Of a stretch of 64,000 nt of DNA, positions 1-64,000 are shown one piece after another. Within the stretch, counting starts at the first letter, position 1. The number at the start of each line of letters is the position of its first letter. This DNA is from Actinobacteria bacterium HGW-Actinobacteria-1 (GTDB lineage Bacteria > Actinomycetota > Coriobacteriia > Anaerosomatales > Anaerosomataceae). The notes under the pieces are model-generated. The model was not told where the DNA came from. It searched no databases and saw nothing but the letters and a program-made list of their open reading frames with translations. The translations under genes and the position numbers were made by a program. The stretch is taken from positions 203,816 through 267,815 of the forward strand of contig PHFB01000002.1 of NCBI GenBank assembly GCA_002841355.1, in the 5' to 3' direction.

Positions 1-43
1 GTGCCCGTTCGCGTTCAGGCGGCGGGCGGCATGAAACTGCCTA

Positions 44-72
44 TTGACGCTACTATGGGGCAGGAATAGTCT
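44..72 (+). promoter_or_regulatory. Candidate sigma-70 promoter of the trk operon
   Basis: A TTGACG -35 box (44-49) is separated by 17 bases from a TAGTCT -10 box (67-72), about 60 bases ahead of the first TrkA gene. The -35 is one base off consensus; the -10 is weaker. Inference from motif and position only. Confidence 0.4.
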
Positions 73-134
73 GCGTAAATGCTTTCATTCAGACGGAGCC
101 GAAACGCGGATCCGCGAACTGGGGGTCACAGGCA

Positions 135-776
135 GTGAATATCGTCGTCGTGGGATGCGGGCGCGTTGGGTCGCAGCTCGCAACGCTCCTCTCGGTCGAG
201 GGGCACAACGTCGTCGTGATCGACCGGGACGAGGATGCATTCCGTCGTCTCGGCAGCACCTTCAACGGCGTGACGATCAAGGGTCTCGGCTTCGACGAGG
301 AAGTGCTCGAGGAAGCCGGCCTCCGAGAGGCCGATGCGTTCGCGGCCGTCACTAACCTCGATAACACCAACCTGATGGCAGCCGAGGTCGCCCGTAAACT
401 CTTCGGCGTGAAGCACGTCGTCGCGCGCCTCTACAACCCCGTACGCGAGCGCACCTACCAGCAGCTCAACCTCGACTATGTCTGCGGCACCACGCTCGTG
501 GCCGAGACACTCATGGAGAAGATCAAGTCCGGACACGGACATCACCTCAGCACGGTCGGTGACGTCGAGGTCATCGAGTTCAAGTGCTCGGAGCACGCAG
601 AGGGCAAGCGCATCCGCGATATCGAGATCGATCACGGGTTCCGGATCGCAGCGGTCCTGCGCGGCTCGTCGACGTTCATTCCGAAGGAAGACACCATCGT
701 CAAGTCCGGCGACATCATGATCGCCGCGGTCAAGGACGAGGCCTTCGGCAAAGTCGCTCGATACATGGAGGAGTAG
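135..776 (+). CDS. trkA: Trk potassium uptake regulatory subunit TrkA (first copy)
   Basis: Cytoplasmic NAD-binding regulatory subunit of a Trk/Ktr potassium channel, 213 residues. An N-terminal RCK Rossmann domain shows GxGxxG (G7-C-G-R-V-G12) and an acidic residue closing beta-2 (D30), typical of NAD(H) or nucleotide binding. A TrkA-C domain follows from about residue 135. The length fits a single RCK subunit (E. coli TrkA is a double-length tandem). The GTG start follows a long untranslated region with a candidate promoter. A second, different TrkA begins 3 bases after the stop and TrkH lies downstream, so the two subunits probably form a heteromeric gating ring. Confidence 0.9.
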   Translation: MNIVVVGCGRVGSQLATLLSVEGHNVVVIDRDEDAFRRLGSTFNGVTIKGLGFDEEVLEEAGLREADAFAAVTNLDNTNLMAAEVARKLFGVKHVVARLYNPVRERTYQQLNLDYVCGTTLVAETLMEKIKSGHGHHLSTVGDVEVIEFKCSEHAEGKRIRDIEIDHGFRIAAVLRGSSTFIPKEDTIVKSGDIMIAAVKDEAFGKVARYMEE

Positions 777-778
777 CC

Positions 779-1444
779 GTGTACGTCGTGGTCAACGGAG
801 GCGGCAAGGTCGCCTCATACCTGGCTCGCACGCTGCTTGAAGGCGGTCATGCTGTGGCGCTGATCGAGAAGCGCGAGGATGTCGTCCACAAGCTCTCATC
901 CGAGTTGCCGGGAAGCCCGCTGATCATCCAGGGCGACGGTTGCGATGCGGCGTATCAGGAGGATGCGGGCGTGTCTCGGGCAGACGTCTTCGTCGCCGCA
1001 ACCGGTGACGACGACGATAACCTCGTCTCGTGTCAGCTCGCGAAGGTTGCGTTCGGTGTTCCGAGAACCGTCTCCCGCGTTAACAACCCCAAGAACGAGC
1101 GCATCTTCAACGCGCTGGGCATAGAAGCCATCTCGTCCACCACGATCATCTCCCGGATGATCGAGGAAGAAGCGACGATTGGCGACATCCGCACCCTTAC
1201 GAGCCTTCGCCGCGGCAACATGGCGATCGTGGAGATCGAACTGCCGACCGACCGCTGCGTTGTGTGCGGCAAGAAGGTAGCGGCACTCAACCTCCCGGTG
1301 GACTGCATTCTGGTCGCACTCATTCGCAACGACGAGGTCATCACCGTACATGGCGACACCGAGCTCGACGCAGGTGACGTCGTCATCGCCTTCACCAAGA
1401 CCGAGCATGAAGCCAAGCTCAAGCGGGCGCTCACGGGGGTATAG
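779..1444 (+). CDS. trkA: Trk potassium uptake regulatory subunit TrkA (second copy)
   Basis: Second RCK-type subunit, 221 residues, starting at GTG 779 directly after the first trkA (stop at 776). The nucleotide-binding loop reads NGGGKVA (residues 6-12), a GxGxxA variant, with E30 at the end of beta-2. A TrkA-C region follows. A C-V-V-C pair occurs at about residues 160-163 (bases 1257-1268), which is not usual in TrkA and could bind metal or respond to redox; that part is inference. The pair of half-length TrkA genes is equivalent to the two halves of E. coli TrkA, here split into separate genes. Confidence 0.88.
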   Translation: MYVVVNGGGKVASYLARTLLEGGHAVALIEKREDVVHKLSSELPGSPLIIQGDGCDAAYQEDAGVSRADVFVAATGDDDDNLVSCQLAKVAFGVPRTVSRVNNPKNERIFNALGIEAISSTTIISRMIEEEATIGDIRTLTSLRRGNMAIVEIELPTDRCVVCGKKVAALNLPVDCILVALIRNDEVITVHGDTELDAGDVVIAFTKTEHEAKLKRALTGV

Positions 1445-1448
1445 GTCG

Positions 1449-1601
1449 ATGGCACAGCATAAGCACGCCGAGCGCGGAATCACGCGCCTCGAGCGGTGGC
1501 CCCTCTACATTGGCGGCATCCTCACCGAGACGCTCTACGTGCTCGGGCTCACGGGCGCGGCGCTCCTGATGGCCGTGATCGCGATGGCGATCTGGCGATG
1601 A
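1449..1601 (+). CDS. Small single-pass membrane protein in the trk operon
   Basis: A 50-residue protein starting at ATG 1449, 4 bases after trkA2, whose TGA stop overlaps the trkH start (ATGA, 1598-1601). A basic/polar N-terminus of about 17 residues is followed by one or two hydrophobic stretches (about residues 19-49) ending in an Arg. Overlap with trkH implies translational coupling. I do not recognise a family. The position suggests an accessory peptide of the TrkH channel, comparable in principle to KdpF in the Kdp system; this is inference. It may be overlooked in automatic annotation because of its size. Confidence 0.6.
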   Translation: MAQHKHAERGITRLERWPLYIGGILTETLYVLGLTGAALLMAVIAMAIWR

Positions 1602-3103
1602 TTCTCCGTCCACGCAAGCAGGATCATCTGCTTATCGGCAAGTACACCGGAAAGATCGTCACCGGTGTTGGCCTGTTGATGGTCATTCCGCTCATCACGT
1701 CCATCGTGTTCCAGGAATGGGACACAGCTATCGACTTCGTGATCAGCATCTCGGCGTGCCTCATCTTCGGGTTGGGCACGCAGCTGGTGTGTCGCACCGA
1801 GCGAGACCTCAACTGGAGCCACGGCCTCGTTGTTGCCTCGGGCTCGTGGATTGTCGCGACGATCCTCGGCGCGTTGCCGCAGTGGCTTTCGGGTCATGAG
1901 GGTTCGTATCTAGATGCCATGTTCGATGTCATGAGCGGCTACACCACGACCGGGCTATATTTGCTTCAGGACCTCGACCACATCTCCCGCGGTCTGAATA
2001 TGTGGCGACACCTGCTGACGTACGCAGGTGGTCAGGGGATCGTCGTCATCGCACTCACGTTCCTCTTCAAGGGGACCGCTGGCGCATACAAGGTGTACGT
2101 CGGCGAGGGCAAGGACGAGCGGCTCCTGCCCAACGTTGTCCAGACCGCGCGCGCGATCTGGCTCGTGTCGCTTACCTGGTTGGTCATCGGCACGACTGCG
2201 CTCTTTGGGACCGGTCTGCTTCTCGGCCAGGAGCCTGTTCGTGCATTCCTGCACGGACTGTGGGTGTTCATGGGGGCGTGGTCGACCGGCGGTTTCGCGC
2301 CGCAGTCGTTCAACACCTTCTGGTTCCACTCGATCACCTACGAAGTGCTCAGTGTGATCATCTTCGTCGCAGGATCACTCAACTTCGCGCTGCACTGGGC
2401 GCTCTGGACGGGGAATCGCAAGGAGATTCGCCGCAACGTAGAGACCGTGAGCTTCACAGTGACGCTCATGGTGACCACCCTGATTGCGACGTTCTGGCTT
2501 GCGAAGTCAGGTGTGTATCCCGATGCGATGTCGCTCTTCCGCAAGGTGTTCTACCAGCTCGCATCGGGGCACACCACCACCGGCTTCTCGACCATCTACT
2601 CCAAAGCGTTCATCAGCCAGTGGGGTCCCGTCGGGATGATCGCGACCACGGTCGCCATGGCGATCGGCGCCTCGGCATGCTCGACTGCCGGCGGTATCAA
2701 GGGAATCCGAATCGGCATCGTCACTAAGGCGTTTCTGCAAGACGTCCGGAAGATGATCTCGCCCGAGTCGGCCGTCGTCCGCGCGAAGTTCCACCACATC
2801 CGTGACATCTTCCTGGAGGATGGACTCGTCCGCAGCGCGCTCATGATCACGGTCGCTTACCTCACGATGTACGCGCTCACGGCCTTCGTCGGGACGCTCT
2901 ACGGCTACCCGCTGGTGACTTCGATGTTCGAGGCGGTCTCGGCAGGTTCGAACACGGGCCTCTCGTGCGGCCTGACCGACCCGTCAATGCCCGACCTGAT
3001 GAAGGCGCTGTATATCTTCGTCATGTGGCTTGGCCGTCTCGAGTTCATGTCGGTGTTCGCCCTGATCGGCTACGCGTTCTCGATAGTGAGGGGCCGCAAG
3101 TGA
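1598..3103 (+). CDS. trkH: Trk-type potassium transporter membrane subunit TrkH
   Basis: Integral membrane pore of the Trk potassium uptake system, 501 residues, with about ten hydrophobic segments arranged as four M1-P-M2 repeats. The four selectivity-filter loops are visible: SGYTTTG (113-119), WSTGGF, SGHTTTGF and SAGSNTG, each with the critical glycine. The start ATG 1598 overlaps the stop of the preceding small gene; upstream in-frame starts would run through that gene. It would work with the two TrkA subunits encoded just upstream and is energised by membrane potential or ion coupling. Confidence 0.93.
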   Translation: MILRPRKQDHLLIGKYTGKIVTGVGLLMVIPLITSIVFQEWDTAIDFVISISACLIFGLGTQLVCRTERDLNWSHGLVVASGSWIVATILGALPQWLSGHEGSYLDAMFDVMSGYTTTGLYLLQDLDHISRGLNMWRHLLTYAGGQGIVVIALTFLFKGTAGAYKVYVGEGKDERLLPNVVQTARAIWLVSLTWLVIGTTALFGTGLLLGQEPVRAFLHGLWVFMGAWSTGGFAPQSFNTFWFHSITYEVLSVIIFVAGSLNFALHWALWTGNRKEIRRNVETVSFTVTLMVTTLIATFWLAKSGVYPDAMSLFRKVFYQLASGHTTTGFSTIYSKAFISQWGPVGMIATTVAMAIGASACSTAGGIKGIRIGIVTKAFLQDVRKMISPESAVVRAKFHHIRDIFLEDGLVRSALMITVAYLTMYALTAFVGTLYGYPLVTSMFEAVSAGSNTGLSCGLTDPSMPDLMKALYIFVMWLGRLEFMSVFALIGYAFSIVRGRK

Positions 3104-3687
3104 AGCGCCGGATCATGATCGCCGCACTCCTGCTGGCTCTCGTGCTTGGCGCCCTCGCGCTGGGCGGATGTAGAGAGGCGGACAATCCCCAGGCCAGCCC
3201 GAACGAACCATCAAGCGGCGGGCTCGTCGATGCGCCGAAGGAGTGGGACGGTAAGATCGTGAGCTTCACCGGCGAGGCGATCGGCGAGGCTATGGTCCGA
3301 GGCGACAAAGCGTGGATCCATCTCAACGACGATGCCTACTACCTCAAGAACGTCGAGGAGGGCGCGCAGCTCGGTGGCTACAACGCCGGCATGGCTGTGT
3401 GGATCGATGCCTCACTTGCCAAGCAGATCCAGTTCTTCGGGGACTACAAGCACGAGGGTGATGTCGCAAAGGTGAGCGGCGTGTTCAACGCGGCGTGCGC
3501 CGAGCACGGTGGCGACATGGACATCCATGCAACCTCCCTTGAGATCCTGACTAGCGGCCGAGATGCCCAGGACCCGGTGAAGACCGACAAGCTCGTGTGG
3601 GCTGTGGTGTTGGCACTGATCGCCGGCGGGTTGTTCCTGCTCAACCGCTCGTGGGGCGAGTGGGGACCTGACAGTCGGAACGACTAG
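3100..3687 (+). CDS. Lipoprotein with C-terminal membrane segment
   Basis: A 195-residue protein beginning with GTG 3100, overlapping the trkH stop (GTGA). It has a lipoprotein signal peptide with lipobox LGGC (Cys about residue 23), a soluble domain of about 120 residues that looks like a small beta-barrel/OB-type fold (inferred from pattern only), and a C-terminal hydrophobic helix (about 165-183) followed by a short polar tail. It would thus be anchored at both ends on the outer face of the membrane. The overlap suggests co-expression with TrkH. Family not recognised with certainty; no function assigned. Confidence 0.65.
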   Translation: MKRRIMIAALLLALVLGALALGGCREADNPQASPNEPSSGGLVDAPKEWDGKIVSFTGEAIGEAMVRGDKAWIHLNDDAYYLKNVEEGAQLGGYNAGMAVWIDASLAKQIQFFGDYKHEGDVAKVSGVFNAACAEHGGDMDIHATSLEILTSGRDAQDPVKTDKLVWAVVLALIAGGLFLLNRSWGEWGPDSRND

Positions 3688-3696
3688 CTCCACGAT

Positions 3697-3726
3697 TTGC
3701 CGCCCGAGCGAGGCCTGTCCTACAAT
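3697..3726 (+). promoter_or_regulatory. Candidate promoter of tRNA-Gly
   Basis: TTGCCG (3697-3702), an 18-base spacer, and TACAAT (3721-3726, one mismatch to TATAAT) lie just upstream of the tRNA gene at 3740. The placement fits a short 5' leader. Confidence 0.5.
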
Positions 3727-3739
3727 ACGCGTCACGATT

Positions 3740-3815
3740 GCGGACGTAGCTCAGTTGGTAGAGCGAGAGCTTCCCAAGCTCTAGGTCGCGGGTTCGAGAC
3801 CCGTCGTCCGCTCCA
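3740..3815 (+). tRNA. tRNA-Gly, anticodon CCC
   Basis: A complete cloverleaf can be folded by eye. The acceptor stem GCGGACG pairs with CGTCCGC, the D arm contains AGCTCAGTTGGTAGAGC, the anticodon stem AGAGC/GCTCT closes a TTCCCAA loop with anticodon CCC, and the T arm contains GGTTCGAGACC. CCA is encoded at 3813-3815. The anticodon reads GGG codons for glycine. Confidence 0.96.
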
Positions 3816-3826
3816 ATGAAATGACC

Positions 3827-3850
3827 GAAGGCCGCCTGCGGGCGGCCTTC
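3827..3850 (+). terminator. Hairpin terminator after tRNA-Gly
   Basis: A perfect 10-bp stem (GAAGGCCGCC/GGCGGCCTTC) with a TGCG loop lies 11 bases past the tRNA 3' end. It lacks a long T run (GTGCTTCC follows), so it may act as a T-poor intrinsic terminator, as is common in G+C-rich genomes. Confidence 0.6.
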
Positions 3851-3989
3851 GTGCTTCCGCCTGTCGGGCGCGTCTGCCGCTCATCGACCCACCACTTCAC
3901 GCGCTTCGCGAGTGGGGGTACGATACCGAACATCAGTTCGATACCGCTGCCCCTCAACTCCCCGGCGGATCTGCGATCGGGGGTGCGTC

Positions 3990-4901
3990 ATGGGGCGGCG
4001 TTTTGTTTCTCGGGCATCGATGTTGGCGTTTGCGATGCTGATGGTGCCTTCAGTCGTTCTGGCCGGCGCGGGGCTGGAGCGTCCTGTCGGGGGCGCGATA
4101 GCGCTACGATTCGGCGCTGCGTTCTCGTCGGCAGGGAAGCAGTACACACATCGTGGCCTGGATATGCAGGCCGAGGCCGGCGAGGGCGTTGCAGCGCCTG
4201 CCGACGGTGTCGTGACGTTTGCGGGCGAGGTGCCCGCTGATGGCGGGGGGCGTACGGTTGCCGTCACCATCACAACAGCAGATGGTCTGCTCGTTAGCGT
4301 GACACCGCTGGATCGTGCGAGTGTTCGTCGCGGTGACTCAGTGACCGCGGGAACCCGGGTGGGAGTGGTCGCCGGGGATGGGGATTCCTCCTCGGCTGGC
4401 TCCCATGTACATCTCAGTGTTCGTGACGCTGGAACGTACGTCGATCCGGAGCCGCTGCTCAGATCGGTCGGCACGGCGCCGGAACCGGTGAGTGTGGCCG
4501 GAGGGAGCGGTTCCGAGCCGTCTGACGGACGTTCGGACTCACCAGGACCGTCGTCCTCGATTCGAGCGAGCAGCGGAGCGAGCGCGTCGCAGGGTCTCTC
4601 CGCAAGCAGTTCGACGCACGTCGAGCTGACGCTCACGCCCGCACAAGTCGAAGCGATCCGTCAGGCGTTCTCGGCCGAGATCGGGCGGATGCGCTCAGGA
4701 CACGGCCGGATGAGAACAACCGGGTTCGGTGAGAGAACGCTCGCAGACACCCTGCGTGCGGCCATACCGAGGACAGCCGCGGTCGTTCCTGTCGGGAGCG
4801 CAGGAGTCGGCCTCCTCGCCGCAGCAGCTCTCGGTGCTGTTATCGTGCGCAGGCTTCGTCCTGCAGAGAACATGGCCCGTGCCGGACTGCGTGAACTGTA
4901 A
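3990..4901 (+). CDS. M23-family (LytM) peptidoglycan peptidase, membrane-anchored
   Basis: A secreted or surface zinc endopeptidase-like protein, 303 residues from ATG 3990. The start was chosen because it places a signal sequence (about residues 1-26) at the N-terminus. The LytM domain keeps the metal ligands HRGLD (H54, D58) and HVH (H139, H141), so it is probably catalytically competent. A Ser/Gly-rich linker follows, then a C-terminal hydrophobic helix (about 268-287) and a short basic tail, suggesting a membrane anchor with the domain outside. It would trim peptidoglycan cross-bridges. It lies alone between the tRNA and the rpsF promoter. Confidence 0.82.
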   Translation: MGRRFVSRASMLAFAMLMVPSVVLAGAGLERPVGGAIALRFGAAFSSAGKQYTHRGLDMQAEAGEGVAAPADGVVTFAGEVPADGGGRTVAVTITTADGLLVSVTPLDRASVRRGDSVTAGTRVGVVAGDGDSSSAGSHVHLSVRDAGTYVDPEPLLRSVGTAPEPVSVAGGSGSEPSDGRSDSPGPSSSIRASSGASASQGLSASSSTHVELTLTPAQVEAIRQAFSAEIGRMRSGHGRMRTTGFGERTLADTLRAAIPRTAAVVPVGSAGVGLLAAAALGAVIVRRLRPAENMARAGLREL

Positions 4902-4939
4902 AGGAAAGCGTGGTGTGTCAGAGCCGGGGGTTACACCGT

Positions 4940-4968
4940 TTGTGGACGCGGCGCGACTCTGGTACACT
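4940..4968 (+). promoter_or_regulatory. Candidate sigma-70 promoter of the rpsF operon
   Basis: TTGTGG (4940-4945), a 17-base spacer, and TACACT (4963-4968). Transcription starting near 4975 would yield a leader of about 70 bases containing the S6:S18-like hairpin described next. Confidence 0.5.
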
Positions 4969-4984
4969 GCGAAAGCTTCATTTC

Positions 4985-5022
4985 CTGCTCTGGGCAAAAG
5001 CCTTCTTGTCCCAGGGCCGCAG
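4985..5022 (+). ncRNA. Probable S6:S18 ribosomal-protein leader element
   Basis: In the rpsF leader an outer stem CTGC/GCAG (4985-4988/5019-5022) and an inner stem CTGGG/CCCAG (4990-4994/5010-5014) are joined by an asymmetric internal loop whose 3' side is GGCC, placing a CCG next to the outer stem. The published S6:S18 autoregulatory motif is a hairpin with a conserved CCG in a bulge, located ahead of rpsF. The match to position and shape is seen by eye; a covariance-model search would be decisive. Confidence 0.5.
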
Positions 5023-5043
5023 TAGCCCAAGGGAGGTGAACCA

Positions 5044-5337
5044 TTGAAGGCTTACGAACTCATGCTTGTTCTCAACCCCAGCCTCGATGACGAGGCGCGG
5101 GAATCCATCCTGGCTAAAACCAGGGCTGTGATCACCGCTGACGGGGGTGTTGTCGATTCCGAGGATGCCTGGGGTAAGCGCCGCCTCGCTTTTGAAATCG
5201 ACAAGCAGACTGACGGCGACTACAACGTTGTCATGTTCCATGCGACCACCGCCGCCATCGCCGAGCTCGACCGCGTCCTGCATATCACTGACCCGGTCAT
5301 CCGCTTTATGATCCTCCGCCGCGACGACCTTTCCTAA
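5044..5337 (+). CDS. rpsF: 30S ribosomal protein S6
   Basis: Small-subunit ribosomal protein of 97 residues, starting YELM after the first two residues and carrying the conserved WGKRRLAFEI region (about 41-50) and a C-terminal R-x-M-I-L-R-R strand. The start is TTG 5044, preceded by a strong Shine-Dalgarno sequence GGGAGGTGA (5031-5039); no better ATG exists in frame. S6 binds S18 and 16S rRNA. First gene of the operon rpsF-ssb-rpsR-DUF2232. Confidence 0.96.
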   Translation: MKAYELMLVLNPSLDDEARESILAKTRAVITADGGVVDSEDAWGKRRLAFEIDKQTDGDYNVVMFHATTAAIAELDRVLHITDPVIRFMILRRDDLS

Positions 5338-5396
5338 GGTAGCGCACGGATAAGCGGACTTACTCGCGGCATACGCCGCACAGCGAGGTGGAGAAC

Positions 5397-5810
5397 ATGG
5401 GCATCAACAGAGTCAACATCACCGGTAACCTGACGCGTGACCCGGAGCTCCGTTCAACGAGCTCTGGTATGAACGTGCTCAAGATGGGCGTTGCGGTCAA
5501 CGATCGCCGCAAGAACCCGACCTCTGGCGAGTGGGAAGACGTCCCCAACTTCGTGGACGTCACGGTTTTCGGCGCACGTGCCGAGGCCCTCAGCCGCTTC
5601 CTCAGCAAGGGCTCCAAAGTGGCGATCGAAGGCAAGCTGCGCTGGAGCCAGTGGGAGAACCCGCAGGGCGAGAAGCGCTCCAAGCTCGAGGTCGTCGCAG
5701 ACGAGATCGAGTTTCTGAGCTCACGCGAAGGTGGTTCGGGCGGCGGCGGTAGCTACCAGCCCCCCGCGGCTCCTTCCAGTGATCTCGACGGCGAGGAAAT
5801 CCCGTTCTAG
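5397..5810 (+). CDS. ssb: Single-stranded DNA-binding protein
   Basis: Replication and repair protein, 137 residues, with the OB-fold from the first residues (INRVNITGNLTRDPELR) to about residue 105, a Gly-rich linker, and an acidic C-terminal tail ending in D-G-E-E-I-P-F, the tip that recruits partner proteins. I prefer ATG 5397 over GTG 5388, because the GTG lies inside the ribosome binding site GAGGTGGAG. It is tetrameric in bacteria. Co-transcribed with rpsF and rpsR in the standard order. Confidence 0.95.
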   Translation: MGINRVNITGNLTRDPELRSTSSGMNVLKMGVAVNDRRKNPTSGEWEDVPNFVDVTVFGARAEALSRFLSKGSKVAIEGKLRWSQWENPQGEKRSKLEVVADEIEFLSSREGGSGGGGSYQPPAAPSSDLDGEEIPF

Positions 5811-5829
5811 AACGCACTACTACTGAGCT

Positions 5830-5850
5830 CCGGCGGAACCCTCCCGCCGG
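5830..5850 (+). other. Hairpin between ssb and rpsR
   Basis: A 7-bp perfect stem CCGGCGG/CCGCCGG with a 7-base loop lies just downstream of the ssb stop and 30 bases ahead of the rpsR ribosome binding site. It could attenuate or stabilise the transcript; no T run follows. Low confidence in function. Confidence 0.3.
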
Positions 5851-5897
5851 AAGCTTGTGACACCGGCCAGATGGCCGCGAAAGGAGGTTGGACGAAC

Positions 5898-6164
5898 GTG
5901 AGCGATTACGCCCGTAAGCCGAAGCGCAAGTATTGCGCTTTTTGCAAGGATCACGCTGAGTACATCGATTACAAAGACGTGAACACGATGCGTAAGTACA
6001 TGACCGACCGTGGCAAGATCAAGCCGCGCCGCGTTTCGGGCAACTGCGCACAGCATCAGCACCAGCTCTCGACCGCTATCAAGCGTGCTCGTGAGATGGC
6101 ACTCGTGCCGTACGCCGTTCCGGTAGTGAGCGGAAAGGTCGATGGCAAGCGCGGTCGCGGATAA
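5898..6164 (+). CDS. rpsR: 30S ribosomal protein S18
   Basis: An 88-residue small-subunit protein that pairs with S6. GTG 5898 is chosen because AAGGAGG (5881-5887) precedes it by 10 bases; an in-frame ATG at 5871 lies upstream of that site and is unlikely. It is the Cys-containing C+ type: C-x-x-C near the N-terminus plus a later G-N-C-x-x-H, suggesting zinc binding. The last bases overlap the next gene (ATG 6142) in another frame. Confidence 0.94.
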
Positions 6165-7164
6165 CAACGCGCCGGCTCGTCCGGTTCGCTTGCCGCTCGC
6201 CTTTGTGGCGTGCATTCTCGGCGCACTCTTGTCGCTGGGGATGCCGTACTTCGGCCTGCCGGTAGCCGCCGGAGCGCTTGCCTGGTTGTGGTATCGCGGT
6301 CAGCGGTTGGCGACGTTTGCTGTCGCGATCGTGTCTGGTGGACTGACGTTCCTGCTCAACCCTGCTGGACCCTTGTACGTGATTCCGTTCTTGCTCATCG
6401 TGGGGCCGCTCGTTGCGGTGCTGGTTCAGCACCGCTCGGTGGCAACCGCGCTGTTCGTGAGTACGGTGCTCATGTCATCGGTATGGTTCGGCATGGTGGT
6501 AGGCGCGGCATCTGCGCAAGACATGTCGGTGAACGGCTTTCTGGACTCGGTCGTAAAGACTGTGACACAGCCGGCACGCGACTCGATCGTTGGCGATACG
6601 GCAGCGGCTCGTGATTCTCGCGAGCAGATCACGTATCTCGAAACCGCGGTCGCGCGGTTGTGGCCAGCCGTCATCGTGATCATGAGTTTCTTCACGGCGC
6701 TCGGCACGGTCCTAGCGGTTGCGCTATCGGCCCGCGCAAGCGGTGCAGTTGTAAAGTCACCACCCGAGCTCGACCGTCTGGACCTGAGTCCGCACGTTGT
6801 GTGGGGACTCATCGTAGGTGGCGCATTGCTGGCTGCCGACACGTTCCTCGGCGGATGGCACGGTGGTGTGCTGGGCGCGGTCGGAGAGAACATGCTCCGA
6901 ATCACGCAGTGGGTGCTCTTCCTGCAAGGTGTCGCAGTGTTCGCGGGTTTGTACAAGCGGGCCGGGTTTTCTCCGCTGTCGAAGGCGTTCGGGTATGTGC
7001 TTCTTGGTATCACGGAGGCATTCCTGCCGCTCGTCAGCCTCACCGGTCTGGTGGACATGTTCGTGAACGTACGGAAGCTGCCGAGAGACGGCGTCGCGCA
7101 AGTCGCGCCACCGCCTACGGACGCTTCTGGTGCCGGCCCTGAGGAAGATCGCTTCACCGAATAA
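6142..7164 (+). CDS. DUF2232 (YybS-like) integral membrane protein
   Basis: A 340-residue polytopic membrane protein with about eight hydrophobic helices, overlapping rpsR by 23 bases. YybS/DUF2232 proteins occur between rpsR and rplI in many Gram-positive bacteria, and both the gene position and the hydrophobic profile match. Residues 1-12 are polar and the C-terminal 25 residues are hydrophilic and Pro-rich. The molecular role of this family is not established; its linkage suggests coupling to ribosomal-protein expression or cell-cycle genes. Confidence 0.75.
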
Positions 7165-7269
7165 TGTACGGTTCGACTGTGTGGCGCGGGTGCGTCCCAC
7201 AGACTAGAGTGGTAGTTACCGCGCCGCCCGACCTCGGGTCGAGGCGGACGGCACGAACGAGGAGAGACA

Positions 7270-7860
7270 ATGAAGGTCATCCTGCTTTCCGACGTTAAGG
7301 GTCGGGGCAACGAAGGAGATGTGATCGAGGTCGCGCACGGCTTCGCGGTCAACTTCCTGCTGCCCCGGAAGATGGCTGTGGAAGCCACGCCCGGTAACCT
7401 CAAGCAGCTCGAGGCGCGCAAGCACAACATCCGCAAGCGCGAAGGCGAGCGTCACGAGGAAGCCGCGCGGCTGTCCGCATCTATCGATGGCAAGACGCTC
7501 ATCATGGAGGCCAAGGCGGGCGATACCGGCAAGTTGTTTGGCTCCATCACGGCCGGTGCTGTTGCCGAGGCGCTCGCAGCGCAGCTTGGCGTGGACGTCG
7601 ACCGCCGCAAGATCGGCGTGCACGGCCACATCAAGACCGTTGGCGACTTCCCTGTGGAGATTCATCTCTACATGGACGTTGTGGCCCGGATCGTCGTCCG
7701 CGTAGTCCCCGAGGGCGGCACCGCTGCTGCGCTCGAGACTGCCGCGACTCCCGAGGTCGAAGAGGTCGTTGAGGTCGTCGAGGTTGAAGCCGTCGCGGAC
7801 GCCGAAGAGGCTGCCGTCGAGGTCGAAGCCGAGGTCACCGAAGAGGCTAAAGCCGAGTAA
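7270..7860 (+). CDS. rplI: 50S ribosomal protein L9 with acidic C-terminal extension
   Basis: Large-subunit protein of 196 residues. Residues 1-148 form a standard L9: the N-terminal rRNA-binding domain (MKVILLSDVKGRGNEGD, then Y/F-x-x-N-x-L-L-P), a long central helix, and the C-terminal domain. Residues about 149-196 are an added tail made almost only of Glu, Val, Ala and Asp, with alternating Glu-Val patterns. Typical L9 ends near residue 148-150. The ribosome binding site GAGGAGAGA lies just ahead of ATG 7270. The tail may be flexible and solvent-exposed; its role is unknown. Confidence 0.93.
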   Translation: MKVILLSDVKGRGNEGDVIEVAHGFAVNFLLPRKMAVEATPGNLKQLEARKHNIRKREGERHEEAARLSASIDGKTLIMEAKAGDTGKLFGSITAGAVAEALAAQLGVDVDRRKIGVHGHIKTVGDFPVEIHLYMDVVARIVVRVVPEGGTAAALETAATPEVEEVVEVVEVEAVADAEEAAVEVEAEVTEEAKAE

Positions 7861-7875
7861 TACTGCACAGGCACC

Positions 7876-7907
7876 GCGCGGGCGCCCCAAGCGGGGGCGC
7901 CTCGCGC
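7876..7907 (+). terminator. Hairpin between rplI and dnaB
   Basis: GGCGCCCC (7881-7888) pairs with GGGGCGCC (7894-7901), and the stem extends outward by GCGCG/CGCGC with one bulged T. It is very stable but has no T tract, so it may be a T-poor terminator or an attenuator between the two genes. Confidence 0.45.
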
Positions 7908-7932
7908 ATCGCCTGGCATGACGGGGGTACGA

Positions 7933-9324
7933 ATGGCGTCGAGCGGCTCGAGTCTGGCGGATCGCGTACCGCCGCATAACCTCGAAGCCGAGCAGTCTCT
8001 GCTCGGTTCGATGTTCCTGTCTTCAGAGGCCGTCGAGACCTGTCTCGATGCGGTCAGCGAGGACGATTTCTCGCGCTCGGCACATGCGAAGATCTTCGCC
8101 GCAATCAAGTACCTCTACGGCCGGGGCGAGCCGGTCGACCAGATCACCGTCGCCGATCGCCTCCTCGCATCGGGCGATCTTGATGCGGCCGGTGGCAAGC
8201 CGTACCTGCTGGACATCACCGGCATGGTCCCCACCGCCGCGAACGCCGCGTTCTACGCCGAGATCGTGAAGCGCACCTCGCTTCTTCGCCAGCTCATCGA
8301 AGCTGGAACCGGCATCGTCGCCATCGGCTACGAGAATCCGGACGACATCGACGCCGTCATCGAACAGGCCGAGAAGCGCATCTTCGACGTTACTAACAAG
8401 CGCGTATCGAGCAACTTCCGCGGCATCGACGAACTCATGAAGACCGGGTTCGAGCAGATCGAGAAGCTCTACGACCGCAAAGAGCACATCACGGGTGTTC
8501 CTACGGGATTCCCGGACCTCGACAAGATCCTCGCTGGCCTTCACGCCGGCGACCTGATCATCCTCGCGGCGCGTCCCTCGGTGGGCAAGACCGCATTCGC
8601 ACTCAACATCGCGGTCAACGCGGCGAAAGAGGGGTATCCCACCGCCGTCTTCTCGCTCGAGATGTCAAGCGAGCAGCTCGTCCAGCGCATCCTGTGCGCC
8701 GAGGCGCGCATCGACTCGCAGCGCCTGCGCACCGGCTATCTGAACGACAGCGACTGGCCGGCGATCATGCAGGCGATGGGTCGTCTTGGTGCCGCTCCGC
8801 TCTGGGTCGACGACACACCCGCGATTTCGATTCTCGAGGTTCGCGCGAAGGCTCGCAGGCTCTTCCGAGACAAGCCGCAGGGACTCATCATCGTCGACTA
8901 CCTGCAGCTCATGCAGCCCCAGAACCGGCGTTCCGAGAACCGCCAGGTGGAGATCGCCGAGATCAGCCGTGGACTCAAGATCCTCTCGAAGGAACTTGGC
9001 GTGCCGATCCTCGCGCTCTCGCAGCTCTCGCGTGCGGTCGAACAGCGCACGAGCAAGCGGCCGATGCTCTCCGACCTTCGCGAATCAGGCGCGATCGAAC
9101 AGGACGCCGACGTCGTCATGTTCATCCACCGCGACACGATCGGAAGCGGCGGCGGAGGTCACGACGACTTCGGCGGCGATGACGAGAAGCGCGACGGCAT
9201 GCCAGGCAAGGGCGAGGCCGAGATCATCGTGGCCAAGCACCGCAACGGTCCAGTGGACAGCTGCTTCGTCGCATACCTTGACCGGTACACGAAGTTCGCG
9301 CCGCTCGCCAAGAACGTGCCCTAG
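7933..9324 (+). CDS. dnaB: Replicative DNA helicase DnaB
   Basis: Hexameric replication fork helicase, 463 residues. The N-terminal DnaB domain opens with P-x-N-L-E-A-E-Q-S-L-L-G, and the RecA-like ATPase domain carries Walker A ARPSVGKT (K219), where most homologues have M in place of V. The Walker B region reads IIVDYLQLM and the C-terminal half contains the L-S-Q-L-S-R-A-V-E-x-R motif. I choose ATG 7933 since GGGGG (7923-7927) sits 5 bases ahead; ATG 7918 is upstream of that site. No intein or DnaB insertion is seen. Confidence 0.95.
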   Translation: MASSGSSLADRVPPHNLEAEQSLLGSMFLSSEAVETCLDAVSEDDFSRSAHAKIFAAIKYLYGRGEPVDQITVADRLLASGDLDAAGGKPYLLDITGMVPTAANAAFYAEIVKRTSLLRQLIEAGTGIVAIGYENPDDIDAVIEQAEKRIFDVTNKRVSSNFRGIDELMKTGFEQIEKLYDRKEHITGVPTGFPDLDKILAGLHAGDLIILAARPSVGKTAFALNIAVNAAKEGYPTAVFSLEMSSEQLVQRILCAEARIDSQRLRTGYLNDSDWPAIMQAMGRLGAAPLWVDDTPAISILEVRAKARRLFRDKPQGLIIVDYLQLMQPQNRRSENRQVEIAEISRGLKILSKELGVPILALSQLSRAVEQRTSKRPMLSDLRESGAIEQDADVVMFIHRDTIGSGGGGHDDFGGDDEKRDGMPGKGEAEIIVAKHRNGPVDSCFVAYLDRYTKFAPLAKNVP

Positions 9325-9339
9325 GCACTTCTCGGGAGG

Positions 9340-9582
9340 CTAGGCCTTCAGCAGCTTCTCGAACTCGGCAGGGCTCCAGCCCACCATCGCGCGCTCGCCC
9401 ACCTGGATGACCGGCACACCATACTGCCCTGTCATCGTCACCATGCGCTTCAGTCCCGCCTTGTCTTTCGCCACGTCCACATCGGTGAACTTGACGCCGT
9501 TTTCCGCGAAGTACCTCTTCGCGTACGTGCAGTACGGTCAAGTGGCGGTGGTGAAGATCGTGACGCGCTTCTGCTCGGCCAT
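9340..9582 (-). CDS. Glutaredoxin-like selenoprotein (UPYC active site, UGA read as Sec)
   Basis: An 80-residue thiol/selenol oxidoreductase on the reverse strand. Reading from ATG 9582, residues 1-14 (VTIFTTAT at 7-14) match the beta-1 of NrdH/glutaredoxins. Codon 15 is TGA (9540-9538), and the frame continues PYCTYAKRYF and on to a GVPVIQVG cis-Pro loop (about 56-63), a W-S-P-x-E-F helix and a TAG stop. The UGA falls exactly where the first Cys of the CPYC motif belongs, giving U-P-Y-C. A strong GGAGGTG site precedes the start. A SECIS-like hairpin lies 14 bases after the UGA. Glutaredoxin selenoproteins are known in anaerobes. Standard gene callers would truncate or skip it. It diverges from an FAD oxidoreductase. 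Confidence 0.85.
9505..9523 (-). promoter_or_regulatory. Bacterial SECIS-like hairpin in the glutaredoxin ORF
   Basis: On the coding (reverse) strand, CGCGAAG (9523-9517) pairs perfectly with CTTCGCG (9511-9505), closing a five-base AGGTA loop. The loop begins 21 bases after the UGA (9540-9538) and has G at its second position. Bacterial SECIS elements are short stem-loops immediately downstream of the UGA with a G in the first loop bases, bound by SelB. The geometry fits; SelB itself is not encoded in this window. Confidence 0.7.
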
Positions 9583-9711
9583 GGGGCACCTCCGTTGCGT
9601 TGGACGCACAGTACGTCCCCGAGCTGAGGGCCTCGCTAACCCGCCAGGGGGGCGACAGCCAATGCTCATCGTGGTATGAACCAGTCGTGTGATTCCGAGG
9701 AAGGGACATCC

Positions 9712-11100
9712 ATGACCGAGCAGCGCTACGACGTCGTCATCGTCGGTGCTGGCCCCGCGGGCATCTTCGCAGCGATCGAGCTCGTCAGGTCCGGTCGCGT
9801 GAAGAAGATCCTCGTGGCCGAGCGGGGCAAGCCGATCGCGAAGCGGAAGTGTCCCGCGCGCCAGACGCACTGCATCGGGTGCGAGACGTGCGCGATCATG
9901 ACCGGGTGGGGCGGCGCAGGCGCCTTCTCGGACGGGAAGCTCACACTCACCACTGAAGTCGGCGGGTGGCTCGGCGACTACATCGGCACCGAGAACCTCG
10001 AGCGCCTCATCGACGACGCCGACAAGCTGTGGCTGGAGTTCGGTGCCACCACCGAGGTGCACTCGCCCGACCCCGAGACCGCCGCGCGCCTGTCGCGCGA
10101 GGCGACGCTCGCCGAGATGCGCCTCATCCCGATGCGCATTCGCCACATCGGGACCGACCGCTCGCCGGCCGTCCTCCAGGCGATGCACGACTACCTCGCC
10201 GAGCAGGGCGTGGACGTGCGGCTTTCCTCGGAGGTCGCGCGCATCATCGCGGACAGCGGACACGTCGAGGGCATCGAGTTCTCCGACGGCACCCGGGTGC
10301 TTGCGAACGCGGTCATCGCCGCGCCGGGTCGCGACGGTGCCGACTGGCTCACGGAGCAGGCGCAGGCGCTCGGCATCGGGCTCGTCAACAACGCCGTCGA
10401 TATCGGCGTGCGGGTCGAAGTCCCCGCGCCCGTGATGGAGCCGCTCACCAAGGAGCTCTACGAGGCCAAGCTCATCTACTACTCGAAGCAGTTCGGCGAC
10501 CAGGTCCGCACGTTCTGCATGAACCCATACGGCGAGGTCACCACCGAGAGCTACGGCGACATCGTCACGGTGAACGGCCACTCCTTTGCCGAGGAGAGGA
10601 CCGCCAACACCAACTTCGCCGTGCTGGTGAGCCAGAGCTTCACGCAGCCATTCCACGAGCCCATCACGTACGGGCGCTCGATCGCGAGCCTCGCGAACCT
10701 CCTCGGCGAGGGCATCATCGTGCAGCGCTTGGGCGATCTACGCGACGGGCGCCGCTCCACCGCAAAGCGAATCGCCGAGTCGGTCGTCGCGCCCACCATG
10801 CCGCAGGCCACCCCCGGTGACCTCAGCTTCGTGCTGCCTTACCGCCACCTTGCCGACATCCTCGAGTTCCTCGAGGCGCTCGACGAACTCGCTCCTGGCG
10901 TGGCCGGCGACGGCACGCTGCTTTACGGCGTCGAAGTGAAGTTCTACTCCTCGCGACTGGAATTGGACCAGCGTCTGCAGAGCCAGGTCGCCGGTCTCTA
11001 CGCCATCGGCGACGGCGCCGGTGTCACCCGCGGGCTCATTCAGGCGAGCGCGAGCGGACTCGTTGCTGCACGCGCCGTGCTGGCTGGTGGCGTGGGCTAG
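9712..11100 (+). CDS. FAD-dependent oxidoreductase with Cys cluster (COG2509-like)
   Basis: A 462-residue flavoprotein. The N-terminal dinucleotide fold has VGAGPAG (residues 11-17) and E38 closing beta-2. A cluster K-C47-P, C54-I-G-C57-E-T-C60 follows, then GWGGAGAFSDGKLTL, a signature of the uncharacterised FAD-dependent dehydrogenase family COG2509. A second glycine-rich FAD segment (AIGDGAG) lies near the C-terminus. ATG 9712 is chosen because GAGGAAGGGA precedes it; an in-frame ATG at 9676 is further from any such site. The substrate is unknown. The four cysteines could bind a metal or FeS cluster. It diverges from the selenoprotein glutaredoxin. Confidence 0.82.
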   Translation: MTEQRYDVVIVGAGPAGIFAAIELVRSGRVKKILVAERGKPIAKRKCPARQTHCIGCETCAIMTGWGGAGAFSDGKLTLTTEVGGWLGDYIGTENLERLIDDADKLWLEFGATTEVHSPDPETAARLSREATLAEMRLIPMRIRHIGTDRSPAVLQAMHDYLAEQGVDVRLSSEVARIIADSGHVEGIEFSDGTRVLANAVIAAPGRDGADWLTEQAQALGIGLVNNAVDIGVRVEVPAPVMEPLTKELYEAKLIYYSKQFGDQVRTFCMNPYGEVTTESYGDIVTVNGHSFAEERTANTNFAVLVSQSFTQPFHEPITYGRSIASLANLLGEGIIVQRLGDLRDGRRSTAKRIAESVVAPTMPQATPGDLSFVLPYRHLADILEFLEALDELAPGVAGDGTLLYGVEVKFYSSRLELDQRLQSQVAGLYAIGDGAGVTRGLIQASASGLVAARAVLAGGVG

Positions 11101-11174
11101 TTCCCGAGTGGGCGTGATGGCGCGCTCGACCGTGGGAACCCACACGGTATGGTAGGCGTTTGGGGGGTGGGGAA

Positions 11175-12035
11175 ATGGCGGACATCCGTCGTTGCTTCGT
11201 GCTCGGCATCTCGCTCGTGTGCGTGCTTGCCCTGAGCACCGGCTGCCTGGTGTCTCCGTACACCGCGCAGAAGAAGAATGACGTCCCGGGGCTTGTTGCA
11301 ATGGCCGAGGACACCGAGGCGAACCTTGAACGTGTGCGTGAGCCAGCCGTCCAGGCGCTCGGGGAGCTCGGCACCCAGGAGGCAAAGGATGCGCTGATCA
11401 GCTGGCTTGAGAACGGCGCGCCGCCTGACCTGGAAGAGGCCGTCTACCGTGCTGCCGGTGCGACGGGCGACCTGCGTGCGGTGGATCCGCTACTCGCGGC
11501 TTTGGAGTCGATCGACCGCGACAAGACCGAGTACGAGATCGAGCCGGGCGATCAGCTCAAGCTGTGGGCGGTCATCGACGGCCTTCGCGGCCTTGTCGAC
11601 CCTCGCGTGCAGAAAGCGCTCCTCGCCGAGCTGGACGCCGGCCACAGTGAGGTCATCGATGACGTCAACCTGAGTGCAGCGCTTGCAGCCCAGGGCGAGG
11701 CGATTGCGCCCGAGCTTGAGAAGCGACTGGCAAACGCCGACGACAAGGTCTTCGTCCCGGCCGCCGAGGCACTTGGCGACATCTACCAGGCTGCGGGCAA
11801 GCAGGACCGCGCGGCCCAGCTGCTCAAGGACAAGAAGACGTTCCGTATCTACGCGGGAATCATCACGGGCGATGTCGTGGTGGATGATCAGCTGGTAATC
11901 GACTCGCTCAACTCTGTTGGCGACGCGATGATGGCGCAGCGGCTGCTCAACACGGGATCGGCCGAGCTTGAGGCGGCTGCGAAGGCCTGGGCGGCCAAGC
12001 ACGGGTACACAATCGAGACGTGGATCACACCGTAG
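11175..12035 (+). CDS. HEAT-repeat lipoprotein
   Basis: A 286-residue exported lipoprotein: signal peptide with lipobox LSTGC (Cys about residue 24), then alpha-helical HEAT/PBS-lyase-like repeats with recurring A-V-x-A-L-G-x-L and A-V-D-P-L-L-A-A-L patterns between about residues 40 and 205, and a further mixed region. Such folds act as binding scaffolds. ATG 11175 follows a GGGGTGGGG site. No enzyme motif is visible. It stands alone between the FAD oxidoreductase and the ornithine operon, and its partner is unknown. Confidence 0.72.
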   Translation: MADIRRCFVLGISLVCVLALSTGCLVSPYTAQKKNDVPGLVAMAEDTEANLERVREPAVQALGELGTQEAKDALISWLENGAPPDLEEAVYRAAGATGDLRAVDPLLAALESIDRDKTEYEIEPGDQLKLWAVIDGLRGLVDPRVQKALLAELDAGHSEVIDDVNLSAALAAQGEAIAPELEKRLANADDKVFVPAAEALGDIYQAAGKQDRAAQLLKDKKTFRIYAGIITGDVVVDDQLVIDSLNSVGDAMMAQRLLNTGSAELEAAAKAWAAKHGYTIETWITP

Positions 12036-12164
12036 CGCCGGGGCGACGTGCGCTGCTCACCGCTCGGCGTATCGGCTCTCGCGTGGAACGGGCGCTTCAC
12101 GGTATCTTGGAGTGCATAGGAATCCAGTGCTTCTGTATCGCCATGTCTTGAGAAGGAGTTCGGC

Positions 12165-13175
12165 ATGATCAAGGTCGCTGTGTGGGGCACGGGCATGATG
12201 GGCCAGGGGTTGCTCGGCTATATCCTTGACCGCCCAAAGGACATCGAACTCGTCGGTGTGATCGATCGGCACCCCGAGAAGCACGGCCGCACCGTCGGTG
12301 AGGTCACCGGTCGGGAGTGCGATATTCCCGTGACCGCTGACTCCGCAGCGGTGCTCGCGCTCAAGCCCGACGTTGTGTGCATCCTCACGGCGAGCAACCT
12401 GCACCAGATCACCGATCAGGTCGAGGCAGCCGTGAAGGCCGAGGCGGACGTCATCTGCATCGCCGAGACCCTCGCGTACCCCTGGGCGACCGATCCCGCA
12501 TGGGCCGAGCGGATCGACGCGCTCGCCCGCGAGCACGGCGTGAGCGTGCTCGGCACCGGCGTGAACCCGGGCTTCGTGCTCGACGCGCTGCCGATCCTGC
12601 TCTCCTCGGCATGCCTGAGCATCGAGCGCATCGAAGCAGCACGCATCAACGACCTCTTGCCGTTCGGGCCCACCGTCATGGAGAGCCAGGGCGTTGGCAC
12701 CACCGTGGAGCAGTTCGAGGCGGGCATCGCGGACGGCTCGATCGTGGGGCATATCGGCTTCCAGGAGTCGGTCGGCCTCATCGCGTACGCGCTTGGATGG
12801 GAGATCGACGAGGTCGTTGAGACCCGCGAGCCGATCGTGTCCACCGTTGAGCGCTCAACACCGCACGTGCACGTCGCTCCCGGCAACGTCGCCGGCTGCC
12901 GCCACATCGCGCGCGCCTACAGCAAGGGTGTGCTCAAGATCGAGCTCGTGCACCCGCAGCAGATCCACCCCGAGCTTGAGGGTGTCGAGACCGGCGACTA
13001 CATCACGATCGTCGGGGAGCCGAACATCAGCTTCCATGACGGTCCCGAGATCCCGGGCGGCAAGGGCACGTACGCGAGCACCGGCAACTACATCCCGCTC
13101 ATCGGAGCGGCGCCCGCCGGCATCGTGACCGTCGTCGACCTGCCGATTCCGCGCTTCTGGGCACCGACCGTCTAG
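12165..13175 (+). CDS. ord: 2,4-diaminopentanoate dehydrogenase
   Basis: Catalyses NAD(P)-dependent oxidative deamination of (2R,4S)-2,4-diaminopentanoate to 2-amino-4-oxopentanoate in anaerobic ornithine breakdown. The 336-residue product begins with a Rossmann motif VWGTGMMGQG (about 5-14) and contains the GTGVNPGFVLDALP segment (about 129-142) typical of Ord and related dihydrodipicolinate-reductase-fold dehydrogenases. The AGAAGGAG site precedes ATG 12165. It is followed by ortA and ortB with very short spacing, the same functional grouping as in Clostridium sticklandii, which makes the assignment firm. Confidence 0.92.
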   Translation: MIKVAVWGTGMMGQGLLGYILDRPKDIELVGVIDRHPEKHGRTVGEVTGRECDIPVTADSAAVLALKPDVVCILTASNLHQITDQVEAAVKAEADVICIAETLAYPWATDPAWAERIDALAREHGVSVLGTGVNPGFVLDALPILLSSACLSIERIEAARINDLLPFGPTVMESQGVGTTVEQFEAGIADGSIVGHIGFQESVGLIAYALGWEIDEVVETREPIVSTVERSTPHVHVAPGNVAGCRHIARAYSKGVLKIELVHPQQIHPELEGVETGDYITIVGEPNISFHDGPEIPGGKGTYASTGNYIPLIGAAPAGIVTVVDLPIPRFWAPTV

Positions 13176-13184
13176 GAGGCACCG

Positions 13185-13511
13185 ATGTCCGACGTCGTTT
13201 CATGCAGCGCGGGCGACTGGGTGGAGATCGAGCGCGTCTTGCTCGAGCCCGCCGACCGCTCGACGAATCTGCCCGAGGAGACCGCGGCGCAGCCGCTGCG
13301 TATGTGGGTGAAGGGTTTCGCCCGCTTGGCTGCGGCTGTTGGCGATGAGGTCACCATCGAGACGATGACCGGTCGCGTTGTGACCGGCACGCTCACGGAC
13401 GTGAACCCCGGCTACGCGCACACGTTCGGCCGTCCCACGCCCGAGCTTACGCACGTTGGCCGAGACCTGCGCGACCGCGTGGCTGCCTATCGCGCGAAGG
13501 CGGGTGAGTAG
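13185..13511 (+). CDS. ortA: 2-amino-4-oxopentanoate thiolase, alpha subunit
   Basis: The small subunit (108 residues) of the PLP-dependent thiolase that cleaves 2-amino-4-oxopentanoate with CoA to acetyl-CoA and alanine. It begins 9 bases after ord with GGAGG as ribosome binding site. The conserved features seen are the N-terminal G-D-W-V-E-I-E-R-V-L-L, a K-G-F region (49-51), and the P-G-Y-x-H-x-F-G-x-P-x-P-E-L motif near the C-terminus. It is followed by ortB after one base. The identity rests on size, these motifs and the operon context. Confidence 0.9.
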   Translation: MSDVVSCSAGDWVEIERVLLEPADRSTNLPEETAAQPLRMWVKGFARLAAAVGDEVTIETMTGRVVTGTLTDVNPGYAHTFGRPTPELTHVGRDLRDRVAAYRAKAGE

Positions 13512-13512
13512 C

Positions 13513-14922
13513 ATGGCGGGAAAGACTGAGGCGATCCTCGCGCGCAAAGGCGAGATCATGAAGCGGGCGCTCGGCATGGACTACTCCCAGTTCGAGCAGA
13601 GCCCCATCGCCTTCGACTACGAGGGCATGATGACCGCGCACGGCTACTCCATCGACGACATCATCGGCATCCAGCGCGCCGGTGGCGTAGGGCGTACACC
13701 GCTCCTCGAGCTACGTAACCTCACGGACCTCGTGCGCTCCTACAGCGAGCCCGGTTACGGCGCTCGCATCTTCGTGAAGGATGAAGCCGCCAACATGGCC
13801 GGCTCCTTCAAGGACCGACGCGCAAGCGTGAGCATCCATGTCGCGAAAGAGAAGGGGTACGCGGGCGTCATCGCCGCAACCTCCGGCAACTATGGTGCCG
13901 CCGTCTCAAGCCAGGCAGCGCGGGCCGGTCTCAACTGCATCATCGTCCAGGAGGCGTTCGACTCGCGGCACGTGGGCCAACCCGAGATCATCGAGAAGTC
14001 GCGCATCTGCGAAGCGTTCGGCGCCGAGGTCATCCAGCTCACCGTGGGCCCCGAGCTCTTCAGCCACATGCTCGAGCTCCTCGACGACACCGGCTACCTC
14101 GCGGCGTCGCTCTACTCGGCGTTCGGGGTGTCGGGCATCGAGACGCTCGGCTACGAGCTTGCCGAGGAGATGACGGCCGTCACGGGCGCGCCTCCCACGC
14201 ACGTGGTCGTCACGCACGCTGGCGGCGGCAACACCACCGGCACCGCGCGCGGTCTCAAGCGCGCCGGCGCGACAACCGAGATCGTGAGCGCCAGCGTGGA
14301 CCTCTCGGGGCTGCATATGGCCAGTGACTCGGACTTCAACCGCAAGAGCTTCACAACCGGTCACACGGGCTTCGGCGTGCCATTCGCGACGTGGCCCGAC
14401 CGCGCCGACGTGCCGCGCAACGCTGCGCGTGCGCTGCGCTACATGGACCGCTACCTCACCGTCAGTCAGGGCGAGGTCTTCTACGTGACCGAGGCGATGG
14501 CCAAGCTTGAAGGCCTCGAGCGCGGTCCGTCCGGCAACACCGCGATGGCGGCCGCCATGTCGCTCGCGCGCGATCTGCCGGCAGACGCCACGGTCGTCGT
14601 GCAGGAGACCGAGTACACCGGCGCCGGCAAGCACCACTGGGCGCAGCTCAACTTCGCACGCGAGAACGGTGTGGAGGTTCGCGCGGGCGATCCCGCCGAG
14701 AACGTGCCGGGCAAGAGCATCATCATCCCTGAGCGTCCTGAGCAGATCCGCGCGAAGGACTTCGACCTGGCCAAGATGCGCCGAAGCTACGTGCGCAACG
14801 CGCTTTCGCACGCGCCGGAGGGCTACGTGCCCACCGACGCCGACATCGCATTCCTGGCCGAGGACACCAACAGCGACGCCGCCACCGTCGAGGAGACGAT
14901 CGCGGGTCTCAGGGCGACGTAG
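13513..14922 (+). CDS. ortB: 2-amino-4-oxopentanoate thiolase, beta subunit (PLP)
   Basis: The catalytic PLP subunit of the ornithine-pathway thiolase, 469 residues, related to threonine synthase-type fold II enzymes. The PLP lysine is K100 in NMAGSFKDRRAS, and the phosphate-binding loop is TSGNYG (about 119-124). A second Gly-rich segment T-H-A-G-G-G-N occurs near residue 236. ATG 13513 starts one base after the ortA stop. With OrtA it yields acetyl-CoA and alanine, the energy-conserving outcome of ornithine fermentation. It is the last gene of the ord-ortA-ortB operon; the next genes are on the other strand. Confidence 0.92.
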   Translation: MAGKTEAILARKGEIMKRALGMDYSQFEQSPIAFDYEGMMTAHGYSIDDIIGIQRAGGVGRTPLLELRNLTDLVRSYSEPGYGARIFVKDEAANMAGSFKDRRASVSIHVAKEKGYAGVIAATSGNYGAAVSSQAARAGLNCIIVQEAFDSRHVGQPEIIEKSRICEAFGAEVIQLTVGPELFSHMLELLDDTGYLAASLYSAFGVSGIETLGYELAEEMTAVTGAPPTHVVVTHAGGGNTTGTARGLKRAGATTEIVSASVDLSGLHMASDSDFNRKSFTTGHTGFGVPFATWPDRADVPRNAARALRYMDRYLTVSQGEVFYVTEAMAKLEGLERGPSGNTAMAAAMSLARDLPADATVVVQETEYTGAGKHHWAQLNFARENGVEVRAGDPAENVPGKSIIIPERPEQIRAKDFDLAKMRRSYVRNALSHAPEGYVPTDADIAFLAEDTNSDAATVEETIAGLRAT

Positions 14923-14947
14923 GTCGCGCCGCCCGCATCCTCGACTC

Positions 14948-15724
14948 TCAGTCAGCGTCGCCGGAGTTCCCGGCGGCGCTGCCGCATACGGGGCACGGTC
15001 GCAAACCCGCCGGGCGCTCGAGTGCGCTCGATTCGAGCAGCGTGTCGTCGGTGAAGATCTCGCGCGTCGGGCCGTCGGCGACCACGCGGCCTTCGTGCAG
15101 CACGATCGTGCGTTCACACAGGTCCAGCGCCATATCCAGATCGTGCGTGGCGATGATCTTCGTGTGCTCGAACGTGCCGAGCAGCTCGATGAGGCGCCGG
15201 CGTGCACGCGGGTCCAGGTTCGAGCTCGGCTCGTCCATCACGAGGATGCTCGGGTACATCGCCAGCACCGTCGCGATCGACACGGCGCGCTTTTCGCCGC
15301 CCGAGAGGCGGTACGGCGGCCGGTCGGCAAGCTTGAGCGCGCCCACGCGGTCGAGCGCCTCGTTCGCGCGCTTGAGCACGTCGGCCTCGGGCAGGCCGAG
15401 GTTCGCGGGACCGAAGGCCACGTCTTCAAGAACGGTCGGCATGAAGAGCTGGTCGTCGGGGTCCTGGAAGACCATCCCCACGGTCTTGCGGATATCGGGC
15501 AGCGTCCCTTTCGTGACCGGCGTGCCGCCGATCTGCACGGTGCCCGAGGTGGGCGAGAGCAGCCCGTTCAGGTGCATCAGCAACGTGGATTTCCCGGCAC
15601 CGTTCGCGCCCACAAGCGCGATCGACTCGCCGTGCCCGATATGGAACGACACGCCGTCGAGCGCACACGTCCCGTCAGGGTAGTCGAAGGCCAGCGCATC
15701 GACATCGATCGTGTGGTGGCTCAT
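14948..15724 (-). CDS. cbiO: Nickel/cobalt ECF transporter ATPase (CbiO/NikO)
   Basis: Energising ATPase of an energy-coupling-factor transporter, 258 residues. Walker A GANGAGKST (about 37-45), Q-loop F-Q-D-P-D-D-Q, signature LSGGEKR, Walker B ILVMDEPSS and the switch His in ATHDLD are all present. The C-terminus ends in a small C-P-V-C-G element, unusual and possibly metal-binding. The start ATG 15724 overlaps the cbiQ stop by 4 bases (15721-15724), so the two are translationally coupled. It is the last gene of the reverse-strand nikR-cbiQ-cbiO operon. Confidence 0.9.
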   Translation of the reverse strand: MSHHTIDVDALAFDYPDGTCALDGVSFHIGHGESIALVGANGAGKSTLLMHLNGLLSPTSGTVQIGGTPVTKGTLPDIRKTVGMVFQDPDDQLFMPTVLEDVAFGPANLGLPEADVLKRANEALDRVGALKLADRPPYRLSGGEKRAVSIATVLAMYPSILVMDEPSSNLDPRARRRLIELLGTFEHTKIIATHDLDMALDLCERTIVLHEGRVVADGPTREIFTDDTLLESSALERPAGLRPCPVCGSAAGNSGDAD

Positions 15725-16533
15725 GATCCCAACCTCATAACCAGACTCCCGAGCAGTTGAGGGACGTTGACCAGCCGGAACGCGACAAACGCCGCTGACC
15801 AGCCGAGGATGAATACCGCGTCGCCCGCCGAGAACGACAGCCGCCGAGGCGAGCGTACGTGACCGTCGAAGCCGCGACCAAGCATCGCGGCGTAGATCCG
15901 CTCGGCACGGGCGAACGTGCGCAGCAGCAGCTGCCCAAGCATCTGCACGTACACGCGCATGCCCATGCCGCGACCGTCGAACGATCGCAGTGTGCGCGCA
16001 CGCGACATGCGCATGGCCTCCTCGGCCAGGACGAAGATGTAGCGGTAGAGGAGCAGCAGCTGCGTGGCGAGCACCTCGGGCATGCCAAGGCGCTCGAGCG
16101 CGAGCACGATGTCGTTGAAGCGGGTGGTGGCGATGAGCACGAGCGCGGCGCTTACCGTGAGGACGAACCGCACGAGGATCGACGCGTACGAGACCCAGCC
16201 GCCGCTGATTGCGAGGCCCGCGACGCGCGTGACGACCTCGCGGTCGATGAGCGGGTTGAAGATGCCCACGAAGACCGCGAACGGCGCGGCGATGAGCAGT
16301 CGCTTGCCGATGAGCTCGAGCGTGAGACCGCCTTCGGATGCGAGCACGATGGGGAAGAGCGCGAACGGGAGCAGCGGGAGCACGCTGTACTTGCCGAACG
16401 ACACGACGCACACGATGAAGACGAGCGTGGTGACGACCTTCGCGCGCGGGTCCAGGCGATGCACCGGCGTGTCGGCACCGGCCGCCTGGTCGAGGCGCCC
16501 GAGCTCGTAGAGTCCCTGTTCGAGTGTGCTCAT
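15721..16533 (-). CDS. cbiQ: Nickel/cobalt ECF transporter transmembrane protein (CbiQ/NikQ)
   Basis: The T component of the ECF transporter, 270 residues with five or six membrane helices. The cytoplasmic coupling region bears the A-R-S/T type motifs: SRARTLRSFDGRG (about 178-190) and ERIYAAMLGRGFDG (about 213-226), matching the two Ala-Arg-Gly-like motifs that contact the ATPases. It is followed directly by cbiO and preceded 12 bases upstream by nikR; the substrate-binding CbiM component is encoded divergently. Confidence 0.9.
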   Translation of the reverse strand: MSTLEQGLYELGRLDQAAGADTPVHRLDPRAKVVTTLVFIVCVVSFGKYSVLPLLPFALFPIVLASEGGLTLELIGKRLLIAAPFAVFVGIFNPLIDREVVTRVAGLAISGGWVSYASILVRFVLTVSAALVLIATTRFNDIVLALERLGMPEVLATQLLLLYRYIFVLAEEAMRMSRARTLRSFDGRGMGMRVYVQMLGQLLLRTFARAERIYAAMLGRGFDGHVRSPRRLSFSAGDAVFILGWSAAFVAFRLVNVPQLLGSLVMRLGS

Positions 16534-16545
16534 CCTGAAGATTGC

Positions 16546-16965
16546 CTAGACGAGGCCTTCGCCGGTGGTGCTCGCCACGAACTTGCCATGCTTCACACCT
16601 TTGGTGCCGATGAGCTCATCGGCGATGCGCTTGATCTCGCGACCGGGGCCGCGAAGCACCACGACCTCAAGGCAGTGGTGCGCATCCATATGGATGTGGA
16701 GCGTGGAGACGATGACTTCATGGTGCGAGTGCTGGTGCTCGGTAAGCTTGTCGCCGAGGTCGCTCGAGTGGTGGTCGTAGACGAGTGTAACCGTGCCGAC
16801 GGCCTCTTCGTCACCGATACTCCACTGCTCTTCGACGAGTGCGTTGCGGATGAGGTCGCGGACCGCCTCCGAGCGGTTCACGTACCCCTTCTCGGCGATG
16901 AGAGTGTCGAACTTCTCGAGCAAGCGCTCGTCGGCGGAGATGCCGAATCTGACGACGTCTGGCAT
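16546..16965 (-). CDS. nikR: Nickel-responsive transcriptional regulator NikR
   Basis: A ribbon-helix-helix repressor of 139 residues. Residues 1-45 form the DNA-binding domain ([17 protein letters not shown]). The C-terminal ACT-like domain contains the square-planar nickel ligands H79, H90, H92 and C98 with the same spacing as E. coli H76, H87, H89 and C95. ATG 16965 is chosen because it places the RHH strand at the N-terminus; upstream in-frame codons encode an unrelated basic stretch. It heads the nikR-cbiQ-cbiO operon and is divergent from cbiM, so it probably represses both in high nickel. This indicates nickel rather than cobalt as the regulated metal. Confidence 0.92.
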
Positions 16966-17077
16966 GTGATGACCCCTTCGTGCTCGGTTCGTGCTACCGG
17001 AATGATGCCGGAATCGCACGCGTGACACATCCCCCGACCAGTATGTGCGAATTGCGACGATATGCTTGACGTGCAGT

Positions 17078-17115
17078 TTTGTGCGCTCTACGGTCTATTG
17101 CGAGAGTAGCACGAA
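17078..17115. promoter_or_regulatory. Imperfect dyad between nikR and cbiM, possible NikR operator
   Basis: TTTGTGC (17078-17084) and GCACGAA (17109-17115) form arms with one mismatch, and nested CTCT/AGAG (17086-17089/17103-17106) share nearly the same centre. The dyad lies 70 bases ahead of cbiM in the divergent region. It does not match the E. coli GTATGA consensus; other NikR groups use different sites. Low confidence. Confidence 0.3.
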
Positions 17116-17185
17116 TTTGGGGGACGTAACACGTTCAGAAGACGACCGGTCGCGCTTCGTCCGGAGAACACAGGGGGTCTGCACG

Positions 17186-18196
17186 ATGCACATGGCTGAT
17201 GCACTCATCTCGCCGGCTGTCGGCGGGACGATGACGGTGGTGACCGGCGCGGTTGCGGTCTACTGCGCGAAGAAGGTCAAAGAGGACCTCGACCAGAGCA
17301 AAGTGCCGCTCATGGGTGTGCTTGGCGCATTCATCTTCGCGGCCCAGATGGTCAACTTCTCGATTCCGGGTACCGGTTCCAGCGGACACCTGGGTGGCGG
17401 GATGATACTCACGATCCTACTCGGGCCGTACGCGGCGTTTCTCGTGATGGCGTCGGTTCTCGGGGTCCAGGCGCTCTTCTTCGCCGACGGCGGCTTGCTG
17501 GCGCTCGGTGCGAACGTCTTCAACCTCGGCTTCTTCCCGGCGTTCATCGCCTATCCGCTCATCTACCGTCGCATCGTGGGGAAGGATCCCGGACGCAACA
17601 AGCTCGTGGCCGGCGCGATAGCAGCTGCGGTCGTGGGGCTGCTGCTCGGGGCGTTCGGTGTCGTGCTCGAGACGACGGCGTCGGGTATCAGCGCGCTCCC
17701 GTTCACGACGTTCGTTGGCGCGATGCTCCCGATCCACCTGGCGATCGGCATCGTGGAGGGCCTCGTCACTGCTGGTGTGGTGCTGTTCGTCAAAGGCGCA
17801 CGACCCGAGCTTCTGGAGCGGGTCTCGGCCAGGAAGCCGCTGGGCGGGCTCGATCTGAAGCCGATCCTCGTCGGGCTGCTGATCGCGGCGGTCGTTGCCG
17901 GTGGAGCGCTCTCGTGGTTCGCGTCGTCGAATCCCGACGGTCTGGAATGGTCGATCGGCGGTGTCACCGGCTCCGAGGAGCTCGAGGGCGCGGGTTCTCC
18001 GGTGCACGACGCATCCGCTTCGCTTCAGGGCAAGACGGCGTTCCTGCCGGACTATGGTTTCAAGGATGCGGCTGAGTCGCAGGCGAATGCTGGCACGAGC
18101 ACTTCGGGCATCGTCGGCGGTGCGATCACGCTCGGTGTTGCGGGTCTCATCGGCTTCGTGCTCAAGAAGCGGAGCGCTGCTCGTACTGCCGCATAG
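17186..18196 (+). CDS. cbiM: Nickel/cobalt ECF transporter substrate-binding protein (CbiM with CbiN-like domain)
   Basis: The S component of the metal ECF transporter, 336 residues. The mature N-terminus starts M-H-M-A-D-A-L, where His2 and the amino terminus take part in binding the divalent metal; this fixes the start at ATG 17186. Six or seven membrane helices follow (to about residue 215). A C-terminal module (about 225-330) has two membrane helices flanking an extracellular loop containing D-Y-G-F, as in CbiN/PDGLE-type NikN domains, so M and N are fused. It is divergent from nikR-cbiQO and probably works with them. Nickel is favoured because of NikR. Confidence 0.9.
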   Translation: MHMADALISPAVGGTMTVVTGAVAVYCAKKVKEDLDQSKVPLMGVLGAFIFAAQMVNFSIPGTGSSGHLGGGMILTILLGPYAAFLVMASVLGVQALFFADGGLLALGANVFNLGFFPAFIAYPLIYRRIVGKDPGRNKLVAGAIAAAVVGLLLGAFGVVLETTASGISALPFTTFVGAMLPIHLAIGIVEGLVTAGVVLFVKGARPELLERVSARKPLGGLDLKPILVGLLIAAVVAGGALSWFASSNPDGLEWSIGGVTGSEELEGAGSPVHDASASLQGKTAFLPDYGFKDAAESQANAGTSTSGIVGGAITLGVAGLIGFVLKKRSAARTAA

Positions 18197-18211
18197 CGCG
18201 CCACCTCCTCG

Positions 18212-18247
18212 AATCCGCCCCCGTCATGTGCGCGATGGGGGCGGATT
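18212..18247 (+). terminator. Terminator after cbiM
   Basis: An 11-bp perfect stem AATCCGCCCCC (18212-18222) with GGGGGCGGATT (18237-18247), a 14-base loop, and TGTATCC after it. It lies 15 bases past the cbiM stop. Confidence 0.65.
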
Positions 18248-18341
18248 TGTATCCGTGCCCCCTCGCAGTTGCCCCTTCTCGGCGGTATGCTTGCATCATC
18301 ACGGTGCAGTTCTGCATATCCCAGTGCGAGAGGAGCCTGTA

Positions 18342-18704
18342 GTGGCACGCGAAGACACCTTCCGAGAGGCGCGAAAGCATCTTGAGGGACTCTCGGATGA
18401 GGCGCTCGAAGCGCGCTTCTGGGACCTCGCACAGCAGTGCGTGGACCCGCTCGTCGAGCTGGCGCGTACGCACACGTCGCCCTCGATCGAACGCAGCGTC
18501 CTCATGCGCATGGGCATCGACTCACGAACCTGCATGGCAGTCGTGACCGAGTGCGAGACCCGCGGGTTCCTCGGCCACGGCGCCGGGCACGTCGTCTACC
18601 TCTGCATGCAGGCGTGGAGCTGCGACGCTCCCGCCGCCGCCGCGCGTCTCGCGAACGGCGAGGGCTGGGACATCGCTGCCGCGAAGTTCGGGGGTGCGCG
18701 ATGA
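18342..18704 (+). CDS. oraS: D-ornithine 4,5-aminomutase, small subunit
   Basis: A 120-residue accessory subunit of the adenosylcobalamin- and PLP-dependent D-ornithine 4,5-aminomutase. The length equals the C. sticklandii protein (about 121). The start GTG 18342 follows GAGAGGAG. The product is helical, with R-M-G-I-D-S-R-T-C near its middle and a H-G-A-G-H-V segment. Its stop overlaps the oraE start (ATGA, 18701-18704), as expected for obligate subunits. Assigned mainly by this coupling and by size. Confidence 0.92.
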   Translation: MAREDTFREARKHLEGLSDEALEARFWDLAQQCVDPLVELARTHTSPSIERSVLMRMGIDSRTCMAVVTECETRGFLGHGAGHVVYLCMQAWSCDAPAAAARLANGEGWDIAAAKFGGAR

Positions 18705-20911
18705 GCGATCGCCTGCCGCCGCTCGACCAGTGCACCAAGATCGACGTCCAGTCGCTGCTCGATGGGCTGGAGCAGTACCGCCCACGCCGTCACGGATGGA
18801 CGTGGCGCAAGCAGGTCCCCGGCCAGAAGATGTACGAGTTCACCTACCACGAGACCTCCGAGCCGCTCAAGCAGAGCGTCCCGCTGCCGGCCGCGCACTA
18901 CTTCGACAACATCGACCCGCAGCCCGACTGCGTGGTCACGACCGAGATCGCCTCGGGCAGGCCTGAGGACGACATTCGCCGTATGCGCATGGCCGCCTGG
19001 CACGGCGCCGACCACATCATGGTCATTCGCACGGCCGGCCAGAGCCACATCGATGGGCTGCTCGAGGGAACGCCCGAGGGTGTTGGCGGCATCGCCGTCA
19101 CCCGCAAGCAGTGCCGCCTCACGCGCCGCGCGCTCGATCTCATCGAGGACGAGGTCGGCCGTCCCATCAACTACCACAGCTACGTGAGCGGCGTCGCCGG
19201 TCCCGAGATCGCGGTGATGTTTGCCGAGGAGGGCGTGAACGGCGCGCACCAGGACCCGCAGTACAACGTGCTCTACCGCAACATCAACATGTACCGCAGC
19301 TTCGTTGACGCCGCCGTGGCCAAGCACGTGATGGCGGGTGCGGGCATCCTGCAGATCGACGGCGCACACAACGCGAACGCCACCGCGGTGCGCGCGTGGA
19401 AGGTCATGCCCGAGCTGCTCGTTCAGCACGCCATCAACTGCGCGTACAGCCGCTCGGTGGGCATGCCCGCCGAGCAGATCGCGCTTTCCACGGTGCCGCC
19501 GGACGCACCGCCCGCGCCGTGCATGCGCATGGACCTGCCGTACGCGATCGCCCTTCGCGACCTCTTCGGCGAGTACAAGATGCGCGCGCAGCAGAACACC
19601 CGCTACATGGAGGCGGATGGCCGAGAAGCTACCGTCTCTCACGTGCTCAACCTCATGATCTCGCGGCTGACCTCGGCGGATATCCAGAGCACCATCACGC
19701 CGGACGAAGGTCGCAACGTGCCATGGCACTACAACAACGTCGCGGCGATCAACACCGCGAAGCAGTCGCTGGTGGGGATGGACGGGCTGCGCGAGGTCGT
19801 GAAGATCGACCGCGAGAATCCCGAGCTCAAGGATCGCGTCCGCGAGCTCAAGGAGCGTGCGGTGCTCTTCCTGGAAGCGATGATCGACGACGGCGGCTAC
19901 TTTGCCGGCGTGGAGGACGCGTACTTCGTCGACTCGGGCGAGTATCCCGAGACGCACGACGACGGCATCGCCCGCGATTCACAGGGCGGTGTGGCCGAGG
20001 GAACGATCGTGCCGCGTGCCGACGACTACATGGCCCCGGTCTGCCACCACTTCGGCGAGAACCACCTGCCCGAGGGTCTTGAGCACGCCTGCGACCTTAT
20101 CGGCGGATGCACGCTCTGCGATGACTCGCTGGTTCCGTTCACCGACGAGCTCGACCCCGAGGACAACGTCAACGTACGGCTTACACAGACAGCAGAACTG
20201 CGCGAGCGCGGCCTCATCAAGCCCGAGGTCGAGTGGGCGGGCGACGGCATCGTCGCCGTTACGATGTTCCTGCCGGTCTCGGACCGCCTCGCGGAGGCTG
20301 CAGCGCTCGAGATCGGCCGCTCGATGAACCTCTCGGACTGCGAAGTCATCAACAAGCAGGTCATGCACCCTGCCGAGGGCACGCTCATCGAACTCAAGGG
20401 GCGCCTGGACATAGCGATCGACCCGGCGACGCTGGTGATCCCGGATCTGCCCGAGGTGCTCACCGACGAGGAGATTCGCGACTTCGTGCACGAACGCGGC
20501 CTGACGGCGGTTGCTGCGACCGTGGGCGAAGACGAGCATTCGGTCGGCATGCGCGAGATCATCGACATCAAGCATGGCGGGCTCGAGAAGTGGGGCTTCG
20601 GCGTGACCTATCTCGGCACGAGCGTGCCGGTTGAGAAGCTGCTCGACGCCGCCATCGAGCACGCGGCAAGCATCGTGCTCATCTCGACGATTATCACCCA
20701 CGGTGACATGCACCGCCGCAACATGGAGAAGCTTGCCGATCTTGCTGCCGAGAAGGGCGTGCGCGACAAGCTCATCCTCATCGCAGGCGGCACGCAGGTG
20801 ACCGACGAGCTTGCCTGCAGCTGGGGCATGGACGCGGGCTTCGGCCGCAAGACGCACGGGATCGACGTGGCGAGCTTCGTGGTGAAGACGATGCGCGAAC
20901 GAGGGATGTAG
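18701..20911 (+). CDS. oraE: D-ornithine 4,5-aminomutase, large (B12/PLP) subunit
   Basis: Catalytic subunit, 736 residues, converting D-ornithine to (2R,4S)-2,4-diaminopentanoate by a radical 1,2-amino shift. An N-terminal TIM-barrel region is followed by a dimerisation segment and a C-terminal B12-binding Rossmann domain. The sequence EDEHSVG holds the cobalamin ligand H613, and 11 residues later IIDIKHGG holds K624, the PLP lysine. These match H618 and K629 of the C. sticklandii enzyme, including their spacing. The GTSVPVEKL and IAGGTQVT segments complete the B12 fold. It needs a reactivating system; a MutL-like gene lies 1.1 kb downstream. Confidence 0.96.
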   Translation: MSDRLPPLDQCTKIDVQSLLDGLEQYRPRRHGWTWRKQVPGQKMYEFTYHETSEPLKQSVPLPAAHYFDNIDPQPDCVVTTEIASGRPEDDIRRMRMAAWHGADHIMVIRTAGQSHIDGLLEGTPEGVGGIAVTRKQCRLTRRALDLIEDEVGRPINYHSYVSGVAGPEIAVMFAEEGVNGAHQDPQYNVLYRNINMYRSFVDAAVAKHVMAGAGILQIDGAHNANATAVRAWKVMPELLVQHAINCAYSRSVGMPAEQIALSTVPPDAPPAPCMRMDLPYAIALRDLFGEYKMRAQQNTRYMEADGREATVSHVLNLMISRLTSADIQSTITPDEGRNVPWHYNNVAAINTAKQSLVGMDGLREVVKIDRENPELKDRVRELKERAVLFLEAMIDDGGYFAGVEDAYFVDSGEYPETHDDGIARDSQGGVAEGTIVPRADDYMAPVCHHFGENHLPEGLEHACDLIGGCTLCDDSLVPFTDELDPEDNVNVRLTQTAELRERGLIKPEVEWAGDGIVAVTMFLPVSDRLAEAAALEIGRSMNLSDCEVINKQVMHPAEGTLIELKGRLDIAIDPATLVIPDLPEVLTDEEIRDFVHERGLTAVAATVGEDEHSVGMREIIDIKHGGLEKWGFGVTYLGTSVPVEKLLDAAIEHAASIVLISTIITHGDMHRRNMEKLADLAAEKGVRDKLILIAGGTQVTDELACSWGMDAGFGRKTHGIDVASFVVKTMRERGM

Positions 20912-21053
20912 GGCCCCGGACTCGCGGCCGAGACACGGAACCCAACAGATGACCGCCCCGCGCTAGCGCGCTCGCTCGCCTTAATGCAGGATAAGCGTGC
21001 GAGAGAATCGCGATAGGGCGACCGTCCGACAAACCCAGCGAAGAGGGGACATC

Positions 21054-21926
21054 ATGGCGCACTGCACGCAATGTGGAACGACTATTCCGGACGACGCGGC
21101 GTTCTGTGCGTCATGTGGCGCGGCTTCGGTGCCCGTCACTTCATCGCCCGTGGCCGCGCCCGCCAGTTCGGGGAGCAAGGCGCCGCTGTTGATCGTGGTC
21201 GGGGTCCTGGTGCTCGCGCTGCTCGCAGGCGGCGGCTGGTTCCTCAAGGGCTACCTCGATGACAAGGCCGCCCAGAAGCGAGCACGCGCGCAGGCAGAGG
21301 TCGCAGCGGACTTCGTCGAAGGCGCATTCATCTCCTATGACACGCGGCTTGTCGCCAAGTCAGTGTCGCGCGACTACGCCGACAGGGTCGACGAAGTGGT
21401 TGAGGGCAGCTCCGAGGACGGCGCGAAGGTCAATCGCAAGTGGGACGGCGACGTTCTCGTGCTCTCCGTCCGAGATGCGGACAGCCCCTACGAGGTCGCG
21501 ATCGAAGCGGATGGCGACAAAGAGAGCGCCGAGGTGACCCTTGATGTCACCGGGGAGTCTGAGCAGTCGCTCTTCATGACTGTGGAGCTCGATGGCAGCC
21601 GTTGGGTTGTCGTCGAGTTCAACGGATCCTCGATTGCATCGATGTTCGGGGACGAGGAGTCCTCGGACGGGTCCTCCTCCGGCGGCGGTGACGAGCGCGC
21701 TTGCCAGGCCAACCAGCGCACCATCGAAGGTGCGGTCCAGCAGTACCTTGCGACAGACGAGTACAACTCGATCGATGACATCAGCGGCGCGCTGGATTAC
21801 TCGAACTACCTGATTGGCGACTACATCAAGGACGTGCCGTACTGCCCGTCCGATGAATCGTCTACGTACTACATCTACGACGACGGGACCACCGACTGCG
21901 CCGCGGGTATCCACGACCACTTCTAG
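21054..21926 (+). CDS. Zinc-ribbon membrane protein with pseudopilin-like C-terminal domain
   Basis: A 290-residue protein of mosaic build. It begins with a zinc ribbon (C4-x2-C7 ... C18-x2-C21), then a Pro/Ser linker, one membrane helix (about 43-66), a soluble domain of about 130 residues similar in layout to DUF4878/lumazine-type extracytoplasmic domains (inferred), and a Ser/Gly linker. From C217 it has a domain reading A-C-Q-A-N-Q-R-T-I-E-G-A-V-Q-Q-Y, then D-V-P-Y-C-P-S and a last Cys before G-I-H, the pattern of the C-terminal globular part of ComGC/T2SS-type pseudopilins. The pilin N-terminal helix is absent here. ATG 21054 follows GAAGAGGGG. No function is assigned. Confidence 0.7.
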   Translation: MAHCTQCGTTIPDDAAFCASCGAASVPVTSSPVAAPASSGSKAPLLIVVGVLVLALLAGGGWFLKGYLDDKAAQKRARAQAEVAADFVEGAFISYDTRLVAKSVSRDYADRVDEVVEGSSEDGAKVNRKWDGDVLVLSVRDADSPYEVAIEADGDKESAEVTLDVTGESEQSLFMTVELDGSRWVVVEFNGSSIASMFGDEESSDGSSSGGGDERACQANQRTIEGAVQQYLATDEYNSIDDISGALDYSNYLIGDYIKDVPYCPSDESSTYYIYDDGTTDCAAGIHDHF

Positions 21927-21954
21927 GTTCTGCGGTCTGGTAGAGCGGTAGAGG

Positions 21955-22000
21955 GCGGGTCACTCCAACCGGTCGCGCTGAGCGCGGCCGGTTGACCCGC
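21955..22000 (+). terminator. Hairpin terminator after the zinc-ribbon/pseudopilin gene
   Basis: A 12-bp stem (21967-21978 with 21982-21993, one mismatch) closes a TGA loop, and an outer arm GCGGGTC/GACCCGC extends it. It separates this gene from the mutL-orr pair. Confidence 0.55.
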
Positions 22001-22050
22001 TCGGCAGAAAGCCGTGCAATGGAAGCTGCCATCCGCCGAGAGGAGCTTGC

Positions 22051-23397
22051 ATGATGCCCGAACGCCGCCGCATCGATGCGCTCGTCGTCGAGGTCGGTTC
22101 GACGACGACCGTCGCGACCGCGTTCGACGGGCTCGCAGGCTGGCCCGAGACGACGCCGGTGCTGCTCGGCCAGGGGTTCGCGCCCACGAGCGTGGCAGAC
22201 GGCGATGTCGGCATCGGGCTCGATGCCGCGCGCGCGATGCTCGAGGCGAAGCTCGGGCCGCTTGAGCCGGAGGTGACGCTTGCGACCTCCTCGGCAGCGG
22301 GTGGACTGCGCATGACCGTGCACGGCCTTACCGCGAAGATGACGGCCATGGCCGCGCGCGAGGCGGCGCTTGGCGCTGGAGCAGTCGTGAAGTACCAGAC
22401 CGCCGGGCGGCTACGCGACCACGACCTGCGCGAGATCGATGCGGTGCGGCCCAACCTCGTGCTGCTTGCCGGCGGCGTGGAGGGCGGCGACACCGAGGTC
22501 ATCCTTCACAACGCGGAGCGACTCACCGGTCTCTCGACGCGCCCGATCGTGGTCTATGCGGGCAACTCCGTTGTGGCCGAGGAGGCTCGCGAGCTCCTTG
22601 AGCCCGCCGATTTCCGCGTGCGGGTTACGCGGAACGTGTATCCAAACATCGACGAGCTCGACATCGTGCCCGCGCGCCACGTCATCCACGACGCGTTCGA
22701 GGAGCACATCACGCACGCTCCGGGCATGGAGCGCATCGGCACGTTCGTAAGTGGCAGCATCCTGCCCACGCCGGGCGCGGTCCTCATCGCCGCTGAGCTG
22801 CTCGCCGAGCACGAGGGCGACCTCGTCGTCATCGATGTCGGCGGCGCCACCACCGATATCCACTCGGTCACCGACGGCAGCCCGGAGATGGCCGCGATCT
22901 CCACCGACCCGCAGCCGCATGCAAAGCGCTCTGTTGAGGGCGACCTCGGCACCTTCGTGAGCGCGGCGACCGTCGCCGAGCTTCTGCCCGCAGCCGAGCG
23001 ACCCGACCCGCTCCCGCCTGCGGTCCCCACCACCGCCGAGGAGATCGCCGCCGCGTCGCTCTTGGCGCGCACCGCGACTGTGACGGCGATGCACCGTCAC
23101 GCCGGCGGGCTCGCGCACCTGTATACGCCGAGCGGCCGCAAGACCGTCGCCCGCGGCCGCGACCTTACGGCGTGTCGGCTCGTCATCGGCACCGGCGGCG
23201 CGCTCACGCGGCTACCCGATGGCGAGGGCATGCTCCGTTCGGCGCTCGATCCTGGCAGCGGCGACAGGCTGCTGCCGCCAGCCGACGCACGCATCGCGCT
23301 TGATCGCGACTACGTCTTCGCCGCCTGCGGCGTGCTTTCGACCCGATTCCCCGCCGAGGCGGTCGTTGCGCTTATGCGCACGAGCGCCGGACTCTAG
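22051..23397 (+). CDS. MutL/GlmL-like ASKHA protein, probable OraSE reactivating factor
   Basis: A 448-residue protein of the glutamate mutase L family (ASKHA ATPase fold). Phosphate-1 motif V-V-E-V-G-S-T-T-T (about 12-20), phosphate-2 VIDVGGATTDIHSV (about 261-274) and adenosine motif VIGTGGALTRL (about 378-388) are visible. Homologues sit beside B12-dependent mutase genes, including glutamate mutase and ornithine aminomutase, and are thought to release damaged cobalamin. Here it lies between oraSE and orr, and its stop is 3 bases before orr. The ribosome binding site is GAGAGGAG. The role is inferred from family and context. Confidence 0.85.
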   Translation: MMPERRRIDALVVEVGSTTTVATAFDGLAGWPETTPVLLGQGFAPTSVADGDVGIGLDAARAMLEAKLGPLEPEVTLATSSAAGGLRMTVHGLTAKMTAMAAREAALGAGAVVKYQTAGRLRDHDLREIDAVRPNLVLLAGGVEGGDTEVILHNAERLTGLSTRPIVVYAGNSVVAEEARELLEPADFRVRVTRNVYPNIDELDIVPARHVIHDAFEEHITHAPGMERIGTFVSGSILPTPGAVLIAAELLAEHEGDLVVIDVGGATTDIHSVTDGSPEMAAISTDPQPHAKRSVEGDLGTFVSAATVAELLPAAERPDPLPPAVPTTAEEIAAASLLARTATVTAMHRHAGGLAHLYTPSGRKTVARGRDLTACRLVIGTGGALTRLPDGEGMLRSALDPGSGDRLLPPADARIALDRDYVFAACGVLSTRFPAEAVVALMRTSAGL

Positions 23398-23400
23398 GAG

Positions 23401-24477
23401 ATGCCCGTGCTCTCTCAAGCCACCATCACCATCGACCTGGCCAAGATTACCGAGAACGCACGCCGCGTGGTCGACGCGCTTGGCGGCCGCCAGGTCGTGG
23501 GCGTCACGAAGGTGACGTGCGGGGCGCCAGAAGTGGCGCGCGCCATGCTCGCCGGCGGCGTGAGCGCGCTCGGAGATTCTCGGCTGGAGAATCTCGCCGG
23601 ACTGCGTGCAGCGGGCATCACCGCGCCCACGTGGCTCATCCGGTCGCCAGTCCCCTCGCTTGCCGAGGACACCGTTCGCTACGCCGATGTATCGCTCGAG
23701 AGCGAGATCGAGACGGTGCTCGCGCTGGACGTCGCAGCGGGCGCGCTCGGGAAGCGGCATGCGATCGTGGCGATGGTGGACCTGGGCGACCTGCGCGAGG
23801 GCATGCTGCCCGCCGAGCTACCCGCGTTCGTCGACCGCGTCGGCACGCTCGCGAACGTCGATCTTCTCGGCATCGGGCTGAGCCTCACATGCTACGGCGC
23901 GATCGTGCCGGATGAGCAGAACCTCGCGGAACTGGTCGCGCTTACACGGTCTGCAGAAGAGCGTCTGGGCCGCCGTCTGCTCATCAGTGGCGGCATGTCG
24001 AGCTCGCTCGACGCGCTTATCGATGGCGTGCTGCCCGACCGCATCGACAGCTTGCGGGTGGGGGAGAGCATCCTTCTCGGCGTGAGCACGGTGACGCGTG
24101 AGCGGATCCTCGGTCTGCATACCGATGCGTTCGTCGTGGAAGCGCCTGTCATCGAGGTCTTTGAGAAGCCGAGCAAGCCAATCGGGACGAGCGCGCAGGA
24201 CGCGTTCGGCGGCTTCCCGGAGTTCGAGGACCGGGGTACGCGCAGGCGCGCGATCTGCGCGATTGGTCGTCAGGATGTGGACCCCGCAGGTATCGTGCCG
24301 GTCGATCCGAACGTCGAGGTGCTCGGTGCATCGAGCGATCATCTGGTGCTCGACGTCGACGCCATGCCGACCCCGCCTCGGCTGGGGGATCCGATTGCGT
24401 TCGTGCCGAGCTACTCGGCCACGCTTCGGCTCTTCACCTCACCATACGTGCGGAAGGTCTTCACGACAGCAGAGTGA
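23401..24477 (+). CDS. orr: Ornithine racemase
   Basis: A PLP-dependent fold III (alanine racemase-like) enzyme of 358 residues, converting L-ornithine to D-ornithine for OraSE. The PLP lysine is K37 in GVTKVTCG. The substrate-binding barrel contains a conserved D-L-G-D-L-R-E-G segment (about 129-136), the phosphate-binding region S-G-G-M-S-S-S (about 199-205) and R-V-G-E-S-I-L-L-G (about 219-227). It starts 3 bases after the MutL-like gene, so they share an operon. Sequence features separate it from Alr, which is longer in its C-terminal domain. It completes the pathway. Confidence 0.92.
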   Translation: MPVLSQATITIDLAKITENARRVVDALGGRQVVGVTKVTCGAPEVARAMLAGGVSALGDSRLENLAGLRAAGITAPTWLIRSPVPSLAEDTVRYADVSLESEIETVLALDVAAGALGKRHAIVAMVDLGDLREGMLPAELPAFVDRVGTLANVDLLGIGLSLTCYGAIVPDEQNLAELVALTRSAEERLGRRLLISGGMSSSLDALIDGVLPDRIDSLRVGESILLGVSTVTRERILGLHTDAFVVEAPVIEVFEKPSKPIGTSAQDAFGGFPEFEDRGTRRRAICAIGRQDVDPAGIVPVDPNVEVLGASSDHLVLDVDAMPTPPRLGDPIAFVPSYSATLRLFTSPYVRKVFTTAE

Positions 24478-25015
24478 ATAGCGCCCATCCTGCGCCGACG
24501 CCGACGACCGCCGCGACGACGTTCGCGATGATGTACGTGCGCCCGCTCGAGCTTGCCGAGAACGACATCCAGCTACCCTTCATCGCGGGCACGATTGGCG
24601 CGAAGAGCGGCATCGCTGCCAGTCCCCAGAAGACGATGCCGCATACAAGCCAGGCGACGCCGCCGCTCCGGATGCCCCTGATGCCGAACTCCAGGAAGTT
24701 CGCGCCGATCGTGAAGAAGAGCAGCACCCACATCGGCGTAAGCAGGTTGAAGCCGCCGAGACGTCCGGCGCCTCTCCAGTGGATGCCGACGAACGCCACA
24801 CCGGAGAGAATCGATACCGGCACCAGCCAGATCCAATCGGGCGCGGGATGCGCGATTTCGTACGGGCCACCGCTTGCGACGAAGCCCGCTCCCGCCGCCA
24901 TGAGCGTGCGCGTTGCAAGGAAGAGCACCGTCACGCAGACAGCCAGACCGAGTGCACCGATGACGATGTACGCGTAGTCGCCATGCTGTCGCCGACCAGC
25001 TAGCTCACTGCTCAC
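24461..25015 (-). CDS. Hypothetical polytopic membrane protein
   Basis: A 184-residue protein with about five hydrophobic helices. The start is taken as GTG 25015, 5 bases after GGGAGG (25026-25021 on this strand); an in-frame GTG at 25027 overlaps that site. Its 3' end overlaps the end of orr by 17 bases in convergent orientation. No conserved motif that I can name is seen. It does not obviously belong with either neighbour. Confidence 0.6.
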   Translation of the reverse strand: MSSELAGRRQHGDYAYIVIGALGLAVCVTVLFLATRTLMAAGAGFVASGGPYEIAHPAPDWIWLVPVSILSGVAFVGIHWRGAGRLGGFNLLTPMWVLLFFTIGANFLEFGIRGIRSGGVAWLVCGIVFWGLAAMPLFAPIVPAMKGSWMSFSASSSGRTYIIANVVAAVVGVGAGWALFTLLS

Positions 25016-25163
25016 GTCGCCTCCCACAGCAGCACTAAATCACGGTATCCCCTCTGTTCGCGTATACCCCGAAACCGCTTCTTGCGTGGGGTGGCGGCTG
25101 CGCTCCATGATGAGCACAGCGCGCGAAGAGCGCGCACTGCTACGATTTCTAGGGGGAATCGGT

Positions 25164-28100
25164 ATGAGCGGTTTGGGGCGCCGCGCCGCGCGGATCTTCA
25201 GCGTGGCTATCGTGGCTGCACTCGTTCTCAGCACGGTTGCTATCCAGCCAGCATCCGGGGCGATCACGTACGACCTCGTTCTAGACGACGACTTCACGTG
25301 GAGCTCGGGGGGCAACGCCAGCTGGACCACGGTTCTCCCTTCGGCCACCGCTGTTGACGGCGTTGATTACGCCAGGTCGGGAGTGATTGGGAACGGTGCG
25401 TCCACGTGGCTGGAGACAAGTGTCACGGGCCCCGGGACGCTCACGTGGTGGCAGGCGGTAGATTGCGAGCCAGGCTGGGATGCAGTCTTCTTGAGCTTCG
25501 ATGGAGGGGACCTTTCCGATTACACGATGACGGGGTCTGTAGCGTGGACGAAGAAGACGCTTGATGTCCCAGCGGGAGCCCATACGATGCGCTGGACGTA
25601 CACGAAGGACACCTCGGTGTCGATGGGTTACGACGCGGTCTGGCTCGACCAGGTGCGCTTCAACGAGACGCCGGTCGCACTGACCGATGGCGCCCACCTT
25701 GCAGCCAGCGAGACCAGGCTTTTCCCGACGGGCATCGCAGCCGGCGATCAGACCGGGCAGTCGGTGGCGATCAGCGATGACACGATGGCCTCGGGTGCCC
25801 CGTGGGATGACACCGGTGCCACCGACGCCGGCAGCGTGGCGATCTACAAGCGCATCGATGGCTACTGGACGCAGTACCAATTGCTCACCGCATCCGATGA
25901 GATCGCCAGCGCGCACTTCGGCAACTCGGTGACCATGGATGGCGACTATCTCTCGGTTGGGGCCTATAGCCGAGAGAAGATCTACGCGTACATGGACAAC
26001 GGCGTTCAGTTCGCGCCGCTGGGCGCACCGATTCCCGCGCCAGCGTCGAACATCGCTTTTGGCGGTGCGATCGCGCAATCCGGTACCACGCTTGTGGCGG
26101 GATGTCGTGCATATGGCGGGTACGCGGGCCGCGTATACGTGTACGTATATGACGGAGGATGGGTGCTCCAGCAGGCGATCGACGCGCCCGATGGCGGCAT
26201 GAACCAGGAGTTCGGATCCTCGGTCCAAATTGATGGCGATCGCCTCATCGTCGGGGCGCCGTCCCACGATCACCCCGGTGCCCCCGGCGGTGCCGCGTAC
26301 GTGTTCGACCGCAGCGGCTCGACCTGGAGCCTCACCACCGAACTTACCGACCCCGACGGACAAGACGGCGACAAGCTCGGTAGCGCGGTCGCTGTGAGCG
26401 GTGACACTGCTGTGGTGGGCGAGCCCATCAAGTTCAAAGCCGACGTCTTCACGGTTGAAGACGGCTGGCACCTGACCGACGTGCTCGTGCCACCTACGAA
26501 GCAGACACTCTCGAACTTCGGGCTACACGTGGCCATCGATGGCGACACGATCCTGGCGGGTGACGGCTTCTACGACGGCTCGAGCAAGGGTGGCGCGGTC
26601 TTCGCCTATCAGCGATCGAACGGGCTGTTCTTCGACCGGGTTGAGACGATTCAGCCTGCCGAGGGCGAGTCCTTCCCGCAATTCGGCGATGCGCTCGATA
26701 TCGACGGCGCCCAGTTCGCGGTGGGTGCCCGTAACTTCGACGGCGCAGTCGGTGGCTCTCAGGGTGCTTCCTACGTGTACGACGGTGCCTACTACCGGGT
26801 GGCCGAAGGCGGCTCGCTGAGCATTCCGGCTGAACGCGGGCTGCTTGCTAACGACATCGACACCGCTGCTGACATCCTCAACGTGTGGGTCGCCTCGGGC
26901 ACCACAAGCGGCACGATGACGACGTACCCGAGCGGTCAGTTCACCTACGACGCCTTGGCAGACAGTCCGGCCGAGGTCCCCTTCACGTACAAGGCGACTG
27001 ACGGCATCGTCGGCAGCAACGAAGCGACCGGTTACATCACGGTCGCTCCTTCGCCGAGCGGCACCGTGACGTTCAATCACGGGGAGGACCACACCAGCAG
27101 CACCGAGGTGGACTTGAACGCTGCGCTGTCCAATGTGAGGCAGTACCGTACGAAGGTCGACGGGGGCGCATGGGGAGCGTGGACGCGGTTCTCGGCAGCA
27201 TCGATCACCGTTACGCTGCCTGCCGAGAAGGGCGATCATACCGTGACGCTGGAGGTTCGCGGCTCGGGCGGAAGCTCGACGTACAGCGAGACCATCACGC
27301 TCGACACGGTCGTTGAAGCATTCTCGGGCAGCAACCGTTACGAGACCACGGTGCTCGCCTCGAAGGCGGCATACCCGAGCGGCGCCGACGCGGTCGTCAT
27401 CGCGACCGGCGCAAACTGGCCGGATGCGCTTGGCGGCGCGTCGCTGGCGGGCGCTCTCGACGGCCCGATTCTCCTTACAGCACCAACCTCGCTGCCGGCC
27501 ACCGTGGCCGCCGAGATAACACGCCTCGGAGCGACGAAGGCAGTCATCGTCGGCGGCACATCCGCAGTGTCTACCGTGGTTGAGAATACGCTCAAGACCC
27601 AGCTCGGCGCGGGCAACGTGGAGCGCATCGCGGGCAACACGCGCTATGAGACTGCAAACGCTGTGGCGGCGCGTGTGATCGAGCTCGCGGGTCCAGGCTT
27701 CGCCGGCGACGCGTTCATCGCGACCGGCGCGAACTTCCCCGACTCGCTTGCGGCCTCGCCGATCGCTGTCGCCGAGAAGCGCCCGCTCTATCTCGTGCCC
27801 GCGACGGCTACCGGCGTGCCTGCACTGCCGGCAGCGGTAACACGAGTCGCGATCCTCGGCAGCACGAATGCCGTGAACCTGAACGTGGAGAACTCGCTCA
27901 AGACGAAGCTTGGTGAGGCGAATGTCGTGCGCCTTGGCGGAACGACGCGATATGAGACGGCAGCCGCGATAGCGACCTACGGCGTGGATCAGGTCGGGCT
28001 CTCCTGGGACGGCGTAGCCATCGCAACGGGTGTGAACTTCCCGGACGCGCTTGGTGGCGGGGTGCTGCAGGGCAAGAGCGGCTCGGTGATGCTGCTCACC

Positions 28101-28238
28101 GACCCGAATATGCTGAGCGTGCCCACGCAGACCGCGATCACGGCCAACAAGGCAGCCATCAATGTGCTGCGCTACTTCGGGAGTACGAGCGCCGTGTCGC
28201 AGGCGGTCCGCAACGCGATCGCGACGCTCCTACAGTAG
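25164..28238 (+). CDS. Large surface protein with FG-GAP propeller and three cell-wall-binding repeats
   Basis: A secreted 1024-residue protein. ATG 25164, preceded by AGGGGG, gives a clean signal peptide (about 1-33 ending A-S-G-A). Then come a beta-sandwich domain (about 34-180), FG-GAP-like repeats (about 190-540) with recurring F-G-x-S/A-V-x-x-D-G-D-x-L-x-V-G-A, an Ig/cadherin-like domain with the L-L-A-N-D-I-D-T motif (about 540-625), another beta domain (about 630-712), and three CWB2 repeats from 717 to the end, each with N/T-R-Y-E-T and A-T-G-x-N-x-P-D-A/S-L. CWB2 repeats anchor S-layer-type proteins to secondary wall polymers. Likely an adhesin or structural surface protein. Confidence 0.85.
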   Translation: MSGLGRRAARIFSVAIVAALVLSTVAIQPASGAITYDLVLDDDFTWSSGGNASWTTVLPSATAVDGVDYARSGVIGNGASTWLETSVTGPGTLTWWQAVDCEPGWDAVFLSFDGGDLSDYTMTGSVAWTKKTLDVPAGAHTMRWTYTKDTSVSMGYDAVWLDQVRFNETPVALTDGAHLAASETRLFPTGIAAGDQTGQSVAISDDTMASGAPWDDTGATDAGSVAIYKRIDGYWTQYQLLTASDEIASAHFGNSVTMDGDYLSVGAYSREKIYAYMDNGVQFAPLGAPIPAPASNIAFGGAIAQSGTTLVAGCRAYGGYAGRVYVYVYDGGWVLQQAIDAPDGGMNQEFGSSVQIDGDRLIVGAPSHDHPGAPGGAAYVFDRSGSTWSLTTELTDPDGQDGDKLGSAVAVSGDTAVVGEPIKFKADVFTVEDGWHLTDVLVPPTKQTLSNFGLHVAIDGDTILAGDGFYDGSSKGGAVFAYQRSNGLFFDRVETIQPAEGESFPQFGDALDIDGAQFAVGARNFDGAVGGSQGASYVYDGAYYRVAEGGSLSIPAERGLLANDIDTAADILNVWVASGTTSGTMTTYPSGQFTYDALADSPAEVPFTYKATDGIVGSNEATGYITVAPSPSGTVTFNHGEDHTSSTEVDLNAALSNVRQYRTKVDGGAWGAWTRFSAASITVTLPAEKGDHTVTLEVRGSGGSSTYSETITLDTVVEAFSGSNRYETTVLASKAAYPSGADAVVIATGANWPDALGGASLAGALDGPILLTAPTSLPATVAAEITRLGATKAVIVGGTSAVSTVVENTLKTQLGAGNVERIAGNTRYETANAVAARVIELAGPGFAGDAFIATGANFPDSLAASPIAVAEKRPLYLVPATATGVPALPAAVTRVAILGSTNAVNLNVENSLKTKLGEANVVRLGGTTRYETAAAIATYGVDQVGLSWDGVAIATGVNFPDALGGGVLQGKSGSVMLLTDPNMLSVPTQTAITANKAAINVLRYFGSTSAVSQAVRNAIATLLQ

Positions 28239-28288
28239 GTACGAATGACTCACACGGGCGGGGCCGGCGAATCGTCGGTCCCGCTCCG

Positions 28289-29521
28289 CTATTTCGCGAC
28301 CACGCGGTAGATCGCGCCGCCGAAGTCCACCATGTAGAGTTCGCCGGCGTCGTCCTCACCGAAGCTCACGACGTTGTACGCAGTGTCCGCCAGTTCGCGC
28401 GTCTCGAAGCCGAGCGCGGTGCGTTGGAGGCCCCACACTCGGCCGCTCACGTAGTCGCCGTAGAAGTACGTGCCCCACAGCATCGGCTCGGTCGTGCCCC
28501 GGTAGACGTAGCCGCCGGTGACGGACTCGCCCGCTTTGTGGTCGTACTCGACGACCGGTAGCGCGAAGTCGCCTTTGGGCGCTTTCGCACCCGGTGGGTA
28601 CGTGTGGGTGCCCTCGTACGCGTTCCAGCCATAATTCTCGCCGCCGACGGAGTCGGCTGGCTGAAAGTCGATCTCCTCCCACGCGTCCTGCCCGACGTCG
28701 CCGATCCAGAGGTCGCCTGTCATTCGGTCGAACGAGAATCGCCACGGGTTCCGAAGTCCGTACGCCCAGATCTCGCGCGACGCGCCGGGTGTGTTCGCGA
28801 AGGGGTTGTCCGGCGGGATGCCGTACTCGGTGTCGCGAACCGCGGTGTTGTCGCGCGCCACGTCGATGCGCAGCAACTTGCCGAGAAGCACCGACGTGTT
28901 CTGACCGTTACCGTTGGGGTCGCCGCCGGAACCGCCGTCGCCCGTAGCGACGTAGAGGTCACCATCGGGACCGAACGCCAGCATGCCGCCGTTGTGGTTC
29001 GCGTACGGCTGTTTGATCTTGAGCAGCACCTGCTCGGATCCGCTCACCGCCGAGTCGCCAGATGCGGTCATGCGCGAGATCGTTGTCGTGCCGTCCTTGT
29101 CGGTGTAGTCGACGTAGAACAGGTTGTCCTCGGCAAAGGACTGCGAGAACGCCAAGCCGAGCAGCCCGCGTTCGCTGTTGGTGCTCACCGCGCCGCTGAT
29201 ATCGAGGAAGGGCTGCGTCGAGCGAATGCCGTCCCGGATGATCCACACGAGTCCCGACTTCTCGACGACGAAGAGCCGTCCGGAGTCGTCACCGGCACCG
29301 GTGACGAGCAGCGGCTGCGATAGCCCGTCCGTCACCAGTTCGAAGTCGACACTCATGTCGCCGAGTGGAGTCGGCTGCGGCTCGGCAGGCGCCGTGGGCT
29401 CGACGGTGGTCGTCGGCCGCGGCGTGACGACGACGGGCGTGCTCGTCGGCTTGCAGCCTATCAACAGCAGAGCCATCGTCCCTGCGAGTGCGATCACGAT
29501 CACCAACCTGTGTCGCAGCAT
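28289..29521 (-). CDS. PQQ-dependent sugar dehydrogenase-like lipoprotein
   Basis: A 410-residue exported lipoprotein with lipobox LLIGC (Cys about residue 23), a Thr/Pro linker, and a six-bladed propeller of the glucose/sorbosone dehydrogenase family. Recognisable are F-V-V-E-K-S-G, E-R-G-L-L-G-L-A-F, N-H-N-G-G-M-L-A-F-G-P-D-G-D-L-Y, G-K-L-L-R-I-D and G-L-R-N-P-W-R-F-S-F-D. Members may use PQQ or be cofactor-free; which applies here is unknown. The start ATG 29521 follows GGAGGACACG. It is divergent from recQ and probably acts outside the membrane. Confidence 0.85.
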   Translation of the reverse strand: MLRHRLVIVIALAGTMALLLIGCKPTSTPVVVTPRPTTTVEPTAPAEPQPTPLGDMSVDFELVTDGLSQPLLVTGAGDDSGRLFVVEKSGLVWIIRDGIRSTQPFLDISGAVSTNSERGLLGLAFSQSFAEDNLFYVDYTDKDGTTTISRMTASGDSAVSGSEQVLLKIKQPYANHNGGMLAFGPDGDLYVATGDGGSGGDPNGNGQNTSVLLGKLLRIDVARDNTAVRDTEYGIPPDNPFANTPGASREIWAYGLRNPWRFSFDRMTGDLWIGDVGQDAWEEIDFQPADSVGGENYGWNAYEGTHTYPPGAKAPKGDFALPVVEYDHKAGESVTGGYVYRGTTEPMLWGTYFYGDYVSGRVWGLQRTALGFETRELADTAYNVVSFGEDDAGELYMVDFGGAIYRVVAK

Positions 29522-29653
29522 CGTGTCCTCCGATCTCGGCCCGGCGTGTCGAAACCGACCGCCACCCTGTATGTTCCCGATGACCGCGGGACACCCGCTC
29601 TCGTGTCACGGGCGTGTGGTACCGTTGCCGTCACGCCGTTCGATAGGGAGACC

Positions 29654-31471
29654 ATGCCTGTTCGCACCACAAGCACGTCTGCAACGCTCGCCGATGTCTT
29701 CGGTTACGCCGAGTTCCGGCCCCACCAGTCGGAGATCATCGACGCAATCGTCGCAGGGCAGGATGCGTTCGTGCTTATGCCCACCGGAGGCGGGAAGTCG
29801 CTCTGCTTCCAGATTCCCGCGCTGCACCGCGCTGGCACCGCCATCGTCGTCTCGCCGCTCATCTCGCTCATGAAGGACCAAGTCGACGCGCTCTGCGCGA
29901 ACGGCGTAGCCGCGGCGGTTCTCAACTCCTCACTTGCCGCCGAGGAGTCCTCTGATGTGCTTTCGCGCTTGCGGGCAGGGGAGCTCGACTTGCTCTACGT
30001 GTCGCCCGAGCGGCTCGTCATGGATGGCTTCATGCAGACGCTCTCCCGCCTCGAGCTGTCGCTCTTCGCAATCGATGAGGCGCACTGCGTCTCCCAGTGG
30101 GGCCACGACTTCCGACCCGAGTACGTGCAGCTTGGCTGTCTGCGCGAACGCTTCGGGCACGTGCCGGTCGTCGCGCTCACGGCTACCGCCGACGAGCAGA
30201 CGCGCACGGACGTGCTCCGGCAGCTCAATTTGCCGGACGCCCGCACGTTCGTCACCGGTTTCGATCGCCCGAACATTCACTACGCCGCCGCGTACAAGAC
30301 AAAGCCCGCGGTGCAGCTCATCGAGTTCCTCAAGCAGCATGATGGCGAGTCCGGCATCGTGTACGCGCTCTCGCGGCGTCGCGTGGAGGAGGTTGCCGAG
30401 AAGCTGCGCGAGGCCGGTGTGCGCGCCGGCGCGTATCACGCGGGCATGAACGCGGCCGCTCGCGCTCGCGTGCAGGAAGCGTTCATGGGCGATCGACTCG
30501 ATGTCGTCGTCGCCACGGTCGCGTTCGGCATGGGCATCGACAAGCCCGACGTGCGTTTCGTCGTGCACTACGACATGCCCAAGTCGATCGAGGGCTACTA
30601 CCAGGAGACCGGTCGCGCGGGCCGAGACGGGCTGCCCGCCGAGGCGCTCATGCTCTGGAGCATGCAGGACGTGATGACCTCCAAGGGCTTCATCGACGCC
30701 GTCGCGAACGAAGAGCAGCGCCGCATCGAAACGCACAAGCTCAACTCGATGATCGCATTCGCCGAGGCGCTCTCGTGTCGCCGTCGGGCGCTGCTCGGCT
30801 ACTTCGGCGAGGAGCTCGTCGACGACTGCGGGAACTGCGACGTGTGCTCGGATCCGCCCGAGACGTACGACGCCACGCTCGATGCGCAGAAGGCCCTCTC
30901 GGCGGTCTATCGGCTGAACGAGCGCTTCGGCATGGGCTACGTGGTGGACGTGCTCCGCGGCTCGGAGGCGCAGCGGATCCTGGAGAATGGGCACGACGCG
31001 CTCAGCGTCTACGGCATCGGCGGTGAGTACTCCAAAGACGAGTGGTCGTCCATCTTCCGCCAGCTCATCCACCGCGGCTACCTGCGCGTGGATGTGGCCG
31101 AGTATTCCACGCTCAAGCTGAACGCGACGGCCGCGGCGGTGCTGCGCGGTGAAGAGGAGGTGCGCCTCGCCCGTCCACCAGCTCCTCGCCCCAGGGCCGA
31201 GAAGGTGTCGAAGTCGACCAAGCGAGCGCGTTCGCTTGCGCTCGAGACCGACGAGCAGGCCGAGCTCTTCGAGCGCTTGCGGGAGCTGCGCCGTCAGCTT
31301 GCCGAGGAGCGCTCGGTGCCGGCGTACGTGGTGTTCGCGGATGCCGCGCTCGCAGACATGGCGCGCCGGCAGCCCGCCACGCCCGAGGAGTTCCTGCTGG
31401 TGAGTGGCGTTGGGAAGGCGAAACTCGAGCAGTACGGCGACGTCTTCTTGCGAGCGATCGCGGGGGACTAG
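29654..31471 (+). CDS. recQ: ATP-dependent DNA helicase RecQ
   Basis: A 605-residue 3'-5' helicase of recombination and repair. Walker A MPTGGGKS (about 42-49), DEAH box in F-A-I-D-E-A-H-C-V-S-Q-W-G-H-D-F-R, motif VI Q-E-T-G-R-A-G-R-D-G, a four-Cys zinc site (C-R-R-R then C-G-N-C-D-V-C), the RQC winged helix, and a C-terminal HRDC domain (about 525-605) are all in order. ATG 29654 follows GGGAG and no signal or extension is expected, so the longer upstream reading frame is rejected. It ends overlapping the stop of the convergent Lgt-like gene by 4 bases. Confidence 0.96.
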   Translation: MPVRTTSTSATLADVFGYAEFRPHQSEIIDAIVAGQDAFVLMPTGGGKSLCFQIPALHRAGTAIVVSPLISLMKDQVDALCANGVAAAVLNSSLAAEESSDVLSRLRAGELDLLYVSPERLVMDGFMQTLSRLELSLFAIDEAHCVSQWGHDFRPEYVQLGCLRERFGHVPVVALTATADEQTRTDVLRQLNLPDARTFVTGFDRPNIHYAAAYKTKPAVQLIEFLKQHDGESGIVYALSRRRVEEVAEKLREAGVRAGAYHAGMNAAARARVQEAFMGDRLDVVVATVAFGMGIDKPDVRFVVHYDMPKSIEGYYQETGRAGRDGLPAEALMLWSMQDVMTSKGFIDAVANEEQRRIETHKLNSMIAFAEALSCRRRALLGYFGEELVDDCGNCDVCSDPPETYDATLDAQKALSAVYRLNERFGMGYVVDVLRGSEAQRILENGHDALSVYGIGGEYSKDEWSSIFRQLIHRGYLRVDVAEYSTLKLNATAAAVLRGEEEVRLARPPAPRPRAEKVSKSTKRARSLALETDEQAELFERLRELRRQLAEERSVPAYVVFADAALADMARRQPATPEEFLLVSGVGKAKLEQYGDVFLRAIAGD

Positions 31472-32307
31472 GGCGCGGGCTCTACTCGGCGGGGGGTGCG
31501 TCCGGTTCGCGCCCGCCACACGAGGAGCGCCGCCATCACCGCGGCGAGCGTGAGGTAGAACGCCGGGTAGAACCATGCGGGCGCGGTGATCACGTCCTGG
31601 CGGATTCGCAGGAACCCGTTGCCCAGACGGAACAGCGTGAACCCGATGCCGAATGTGAGGAACGCCACGCCGTCGGCGGCACGCCGGTGCATCAGCCAGA
31701 GTCCGATCGCTGCCAACAGCACCGCAGCGAGCATCTCGTACAGCTGCGTCGGGTGGACCGGTTTCACGAGTCCCATGAAGCCGAAGATGCCGGTCGCGCC
31801 CGAGAGCAGCTGCTGAGACCACGCCGGGCTTCCCATCGGGAATGTCACGCCCCACGGCAGGTCGGTGACGATGCCCGAGCAGCATCCGCGCAGGAAGCAC
31901 CCCGTGCGCATGAGCACAACACCGACCGCGAGCGCGGGGACAGCGCTGTCGGCGAGCCGCCACACGGGGAGCCGCCATATCCGCGCAAGTGCGATGCCCG
32001 CGAACGTTGCGAGCAGGAGGCCGCCGTAGAGCGAGAAGCCCTGGAACGAGAGTCCCCAGATGCGTGATGGGTCCTCGGCGTAGAAGCGCCACGCGATGAA
32101 GAGGTCGAAGACACGGGCACCCACGATGCCAGTCACGAGTGCGAGCGCGTAGAGTGCCCAGACGCGGCGGCCGGGAAGCCCGCGACGCGAGGCGAACCAC
32201 GCACCGACAACCGGCGCGATCAGCCAGGCGAGCGTGTAGAACGTACTGTACGAGCCAAGCACGATCTCATGCCCGCCCACCGAGAACGCGAGCAGGACAG
32301 GTCTCAT
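31468..32307 (-). CDS. Lgt-like integral membrane protein with altered active-site motif
   Basis: A 279-residue protein with about seven membrane helices, resembling prolipoprotein diacylglyceryl transferase in topology and in the G-x-S-x-x-G-G-L-L segment (about 94-104). In place of the canonical Lgt R-x-G-N-F-x-N-G-E motif it has R-T-G-C-F-L-R-G-C-C-S-G (about 136-147), with the Asn and Glu replaced and three Cys. It contains a H-P-T-Q-L-Y-E motif as in Lgt. It probably is a paralogue with a different substrate, perhaps thiol chemistry; that is inference. It starts 10 bases after the subtilase gene and so is co-transcribed with it. Confidence 0.65.
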   Translation of the reverse strand: MRPVLLAFSVGGHEIVLGSYSTFYTLAWLIAPVVGAWFASRRGLPGRRVWALYALALVTGIVGARVFDLFIAWRFYAEDPSRIWGLSFQGFSLYGGLLLATFAGIALARIWRLPVWRLADSAVPALAVGVVLMRTGCFLRGCCSGIVTDLPWGVTFPMGSPAWSQQLLSGATGIFGFMGLVKPVHPTQLYEMLAAVLLAAIGLWLMHRRAADGVAFLTFGIGFTLFRLGNGFLRIRQDVITAPAWFYPAFYLTLAAVMAALLVWRARTGRTPRRVEPAP

Positions 32308-32317
32308 CGCGGTCCTA

Positions 32318-34876
32318 TCAGTCTGCGGGCGCGGGTTTTGTGAGCTTGAAGACCGCTTTCATCGTCCAGCCGCTTCCGCCGGCGCCCATGTTGCCGTTCA
32401 TCACCAGGGTGTCGCCTGATCGGCTGACAGTGGCAGTCATGCTCCTCACGCCTCCGCCGGAGGTGGTGAACGTGATGCTGGTGCCTGACATGCTGATGCC
32501 GATCGTCTGCGGTTCGCTGCTGGCTTCGCCGTCCTCTGCCATCGAGGACAAGTCGATGAACATCGCACCGGTTCCCTGGCCGGACTCGTCCACCGTCGCG
32601 TCCAGTGTCATCGGGAACGGCTGGCCCTTCATAGCCTCGAAGACCGCGGCGCTGCAGCCTTCGTTCTCGGCGGCTTTCTGGTCGGTGATCGTGACGTCGG
32701 TAACCGTGAAGGTTCCGCTCCACGAGCCGTTGATGTCGATCTGCTCGATCGTGATGATGCTCTTTGCGCCGTTCTCCAGGCGCGTGACGACGATCGTGCC
32801 CTTGTCTTCGGGCAGCGTGACCCCCCACTCCACTTCTCCCGCCGCGCTCAGCGACTGCTGTGTCTTGCCGCCGATGGCGCTGTTCTCGCCGAAGACCTCG
32901 ATCTTGAGGTCTGCACCCTTCTGGCCCACGGCCTCGACGATTCCCTTGACCTTGTACTCGCCAGCCTCACCTGTGATAGCCACGGCATCCACGACGCCGA
33001 GCTTCTCGAGGTCCTCGGCCTTGAGCGGCGGGAGTTTCTTCTGCTCGCGGAGGTCGTTGATGACCTTCAGGACGGCCTCATCGACCGCCAGAATCTTGCC
33101 GCCCATGTTGGCAGCGATCGCTTGCGCAGGTGCGTTCGGGTCCTTCATGTTCGGCACGCTTGTGCGGGCGGTCTCCACGAGGATCCTCTTGATGTCTCCG
33201 GCGTTCAGCTTCGGGTTGAGCGACTTGAGAATTGCGGCCGCTGCAGTCACATGTGGTGCCGAGAAGCTGCTGCCGTCCTGTTCCTCCGCGCCGCCGCCGG
33301 CCTTGATTCCCACAACGGACCCCGAGCCCGGTGCGCCGAGCGTGACCTCGTAATTCGCGGTCGCCTTGTCGGCGTAGCTCGCGGTCTTTCCGTCCTTGTC
33401 GAGCGCGCCGACCGTGATCATGTTGTCGAGCGGCAGACCGCTCGGGTAGCGCTTGGAGCCGTCCATGTCCGCGCCACCATTGCCGCCGGAGCAGACGAAC
33501 AGGACGTCGGGGTGGTCAGCAGCCATCTGAGTGAAGAAGCGCTTGTACGTCTCAACGTCCTTCGGGTCGGCGTTGCTGTTGCCCCACGAGCAGTTGATGA
33601 CCTTCGCGCCGTTCTCGATCTGCTTTGTTATGGCAACGAGCGAGCCGATCGAATACGACTTGCCGTCGTACCAGACCTGTTTCGTTGGGTCGTTGGGGTC
33701 CGGGGTTGTGGTCGTATCGCCGTACTTCCCGCCGAAGTGGTTGATCATGGAGATGGTGAGCTTCTTGCCGAGCGGACCGGCCACGCCGGAGGGTCCGCCA
33801 TTGTCGGGATTGCCACCGATGATCGTGCTCACGGCGGTGCCGTGGCTGCCAGCGTCGTTCGTGGTGCCGTCTTTGTGCTTGCCGGAGCTTGAGAGCTCTC
33901 CCGCGTCTTTGTCCGGGAACTCAACGTTCACGCTGCCCTCGAACTCGTTCTCCGCACCCTCGCCGGGCATGTAGATTCCGTCGTCGACGACTCCAACCTT
34001 CACATCGTTGAGGTCGATGCCGGCGCCCTTGATGTAGGTCCAAGCCTTGTCGACGCCGACGGCCTTGTATCCGTCACCGGCGCCCTCCCCGTAGACCGGA
34101 TCGTTGTAGGGGCTTTGCCGGACTCCCCAGATCTCAGCATCCGAGTAGACCTGAGTGAGCGGGTAGGCGTAGTCGACCTTCTCGGCAGCCTCTGCAGCTG
34201 CTACCGCGGCAACGAGATCAGCCTCGGTGGCCCCGCCGAATTCCACCTGGTAGAGGTTCACGTACGAGACTTCGCCGACGATCGTGCCGCCGACAGCCGC
34301 TGCTGCCTTCTCGGCGTCTTTGCGTGAGGCGCCCTCCACCATGACCATCGCCAGCTCGTTCGCCGGCACCTCGCCCCAGTCGGCGGTCTTGATGAGCTTC
34401 GCGCGATCCGGGACCTTGGACTCAGCGGTGCCGAGTGACGGGCCGTCTCCTCCGAGCGGACTGCCGCCTCTCCCGAGGAAGTACCACGCTGCAGTGCCGC
34501 CGCCGATGAGCACGACGACGAGGGCGATGATGATCGCGATGAGTGCGCCGCGCTTCTTGCGCGGGGGCTGCGGGCGAGCGGCGGCGGGTTGCGGTTGGGG
34601 CTGCGGCGCATACGCAGTCTGTGTAACCGCGCCCGCAGGAGCCGGAGCAGGAGCCGCAGGCGCGACCGGGGCTGCTGCCGGGAACAGTCCCGGTACCTTG
34701 CTGGCCGGTAGCCACTCGGGCATCGTGGGATGCCAGACGAGATCAGTCGGCGGTACCACACCGTCACGGGCGAGCGCGAATAGCTGCTCCCATGAGTACG
34801 GGCCGCCCTGCGTCCCTGTCGTATCACTCGGTCGCCGAACGACCCAGCCCGCGTCCATCCCCGGCGTGGTGGTCAT
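32318..34876 (-). CDS. GYF-domain, membrane-anchored subtilisin-like (S8) serine protease
   Basis: An 852-residue protein. Residues 8-65 form a GYF_2 domain (G-P-Y-S-W-E-Q-L...W-H-P-x-M-x-E-W-L-P), followed by a Pro/Ala/Gln linker, one membrane helix (about 110-132), an I9-like propeptide region (about 160-230) and the S8 catalytic domain (about 275-600). The catalytic triad is visible as D in VGVVDDGIY, H in GSHGTAVS and S in GSSFSAPH. After it come about 250 residues including a beta-rich region. GYF_2 faces the cytoplasm, with the protease outside. ATG 34876 is the first in-frame start with a suitable GGGGG site upstream. Substrates are unknown. Confidence 0.85.
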   Translation of the reverse strand: MTTTPGMDAGWVVRRPSDTTGTQGGPYSWEQLFALARDGVVPPTDLVWHPTMPEWLPASKVPGLFPAAAPVAPAAPAPAPAGAVTQTAYAPQPQPQPAAARPQPPRKKRGALIAIIIALVVVLIGGGTAAWYFLGRGGSPLGGDGPSLGTAESKVPDRAKLIKTADWGEVPANELAMVMVEGASRKDAEKAAAAVGGTIVGEVSYVNLYQVEFGGATEADLVAAVAAAEAAEKVDYAYPLTQVYSDAEIWGVRQSPYNDPVYGEGAGDGYKAVGVDKAWTYIKGAGIDLNDVKVGVVDDGIYMPGEGAENEFEGSVNVEFPDKDAGELSSSGKHKDGTTNDAGSHGTAVSTIIGGNPDNGGPSGVAGPLGKKLTISMINHFGGKYGDTTTTPDPNDPTKQVWYDGKSYSIGSLVAITKQIENGAKVINCSWGNSNADPKDVETYKRFFTQMAADHPDVLFVCSGGNGGADMDGSKRYPSGLPLDNMITVGALDKDGKTASYADKATANYEVTLGAPGSGSVVGIKAGGGAEEQDGSSFSAPHVTAAAAILKSLNPKLNAGDIKRILVETARTSVPNMKDPNAPAQAIAANMGGKILAVDEAVLKVINDLREQKKLPPLKAEDLEKLGVVDAVAITGEAGEYKVKGIVEAVGQKGADLKIEVFGENSAIGGKTQQSLSAAGEVEWGVTLPEDKGTIVVTRLENGAKSIITIEQIDINGSWSGTFTVTDVTITDQKAAENEGCSAAVFEAMKGQPFPMTLDATVDESGQGTGAMFIDLSSMAEDGEASSEPQTIGISMSGTSITFTTSGGGVRSMTATVSRSGDTLVMNGNMGAGGSGWTMKAVFKLTKPAPAD

Positions 34877-35081
34877 CGTGTGCCTCCCCCTGTTGCACTA
34901 CCGTCCCCGTGTGAGCGTGGCCCACGTGGCTTCATGCTACGTGTCACGCTGGACGCCCTCAACCCTTGCGGGCGGTTCTTCTGCCCATCGGCGGCGTGCG
35001 CATGACGAGCGTTATCCCTTGGTGGCGCAGCGCTCTGCGCCGGAGTAGCATCTGGCGCAGTGGCTCAACAGAGGGGGGATC

Positions 35082-36164
35082 ATGCGAGGGACTCGGGTTC
35101 TTGTGTTGGTGCTGGGGTGTGCGCTCGTAGCGACAGCGTTGGCTGGTTGCGGCGGAGGCAGCTCCAAGGGCGGAACGAGCTCGAATGCCGAGACGCCTAA
35201 GCTTCCCAAGGCGTTTGCTGCGGCGGGTGCCGGCTCCGACCTCGCGATCACCGCGGAGGGCGGTGGCGTTGCGGTCGACACTGGCGACGCGAAGGCCGCT
35301 GTGAGCATTCCGGCCGGCGCCGTTGCCGCTGGCGCCACCTGGAAGGTCGTCCCGCTCGCCTCGGCACCCTCGCTTGCCGAGAAGACCCTCTGCCCCGGCA
35401 TCTACGTCGACACTGCGGGTACTGAGCCGAGCGCCCCGTGCGCGGTCGGGTTCTCGCTCCCCGGTACCGCGTCGCCCGACGCGTGCATCGTGAAGCTCGC
35501 CGAGGACGGCTCGATCGCGCAGGTCATGGCGACCACCCGCGTCGAGACCGGCGGGCGTACGCTGCTCACCGCGTACGTCGACGGCTTCTCCGCCTACACT
35601 ACGGCCGAGGAGGACGCCGCCGCCCGCGACAAGGCGTTCGTCGATCGCGCGAAGGCGAAGGGCCAGCAGGTCGACTGGACCATCAAGGCCGGCGGTACCG
35701 AGACGCAGAACAACATGGGCTGGAAGTTCGAATACGAGCTCGACCTGTTCGCTTCCGGTGGCGACGTGGGCATGGGCGGCCTCTACAAGGGCCACGGCTA
35801 CCTGTCGATCAAGGGCGAGTACACCGAGAACATGGGAATCGTGCAGGGTTTTGGCAAGATCTCCGGCATCGGCCGAGACGAGGACCTGTCCTTCTACATC
35901 GTCGACGCTCCGCTCGCCGACCTGCTCACCGGTGAGTCCGTTGGCGACCCGATCATTTCGGGTTCTGGCATCATGCGCGGAAAGGGGATGGCGTCGCTTA
36001 ACATGTCGGCGGTCGCACCCAACGTCCAGGGCCAGTACGACAAGAACAACGTCGAGGGCGACAGCCCCGTGCCATTCAAGATCGAGGTCGCTGGCGAGGA
36101 TGTGAAGATCTACATCGACAACGTCGGCATCTTCCCGGGCAAGATCCTGCGCACGACCAAGTAG
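35082..36164 (+). CDS. Lipoprotein of unknown function
   Basis: A 360-residue exported lipoprotein with lipobox LAGC (Cys about residue 23) and a Gly/Ser-rich spacer. Residues about 50-175 hold a ZU5-like beta segment with V-S-I-P-A-G-A-V and a later V-D-G-F-S-A-Y-T. Residues about 195-360 are a beta-rich domain, unidentified. ATG 35082 follows AGAGGGGGGATC. It ends 2 bases before the tail of the convergent tetR. The function cannot be inferred from sequence. Confidence 0.65.
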   Translation: MRGTRVLVLVLGCALVATALAGCGGGSSKGGTSSNAETPKLPKAFAAAGAGSDLAITAEGGGVAVDTGDAKAAVSIPAGAVAAGATWKVVPLASAPSLAEKTLCPGIYVDTAGTEPSAPCAVGFSLPGTASPDACIVKLAEDGSIAQVMATTRVETGGRTLLTAYVDGFSAYTTAEEDAAARDKAFVDRAKAKGQQVDWTIKAGGTETQNNMGWKFEYELDLFASGGDVGMGGLYKGHGYLSIKGEYTENMGIVQGFGKISGIGRDEDLSFYIVDAPLADLLTGESVGDPIISGSGIMRGKGMASLNMSAVAPNVQGQYDKNNVEGDSPVPFKIEVAGEDVKIYIDNVGIFPGKILRTTK

Positions 36165-36166
36165 AC

Positions 36167-36793
36167 CTATGCGTGCCAGCCCATGATCGCGAGCATGGCA
36201 TCCACGGTCGTCTCATCGGTCGGCGCGCTGCCGAAGACCATCGACGTCATGAAGTGACCGACGAACTGGCTCATGAACGCGCGAATACGCTCGGCAGTCT
36301 CTTCTGCGGTGAATGTAAGCCCGAAGTAGCCGTCGACTCGCGGAACGAGTTCGCCGAGCATCTCGGCCATCGGCAGCGCCAGGTGCGCGCGAAACGTGTT
36401 CAGGAAGACCCCGCTGTGCGGTGCCGAGACAAGCAGCATCCGGACGACCGGGCTCTCGCTCCCTTCGGACGCCACGCGACGCGCCTCGATGAGGCCGCGC
36501 AGCGACTCACGGAGGTTCTCGGGCCGGACGCTGGCGACCATCTCGCGCGCCATGCCCACGATGCGGTCGCCAGCGAGCGCGACGAGCTCCTCGAAGAGCG
36601 CCTCTTTGCCAGCGTAGTGGCGGTAGAGCGCTGGCTCGCTCACGCCGACCGCGGTCGCGATCTCGCGCATCGTACCAGCCTCGTATCCCTTCTCGGCAAA
36701 CACACCGAGCGCGGCGTCGAGGATCTCGCCTCGGCGACCGTCGACGAACTCCGAGAAGTACCGCACAGGCGCGTCGACGGGTGGCAAGATCAC
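36167..36793 (-). CDS. TetR-family transcriptional repressor
   Basis: A 208-residue regulator with an N-terminal TetR helix-turn-helix (I-L-D-A-A-L-G-V-F-A-E-K-G-Y then T-x-R-E-I-A-T-A-V-G-V-S-E-P-A-L-Y-R-H-Y, about 24-62), and an all-helical ligand-binding C-terminal part. GTG 36793 overlaps the stop of the preceding ABC ATPase (GTGA, 36790-36793), so it is the last cistron of the exporter operon. It most likely senses an exported compound and represses the operon promoter at 43082-43109. Confidence 0.88.
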   Translation of the reverse strand: MILPPVDAPVRYFSEFVDGRRGEILDAALGVFAEKGYEAGTMREIATAVGVSEPALYRHYAGKEALFEELVALAGDRIVGMAREMVASVRPENLRESLRGLIEARRVASEGSESPVVRMLLVSAPHSGVFLNTFRAHLALPMAEMLGELVPRVDGYFGLTFTAEETAERIRAFMSQFVGHFMTSMVFGSAPTDETTVDAMLAIMGWHA

Positions 36794-37794
36794 GAGGAGG
36801 CCTCCTTCTGGCGAGTCACGAGGTGGACGAACGCGTCCTCGAGCGTCGGCTCCACCGGCTCCACGCTGTGCACGTCGAACCCGAGTTCGCCGAGGAGTCC
36901 CGGTAGGTCCGCCTCGGCGGCGGTGCGCTCGCCGATGTTCACGTGGACGAGCGAGCCCTGCATGTACGCTTCGCCGATGCCGGGTGAGCCCTCGAGCGCC
37001 GCAAGTGCGCCCTCGCCGTCGTCGACCTCGACCTGCAGGATCGTGTCGCGCATGAGCGCGCCTTTGACCTCATTCGGGGTGCCCTCGGCGATGATGTCGC
37101 CCCGGTAGATGAACGCGAGGCGGTTGCAGTGCGTGGCTTCGTCCATGTAGTGCGTGGTGACGAAGAGCGTCACGCCGCTCGCCGCCAAGTCGTGCAGCAG
37201 CTCCCAGAACTGTCGGCGCGCCATGGGGTCGACACCCGAGGTCGGCTCGTCGAGGAAGATGAGCTTCGGCTCGTGGATGGTGGCGCACCCCAGCGCAAGG
37301 CGCTGCTTCCAGCCCACCGACAGGTCGCCGGTCATCTCGTTCTCGCGACCGTGGAGGTCCGCCATCGTGAGGATGTACTCGCGGCGCTCGGCGAACTTCT
37401 CGTCCGAGAGACCGTAGACGCCCGCGTAGAACTTGAGGTTCTCATCCACCGTGAGGTCCTGGAAGAGCGAGAACTTCTGCGACATGTAGCCGATGTTCTC
37501 GCGAACACGCTCGGATTCGCTGCAGACGTCGTAGCCCATCACTCGCGCGCCGCCGTCCGTGGGCGCGATGACGCCGCAGAGCATGCGGATCGTCGTCGTC
37601 TTGCCCGACCCGTTCGGGCCGAGGAAGCCGAAGATCTCGCCGTGGCCCACGTTGAAGTCCACCGAGTTCACGGCTACGAAGTCGCCAAAGGTCTTTCGCA
37701 GGCCGTGCACCTCGATGGCGTGCGCGGCATCGGCCGCGGGCATGGCCGGACACATCTCGGCGGCACTCTTCTGCCAGGGGAATCGCATCGTCAC
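36790..37794 (-). CDS. ABC-2 type exporter ATPase (second)
   Basis: A 334-residue ATP-binding subunit, Walker A GPNGSGKTT (about 60-68), Q-loop Y-M-S-Q, signature L-S-V-G-W-K-Q, Walker B LIFLDEPTSG, switch T-H-Y-M-D-E. The signature departs from LSGGQ, as is common in drug-exporter ATPases. GTG 37794 and ATG 37788 are both possible starts; GTG is kept. A C-terminal accessory domain (about 260-325) is present. It probably pairs with the other ATPase and the two permeases as a split version of the E. coli YbhF arrangement. Confidence 0.88.
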   Translation of the reverse strand: MTMRFPWQKSAAEMCPAMPAADAAHAIEVHGLRKTFGDFVAVNSVDFNVGHGEIFGFLGPNGSGKTTTIRMLCGVIAPTDGGARVMGYDVCSESERVRENIGYMSQKFSLFQDLTVDENLKFYAGVYGLSDEKFAERREYILTMADLHGRENEMTGDLSVGWKQRLALGCATIHEPKLIFLDEPTSGVDPMARRQFWELLHDLAASGVTLFVTTHYMDEATHCNRLAFIYRGDIIAEGTPNEVKGALMRDTILQVEVDDGEGALAALEGSPGIGEAYMQGSLVHVNIGERTAAEADLPGLLGELGFDVHSVEPVEPTLEDAFVHLVTRQKEASS

Positions 37795-37804
37795 AGTCCG
37801 TTCA

Positions 37805-38923
37805 TCAGTCGTTCAGCTGCTTGCGGAAACGCGAGAGCCCGAAACCGAACACCACCGCTGCGAAGAGCGCCATCGCGGCGAACTGCGGCCAGAGCGCGGC
37901 GAATCCCGAGCCCTTCATGAAGTTCGAGCGCACGATCACGACGATGTAGCGCAGCGGAATCAGGTACGACAGCGGGTACAGTACCGCCGGCATCGATTCG
38001 AGCGGGAAGACGAAGCCGGAGAGCATCATCGAGGGCACCATCATGAACGTCATGGCCTGCTGCGCCTGGTACCGCGTGCGCGAGAGCAGCGACACCATAA
38101 GGCCGATGCCGAGGCCCGTCAGCGCGAAGAGCGCGAGTCCCGAGCCCATCACGAGCAGGCTGCCGTTGAACGGCACCTTGAACCAGATCGTGCCGACTGT
38201 GAAGACCAGGGTGATCTGGATCGCTGCGATGAGCACGTAGGGGAGCAGCTTGCCGATGAGGTACTCGGCCCGTCCGATGGGGGTGACGAAGAGCTGCTCG
38301 AGCGTGCCGCGCTCCCGCTCCTTCACCACCGCCTGGCTCATCGTCATCTGCGTCGACATCATGAGGATGAACGCCAGGAGCGCCGGCACCATCGTGTTGA
38401 CCGAGCGGAGCGTCGGATTGAAGAGCACCCGCACCCGCGCGTCGACGCCACCCGCGCCGGAGCTCATCGGCGTCGGGTAGAGCTGTCGGCTGAGCGACGC
38501 TACCACCTGCCCTGCGTAGCCAGAGGCGACCGACGCGGTCTTCGAGTCCGAGCCGTCGACGACGATCCCCACCTGTGTCGCGCGCTTCGCGTGCACGCTG
38601 TCCGAGAACCCCTCGGGGATGATGATCGCCACCTGGGCCTTGTTGCCGTCCAGGAGCTTCTGCATCTCGGCATCGGTCGTGGGCGTGGCGACCTGCTTGA
38701 AGTAGCCGGAGTTCACGAAGCCGTCGACCACGAGGTGTGACTCGGGGCTGCCATCGCGGTCGACGACCGCCGTGCGGATGTCGCGGACGTCCGTGCCGAT
38801 GACGTAGCCGAACATGATGAGTTGCAGCACCGGCATGATGAAGATGATGGGCAGCATCGAGCGGTCCCGCTTGAGCTGCAGGAATTCCTTCCAGATGAGG
38901 AGTCGTACTCGGCGCCAGGACAT
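37805..38923 (-). CDS. ABC-2 type permease (second)
   Basis: A 372-residue permease: N-terminal helix, a large extracytoplasmic domain (about 45-170), then five helices (about 175-370). The motif R-E-R-G-T-L-E-Q-L-F-V-T-P is the ABC-2 family coupling sequence. ATG 38923 is preferred, but GTG 38932, overlapping the stop of the upstream permease, is also possible. It resembles YbhR/YbhS and probably forms a heterodimer with the adjacent permease. Confidence 0.87.
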   Translation of the reverse strand: MSWRRVRLLIWKEFLQLKRDRSMLPIIFIMPVLQLIMFGYVIGTDVRDIRTAVVDRDGSPESHLVVDGFVNSGYFKQVATPTTDAEMQKLLDGNKAQVAIIIPEGFSDSVHAKRATQVGIVVDGSDSKTASVASGYAGQVVASLSRQLYPTPMSSGAGGVDARVRVLFNPTLRSVNTMVPALLAFILMMSTQMTMSQAVVKERERGTLEQLFVTPIGRAEYLIGKLLPYVLIAAIQITLVFTVGTIWFKVPFNGSLLVMGSGLALFALTGLGIGLMVSLLSRTRYQAQQAMTFMMVPSMMLSGFVFPLESMPAVLYPLSYLIPLRYIVVIVRSNFMKGSGFAALWPQFAAMALFAAVVFGFGLSRFRKQLND

Positions 38924-38928
38924 CGCGG

Positions 38929-40056
38929 TCACGACCTCTCTCGATACAGCAGCGACGAGAGCGTGATGATCACGACCGCGTACACCGCGAGTGCGGCGAC
39001 TTGCGGCCAGAGCACGTCCCATCCGCCACCCTTGAGGAACACCGTGCGCGAGATCACCGTCATGTAGCGCGACGGGAACAGGTACGAGATCCCCTGCAGC
39101 ACCGGCGGGATGTTCGCGAGTGGGAAGACGAACCCCGAGAGCATGAACGCCGGCAGAAAGCTGATCATCATCGCGAGCTGGTTGGCGACCTCCGTGGAGG
39201 ATGCCCGTGCCGAGATGACGAGGCCCAGGCCAAGCACGCACAGCACGAACAGGAAGCTCGAGACCGCGAAGAGCACCACCGAGCCGCGGAACGGGATCTG
39301 GAAGACGAGCAGCCCGATCGCCGAGACCGTGATCACGTTGAGCGCCGCCATCACCGCCCACGGCATGACCTTGCCGATCATGAGCTCGATTCGCTTGATG
39401 GGCGAGACCACGAGCTGCTCGAACGTGCCCTGTTCCTTCTCGGAGACCAGGGTGTTCGCGGTCTGCTGCACGGTCATAACCGCGATCAGCAGCACGATGA
39501 GGCCCGGCACCAGATAGCTCGCCGACTTGCCCTCGGGGTTGTACCAGATCCGCGTGCGTGCGGAGAGCCCGCCCGCCTGCGCGGTGTTGAAGCCGCTTGC
39601 CTCGGCCCGCGAGATCGCGGTCTTTGCGCCCCATATCTGCGAGAGCCCGTTCGCATATGCCTGGCCAAGCTGTGCCGAGTTGGGCTCGGAGCCGTCTATC
39701 AGAATCTGCACGGCGCCGGCGCGGCCTGCCGCTACCGCATCGCCGAAGCCCGGACCGATCACGACGACGACGCGCGCCTTGTTCGCGTCGAAGATGCCGT
39801 CGATCTCGCTTGCCGAGGCGAGATTCTGGTTCACCACGAAGTAGTTCGACTGTTTGAGCGCGTCCACGTACTGACGGCTGATCGCCGTGTGGTCCTGATC
39901 GAGGAGCGCTGTGGGCAGATCCTTCACGTCGAAGGAGACCGCGTACGAGAACAGGAACAGTTGCAGCAGCGGCATGATGAGCACCGCGATCATGGTGCGA
40001 GGGTCGCGGACGATGTGGATGAACTCTTTGCGCGCGATGGCGTAGATGCGTCTCAT
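38929..40056 (-). CDS. ABC-2 type permease (first)
   Basis: A 375-residue permease with the same layout as its neighbour: first helix I-A-R-K-E-F-I-H-I-V-R-D-P-R-T then M-I-A-V-L-I-M-P-L-L-Q, an external domain of about 140 residues, and five helices including E-K-E-Q-G-T-F-E-Q-L-V-V-S-P. Its ATG (40056) overlaps the ATPase stop (ATGA). The pair of permeases with two ATPases fits a heterodimeric drug or lipid exporter of YbhFSR type. Confidence 0.88.
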   Translation of the reverse strand: MRRIYAIARKEFIHIVRDPRTMIAVLIMPLLQLFLFSYAVSFDVKDLPTALLDQDHTAISRQYVDALKQSNYFVVNQNLASASEIDGIFDANKARVVVVIGPGFGDAVAAGRAGAVQILIDGSEPNSAQLGQAYANGLSQIWGAKTAISRAEASGFNTAQAGGLSARTRIWYNPEGKSASYLVPGLIVLLIAVMTVQQTANTLVSEKEQGTFEQLVVSPIKRIELMIGKVMPWAVMAALNVITVSAIGLLVFQIPFRGSVVLFAVSSFLFVLCVLGLGLVISARASSTEVANQLAMMISFLPAFMLSGFVFPLANIPPVLQGISYLFPSRYMTVISRTVFLKGGGWDVLWPQVAALAVYAVVIITLSSLLYRERS

Positions 40057-41042
40057 TCGGCCACCGCCAGCACCTCGGCGTCATCCCGCCCGGGGAGCGT
40101 CGCGGTGGGGATGAGCGCGGCGAACGCCATCTCGAGGTCGGTCGCGGCGGGCCGGATGCGGCTCACCGCGAGCCCGGCGCCCTCAAGCGCCGATCGGATT
40201 TCGGCCTCGCAATTCTCGCACTCGCCGCTCACGAGCACCCGCAGGTGCTCGCCGGAGACCTCGACGCTCGTCGAGAACGGCAGCGCGCGCACGATCGGCA
40301 TCGCAGCCCGATAGTCGCTCACGTCCACTTCGATGACGCGGCCCGGCACCCGGCGCTTCATGCCCGCTGGCGTGTCGCGCAGGATGATCCGGCCTTGCGT
40401 CATGAAGGCGATCTCGTCGCAGCGCTCGGCCTCGTCCATGTACGGCGTGGCCACGAACACGGTGATGCCCTGGCGGTGCAGTCCCGAGATGATCCGCCAG
40501 AACTCGCGGCGCGACACGGGGTCGACGCCGGTCGTCGGCTCGTCGAGGAAGAGCAGGTCAGGCTCGCTGATGAGCGTCGCGGCAAGCGCGAGCTTCTGCT
40601 TCATGCCGCCCGAGAGGAACTGCGCCTGTCGCTTTGCGAACTCGGTGAGTCCCGAGAACTCCAGCAGCTTTGCCGAGCGGGACGCCATCTCCTTGCGCGG
40701 CACGCCGCGCAGCTCGGCGAAGAACTCGAGGTTCTCCTTCACCGTGAGGTCGCGGTAGAGCGAGAACGCCTGCGACATGTAGCCGATGCGCGGCTTCACC
40801 TTCGCGGCCTCGGTGCGCACCGAGCGTCCGAAGACGAGCGCATCGCCGCTTGTGGGTGCGAGCACCGTGGCCATCATGCGGATGAGCGTCGACTTGCCCG
40901 CGCCGTCGGGACCGACGAGTCCGAAGACTTCGCCTCTCGGCACCGTCATCGTGACGCCGTCGACCGCGACGGTGCCCTTGAACTCCTTGCGAAGGTCACG
41001 GACGTCGAGCGCGAACTCGTCTATCGGGGCGGGCGTGATCAC
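40053..41042 (-). CDS. ABC-2 type exporter ATPase (first)
   Basis: A 329-residue ATPase: Walker A GPDGAGKST (about 44-52), signature LSGGMKQK, Walker B LLFLDEPTTG, switch A-T-P-Y-M-D-E, where the usual switch His is replaced by Pro. Some DrrA/YbhF-type subunits share this. The C-terminal region (about 250-300) has a C-E-N-C pair. GTG 41042 overlaps the MFP stop (GTGA). The missing switch His suggests that this site could be hydrolysis-impaired and the second ATPase the active one; inference. Confidence 0.88.
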   Translation of the reverse strand: MITPAPIDEFALDVRDLRKEFKGTVAVDGVTMTVPRGEVFGLVGPDGAGKSTLIRMMATVLAPTSGDALVFGRSVRTEAAKVKPRIGYMSQAFSLYRDLTVKENLEFFAELRGVPRKEMASRSAKLLEFSGLTEFAKRQAQFLSGGMKQKLALAATLISEPDLLFLDEPTTGVDPVSRREFWRIISGLHRQGITVFVATPYMDEAERCDEIAFMTQGRIILRDTPAGMKRRVPGRVIEVDVSDYRAAMPIVRALPFSTSVEVSGEHLRVLVSGECENCEAEIRSALEGAGLAVSRIRPAATDLEMAFAALIPTATLPGRDDAEVLAVAE

Positions 41043-41806
41043 TTGAGGGTCACGTCCGCGGGCATGCCGGGCTTGAGCGCGCTGTCGGCGTCGGTGATGC
41101 GCAGGCGCACCTGGTACACGAGCTTCACGCGCTGGTCCTTGGTCTCGATGGACGCCGGGGTGTACTCGGCCTGTGAGCCGATGAAGATGACCTCCGCGTG
41201 GTACGTCTTGCTGGTGGAGTCGGTCACGAGGTCGCCTGCCTGGCCGACCGTGACCTCGCCGATGCGGTTCTCGGGCACGTAGATCGTCACCGTGAGGCTG
41301 GCCGGGTTGCTGACGATCGCGAGCGTCGAGCCGGGCACGGCGTTCTCGCCGGCCTTGAGCACCACGTTGGTGAGCACGCCGTCGATGGGCGAGCCGATGG
41401 TCGCGTAGCCCAGCTGCACCTTCGCCATCTCGACAGCGACCTTCGCCTGATCGAGCTGCGCCTTTGCCGAGGCGATCTCCGCGTCCGTCTTCTTGTCGTC
41501 CTTCGCCTGCCTATACGCGGCCTCGGCGGCGGTCACGCCCGCCTCGGCCTGCTGCACCTGCAGCTTGAGGAGCGCGGCGTCGAGCTTGAAGAGCACGTCG
41601 CCCTTCGCGATCGGCACGCCGTCCTCGGTAGGAGCCTCCACGATGCGCCCGGACGTCTGGGCCGAGATCGCGACCTGGTCGGTCTCGATCGTGCCGCTGC
41701 CGCCAAGCACATCGCTCGACGTCGACGCATTCCCGCCGAGCAGGAAGTACCAGGCGGCGACGCCTGCCACGACCAGCACGAGGATGATGGGGACGATGCG
41801 TTTCAT
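41039..41806 (-). CDS. Membrane fusion protein (HlyD/YbhG-like), second
   Basis: A 255-residue membrane-anchored periplasmic-adaptor-like protein: N-terminal helix (about 4-24), biotinyl-lipoyl half motifs (about 40-75), a helical hairpin (about 76-130), the A-P/S-x-D-G-V-x-x-x-V-x-x-x-G-E-x-V motif (here S-P-I-D-G-V) and a beta barrel. It is co-transcribed with the exporter ATPase by a 4-base overlap. In a Gram-positive-type cell it would help present substrate at the outer face. Confidence 0.87.
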   Translation of the reverse strand: MKRIVPIILVLVVAGVAAWYFLLGGNASTSSDVLGGSGTIETDQVAISAQTSGRIVEAPTEDGVPIAKGDVLFKLDAALLKLQVQQAEAGVTAAEAAYRQAKDDKKTDAEIASAKAQLDQAKVAVEMAKVQLGYATIGSPIDGVLTNVVLKAGENAVPGSTLAIVSNPASLTVTIYVPENRIGEVTVGQAGDLVTDSTSKTYHAEVIFIGSQAEYTPASIETKDQRVKLVYQVRLRITDADSALKPGMPADVTLK

Positions 41807-41838
41807 GTTCTTCAGCGCTCCTGTCTGTCCAGCGCGCG

Positions 41839-43050
41839 CTAGCTGCGCGAATCCGTCCGGATGGTGAGGTCGACCGGCGTTCCAGCCGGCGGCTGCGCGC
41901 CGGTCTTGAGGGTGATCGTGACGCGCGTGGTGCGTGTCATGTGCACCACGTCGGTGGGGAAGGTCGTGGGCGGGAACGCTGAGTCCTCGCCGATGGCGGT
42001 GACGCTGCCGTTGAGCACTGCGCCCGCGCCGGAGTCGTACGTCACCTCGGCCGGATCGCCTACACGGACGTGTGCGAGCTGCTCGGCGGTGAGGTACGTG
42101 TCAATGAGGGCCGGCGCATCCGGCGTGATGCGGAAGAGCGGCGCGTTCACCATCGCCACGCCGCCCGAGCGCCGAGCGAATGTGACCAGTCCGTCCACCG
42201 GTGCCGTGATGATCGCCGAGTCACGCCGTGCCTTCGCAAGCGCAGTCGCGATGTCGCGCGTCTCGGCCACGATGCCAAGAAGCTCCCGGCCGTTCTCGGC
42301 CTGCGTCTTCGCGTCGGTAAGCTTCGCCGAACCGGACGCCATGGTGCGAAGCCCGGACTCCATCTTGGCGATACCTGCGTCGATCTGCGCGAGACCCGCT
42401 TTCAGCTGTGGGATGAGCACTGCCGGGTTCGGCGTACCGGTGGGGAGCACCGAGCCGGGCGGTGGCGTTGGCATGCTCTCGAGTTGCGCGAGCTGCGCAG
42501 CGAGGTCGGCGCGCTGCGCCTTCGCCTTTGCGAGCGCGGCGGTGAGGTCGCGTTTAGCTTTCGCGAGGTCGGCCTGGCCGCTGTCGATGGTGTCGAGTGC
42601 GCCGACCAGCACGTCGACGTCCGCGCGCGCTTTGGCGGCGGCCGTCTCTGCCTGGCGTACGCCAAGGTCGAGCAGCGTGGTGTCGAGCCGCGCGAGCATC
42701 TGGCCCGCGACGACGCGGTCCCCCTCGGCCACGAACACCTCGGCGATGCGGCCCGAGACGGTCGGCTGCGAGGACGGAGCGGTCGCCTTGCGTGAAGCGG
42801 GCGCCTGCGACGACGTGGCGAACCCGACCGTCACGTCGATGGTGGGCGAGGCGAGTGCCGGTGCGCGCACGACGTACGATTGTGCGCGCACGTCGCCGGC
42901 GACCTGGAGGTAGCCGCGATCCGCACCGCTCTGGCGCTGGAAGTACGCGACTGCGACGCTTGCCACGCCGAGAAGCGCGAGCACCAGAACGACTATCGTG
43001 AGTCGCCGCTTGATGTCCGTGTTTGCTGCTGTCGTGCGCCGATCGCTCAC
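41839..43050 (-). CDS. Membrane fusion protein (HlyD family), first, with long coiled-coil hairpin
   Basis: The first gene of the exporter operon, 403 residues from GTG 43050. N-terminal membrane helix (about 15-33), lipoyl half motif (about 80-115), a long Ala/Lys-rich coiled-coil hairpin (about 110-265) interrupted by a Pro-rich tip, second lipoyl half with I-T-A-P-V-D-G-L-V, then a beta barrel. An in-frame ATG at 43086 is rejected because it lies inside the TATGTT -10 box of the promoter. Two different adaptors in one operon are unusual; they may form a mixed ring. Confidence 0.83.
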   Translation of the reverse strand: MSDRRTTAANTDIKRRLTIVVLVLALLGVASVAVAYFQRQSGADRGYLQVAGDVRAQSYVVRAPALASPTIDVTVGFATSSQAPASRKATAPSSQPTVSGRIAEVFVAEGDRVVAGQMLARLDTTLLDLGVRQAETAAAKARADVDVLVGALDTIDSGQADLAKAKRDLTAALAKAKAQRADLAAQLAQLESMPTPPPGSVLPTGTPNPAVLIPQLKAGLAQIDAGIAKMESGLRTMASGSAKLTDAKTQAENGRELLGIVAETRDIATALAKARRDSAIITAPVDGLVTFARRSGGVAMVNAPLFRITPDAPALIDTYLTAEQLAHVRVGDPAEVTYDSGAGAVLNGSVTAIGEDSAFPPTTFPTDVVHMTRTTRVTITLKTGAQPPAGTPVDLTIRTDSRS

Positions 43051-43081
43051 GCCGTTCCCGTCTCCGTAGTTATCGCTCACT

Positions 43082-43109
43082 AACATACGCCGTGTACGTC
43101 GTGTGTCAA
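43082..43109 (-). promoter_or_regulatory. Strong sigma-70 promoter of the exporter operon
   Basis: On the reverse strand, a perfect TTGACA (43109-43104), a 16-base spacer, and TATGTT (43087-43082). Directly downstream, GTTAGTGAGCGATAAC (43085-43070) has GTTA/TAAC ends and could be the TetR operator. Transcription would start near 43074, so translation must start at GTG 43050 or later. Confidence 0.7.
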
Positions 43110-43184
43110 GCCGAGAGTGTGACGACCACGTGCGGTCGGGGTACCAGCCATAGTGGGGCGATTCGGGGCAAGGGGGGCTTAGCC

Positions 43185-46100
43185 ATGGCAAAGGCTGGCT
43201 GGTGCGACGCGTGTGGTGCGTACGTGTACCTTTCGGGGGACGGCGGTTGTCTGTCGGGGCATGGATCGGAGCACATTTCGCGACTCTATGATGTGCCGGA
43301 CGCCGGGGGGGTGTCCGCCGAGACCACCGACCCGACGATGCAAGCGGCACCCGTAAAGGGCCTCTCGGACCTCATTGCCGAGGCATCGAAGCTGGCGGAC
43401 GAGACGGTCAACGTGTCACGTGCGGCCGACGGTTTCGTCGTTCAGACCGACACAATGTCGGGCGCCCGGCTTGTGGAGATACTCGACAGCGCGCTGGCGC
43501 TGTCGCCGGGCGATCCCGATCTTCTGATCGCGAAGTCCGACGCACTTGCGTTCGCGATGCAGTTCAAGACTGCGGAAGACGTCCTCGACGAGGTCCTCGC
43601 ACGGGATCCGGCCAACTTCGAAGCGCGCACGCGCAAGGACCATTGGGGCGAGTGGACCAGTGCCTTCACGTTGCCGGCGTGGTCCGAGGCGGCCACCGTG
43701 CTTGCGCCGGCGATGATCGACGATCTTCGGAAGGCGCGCTCGGTGCAACTCGTGCGCACCGGTGTGAGAGCGGCCATTGCCGTCGTTCGTCCGGTGCAAG
43801 CCGCTGAGATGGCACCGGGCCTCGGGAACCAGACCCGGTCGATGTGGGAGCCGGTGTGGTCGCAGACGCCCACGGGGGCTGTGCTCGCGCACTACGTAGT
43901 GGTCGAGGACGACCCCGCGAACCCGTACAGAGCAGAGGGCTTCCTTCCGCTCTATCACTCGGAACAGGCATTGCGCGTTGGTGGGTATTGGCTCGTGCGG
44001 CAACTTGCCGATGCCGACGGCTGCTTCATCGTGGTCGCCGACGGGGATCGTGTGCTCCACAATCGCTGGTTCGCATTCCCTGCGCACGTCAAAGCGCATC
44101 TGACGGCGATGGCAGCCCATCTAGACACTGCGTCGGTTGCCGGTGATGCGGCGGCTTTCCAGCAGGGATGTCAGTGGCACAGCAGCACCTACGACATGGA
44201 CCAGATCGCGTTCGATCGTCCGTTGTCGGATAGCGCCGCAGGCGTCGCGAGCCTCATCGGCGAACACCATGCGCCCGAGGAGGCGGCAGCACCGGCGGCT
44301 CCAGCTGCAGCCGCGCCCGCTGCCGCACCCGAGCCCGCGCCCGCGGCTGTACCCGCACCCACACCCACACCCACACCAGAGACCACGCCGGGTTCTTTTG
44401 TGTTCGGCGACGTCGACGCGATCCTTGGCAACCCGTCACTCTCACCTCAGGTGCGCGCGGTCCTGCTGCTTGAGCTCTGTCAGATCGCCCAGAGCGTGGC
44501 TCCTGAGCGGCTCGATGGCTACTGGACGCAGCTCACCCAGGTGAGGGCATCCCTGCCGAAGGAACACGCCGATGCGTACAACGAAGCGGCCCAGGAGCTC
44601 GGTGAGTCGACGGAGAAGGCGGACTCGGGCGTCATTTCCGGGTTGATCGTCGAAGTCGCCGCCGCAAAGACCATGGCTGCCGTCGATCGTGATGGCGCAG
44701 CGCGCAATCTCGCGGGCATCGAATCCCGGCTTGGCGAGCGCAAGGTGCCGTTCGGCAAGAAGGCGGTATACGCCGCGCTTGCGGACGCCTGGCTTGGCAT
44801 CGATCGCGCACAGACCATACGGCTTCTGGGGCACACTTCGGCCAGCGCACGCGCCGGGCTCGTCACGCGCATGCACGGAGCGTCTCCGCTCACCCAGAAC
44901 GAGTGGCGCTCGCTCGTGGCCGTGACGAAGCCTGCAATCGCCGCGAATCTTGCCGCGGACGTCATACGCTCGTCGGAGACGCACGTCGATCTGCCGTCAG
45001 AACTCGTGGACAAGGTGGGCACCGCCCTGTTCGCGGGCATCGGCGCGCCGTTGGCGACGCCTGCGCCGTTGCCCGATCGACTCACCATGCACGAACGCCT
45101 TGTGGCCGCATTGGCCGACGGTGGGCGATGCGACGAGGCGTGGACCGAGGTCGCCCGAATCTACCAGTGGGCGACGACCGCGACAACGCAGCAGCTTGCA
45201 GACGCCGGTGGATGGATTGCACGGTTCCCGGTCCTGGAGCGTGCGATCAACGAGGCGGTCGCGCACCACTGTGTCTCGGAAGAGCGGTTCGCGGCGCTTG
45301 TGGAGGAGACGCCGGTGTACCTTCAGGCGTACGTGCGGGCGCTCTACCGCGCGAAGACCACCATGCCCGGGGCGGTGGAGTCGACTTACCGGCGCCTCGA
45401 GCAGGAACTCTCAGCGGAGGCGCTGCGCAGGCCGATGGGGTATCAGATCAAGCACGGCGGCAATCCCGCCAAGCTTGCCGATGCGGGACACCGGGCCGCA
45501 GCGCTCCGGCTTTATCTCGCGCGAGTGGCGCAAGGCGGTATGGCGCAGGAGGCGCTCGACCTAGCGGCTCGTCTCGGCGATCAGACGTCGCGAACCGTTG
45601 TGGTCAGGACGCTCCTCTCGGGAACCGACGAAGCAGCGCGTGCACTGCTGCCAGCCGAGCAGTTCCCGGAGATCTCGGTCGACCACTTCCTTGCTCTTGG
45701 CTCGGTTGAGAAGCGCGCTGACTACCTGGCGCGCGTGACCGGCAACGGAGCGCACACGATCCCGGGTCGCATCTGGCGCGACATGGATGCAGCGCAGGCC
45801 ATGCCGCAGGTACGTGTTGGCGGGATGTTCTCGAAGGAGACCGCACCTAGGCAGGAGTCGTCTGCCGAGTACATCCAACACAACCCGATGTACCTGGTCG
45901 TATCCGTGAACGTCTTGCCCGAGCAGCAGTTCACGGTGTGGATGGATAGCCTGGCCGAGTACGGCTCTACCGTCATCGACGCCGAGCTGGCGCCCGCGCT
46001 CGTCGCATGGAGTGAGCGGGACTGGGAGCCGGCGCGCAACGCGATGGTCTGGATGTGGGAGGCGATCAAGCCCTCCGACGACGTCCTGCTCGACAACGTG

Positions 46101-46562
46101 CTCCGCGACGGCGTCATCAAGCGTTCGATCGACGTTCTATCGGCCGATCCCGAGATCCTCGGCAGCTACGTGCTGCCGTGGCTGCACCAGGAACTCGTAG
46201 TGAAGGGTCGGACGTGGCAGCAGGGCAATACACAAATCACCTTGCGTCTTGCAGACAAGCAACTCGCGGCGATGTGTCTCGGAGCCGCAGTCAGACTCGC
46301 GGATCTTGCACCTGCGCGTCGTGACCGGCTGGTCGAGATCGCGCTCGGGTACGCCAACACCTCGCCGGAGATCGTCGGGCCATTCGCGCAGGTCTTCATG
46401 GCCGGTCGTGCGCCGCAGCTGGTTGAGCCGCCGGTGCCGCTTGGCGGACCGTCAGCAGTCGCATGGCAGCAAGGCGTCGTCACCAGCATCGTGAACGACA
46501 TCAAGCAACGGTTGTTGTTGCTCATGATCGCCTCTGCCACGCCTCAAGCGGCGGTGTCGTAG
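43185..46562 (+). CDS. Large orphan protein with N-terminal zinc-ribbon-like motif
   Basis: A 1125-residue protein starting at ATG 43185, 7 bases after AGGGGGG. Residues 6-26 read W-C-D-A-C-G-A-Y-V-Y-L then C22-x3-H26, a compact Cys/His zinc site seen at the start of various actinobacterial proteins. Residues about 50-150 look like tetratricopeptide-type helices, about 150-340 a mixed alpha/beta region, 366-405 an Ala/Pro/Glu/Thr-rich linker, and about 410-1120 are mainly helical, resembling a solenoid. No signal peptide or membrane helix is seen. I do not recognise the family. It diverges from the exporter operon and precedes purA. Confidence 0.72.
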   Translation: MAKAGWCDACGAYVYLSGDGGCLSGHGSEHISRLYDVPDAGGVSAETTDPTMQAAPVKGLSDLIAEASKLADETVNVSRAADGFVVQTDTMSGARLVEILDSALALSPGDPDLLIAKSDALAFAMQFKTAEDVLDEVLARDPANFEARTRKDHWGEWTSAFTLPAWSEAATVLAPAMIDDLRKARSVQLVRTGVRAAIAVVRPVQAAEMAPGLGNQTRSMWEPVWSQTPTGAVLAHYVVVEDDPANPYRAEGFLPLYHSEQALRVGGYWLVRQLADADGCFIVVADGDRVLHNRWFAFPAHVKAHLTAMAAHLDTASVAGDAAAFQQGCQWHSSTYDMDQIAFDRPLSDSAAGVASLIGEHHAPEEAAAPAAPAAAAPAAAPEPAPAAVPAPTPTPTPETTPGSFVFGDVDAILGNPSLSPQVRAVLLLELCQIAQSVAPERLDGYWTQLTQVRASLPKEHADAYNEAAQELGESTEKADSGVISGLIVEVAAAKTMAAVDRDGAARNLAGIESRLGERKVPFGKKAVYAALADAWLGIDRAQTIRLLGHTSASARAGLVTRMHGASPLTQNEWRSLVAVTKPAIAANLAADVIRSSETHVDLPSELVDKVGTALFAGIGAPLATPAPLPDRLTMHERLVAALADGGRCDEAWTEVARIYQWATTATTQQLADAGGWIARFPVLERAINEAVAHHCVSEERFAALVEETPVYLQAYVRALYRAKTTMPGAVESTYRRLEQELSAEALRRPMGYQIKHGGNPAKLADAGHRAAALRLYLARVAQGGMAQEALDLAARLGDQTSRTVVVRTLLSGTDEAARALLPAEQFPEISVDHFLALGSVEKRADYLARVTGNGAHTIPGRIWRDMDAAQAMPQVRVGGMFSKETAPRQESSAEYIQHNPMYLVVSVNVLPEQQFTVWMDSLAEYGSTVIDAELAPALVAWSERDWEPARNAMVWMWEAIKPSDDVLLDNVLRDGVIKRSIDVLSADPEILGSYVLPWLHQELVVKGRTWQQGNTQITLRLADKQLAAMCLGAAVRLADLAPARRDRLVEIALGYANTSPEIVGPFAQVFMAGRAPQLVEPPVPLGGPSAVAWQQGVVTSIVNDIKQRLLLLMIASATPQAAVS

Positions 46563-46740
46563 CAACTAGTGCGGCCAAGAGCTGCGCCCCCGCTCTGGCG
46601 CTTCGCGTCCTCGTGCGGCATACTTACCCGCGTGCCCGTCGGGAAACGGGCGCTGGCGTTTCGCCACGGTAGGCGGTGCGCCCGGTCCGGGAGCGGCAGA
46701 GATGAGTCCGCGGGACCGATCTTCGCAAGGAGCCAACTAA

Positions 46741-48030
<1,290 letters not shown>

Positions 48031-48039
48031 GGGAGCGAC

Positions 48040-48181
48040 GCCGGGCAGTAGCCGGAGGGTCCGGCGCTCAGACAGTCCTTGCCGGGGGCCCGCAACACAA
48101 AGACAGCCGCCTCAAGGGCGGCTGTCTTTGTGTTGTCCCCGGCTGCGGAACTCGCGGCGGACCCTCCGGCTACTGCCCGGC
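48040..48181. repeat. Nested inverted repeat downstream of purA
   Basis: A perfect 24-base inverted repeat (48040-48063 with 48158-48181) encloses a 7-base pair GCCGGGG/CCCCGGC (48081-48087 with 48137-48143), which encloses the 19-base hairpin listed next. Folded as one RNA this makes a long three-part stem. It fills the gap between convergent purA and the small regulator. The outer arms are longer than a terminator needs and could mark a small palindromic repeat element. Confidence 0.8.
48093..48135. terminator. Bidirectional terminator hairpin between purA and the small regulator gene
   Basis: A perfect 19-bp stem (48093-48111 with 48117-48135) closes a 5-base loop. The 3' arm contains CTTTGTGTTG and the 5' arm CAACACAAAG, so both directions end in T-rich transcript. 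It suits the convergent genes on either side. Confidence 0.75.
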
Positions 48182-48193
48182 TGTAGGCGGCGT

Positions 48194-48376
48194 CTAGTCC
48201 TTCGGCTGCCACTTGCAGCGAACGGGCGACTCGATCTCGCCGGTCTTCTTGAGAGCGGCCATCGCCTTGTCGACGTCCTTGCGCTCAAGGCCGGTCATCT
48301 CGCATACGGCGCCTGCATTCACGGGCTCGCCGGCGGCGCGCATCGCATCGAGTACGGTTTTGGTGGTGTCATCCAT
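48194..48376 (-). CDS. Small winged-helix protein
   Basis: A 60-residue protein on the reverse strand; ATG 48376 follows GGGAGG. The sequence has a helix-turn-helix-like layout (V-L-D-A-M-R-A-A-G-E-P-V-N-A-G-A-V then T-G-L-E-R-K-D-V-D-K-A-M-A-A-L) and ends C-K-W-Q-P. It resembles small DNA-binding winged helices that are annotated as transcriptional regulators. Two Cys are present. Target unknown. Confidence 0.6.
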   Translation of the reverse strand: MDDTTKTVLDAMRAAGEPVNAGAVCEMTGLERKDVDKAMAALKKTGEIESPVRCKWQPKD

Positions 48377-48569
48377 CGGGGCCTCCCAGGCATCGATATG
48401 TCAGGTGCAGAGAAGATACCGCACTCCGAGCTCTGCCAAGCGCTCATTTATCCTAATGGACTAACGGACACATGCCGATGATAAGCGGTATAAGACGCCG
48501 ATTAACGCACCATAGGAACCGCTCGCCAAGGCCGCCATTGCGACCTCTACGAACGGATCGCCGAGAGCG

Positions 48570-49235
48570 GTGATCATCGTGGGTGTCACGTCCGTGATCT
48601 TGCTGGGTTCTCGCCGGTCGACGTTGGAGCCGCTCGCTTTGGCGCTGACCGCAGGCGGTCGCTTTGTGGTTGTGGGAATCGAGACGGATTCGACCGCGTT
48701 CTGGGCCGTCGCCCTCAAGTATGGAGCCGAGATCGCGGTCATCGAGGCCACATCGGTAGAGCCCCTGGCTGTTCGCGAGCTTTTGGCTATCTGCCCTGGC
48801 ACGAAGATCATGCTCCTTGGGGATCCCACCGACTCCCGGTTGCTCGATCTACTGATAGCGGGCGCGGATGGGTTCTTCCCTCAGAGCTCTCCGCCCGAGA
48901 TGATCGTCGAGGCCGCGCTCATGCTGACTGAGACGGGCGTTCTTCTTCCGGCTCCGCTCTCGCGCACCGTCCTCGATCGCCTTCGCCAGCTTGAGGCGCG
49001 CTACGGCGCGAACGGCATTGAGCGCCCGAGGCTCGGGAAGCGTGAAGCACTGGTCCTGCGCATGCTTGCAACCGGAGCGACCAACCGTGAGATCGCGCGG
49101 CTTCTGGGTGTCTCGGTGAGCACGATCAAGAACCAGGTGGCTGCCATCTTCCGGAAGCTCGGCGCATCCAATCGCAGCGAGGCTGTCGCGCTTGCTTTCC
49201 GTCTCGGGATGGCCGAAGAGCCGGAGAGCACGTAG
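48570..49235 (+). CDS. LuxR-family regulator with degenerate receiver domain
   Basis: A 221-residue NarL-like protein. The N-terminal part (about 1-125) has the alternating layout of a receiver domain, but the strand-3 position expected for phospho-Asp is Glu (E59 in A-V-I-E-A) and the N-terminal acidic pair is missing. The C-terminal LuxR helix-turn-helix (about 150-212) is intact: L-x-K-R-E-A-L-V-L-R-M-L-A-T-G-A-T-N-R-E-I-A-R-L-L-G, then S-V-S-T-I-K-N-Q-V. A GTG start is assumed. No sensor kinase is adjacent. It probably does not need phosphorylation. Confidence 0.75.
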   Translation: MIIVGVTSVILLGSRRSTLEPLALALTAGGRFVVVGIETDSTAFWAVALKYGAEIAVIEATSVEPLAVRELLAICPGTKIMLLGDPTDSRLLDLLIAGADGFFPQSSPPEMIVEAALMLTETGVLLPAPLSRTVLDRLRQLEARYGANGIERPRLGKREALVLRMLATGATNREIARLLGVSVSTIKNQVAAIFRKLGASNRSEAVALAFRLGMAEEPEST

Positions 49236-49246
49236 GGTCGCATTCT

Positions 49247-49297
49247 GAACGGCACAACGACTGGATTGGCCATTCGGCCTATTGAGTTGTGCCGTTC
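49247..49297. terminator. Inverted repeat after the LuxR gene
   Basis: A perfect 12-base inverted repeat GAACGGCACAAC/GTTGTGCCGTTC (49247-49258 with 49286-49297), with GGCC/GGCC inside its loop. It lies 12 bases past the stop and 70 before the next start, so it may be a terminator or an operator. Confidence 0.5.
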
Positions 49298-49366
49298 GTC
49301 ACGGCGTACTGTTGACGACATTTTCGTATCCGGGTCAAACGGCGACCCGGTAATCGAGGGGACATC

Positions 49367-49690
49367 ATGGTCAGCTCGGATGTGTCGGTCATCCGTCTTG
49401 CGGATGCAGACGTCGACAACGTGGAGAGCGTGCGAGCGCTCCTTGCCGACTCGCTCGCGGAGCCTCGGCCTCGCGTGCTCGCCGATCTCACTGGGCTCAC
49501 CGGTCTCCGCGGACCGCTGATCGCTGCGATCATCATCGCGGCGCACGAGCTCGGTGCCGACGCGCGCTTTGCGGTGTACGCTCCCGAACACATCTTCCAG
49601 CAGATGCAGGACTGGAAGATCTCGGAAGCCTGGCCGTGCTTCGATGACTGGGACAAGGCTACCGAGTACCTATGTCGGGACGCTAGCTAG
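49367..49690 (+). CDS. STAS-like domain protein
   Basis: A 107-residue single-domain protein with the strand/helix order of STAS anti-sigma antagonists: D-V-S-V-I-R-L, then V-R-A-L-L-A-D-S-L, then R-V-L-A-D-L-T-G-L-T-G-L-R-G-P-L. The usual phosphorylated Ser (D-S-S/T-G) is replaced by L-R-G-P, so regulation by a serine kinase is doubtful. ATG 49367 follows GAGGGG. It stands between the LuxR-type regulator and purD. Family assignment is moderate. Confidence 0.55.
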   Translation: MVSSDVSVIRLADADVDNVESVRALLADSLAEPRPRVLADLTGLTGLRGPLIAAIIIAAHELGADARFAVYAPEHIFQQMQDWKISEAWPCFDDWDKATEYLCRDAS

Positions 49691-49763
49691 TCGAGCGCGC
49701 ACTACCCCTGGACGTATCCGGTACAATCGGGAGGTCCTGGTTCCGGCAACCCGGGGGTCACCC

Positions 49764-51041
49764 ATGCGTATTCTCGTCATCGGCGGCGGCGGTCGCGAGC
49801 ACGCCATCGTTTCTGCCTTGTCCCGCTCGGCGCATCAGCCCGAGCTCTTCTGCACGCCCGGCAACGGCGGTACCGCCGAGCTGGCCACCAACGTAGAGAT
49901 CGACATCGAGGATCCGGCGACGATCGTCGCGTGGGTCGAGATGAACCCCGTCGACCTCGTTGTGGTCGGTCCCGAAGTGCCGCTCGTAGTCGGGCTCGCG
50001 AACTTGCTCGCGGTCATCGGCGTTCCGTGCTTCGGCCCCAAGGCCGCCGGTGCCGAGATCGAGGGCTCGAAGATCTTCGCGAAGGACCTCATGGCGCGTC
50101 ACGGCATCCCCACCGGTAAGGCCGAGGCATTCGACGTCAAGGAAGATGCTCTCAAGTATCTCGAGGAGCAGGGTGTGCCGATCGTCGTGAAGGCTGACGG
50201 GCTTGCGGCGGGCAAGGGCGTGACCGTGGCCATGGACATCGAAGCCGCGCGCAACGCGATCACTGCGTGCTTCGAAGGCGAGTTCGGGGAGGCCGGCGAA
50301 GTGGTCGTCATCGAGGAGTACCTCGAGGGACCCGAGTGCTCTCTCCTCGCGTTCACCGACGGCACGACCGTCCTCCCGATGCTCCCTGCTCAGGACCACA
50401 AGCGCGCGTACGATGGCGATCAAGGTCCCAACACGGGCGGCATGGGCGTCTACACGCCGGTTCCCGTCGTGGACGAGGCGACGCGCGCCGAGATGGTCTC
50501 CATCCTCGAGCGCACCGTTGCGGGCATGGCATCGGAGGGCATCGACTACCGCGGCGTGCTGTACGGAGGCTTCATCCTCACGGCTGACGGACCGAAGGTC
50601 CTCGAGTTCAACGCGCGCTTCGGCGATCCCGAGACGCAGGTCGTGCTCCCGCTCCTCAAGACAGACCTCGTCGACGTGATGCTCGCCACCGTCGAGAAGC
50701 GCCTCTCGGAGATCACGCTCGAGTGGAGCGATGACGCGGCTGTCTCGGTCGTGCTCGCATCGGGCGGCTATCCGGGCTCGTACACCAAGGAGATTCCGAT
50801 CGACGGCGTAGCCGAGGCCAATCAGGTTCCCGGCGTGACCGTCTTCCACGCAGGCACGATGCTCAAGGACGGCGCGCTGGTGACGAACGGCGGGCGTGTC
50901 CTCAACGTGACCGCGATCGCGCCCACGATGGCCGAGGCGCGCACGCGTGCGTACGAGGCCGCCGACAAGATCAGCTTCCTGGGTATGGAGTACCGGACCG
51001 ACATCGGACTCAAGGCGCTTCAGGCGCTTGGGGAGGCATAG
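49764..51041 (+). CDS. purD: Phosphoribosylamine-glycine ligase (GAR synthetase)
   Basis: A 425-residue ATP-grasp enzyme, second step of de novo purine synthesis. The N-terminal M-R-I-L-V-I-G-G-G-G-R-E-H-A (1-14), ATP-grasp V-V-K-A-D-G-L-A-A-G-K-G-V (about 144-156), S-L-L-A-F-T-D-G, Q-D-H-K-R-A-Y-D-G-D-x-G-P-N-T-G-G-M-G and F-N-A-R-F-G-D-P-E-T-Q motifs are present. ATG 49764 is chosen as the first residue of the conserved N-terminus. Immediately followed by the radical SAM gene. Confidence 0.97.
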   Translation: MRILVIGGGGREHAIVSALSRSAHQPELFCTPGNGGTAELATNVEIDIEDPATIVAWVEMNPVDLVVVGPEVPLVVGLANLLAVIGVPCFGPKAAGAEIEGSKIFAKDLMARHGIPTGKAEAFDVKEDALKYLEEQGVPIVVKADGLAAGKGVTVAMDIEAARNAITACFEGEFGEAGEVVVIEEYLEGPECSLLAFTDGTTVLPMLPAQDHKRAYDGDQGPNTGGMGVYTPVPVVDEATRAEMVSILERTVAGMASEGIDYRGVLYGGFILTADGPKVLEFNARFGDPETQVVLPLLKTDLVDVMLATVEKRLSEITLEWSDDAAVSVVLASGGYPGSYTKEIPIDGVAEANQVPGVTVFHAGTMLKDGALVTNGGRVLNVTAIAPTMAEARTRAYEAADKISFLGMEYRTDIGLKALQALGEA

Positions 51042-51043
51042 GC

Positions 51044-52390
51044 TTGCTGACTGAACGGGTGCTGTCGCGCGCGGTGGAGATCGCGCAGGGTTCGTACTTT
51101 TCAACGGATCCCAAGCCGGTGGGCGGCCTGCCCGGTCCGGTCGAAGGTCGTCCCTACATGCTCTACGCGCACGTGCCGTTCTGCGAGCGGCTCTGCCCGT
51201 ACTGCTCGTTCAACCGTTTCCCGTTCCGCGAGGACCCCGCGCGCCGCTACTTCAAGAACCTGCGCGACGAGATGCGGATGATCGCCGAGAAGGGCTACGA
51301 CTTCCCTGCGCTCTACATCGGTGGTGGCACGCCTACAATCCTCATCGATGAGCTCTGCGAGACGATCGACCTCGCCCGCGAGCTCTTCAACATCAAAGAA
51401 GTCTCCACCGAGACGAACCCGAACCATCTCATCCCGGAGATCCTCGAACCGCTGAAGAACCGCGTCCAGCGTTTCTCGGTGGGCGTGCAGTCCTTCGATG
51501 ACGGTCTCCTCAAGCAGATGGACCGCTACGACAAGTATGGTTCCGGTGCCGAGATCCTCGAGCGCATCCAGTCCATCAACGGCTTCTTCCACTCACTCAA
51601 TGTGGACATGATCTTCAACTTCCCGAGTCAGACCGAGGCGCATCTCTTGAAGGACATCGAGATGCTCAAGGCCAGCGGCTGCAACCAGACGACCTTCTAC
51701 CCGCTCATGGCATCCCGCTCGGTCGCGACCGCGCTCAAGCGCACCGTGGGTATGGTCGACTATGGCCGAGAAGCCCGCTACTACGAGATCCTCTCGCGCG
51801 AGCTCTCCGACACGTTCGAGCACGCGACCGCATGGACGTTCTCGCGCACCGGCGGCGGCATGATCGACGAGTACATCGTGGACTACGAAGAGTACGTGGG
51901 CGTCGGCTCGGGTGCGTTCTCCTACCTCGACGGCAAGATCTTCGTGAACACGTTCTCGCTGCGCAAGTACGGCGATGCGATCGAGGCAGGGCACCAGTCG
52001 GTCTCGCTCGGCTGCAAGCGCTCTACCCTCAAGGACCGCATGCGTTACCGGTTCCTCATGGATCTCTTTGGCCTCAAGCTCGACAAGCGCGAGTTCTTCA
52101 CCGAGTTCGGGACCACGCCGGAGCGCGGTCTGTTCCCCGAGGTCAGCTTCTTCCGTGTGGCCGGCGCGTTCGCGACCGACACTGCCGAGGAGTTCACGCT
52201 TACGCCGAAGGGCCGCTACCTGACCGTAGCGATGATGCGTCAGATGTTCGCGAACCTGAACAGCTTGCGTGACTCAGCACGTGCGGGCCTTCCCGAGGAC
52301 GAGCGCCAGCTCCTCTTCGGTGATGGGACCCCCGCATGCGCGGATGCAGCGTGCGCTGTCGCGGAGGCAACGGACAAGCCGCTTCCCTAG
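51044..52390 (+). CDS. HemN/HemW-like radical SAM protein
   Basis: A 448-residue radical SAM enzyme of the coproporphyrinogen dehydrogenase family. The FeS motif is C47-E-R-L-C51-P-Y-C54 with a preceding H-V-P-F, and the GGGTP motif occurs as Y-I-G-G-G-T-P-T. There is a T-N-P-N segment and a Q-S-F-D-D region. A HemN C-terminal winged region follows. TTG 51044 starts 2 bases after purD. A Cys near the C-terminus (A-C-A-D-A-A-C) is unusual. Possible roles: heme chaperone, heme breakdown or anaerobic porphyrin oxidation; the substrate cannot be decided. Confidence 0.8.
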   Translation: MLTERVLSRAVEIAQGSYFSTDPKPVGGLPGPVEGRPYMLYAHVPFCERLCPYCSFNRFPFREDPARRYFKNLRDEMRMIAEKGYDFPALYIGGGTPTILIDELCETIDLARELFNIKEVSTETNPNHLIPEILEPLKNRVQRFSVGVQSFDDGLLKQMDRYDKYGSGAEILERIQSINGFFHSLNVDMIFNFPSQTEAHLLKDIEMLKASGCNQTTFYPLMASRSVATALKRTVGMVDYGREARYYEILSRELSDTFEHATAWTFSRTGGGMIDEYIVDYEEYVGVGSGAFSYLDGKIFVNTFSLRKYGDAIEAGHQSVSLGCKRSTLKDRMRYRFLMDLFGLKLDKREFFTEFGTTPERGLFPEVSFFRVAGAFATDTAEEFTLTPKGRYLTVAMMRQMFANLNSLRDSARAGLPEDERQLLFGDGTPACADAACAVAEATDKPLP

Positions 52391-52472
52391 AGGCAGGACG
52401 CGGTTTGCCGAGCAGTGCGTGCTCCGCTACCATTCGGAGCATTCAAACCAGCTGCCTCTTTGGGGGAATCCG

Positions 52473-53051
52473 ATGACCCGCATGACCAAGCTCGTCGCAC
52501 TTATGCTCGCCGGTGTGTTGCTCTTCGCGCTTGCGGGATGCGGCGATCAGACCAAAGACGCGAACGCCGCGATCGCTGCGGCCAACGAGCAGTCGAAGCG
52601 GTACACGGAGCTCGACAATCAGATCTCGACGCTCATGGATCAGGCGATGGCCGTCGACATGACCGCCGAGGGCGTGAAGCCGGGTATCGCGGCGTTCGAC
52701 GAGGCCAGCGCCAAGTTCGAGGAGCGCAAGACCGTTATCGCCGCCATCAAGGCGGAGTTCGAGAAGATCGCCGGCTACAAGGTGAGCGAAGAGACCAAGA
52801 AGTACGCCTCCCAGCAGGTCGAGATCGCAACTCTGCTCGGCCAGATGGACGACCTCGGCCTGGAGCTCATCGCCTCCACGAAGTCGCTCTACGAACTGGT
52901 GCAATCCGGCAGCCAGGACGCCGCCAAGGCCGAGGAGCTCTCCAAGGCGATTGACGACACATCGGCGAAGCTCACCGAGATCGACGCGCAGGTCACCGAG
53001 AAGCAGGCCGCCTCGGATCAGTACTTCATCGACGCCGGGCTTGGCCAGTAG
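52473..53051 (+). CDS. Coiled-coil lipoprotein
   Basis: A 192-residue exported lipoprotein with lipobox LAGC (Cys about residue 22) and then a nearly wholly helical, Lys/Glu/Ala-rich region with heptad patterns, typical of coiled coils and akin to YkyA-type cell-wall lipoproteins in layout. ATG 52473 follows TGGGGGAATC. It lies between the radical SAM gene and purE, all on the same strand. No enzyme motif is visible; perhaps a spacer or scaffold in the envelope. Confidence 0.68.
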   Translation: MTRMTKLVALMLAGVLLFALAGCGDQTKDANAAIAAANEQSKRYTELDNQISTLMDQAMAVDMTAEGVKPGIAAFDEASAKFEERKTVIAAIKAEFEKIAGYKVSEETKKYASQQVEIATLLGQMDDLGLELIASTKSLYELVQSGSQDAAKAEELSKAIDDTSAKLTEIDAQVTEKQAASDQYFIDAGLGQ

Positions 53052-53072
53052 CAGCGCTCGAAAGGGGCAGTC

Positions 53073-53534
53073 ATGGAAGGCACGCCGCTCGTAGGAATCA
53101 TCATGGGTAGCACGTCGGATATGGCTGTCATGGAGGAGTGCGGCAAGCAGCTCGAGGCGCTGGGAGTGCCGTTCGAGCTCCTGGTTGCGTCCGCGCACCG
53201 GCAGCCGGCGAAGGTGCACGAGTGGGCAGCATCCGCCGCCGACCGGGGCATCAAGGTCATCGTTGCAGCTGCTGGCAAGGCCGCGCATCTCGGTGGCGTG
53301 GTAGCTGCGTACACGCCGCTGCCGGTCATCACCGTGCCGATGAAGACGAGCGATCTGGGTGGCCTCGACTCGCTGCTCTCGATGGTGCAGATGCCCACCG
53401 GCGTGCCGGTTGCGTGCGTCGCCATCAACGGCGCGAAGAACGCCGCGATCCTCGCCACGCAGATCCTCGGCACGAGCATACCCGAGTATCGCGACGCGAT
53501 CGCCGCGTACAAGCGCGAGATGGCCGAGGGCTAG
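53073..53534 (+). CDS. purE: N5-carboxyaminoimidazole ribonucleotide mutase
   Basis: A 153-residue class I PurE of purine synthesis, converting N5-CAIR to CAIR. The motifs G-S-T-S-D (about 11-15) and the active-site S-A-H-R (about 40-43), A-A-A-G-K-A-A-H-L (about 69-77) are conserved, and the [15 protein letters not shown] segment binds nucleotide. Class I enzymes need PurK, which is not in this window. AAAGGGG precedes ATG 53073. Confidence 0.96.
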
Positions 53535-53538
53535 AGCG

Positions 53539-55044
53539 CTACTCGGGGCCCGAGCCAACTGCGAGCGCTATCGCCTCGCGTACGATCGGCTTGAGCACCG
53601 TCTCGCCACCAAGGACGCGCGGCTTGCCGACGGTTGCGGCGTTCTGCAGCAGCAGTGTGGCGACATCAGCGTCCAACCAACCCGCTGGCGTGAGTAGCAG
53701 CACCGTGCCCTGGCGCGCGCTCATGACGCCACCGGCAAGCGCGTCAGGGAAGTTCGCACCGGTCGCGATCCCCGGTCCCGCCATCGTGAGGCCACAGTTC
53801 GCGAGGCCGTACTTCGCGATCTCGAAGCCCGTGTCGTACCGGCTGTAGCCCGCCAGTCGCGTGACCCTGCCCTCGCCGAGCAGCCCCGTGATGTCCGCTT
53901 CGGTGGAGGTGCTCACCGCCGAGGCGCTCCCAAGGACGAGTGCGCTCTCGGCGCCGATCGCCCTGATCGCGGCGGAGGCCTCGCTGGAGAGCATGTCAGG
54001 GCGGGTCAGGACGATCGGCCACACCGACCTGGCCGCAAGCGGGGAAGCCGCCAACGCGTCCGGGAAGTTCGTGCCCGTGGTGACGAAGACGGTGCCAGTG
54101 TACCCGCCCGGCCTGTTCAGCCGGCGCACGGTCTCTCTGGCGATGGCGCCCGAGGTCGCGTATCGATCCGTACCTGCCACCCGCGTGGCAGCCACGCTCG
54201 GAAGCGCATCAAGTGCCGAGAAGACGTTCGCCGAGACTGCCGACGTCCCGCCGACCACGATGGCTTCCTTCGCGCCCAGCCGGGCGATCTCCGAGACCAC
54301 GGATGCGGGCAGTGACGCGGACTTCGTGAGCAGCACGGGCCCGCCGACCGCACCCGCGAGCGCCGAGGCGCCAAGCGCGTCAGGCCAGTTCTCGCCCGAG
54401 GCGATCACGACGGTCTCGGCGCTGCCGGTGGCGAACGCCGAGCGTGATGCCGCAACGGCGGTCTTGTAGCGGTCGTCACCTTGTACCGGCTCTATGAAGC
54501 CGCTGTAGTCGATGTTCTCGGTGATGCCGTTCAGCCGATACGGGATGTACGGGCTGTCGGCGGGCGACGGACCGGGGTACTCCTCGATCCGCATGCCGGT
54601 GCCGTCTCCGGGGGCGACCTCCGAGCCCATCTGGTACTCGTAGAACTTGGTGCGTTCGGCGTCGGCCCACCCGCCGAAGATGACTGCATGGTAGTTGTAC
54701 GCCACGAGCGCGTCGCCGGGCTGCAGCGCTTCCTTGGTGATCTGCGTCGCGGTCTGGTTGAGGGTGCGCGTTGAGTAGCCTGGCATGAACGTGTTCCATG
54801 CCATCGAGACGAACCCCGAGCAGTCGGTCCGGTACCCGCTGCCGTACGAGACGGCCCTTCCGTCAAGATCACGGTACGTCGTCTGACTATACGGGATCAC
54901 CAGGTCCACCCAATGCTGGGCGCGCGACATCACGAGCGAGCGTGACATCGCGGCGAATGCGGGGGAGGCGGCGCCAAGCGCCATGACAAGCGTGAGGGCG
55001 ACGACGGCCGAGATACGAGCCGCCGGGCGCGGGCTGCGGAACAT
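53539..55044 (-). CDS. Secreted NlpC/P60-like protein with three cell-wall-binding repeats
   Basis: A 501-residue exported protein. Signal peptide about 1-31 (A-F-A-A). An NlpC/P60/CHAP-like cysteine peptidase domain spans about 35-180 with candidate catalytic C75 in T-D-C-S-G-F and H119 in Y-N-Y-H-A-V. From about 188 to the end there are three CWB2 repeats, each with D-R-Y-x-T or its variant and T-G-x-N-F-P-D-A-L. It would be a wall-anchored amidase or endopeptidase. Convergent with purE by 4 bases. The third catalytic residue is not certain. Confidence 0.82.
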   Translation of the reverse strand: MFRSPRPAARISAVVALTLVMALGAASPAFAAMSRSLVMSRAQHWVDLVIPYSQTTYRDLDGRAVSYGSGYRTDCSGFVSMAWNTFMPGYSTRTLNQTATQITKEALQPGDALVAYNYHAVIFGGWADAERTKFYEYQMGSEVAPGDGTGMRIEEYPGPSPADSPYIPYRLNGITENIDYSGFIEPVQGDDRYKTAVAASRSAFATGSAETVVIASGENWPDALGASALAGAVGGPVLLTKSASLPASVVSEIARLGAKEAIVVGGTSAVSANVFSALDALPSVAATRVAGTDRYATSGAIARETVRRLNRPGGYTGTVFVTTGTNFPDALAASPLAARSVWPIVLTRPDMLSSEASAAIRAIGAESALVLGSASAVSTSTEADITGLLGEGRVTRLAGYSRYDTGFEIAKYGLANCGLTMAGPGIATGANFPDALAGGVMSARQGTVLLLTPAGWLDADVATLLLQNAATVGKPRVLGGETVLKPIVREAIALAVGSGPE

Positions 55045-55129
55045 GGTACGACTCCTTCAGCGTCCGGGTGCTACCCCTAGAGTATCGGCCCGAACCCGTG
55101 AAACCTGCAACCCGTTGTGACAGGCGGCA

Positions 55130-55969
55130 CTACCCGAGGGGCGCTGGCGGCAGGTATTCGGGTGTCGGTTCCGGCTCGTAGGCGGCCTGCACGGTCGCCT
55201 CGGTCACTGCCGGATTCGCAAGGCCGTAAGCCTCTCGGGCATAGGCGCCCCAGAGGTGACCGGTGCCGATCTGCATCGGGACGGTGATGAGCAGCTGGAT
55301 GGCGATGAGCACGAACTCGGCCGGCAGGAGCAGCATGACGCCAACGGGCGGAGCGTCTGAGGTTGCCGTGAAGAGCGAGTAGCCGAAGGCCGCGAACCAT
55401 CCGCCCCACAGCACGAACGCGAGTCCCATCATGGCGGCGCCAAGCAGCAGCGATCCGCGTGCGGCACGCCAGTACGCCGCCGAGTTCGCCTTCGCATGGG
55501 CGTAGATCCCCTTGAAGTCGAAGCCTGCTTGCATGGTGTCGTAGAGCGCGATTTGCGTGTACGTCGGCCACAGCACCAGGGTCATCGCCAGCGACAGTGC
55601 GAACGAGAGCACGACCGAGATGACCAGGAGAACGATGAACACCTCAGGTGAGCCGGAATCGATGGCGCCGATCGCTCCGAATGCCACGACGACACCGATG
55701 ATGAGTGAGAGCACGATGCTCAGCGGCAGGCTGTAGACGAAGCCGACCACGAACGCGAAGAAGCCGGTCTTGAGATGGCCGCCGAAGTCGTTCCATTCCG
55801 GCAGGCTCTTCTCTCGGCCCCAGGCCACGTCGCGAAGGTGCCGTTGGGCGTAGCCGAGCACCGCGATCGATCCCACGTACGGAATCAGCGTGATGAGCGC
55901 CGAGAGCCCCATCTTCTTGGCCCACGCCCGGTCGCTGAAGATCGCACGGAACGCTTCACGGATGCTCAC
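55130..55969 (-). CDS. DUF4013 membrane protein
   Basis: A 279-residue polytopic membrane protein with six or seven hydrophobic helices. The segment near the N-terminus (L-I-P-Y-V-G-S-I-A-V-L-G-Y, then L-P-E-W-N-D-F-G) is typical of DUF4013, found in archaea and bacteria with no known function. GTG 55969 follows GGAGACATCC. The C-terminal tail is Pro-rich and polar. Operon partners are not clear. Confidence 0.72.
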   Translation of the reverse strand: MSIREAFRAIFSDRAWAKKMGLSALITLIPYVGSIAVLGYAQRHLRDVAWGREKSLPEWNDFGGHLKTGFFAFVVGFVYSLPLSIVLSLIIGVVVAFGAIGAIDSGSPEVFIVLLVISVVLSFALSLAMTLVLWPTYTQIALYDTMQAGFDFKGIYAHAKANSAAYWRAARGSLLLGAAMMGLAFVLWGGWFAAFGYSLFTATSDAPPVGVMLLLPAEFVLIAIQLLITVPMQIGTGHLWGAYAREAYGLANPAVTEATVQAAYEPEPTPEYLPPAPLG

Positions 55970-56027
55970 GGATGTCTCCTCGGCTCGGTGTGCTCTCCGC
56001 CATCGTAGCCGAGAAGCTCCCGGAGCG

Positions 56028-56399
56028 TCAGTAGCTCACCACGAGCGTATCGGCGGTCGCCTGTACGGGATACGACTCCGCTACCGCGCCGGTGAACCAG
56101 ACTTCTACCGTGTCGCCCTTCTTCAAGTCGGAGGCCGAGAAGCGTCCCCAACCGTCCGCGCCCTTAAGCAGCACCTGGGTCTTGTCGACGATCGCGACCG
56201 AGGCCTTGTCGTAGGCAAGCCCCTCACCGGCAGGAGCTTCCACGAGCAGCGTCCCGAGACCGCTCGCATCGAGCGTGATCGAGGTGATGGTTCCGCGGAT
56301 CGACGGCTCGGTGTCCGGCGGCGACGGCATGAGGAAGCACGCCGTCAGAAGGAGAGCCGCCGACACGAGCGATACCACTGTGATGATCTTCCGAGGCAT
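56028..56399 (-). CDS. Small lipoprotein
   Basis: A 123-residue lipoprotein with lipobox LLTAC (Cys about residue 21) and a compact beta-rich domain. The pattern (I-R-G-T-I-T-S-I, then V-E-V-W-F-T-G-A-V-A-E-S-Y-P-V-Q-A) resembles DUF3221/OB-type lipoproteins. ATG 56399 follows GGGAGG. It is divergent from the padR module; the promoter lies between them. Confidence 0.68.
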   Translation of the reverse strand: MPRKIITVVSLVSAALLLTACFLMPSPPDTEPSIRGTITSITLDASGLGTLLVEAPAGEGLAYDKASVAIVDKTQVLLKGADGWGRFSASDLKKGDTVEVWFTGAVAESYPVQATADTLVVSY

Positions 56400-56481
56400 T
56401 TGGTCCTCCCTGGATCGCGTGCGTGTCTGTATGACGATTCCCCTGTCCCAGGGGTTCTTCCAAGAAATTTCGAAAAGGGTG

Positions 56482-56509
56482 TTGACTAGTGTGGAGTTCA
56501 CAGTATTAT
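56482..56509 (+). promoter_or_regulatory. Sigma-70 promoter of the padR operon
   Basis: TTGACT (56482-56487), a 16-base spacer, and TATTAT (56504-56509). Two near-identical copies of GACTAGTGTG followed by RAGTT lie at 56485-56499 and 56517-56531, 32 bases apart, one overlapping the -35 and one just past the start site. Confidence 0.65.
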
Positions 56510-56519
56510 GAGTTGAGAC

Positions 56520-56541
56520 TAGTGTGAAGTTAATAACACTA
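56520..56541. promoter_or_regulatory. Candidate PadR operator
   Basis: TAGTGT (56520-56525), a 10-base spacer, and ACACTA (56536-56541) form a perfect dyad just downstream of the likely transcription start and 30 bases ahead of padR. PadR-family sites are typically short dyads such as ATGT-N8-ACAT. Autoregulation is inferred. Confidence 0.55.
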
Positions 56542-56571
56542 CGAAGTACACAGAACGAGGAGGTGGCGCAT

Positions 56572-56940
56572 ATGACCGATGTAGGCGAGTCGATTGTCCG
56601 GAAGTTCCAGAAGGAGCTCAACTCGGGCACGGTTTCGCTGGTGCTGCTTGCCATCCTCGACCAGTCGAGCGAGGCGCTGTACGGCTACCAGATCGCGAAG
56701 CGCCTCGAGGGAGCCAGCGCGGACAGCGTGCCGGTGAAGCAGGGGACGCTCTATCCCGTGCTCCGGCAGCTCGAAGCGCAGGGGTTGCTCGGCAGTACGG
56801 TCGAGCCATCGGTGGCAGGCCCGCCGCGCCGGTACTACACCATCACGGCGGCGGGACGGGAAGTACTTGAGCAATGGAAGGTGACGTGGTCGCGGACTCG
56901 CGACTTCGTGGACGGGACCCTGGAGGGAGGTCGTGGCTGA
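56572..56940 (+). CDS. PadR-family transcriptional regulator
   Basis: A 122-residue winged-helix regulator with the PadR hallmarks L-L-A-I-L-D...Y-G-Y-Q-I-A-K-R-L (about 24-43), G-T-L-Y-P-V-L-R-Q-L-E-A-Q-G-L-L (about 57-72) and P-P-R-R-Y-Y-T-I-T-A-A-G (about 83-94). ATG 56572 follows GAGGAGGTGG. Its stop overlaps the start of the HAAS-domain gene. Typically a repressor of the envelope module beside it; a dyad in its leader suggests autoregulation. Confidence 0.9.
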   Translation: MTDVGESIVRKFQKELNSGTVSLVLLAILDQSSEALYGYQIAKRLEGASADSVPVKQGTLYPVLRQLEAQGLLGSTVEPSVAGPPRRYYTITAAGREVLEQWKVTWSRTRDFVDGTLEGGRG

Positions 56941-57832
56941 GATGATCGAGAAGTATCTGGCTGAGTTGCGCATGGCGCTTGCCGGTGCGGACCCCGCGCT
57001 CGTACAAGATGCGCTCTACGATGCCGAGGAGTACCTGCGTGCGGAGATAGCGGATAGCACGGATGAGGCGAGCTTTGCCGCGGCGATCGAGCGCTACGGC
57101 TCACCCGAAGAGGTCGCCCAGGCATATCGCGAGACCGAGGTGACGGTCGCCCGTGCGCTGCAGGCGCCGGCCCCGAAGGCACCGAAGGGCAAGGTCGGCG
57201 GCTTCTTCGGCGTGCTGATCGACCCGCGTGCGTACGGCTCGCTCTTCTACCTGTTCTTCGCGTTCGTGATGGGCATCGCGTACTTCACGTTCGTGTCGGT
57301 GCTCCTGCCGCTTTCGGTCGGCCTCATCCCGGTGTTCGTCGGGCTGCCGCTGCTCGTCGGGTTCTTCGCGGCAGTGCGGGCGATCTCGCTCGCAGAGGGG
57401 CGCGTGGTCGAATCGATGCTTGGCGTTCGTATGCCAAGGCGGCCGAGGATCGCGTACGTGAAGGGTGACTGGATCTCGCGGGTGAAGTTCTGGTTCACCG
57501 ACGGGCGCACGTGGACGACCTTGCTGTACATGGTGCTCCAGCTTCCGCTCGGCATCATCTACTTCACGCTTGGGGTCACGGCGATAACGGTCTCAACGGT
57601 CGGAATCGTGTGGCCGATCGCCCAGCTCTTCACGGACTACCCGCTCATCCAGATGGGTGGCTACGGGTACGTGCTGCAGCCGTGGGCGACGCCGATCGCA
57701 ATGCTTGGTGGGTTGCTCTGCTTCGTCATCACGCTGCACCTGGTGCGGCTGATCGGTAAGGGGCACGCCATCTACGCGAAGGCGATGCTCGTGGGACGGT
57801 ATTCGGATGCTCCGGACCAGGCTGCGGCCTGA
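56933..57832 (+). CDS. HAAS-domain membrane sensor protein
   Basis: A 299-residue protein starting at GTG 56933, inside the padR 3' end. The N-terminal helical domain (1-75) has the HAAS pattern (Y-L-A-E-L-R-x-A-L ... Y-D-A-E-E-Y-L-R-A-E ... R-Y-G-S-P-E-E-V-A), a module associated with PadR regulators. A short linker follows, then a membrane domain of six helices (about 105-285) matching the putative sensor domain found in actinobacterial sensors. Probably transmits an envelope signal to PadR; the ligand is unknown. Confidence 0.8.
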   Translation: MAEMIEKYLAELRMALAGADPALVQDALYDAEEYLRAEIADSTDEASFAAAIERYGSPEEVAQAYRETEVTVARALQAPAPKAPKGKVGGFFGVLIDPRAYGSLFYLFFAFVMGIAYFTFVSVLLPLSVGLIPVFVGLPLLVGFFAAVRAISLAEGRVVESMLGVRMPRRPRIAYVKGDWISRVKFWFTDGRTWTTLLYMVLQLPLGIIYFTLGVTAITVSTVGIVWPIAQLFTDYPLIQMGGYGYVLQPWATPIAMLGGLLCFVITLHLVRLIGKGHAIYAKAMLVGRYSDAPDQAAA

Positions 57833-57855
57833 CCGGTACGAGGAGGGGTTCTGAG

Positions 57856-58584
57856 ATGAGAGGGCGTTGGATTATCGGAGTTGCGGCCTTGATGGTGCTA
57901 GCCGTCGCAGCGACCGGATGTGTGCGAGTGGAGATGCCGGGAGGCACCTTCACGGAATCGAACGAGAGCGTGACGCTTGAGGGCGCCACCAAAGTGAACG
58001 CGCGGATCAACATGGGTGCCGGCAAGCTGGATATCGCTTCGGCTGACACCGACCTCATGAAGGCGCACTTCGGTTACAGCGACGCCGGGTGGGAGCCCGA
58101 GGTCAGCTACGACGTAAGTGGCTCTACCGGTGAGCTGTCAGTCGGCACGCCGAGCAGGTTGCGGGTGGATTTCGCCAAGGACTTCCGGTACGAGTGGACG
58201 ATCGGCCTTACGCCTGACGTGCCGCTCGACCTCGCGGTGAACATGGGCGCGGGCGAAGCGACGCTGGATCTTGCAGGGCTGGATATTCGCGAACTGCAGG
58301 TCGATGTGGGCGCTGGCGACACGACGGTGGATCTCACCGGCGACTGGAAGCACGACCTTACCGGCGACATCAACACGGGTGCCGGTGCGCTGAAGCTGCG
58401 TGTGCCCGAGAACGTCGGCGTGCGGATCGTGGGCTACAAGGATGGTCTCGGCGAGTATCGTGCCGACGGCTTCATGCAGGACGGCGACGCTCTGGTGAAC
58501 CCGGCGTACGAGGACGCGACCGTGAAGTTCGACCTCGTGCTGCGCCGTGGTGTGGGCGAAGTCGTGATCGAGATGGTTCCCTGA
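57856..58584 (+). CDS. Toast-rack-type lipoprotein (DUF2154/LiaF-like)
   Basis: A 242-residue lipoprotein with lipobox AATGC (Cys about residue 22). The rest is a repetitive beta structure with I-N-M-G-A-G-K-L-D-I, V-N-M-G-A-G-E-A-T-L-D-L, V-D-V-G-A-G-D-T-T-V-D-L and I-N-T-G-A-G-A-L-K-L, the signature of toast-rack/LiaF beta-helix domains used in envelope-stress signalling. It follows AGGAGGGG, 23 bases after the HAAS gene, and probably forms part of the same signal system. Confidence 0.82.
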   Translation: MRGRWIIGVAALMVLAVAATGCVRVEMPGGTFTESNESVTLEGATKVNARINMGAGKLDIASADTDLMKAHFGYSDAGWEPEVSYDVSGSTGELSVGTPSRLRVDFAKDFRYEWTIGLTPDVPLDLAVNMGAGEATLDLAGLDIRELQVDVGAGDTTVDLTGDWKHDLTGDINTGAGALKLRVPENVGVRIVGYKDGLGEYRADGFMQDGDALVNPAYEDATVKFDLVLRRGVGEVVIEMVP

Positions 58585-58642
58585 TCGGGTCGGATACCCG
58601 ATGCAAGGTTGGCATGAACGTATCGAAAGGAAGTGCTCGGCA

Positions 58643-58948
58643 ATGGAGATCTTTGGAATTGCATTCGGCCTGAGCGTGGCCGTGTTCACGGTGGCTATCG
58701 CCCTGCTCTCACTGGCGCTGCCGGTGCTGTGGGTGTGGATGCTCATCGATTCGATCGCGCGTGAGGAGTGGGAGTACCCGGGCGGCACGCCCACCAGCAA
58801 CAACCGGCTCGTGTGGGCGCTCTTGATCGCGTTCCTGCAGTTCCCGGCGGTGCTCTACTTCTTCATGGTGTACGGCAAGGTCAAGCGCGGCACCGTTGTG
58901 CGGCCGGCCTGGGCGTACCAGCCCGTTCCGGTTGCACCCGCCGCCTAG
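58643..58948 (+). CDS. Small membrane protein (PLDc_N-like)
   Basis: A 101-residue protein with two membrane helices (about 5-30 and 50-73). Between them is the polar W-M-L-I-D-S-I-A-R-E-E-W pattern, and the end reads F-F-M-V-Y-G-K-V-K-R, which resembles the N-terminal domain of phospholipase D-like proteins. ATG 58643 is preceded by AAAGGAAG. Last gene of the padR module; likely co-expressed. Confidence 0.65.
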   Translation: MEIFGIAFGLSVAVFTVAIALLSLALPVLWVWMLIDSIAREEWEYPGGTPTSNNRLVWALLIAFLQFPAVLYFFMVYGKVKRGTVVRPAWAYQPVPVAPAA

Positions 58949-58969
58949 GCGAGCGCACCGCGACAACTC

Positions 58970-60508
<1,539 letters not shown>

Positions 60509-60631
60509 GATCGCTCCTCGGAAGGGTCGATCGAGCGTAGCGCGCCAGTGTTGCAGCGGCGTTGCGACCGCGTCGCACTTGCGTGGACCGATTGCTGATA
60601 CACCCGAAACAAGTCCGCAATGCACGCTACA

Positions 60632-61646
<1,015 letters not shown>

Positions 61647-61647
61647 C

Positions 61648-63117
61648 ATGTCGTCCTCGAAGATCAACCAGACGCAGAAATTCATCGACGAGATCCTCGA
61701 GGTCTATCCCGAGAAGACCCGGAAGGATCGCGCGAAGCACATCGCCCCGAACGACCCCTCGGGCGATTGCTCGAGCTGCGCGGTGAAGAGCAACGTGAAG
61801 TCGCGCCCCGGTCTCATGACCGTCCGCGGCTGCGCGTACGCCGGCAGCAAGGGCGTCGTGTGGGGCCCCATCAAGGACGTCGTGCACATCAGCCACGGTC
61901 CCGTCGGGTGTGGCGCCTACTCTAACTGGAGCCGCCGCAACTACTACAACGGCACCACAGGCGTTGACGCCTTCGGCACGCTGCACGTGACGAGCGACTT
62001 CCAGGAGCGCGACATCGTCTACGGCGGCGACAAGAAGCTCGCCACGATCGTCGACGAACTCGACGGGCTGTTCCCGCTTGCACGCGGCATCTCGGTGCAG
62101 TCCGAGTGCCCGGTGGGTCTCATCGGCGACGACATCGAGTCGGTCTCGAAGCAAAAGACGATCGACATCGGCAAGCCGGTCGTCCCCGTCCGCTGCGAGG
62201 GTTTCCGCGGCGTCTCGCAGTCCCTGGGGCACCACATCGCGAACGATGCCATCCGCGACCACGTCTTCGACAAGGCCGCGACCGACATCGAGACGACTCC
62301 GTATGACGTCACCATCATCGGTGACTACAACATCGGCGGCGACGCGTGGGCCTCTCGGCGGATCCTCGAAGAGATGGGACTACGCGTCATCGCACAGTGG
62401 ACCGGTGACGCCACGCTTGCCGAGATGGCGAACGCGCCCAAGGCAAAGCTCAATCTCATCCACTGCTACCGGTCGATGAACTACATCTGCCGACACATGG
62501 AGGACACCTACGGGATCCCGTGGCTGGAGTACAACTTCTTCGGCCCGACCAAGATCTACAGCTCGATCAGGGCCATCGCCGAGAAGTTCGACGACACCAT
62601 CAAGGCCAAGGCCGAGGCGCTCATCGAGAAGATGAAGCCCGAGATGGACGCGATCATCGAGGAGTACAAGCCGCGCCTCGACGGCAAGACCGTGATGCTC
62701 TACGTCGGCGGACTGCGCCCGCGCCACGTCATCGGCGCCTACGAGGATCTCGGCATGCAGATCGTGGCGGCCGGCTACGAGTTCGGTCACGCGGACGAGT
62801 ACAAGCGGACGTACCCGCTCATGGCCGAGGGATCGATCGTCGTCGACGACGCGACGCCCTACGAGCTCGAAGAGATCACCAAGGCGCTCAAGCCCGACCT
62901 CGTCGGCTCCGGTGTGAAGGAGAAGTACGCGTACCACAAGATGGGCGTGCCGTTCCGCCAGATGCACAGCTGGGACTACTCCGGCCCGTATCACGGTTTC
63001 GACGGCTTCAAGGTGTTCGCCCGTGACATGGACATGACCGTCAACAGCCCGACGTGGGGCCTCATCCGCAAGCCGGGCACGGCTGCGGCCGAGGACACCC
63101 GCCGGCAGGCCGGCTAG
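61648..63117 (+). CDS. nifD: Nitrogenase molybdenum-iron protein alpha chain
   Basis: A 489-residue alpha subunit of MoFe protein. P-cluster ligands C62, C88 and C154, V70 and R96 near the active site, Q191 and H195, FeMo-co ligands C273 (Av C275) and H440 (Av H442) all align by spacing with the Azotobacter protein. The length and these residues indicate a molybdenum enzyme, not the V or Fe-only type. The ATG is one base after the nifH stop, so translation is coupled. Confidence 0.98.
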
Positions 63118-63131
63118 AGGGAGGCGAGACG

Positions 63132-64000
63132 ATGCGAATCCAGGACCACAACGAGCTCTTCGACCGCCCCGAGTATCAGGAGCAGTTCGAACGCAAGCGC
63201 GAGTTCGAGAACGGCCACGGTGCCGAGAAGGTCGCCGAGGTCGCCGAGTGGACGAAGTCGGCCGAGTACCGTGAGCTGAACTTCGCCCGCGAGGCCGTCT
63301 CGATCAACCCGTGCAAGGCGTGCCAGCCGCTTGGCGCCATCTACGCGGCGCTTGGCTTCGAGAAGACGATGCCGTTCGTGCAGGGCTCCCAGGGCTGCAC
63401 CGCGTACTTCCGCAGCTTCTTCACGCGCCACTTCAAGGAGCCGATCGCCACGGTCTCAAGCTCCATGACCGAGGATGCGGCCGTTTTCGGTGGGCTCTCC
63501 AACATGACCGAGGGCCTCGAGAATGCGCATGCCGTCTACAAGCCGGAGATGATCGCCGTTTCCACCACCTGCATGGCCGAGGTCATCGGCGATGACCTGA
63601 AGGCGTACATCAAGCAGGCGAAGATCAAGGGCGCCGTGCCCGAGGAGATGCCCGTGCCGTTCGCGCACACCCCGAGCTTCCAGGGGAGCCACCTCAACGG
63701 CTACGACGTCATGCTCAAGGGCATCCTCACCGAGCTTGCGGGCGAGAAGGCTGCAAGCGACGACGGCTCGATCAACGTGATTCCCGGCTTCGACACCTAC
63801 CCGGGCAATCTCCGCGAGATCAAGCGGATGCTCTCGGCTATGGGCGTGAAGTACCGGATGCTTGCCGATAACAGCGATGTCGTCGATGCGCCCAACTTCG
63901 GCACCTACGACCTGTATCCCGAAGGCGGTACCAAGCTCGCCGACGCTGCACAGGCGATCAACGCCAAGGCGACCGTCATGCTGCAGAACTACTCCACGCT
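63132..64000 (+). CDS. nifK: Nitrogenase molybdenum-iron protein beta chain (truncated by window end)
   Basis: The first 289 residues of the MoFe beta subunit; the gene runs off the end. P-cluster ligands C64 (in K-A-C-Q-P-L-G-A), C89 (in [10 protein letters not shown]) and C147 (in [11 protein letters not shown]) match Av C70, C95 and C153. ATG 63132 follows GGGAGGCGAG, 14 bases after nifD. The incompleteness is only from the window. Confidence 0.97.

Follow-up and report, generated by a model that had tools for sequence, protein, structure and literature searches.

A predicted selenocysteine-containing glutaredoxin gene at a conserved locus in the Coriobacteriia

Selenocysteine (Sec)-containing glutaredoxins have been catalogued since 2006, when they were listed for Geobacter sulfurreducens, Alkaliphilus metalliredigenes and Moorella thermoacetica (PMC1794560), and Glutaredoxin UxxC appears on a selenoprotein list (PMC13188914). 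The kind of protein considered here is therefore not new, and the statement of an earlier interpretation made from the DNA letters (the sequence-only reading), that such glutaredoxins are known in some anaerobes, agrees with their mostly anaerobic hosts. One such glutaredoxin, cGrx1 of Clostridium (Alkaliphilus) oremlandii, is a native Sec protein with a U(or C)PXC motif that has been studied structurally (PMC7642778).

The gene that we describe lies in a 64,000-nucleotide stretch (the window, to which all positions refer unless a relative is named) of the genome of Actinobacteria bacterium HGW-Actinobacteria-1, class Coriobacteriia. Its predicted product shares with cGrx1 the glutaredoxin fold and a Sec at the first position of U-P-x-C, which here is read from the gene, and cGrx1 (PDB 7c10) is among the closest solved structures (36–38% identity over 72–74 columns, TM 0.82–0.90). 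The two systems differ in host, cGrx1 being from a clostridium and the present gene from a coriobacterial actinobacterium, and in their partner: the partner or substrate proposed for cGrx1 is the selenoprotein MsrA, whereas MsrA was looked for in the present genome and is absent, which rules it out as the redox partner, so that the substrate must be a different one. With the Sec-glutaredoxins catalogued in 2006, compared by description only, the present gene shares the UxxC site, decoding at UGA and mostly anaerobic hosts, although those hosts are deltaproteobacteria and clostridia. Among curated NCBIfam models, the best is that of the YruB-type glutaredoxins (TIGR02196; 81.7 bits across the whole model), which should be taken as the nearest model rather than as a family assignment, as the score is just under the cut-off of 88.55 bits. 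The Uxx-star glutaredoxin-like models, which include selenoproteins, are related, and the product scores below both of their cut-offs (59.2 bits against 66 for NF041212 and 44.4 against 72 for NF041114); Uxx-star family 1 is listed as UxxT (PMC13188914), whereas the product here has a resolving cysteine, Cys18. We found no earlier report of a Sec-glutaredoxin from Coriobacteriia in the open-access literature, and the gene represents a well-supported addition to the family from this class.

Reading frame and conservation of the UGA codon

The gene occupies positions 9340–9582 of the reverse strand and consists of 80 codons and a TAG, with a single in-frame TGA that we assign to Sec on the basis of the translation, the Pfam match, the orthologues and an AlphaFold model. 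The start ATG (9582–9580) and the stop TAG (9342–9340) were read from the sequence, and a Shine-Dalgarno-like GGAGGTG (9587–9593, reverse strand), retained in most congeners, is found 4 nt 5' of the ATG. The UGA (9538–9540) is the codon of residue 15, the first position of U-P-Y-C, while the codon of the resolving Cys18 of that motif (9529–9531) is invariant across 24 aligned rows; the codon of cis-Pro57 (9412–9414) belongs to a GVPV loop in which V56-P57-V58 is invariant in the alignment. With TGA translated as U, the product reads MAEQKRVTIFTTATUPYCTYAKRYFAENGVKFTDVDVAKDKAGLKRMVTMTGQYGVPVIQVGERAMVGWSPAEFEKLLKA, matches Pfam Glutaredoxin (PF00462, E 3.6e-15) and is modelled with a thioredoxin-type fold (mean pLDDT 83.8), for which the top PDB matches by Foldseek are glutaredoxins. 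The product thus combines, in the model, the thioredoxin fold with the [CU]-P-x-C motif and the cis-Pro loop by which glutaredoxins are recognized. The sequence-only reading had proposed that read-through of the TGA at 9540–9538 gives a complete NrdH/glutaredoxin-like protein with a U-P-Y-C active site, a good start, a GGAGGTG site and a cis-Pro loop. All of these features are present and the assignment to the glutaredoxins stands, whereas the NrdH part does not, as the NrdH-redoxin model (TIGR02194) yields 41 bits against a cut-off of 85.75 and the YruB-type model scores best.

Gene-calling programs that treat every UGA as a stop would overlook this gene. Two other open reading frames, one of 372 aa (9538–10656, reverse strand) that terminates at the Sec UGA and one of 161 aa that is out of frame (9224–9709, reverse strand), could each divert such a program from it. 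When the window was scanned for other TGA codons followed by a hairpin, one more candidate came up (TGA at 5129); it lies in another frame of the open reading frame at 5044–5337 and was dismissed as chance.

The gene is convergent with dnaB, which encodes the replicative helicase (7918–9324, forward strand) and marks the shared locus, and divergent from a gene for an FAD-dependent oxidoreductase (9676–11100, forward strand) that was identified by matches to PF07992 and PF21688 and by synteny. Genes of ornithine degradation follow the FAD gene (12165–14922), namely those for 2,4-diaminopentanoate dehydrogenase and the 2-amino-4-oxopentanoate thiolase subunit OrtA, together with a pyridoxal-enzyme-like open reading frame that is perhaps OrtB; this set suggests amino-acid fermentation.

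A search of 69 genomes of the order for orthologues returned 27 matches. Eleven of these, from the present genome and ten relatives that are Anaerosomatales/Coriobacteriia drafts, carry TGA as the codon for residue 15, and 14 carry TGC or TGT there. Each of these 25 genes adjoins dnaB, the FAD gene or both, which makes the Sec and Cys forms orthologues at one syntenic site. The two remaining matches are a Cys-type paralogue at a different location (G042) and a copy with CGA at the Sec codon (G027). The in-frame UGA is therefore aligned to the Cys of homologues, as expected of a selenoprotein gene, and the alignment with Cys-containing homologues that the sequence-only reading had recommended places their Cys at residue 15. 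Past the TGA, the frame is intact in the ten relatives, with the copy in G015 ending at a contig edge, and dN/dS against four congeners, calculated for the frame after the TGA without the hairpin region, is 0.07, 0.20, 0.135 and 0.13. Such low values indicate that the downstream frame is selected as protein and, with the same codon in 11 genomes, that the TGA did not arise by chance.

The alternative that the gene is a pseudogene, or that its TGA is a TGC or TGT misread in sequencing or assembly, finds some support in decayed copies in two relatives. In G016 (L096, about 1265–1360), a remnant is left in which the beginning of the gene and its C-terminal part stand on either side of an internal deletion by which both the UGA and the hairpin were lost. 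In G027 (L043, match at 1501–1689), the Sec codon has become CGA and the Cys codon CGC, so that both active-site residues are lost, and the C-terminus is shortened, while most of the hairpin sequence is kept (GGCGAAGAGGTACGTCGCC); this copy is probably what is left of a Sec gene after decay, its SECIS persisting as a fossil, or else an artefact of a draft assembly. Degradation downstream of the UGA in related strains had indeed been named beforehand as evidence against a selenoprotein. However, the TGA codon itself is gone from both decayed copies, while ten relatives keep the TGA together with an intact frame. Given that the same TGA recurs in 11 separately assembled genomes, that purifying selection downstream of it is strong and that the hairpin described below goes with the TGA rather than with Cys, we consider a pseudogene or an error highly improbable.

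The hairpin and the selenocysteine machinery

The SECIS-type hairpin CGCGAAG-AGGTA-CTTCGCG (9505–9523, reverse strand) begins 14 nt 3' of the UGA and has a 7-bp stem and the loop AGGTA. Its position just 3' of the UGA and the G near the start of its apical loop are as in bacterial SECIS elements, for which it is thus a candidate, and the perfect 7-bp hairpin with a G-containing loop that had been reported 14 bases past the UGA was found as described and proved to be specific to TGA genes. Six or seven of the 7 pairs and the AG of the loop are found in all 11 TGA genes, the inner six pairs being invariant (GCGAAG-AG(G/T)TA-CTTCGC), whereas none of 15 Cys genes has the hairpin (at most 5 pairs). 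Where an Arg is encoded at +8, the codon is the rare AGG in all nine genes, compared to 5 of 49 Arg codons elsewhere in the same genes, and the two TGA genes with no Arg at this position use Ser AGT, which preserves the AG loop. It should be noted that these hairpin and codon counts come from related genes and are not independent, although synonymous divergence among them is large (dS 0.36–1.6).

The stem alone is cheap evidence, as the peptide AKRYFA favours pairing. Synonymous recoding of the same peptide reached at least 6 pairs in 63% of trials, and the minimum free energy of the 49-nt stretch shows no signal when compared to shuffled sequences (z −0.41). Both results agree with a by-product of the peptide and its codon usage, in which case SelB would recognise something else and the protein would nonetheless be a selenoprotein. 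That the hairpin arose in this manner is, however, quite unlikely when the AGG bias and the AG loop in 11 of 11 genes are considered; recoding gave the AG loop in 4% of trials, and stem and loop together in 2.8%. The peptide itself also changes with the TGA: each of the ten TGA rows that were tallied has Phe at +10, where the Cys genes mostly have Leu or Met, a pattern suggesting that the protein sequence is under constraint from the hairpin. As the inner six pairs are invariant, there is no stem covariation to count and base-pairing is deduced from conservation; the weight of the hairpin as evidence thus comes from its presence in every TGA gene and its absence from the Cys genes.

The machinery for Sec is complete in the present genome, where selD, selA, selB and a tRNA-Sec with the anticodon UCA lie within ~9 kb of one contig (C8), all above curated cut-offs (selB 377.7 bits against 242, selA 611 against 268, selD 366). 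The presence of these four genes elsewhere in the genome had been predicted by the sequence-only reading, which had also named a lack of selB and tRNA-Sec as evidence to the contrary; both are present. Among the genomes with a TGA gene, 10 of 11 encode selB and tRNA-Sec. Neither was found in the remaining one, G020, a draft that is 86% complete and in ~210 contigs.

Read-through or suppression of the UGA might instead place an ordinary amino acid, such as Cys or Trp, at residue 15; no selenium would then be involved, and the Cys orthologues do show that Cys is workable there. This explanation leaves unexplained a complete Sec machinery and a SECIS-type hairpin with a constrained loop. Moreover, UGA is not generally reassigned: the syntenic orthologues in G007 and G026 stop at TGA. 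We thus give insertion of an ordinary amino acid next to no credence.

Two further observations concern the machinery genes. The selD gene (G000:C8:24342, L070) has an in-frame TGA of its own; the hairpin that comes after it has the loop CGGGT, with G second as in the glutaredoxin loop, and selD itself appears to be a selenoprotein gene. In G026, a second tRNA-Sec-like match (G026:C23:4632–4717) is found besides the main one, with 49.4 bits, barely above the gathering score.

Proposed function and exchange of selenocysteine and cysteine

We consider, with a probability of about 0.95, that the gene encodes a selenoprotein of the glutaredoxin fold. During its translation, SelB carrying Sec-tRNA-Sec (anticodon UCA) would bind the hairpin just past the UGA, and Sec would be inserted at residue 15. 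By analogy with glutaredoxins (PMC7642778), the U15 selenolate may act as the nucleophile on a substrate disulfide or another oxidised thiol, and Cys18 would then resolve the selenenylsulfide, after which an upstream reductant would recycle the protein. The most plausible reductant is thioredoxin reductase, which is encoded in the same genome; the divergent FAD oxidoreductase, as an alternative reductant or functional partner, is speculative.

When the active-site column is left out of the protein tree, a single change separates the Sec and Cys forms (support 88/84), compared to an average of 8.4 changes when the labels are shuffled. Rooting on distant relatives nests the Cys form within the Sec form, but a tree in which Sec is constrained to a single clade is not rejected (p-AU 0.417), so that the direction suggested by the rooting is tentative. 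An origin of the Cys form through loss of the Sec machinery was rejected: selB is present in 9 of the 14 genomes with Cys orthologues, and tRNA-Sec in three of the five that lack a selB match. As most Cys genomes thus retain selB or tRNA-Sec, the use of Cys is not simply a result of machinery loss. In a wider scenario, the Sec form would be ancestral in the order and would have been swapped once for Cys at an unmoved locus with the Sec machinery retained, so that the exchange was driven by function, and the FAD oxidoreductase would be a dedicated reductase, forming with the glutaredoxin a redox pair not yet described. We regard this scenario as unlikely.

The gene is also absent from a part of the family. 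Twelve genomes of the same family without the gene were examined, and in these dnaB and the FAD gene lie close together with no match to it between them. A search of 398 genomes of the class Coriobacteriia gave no member of this particular glutaredoxin family outside the order at E 1e-15. One syntenic site is found in Sec, Cys, deleted and decayed states, with the Sec machinery in most of the Cys-carrying genomes; this is a natural experiment, and the locus makes the question of why lineages keep or give up selenocysteine directly testable. Between the glutaredoxin remnant and dnaB in G016 (L096, about 770–1275), there is an open reading frame with a start that resembles a CoA-binding protein (AIAIIGASADRAKFGNKAVRAYAAEGW), and a stretch resembling it is found in G007 (L050).
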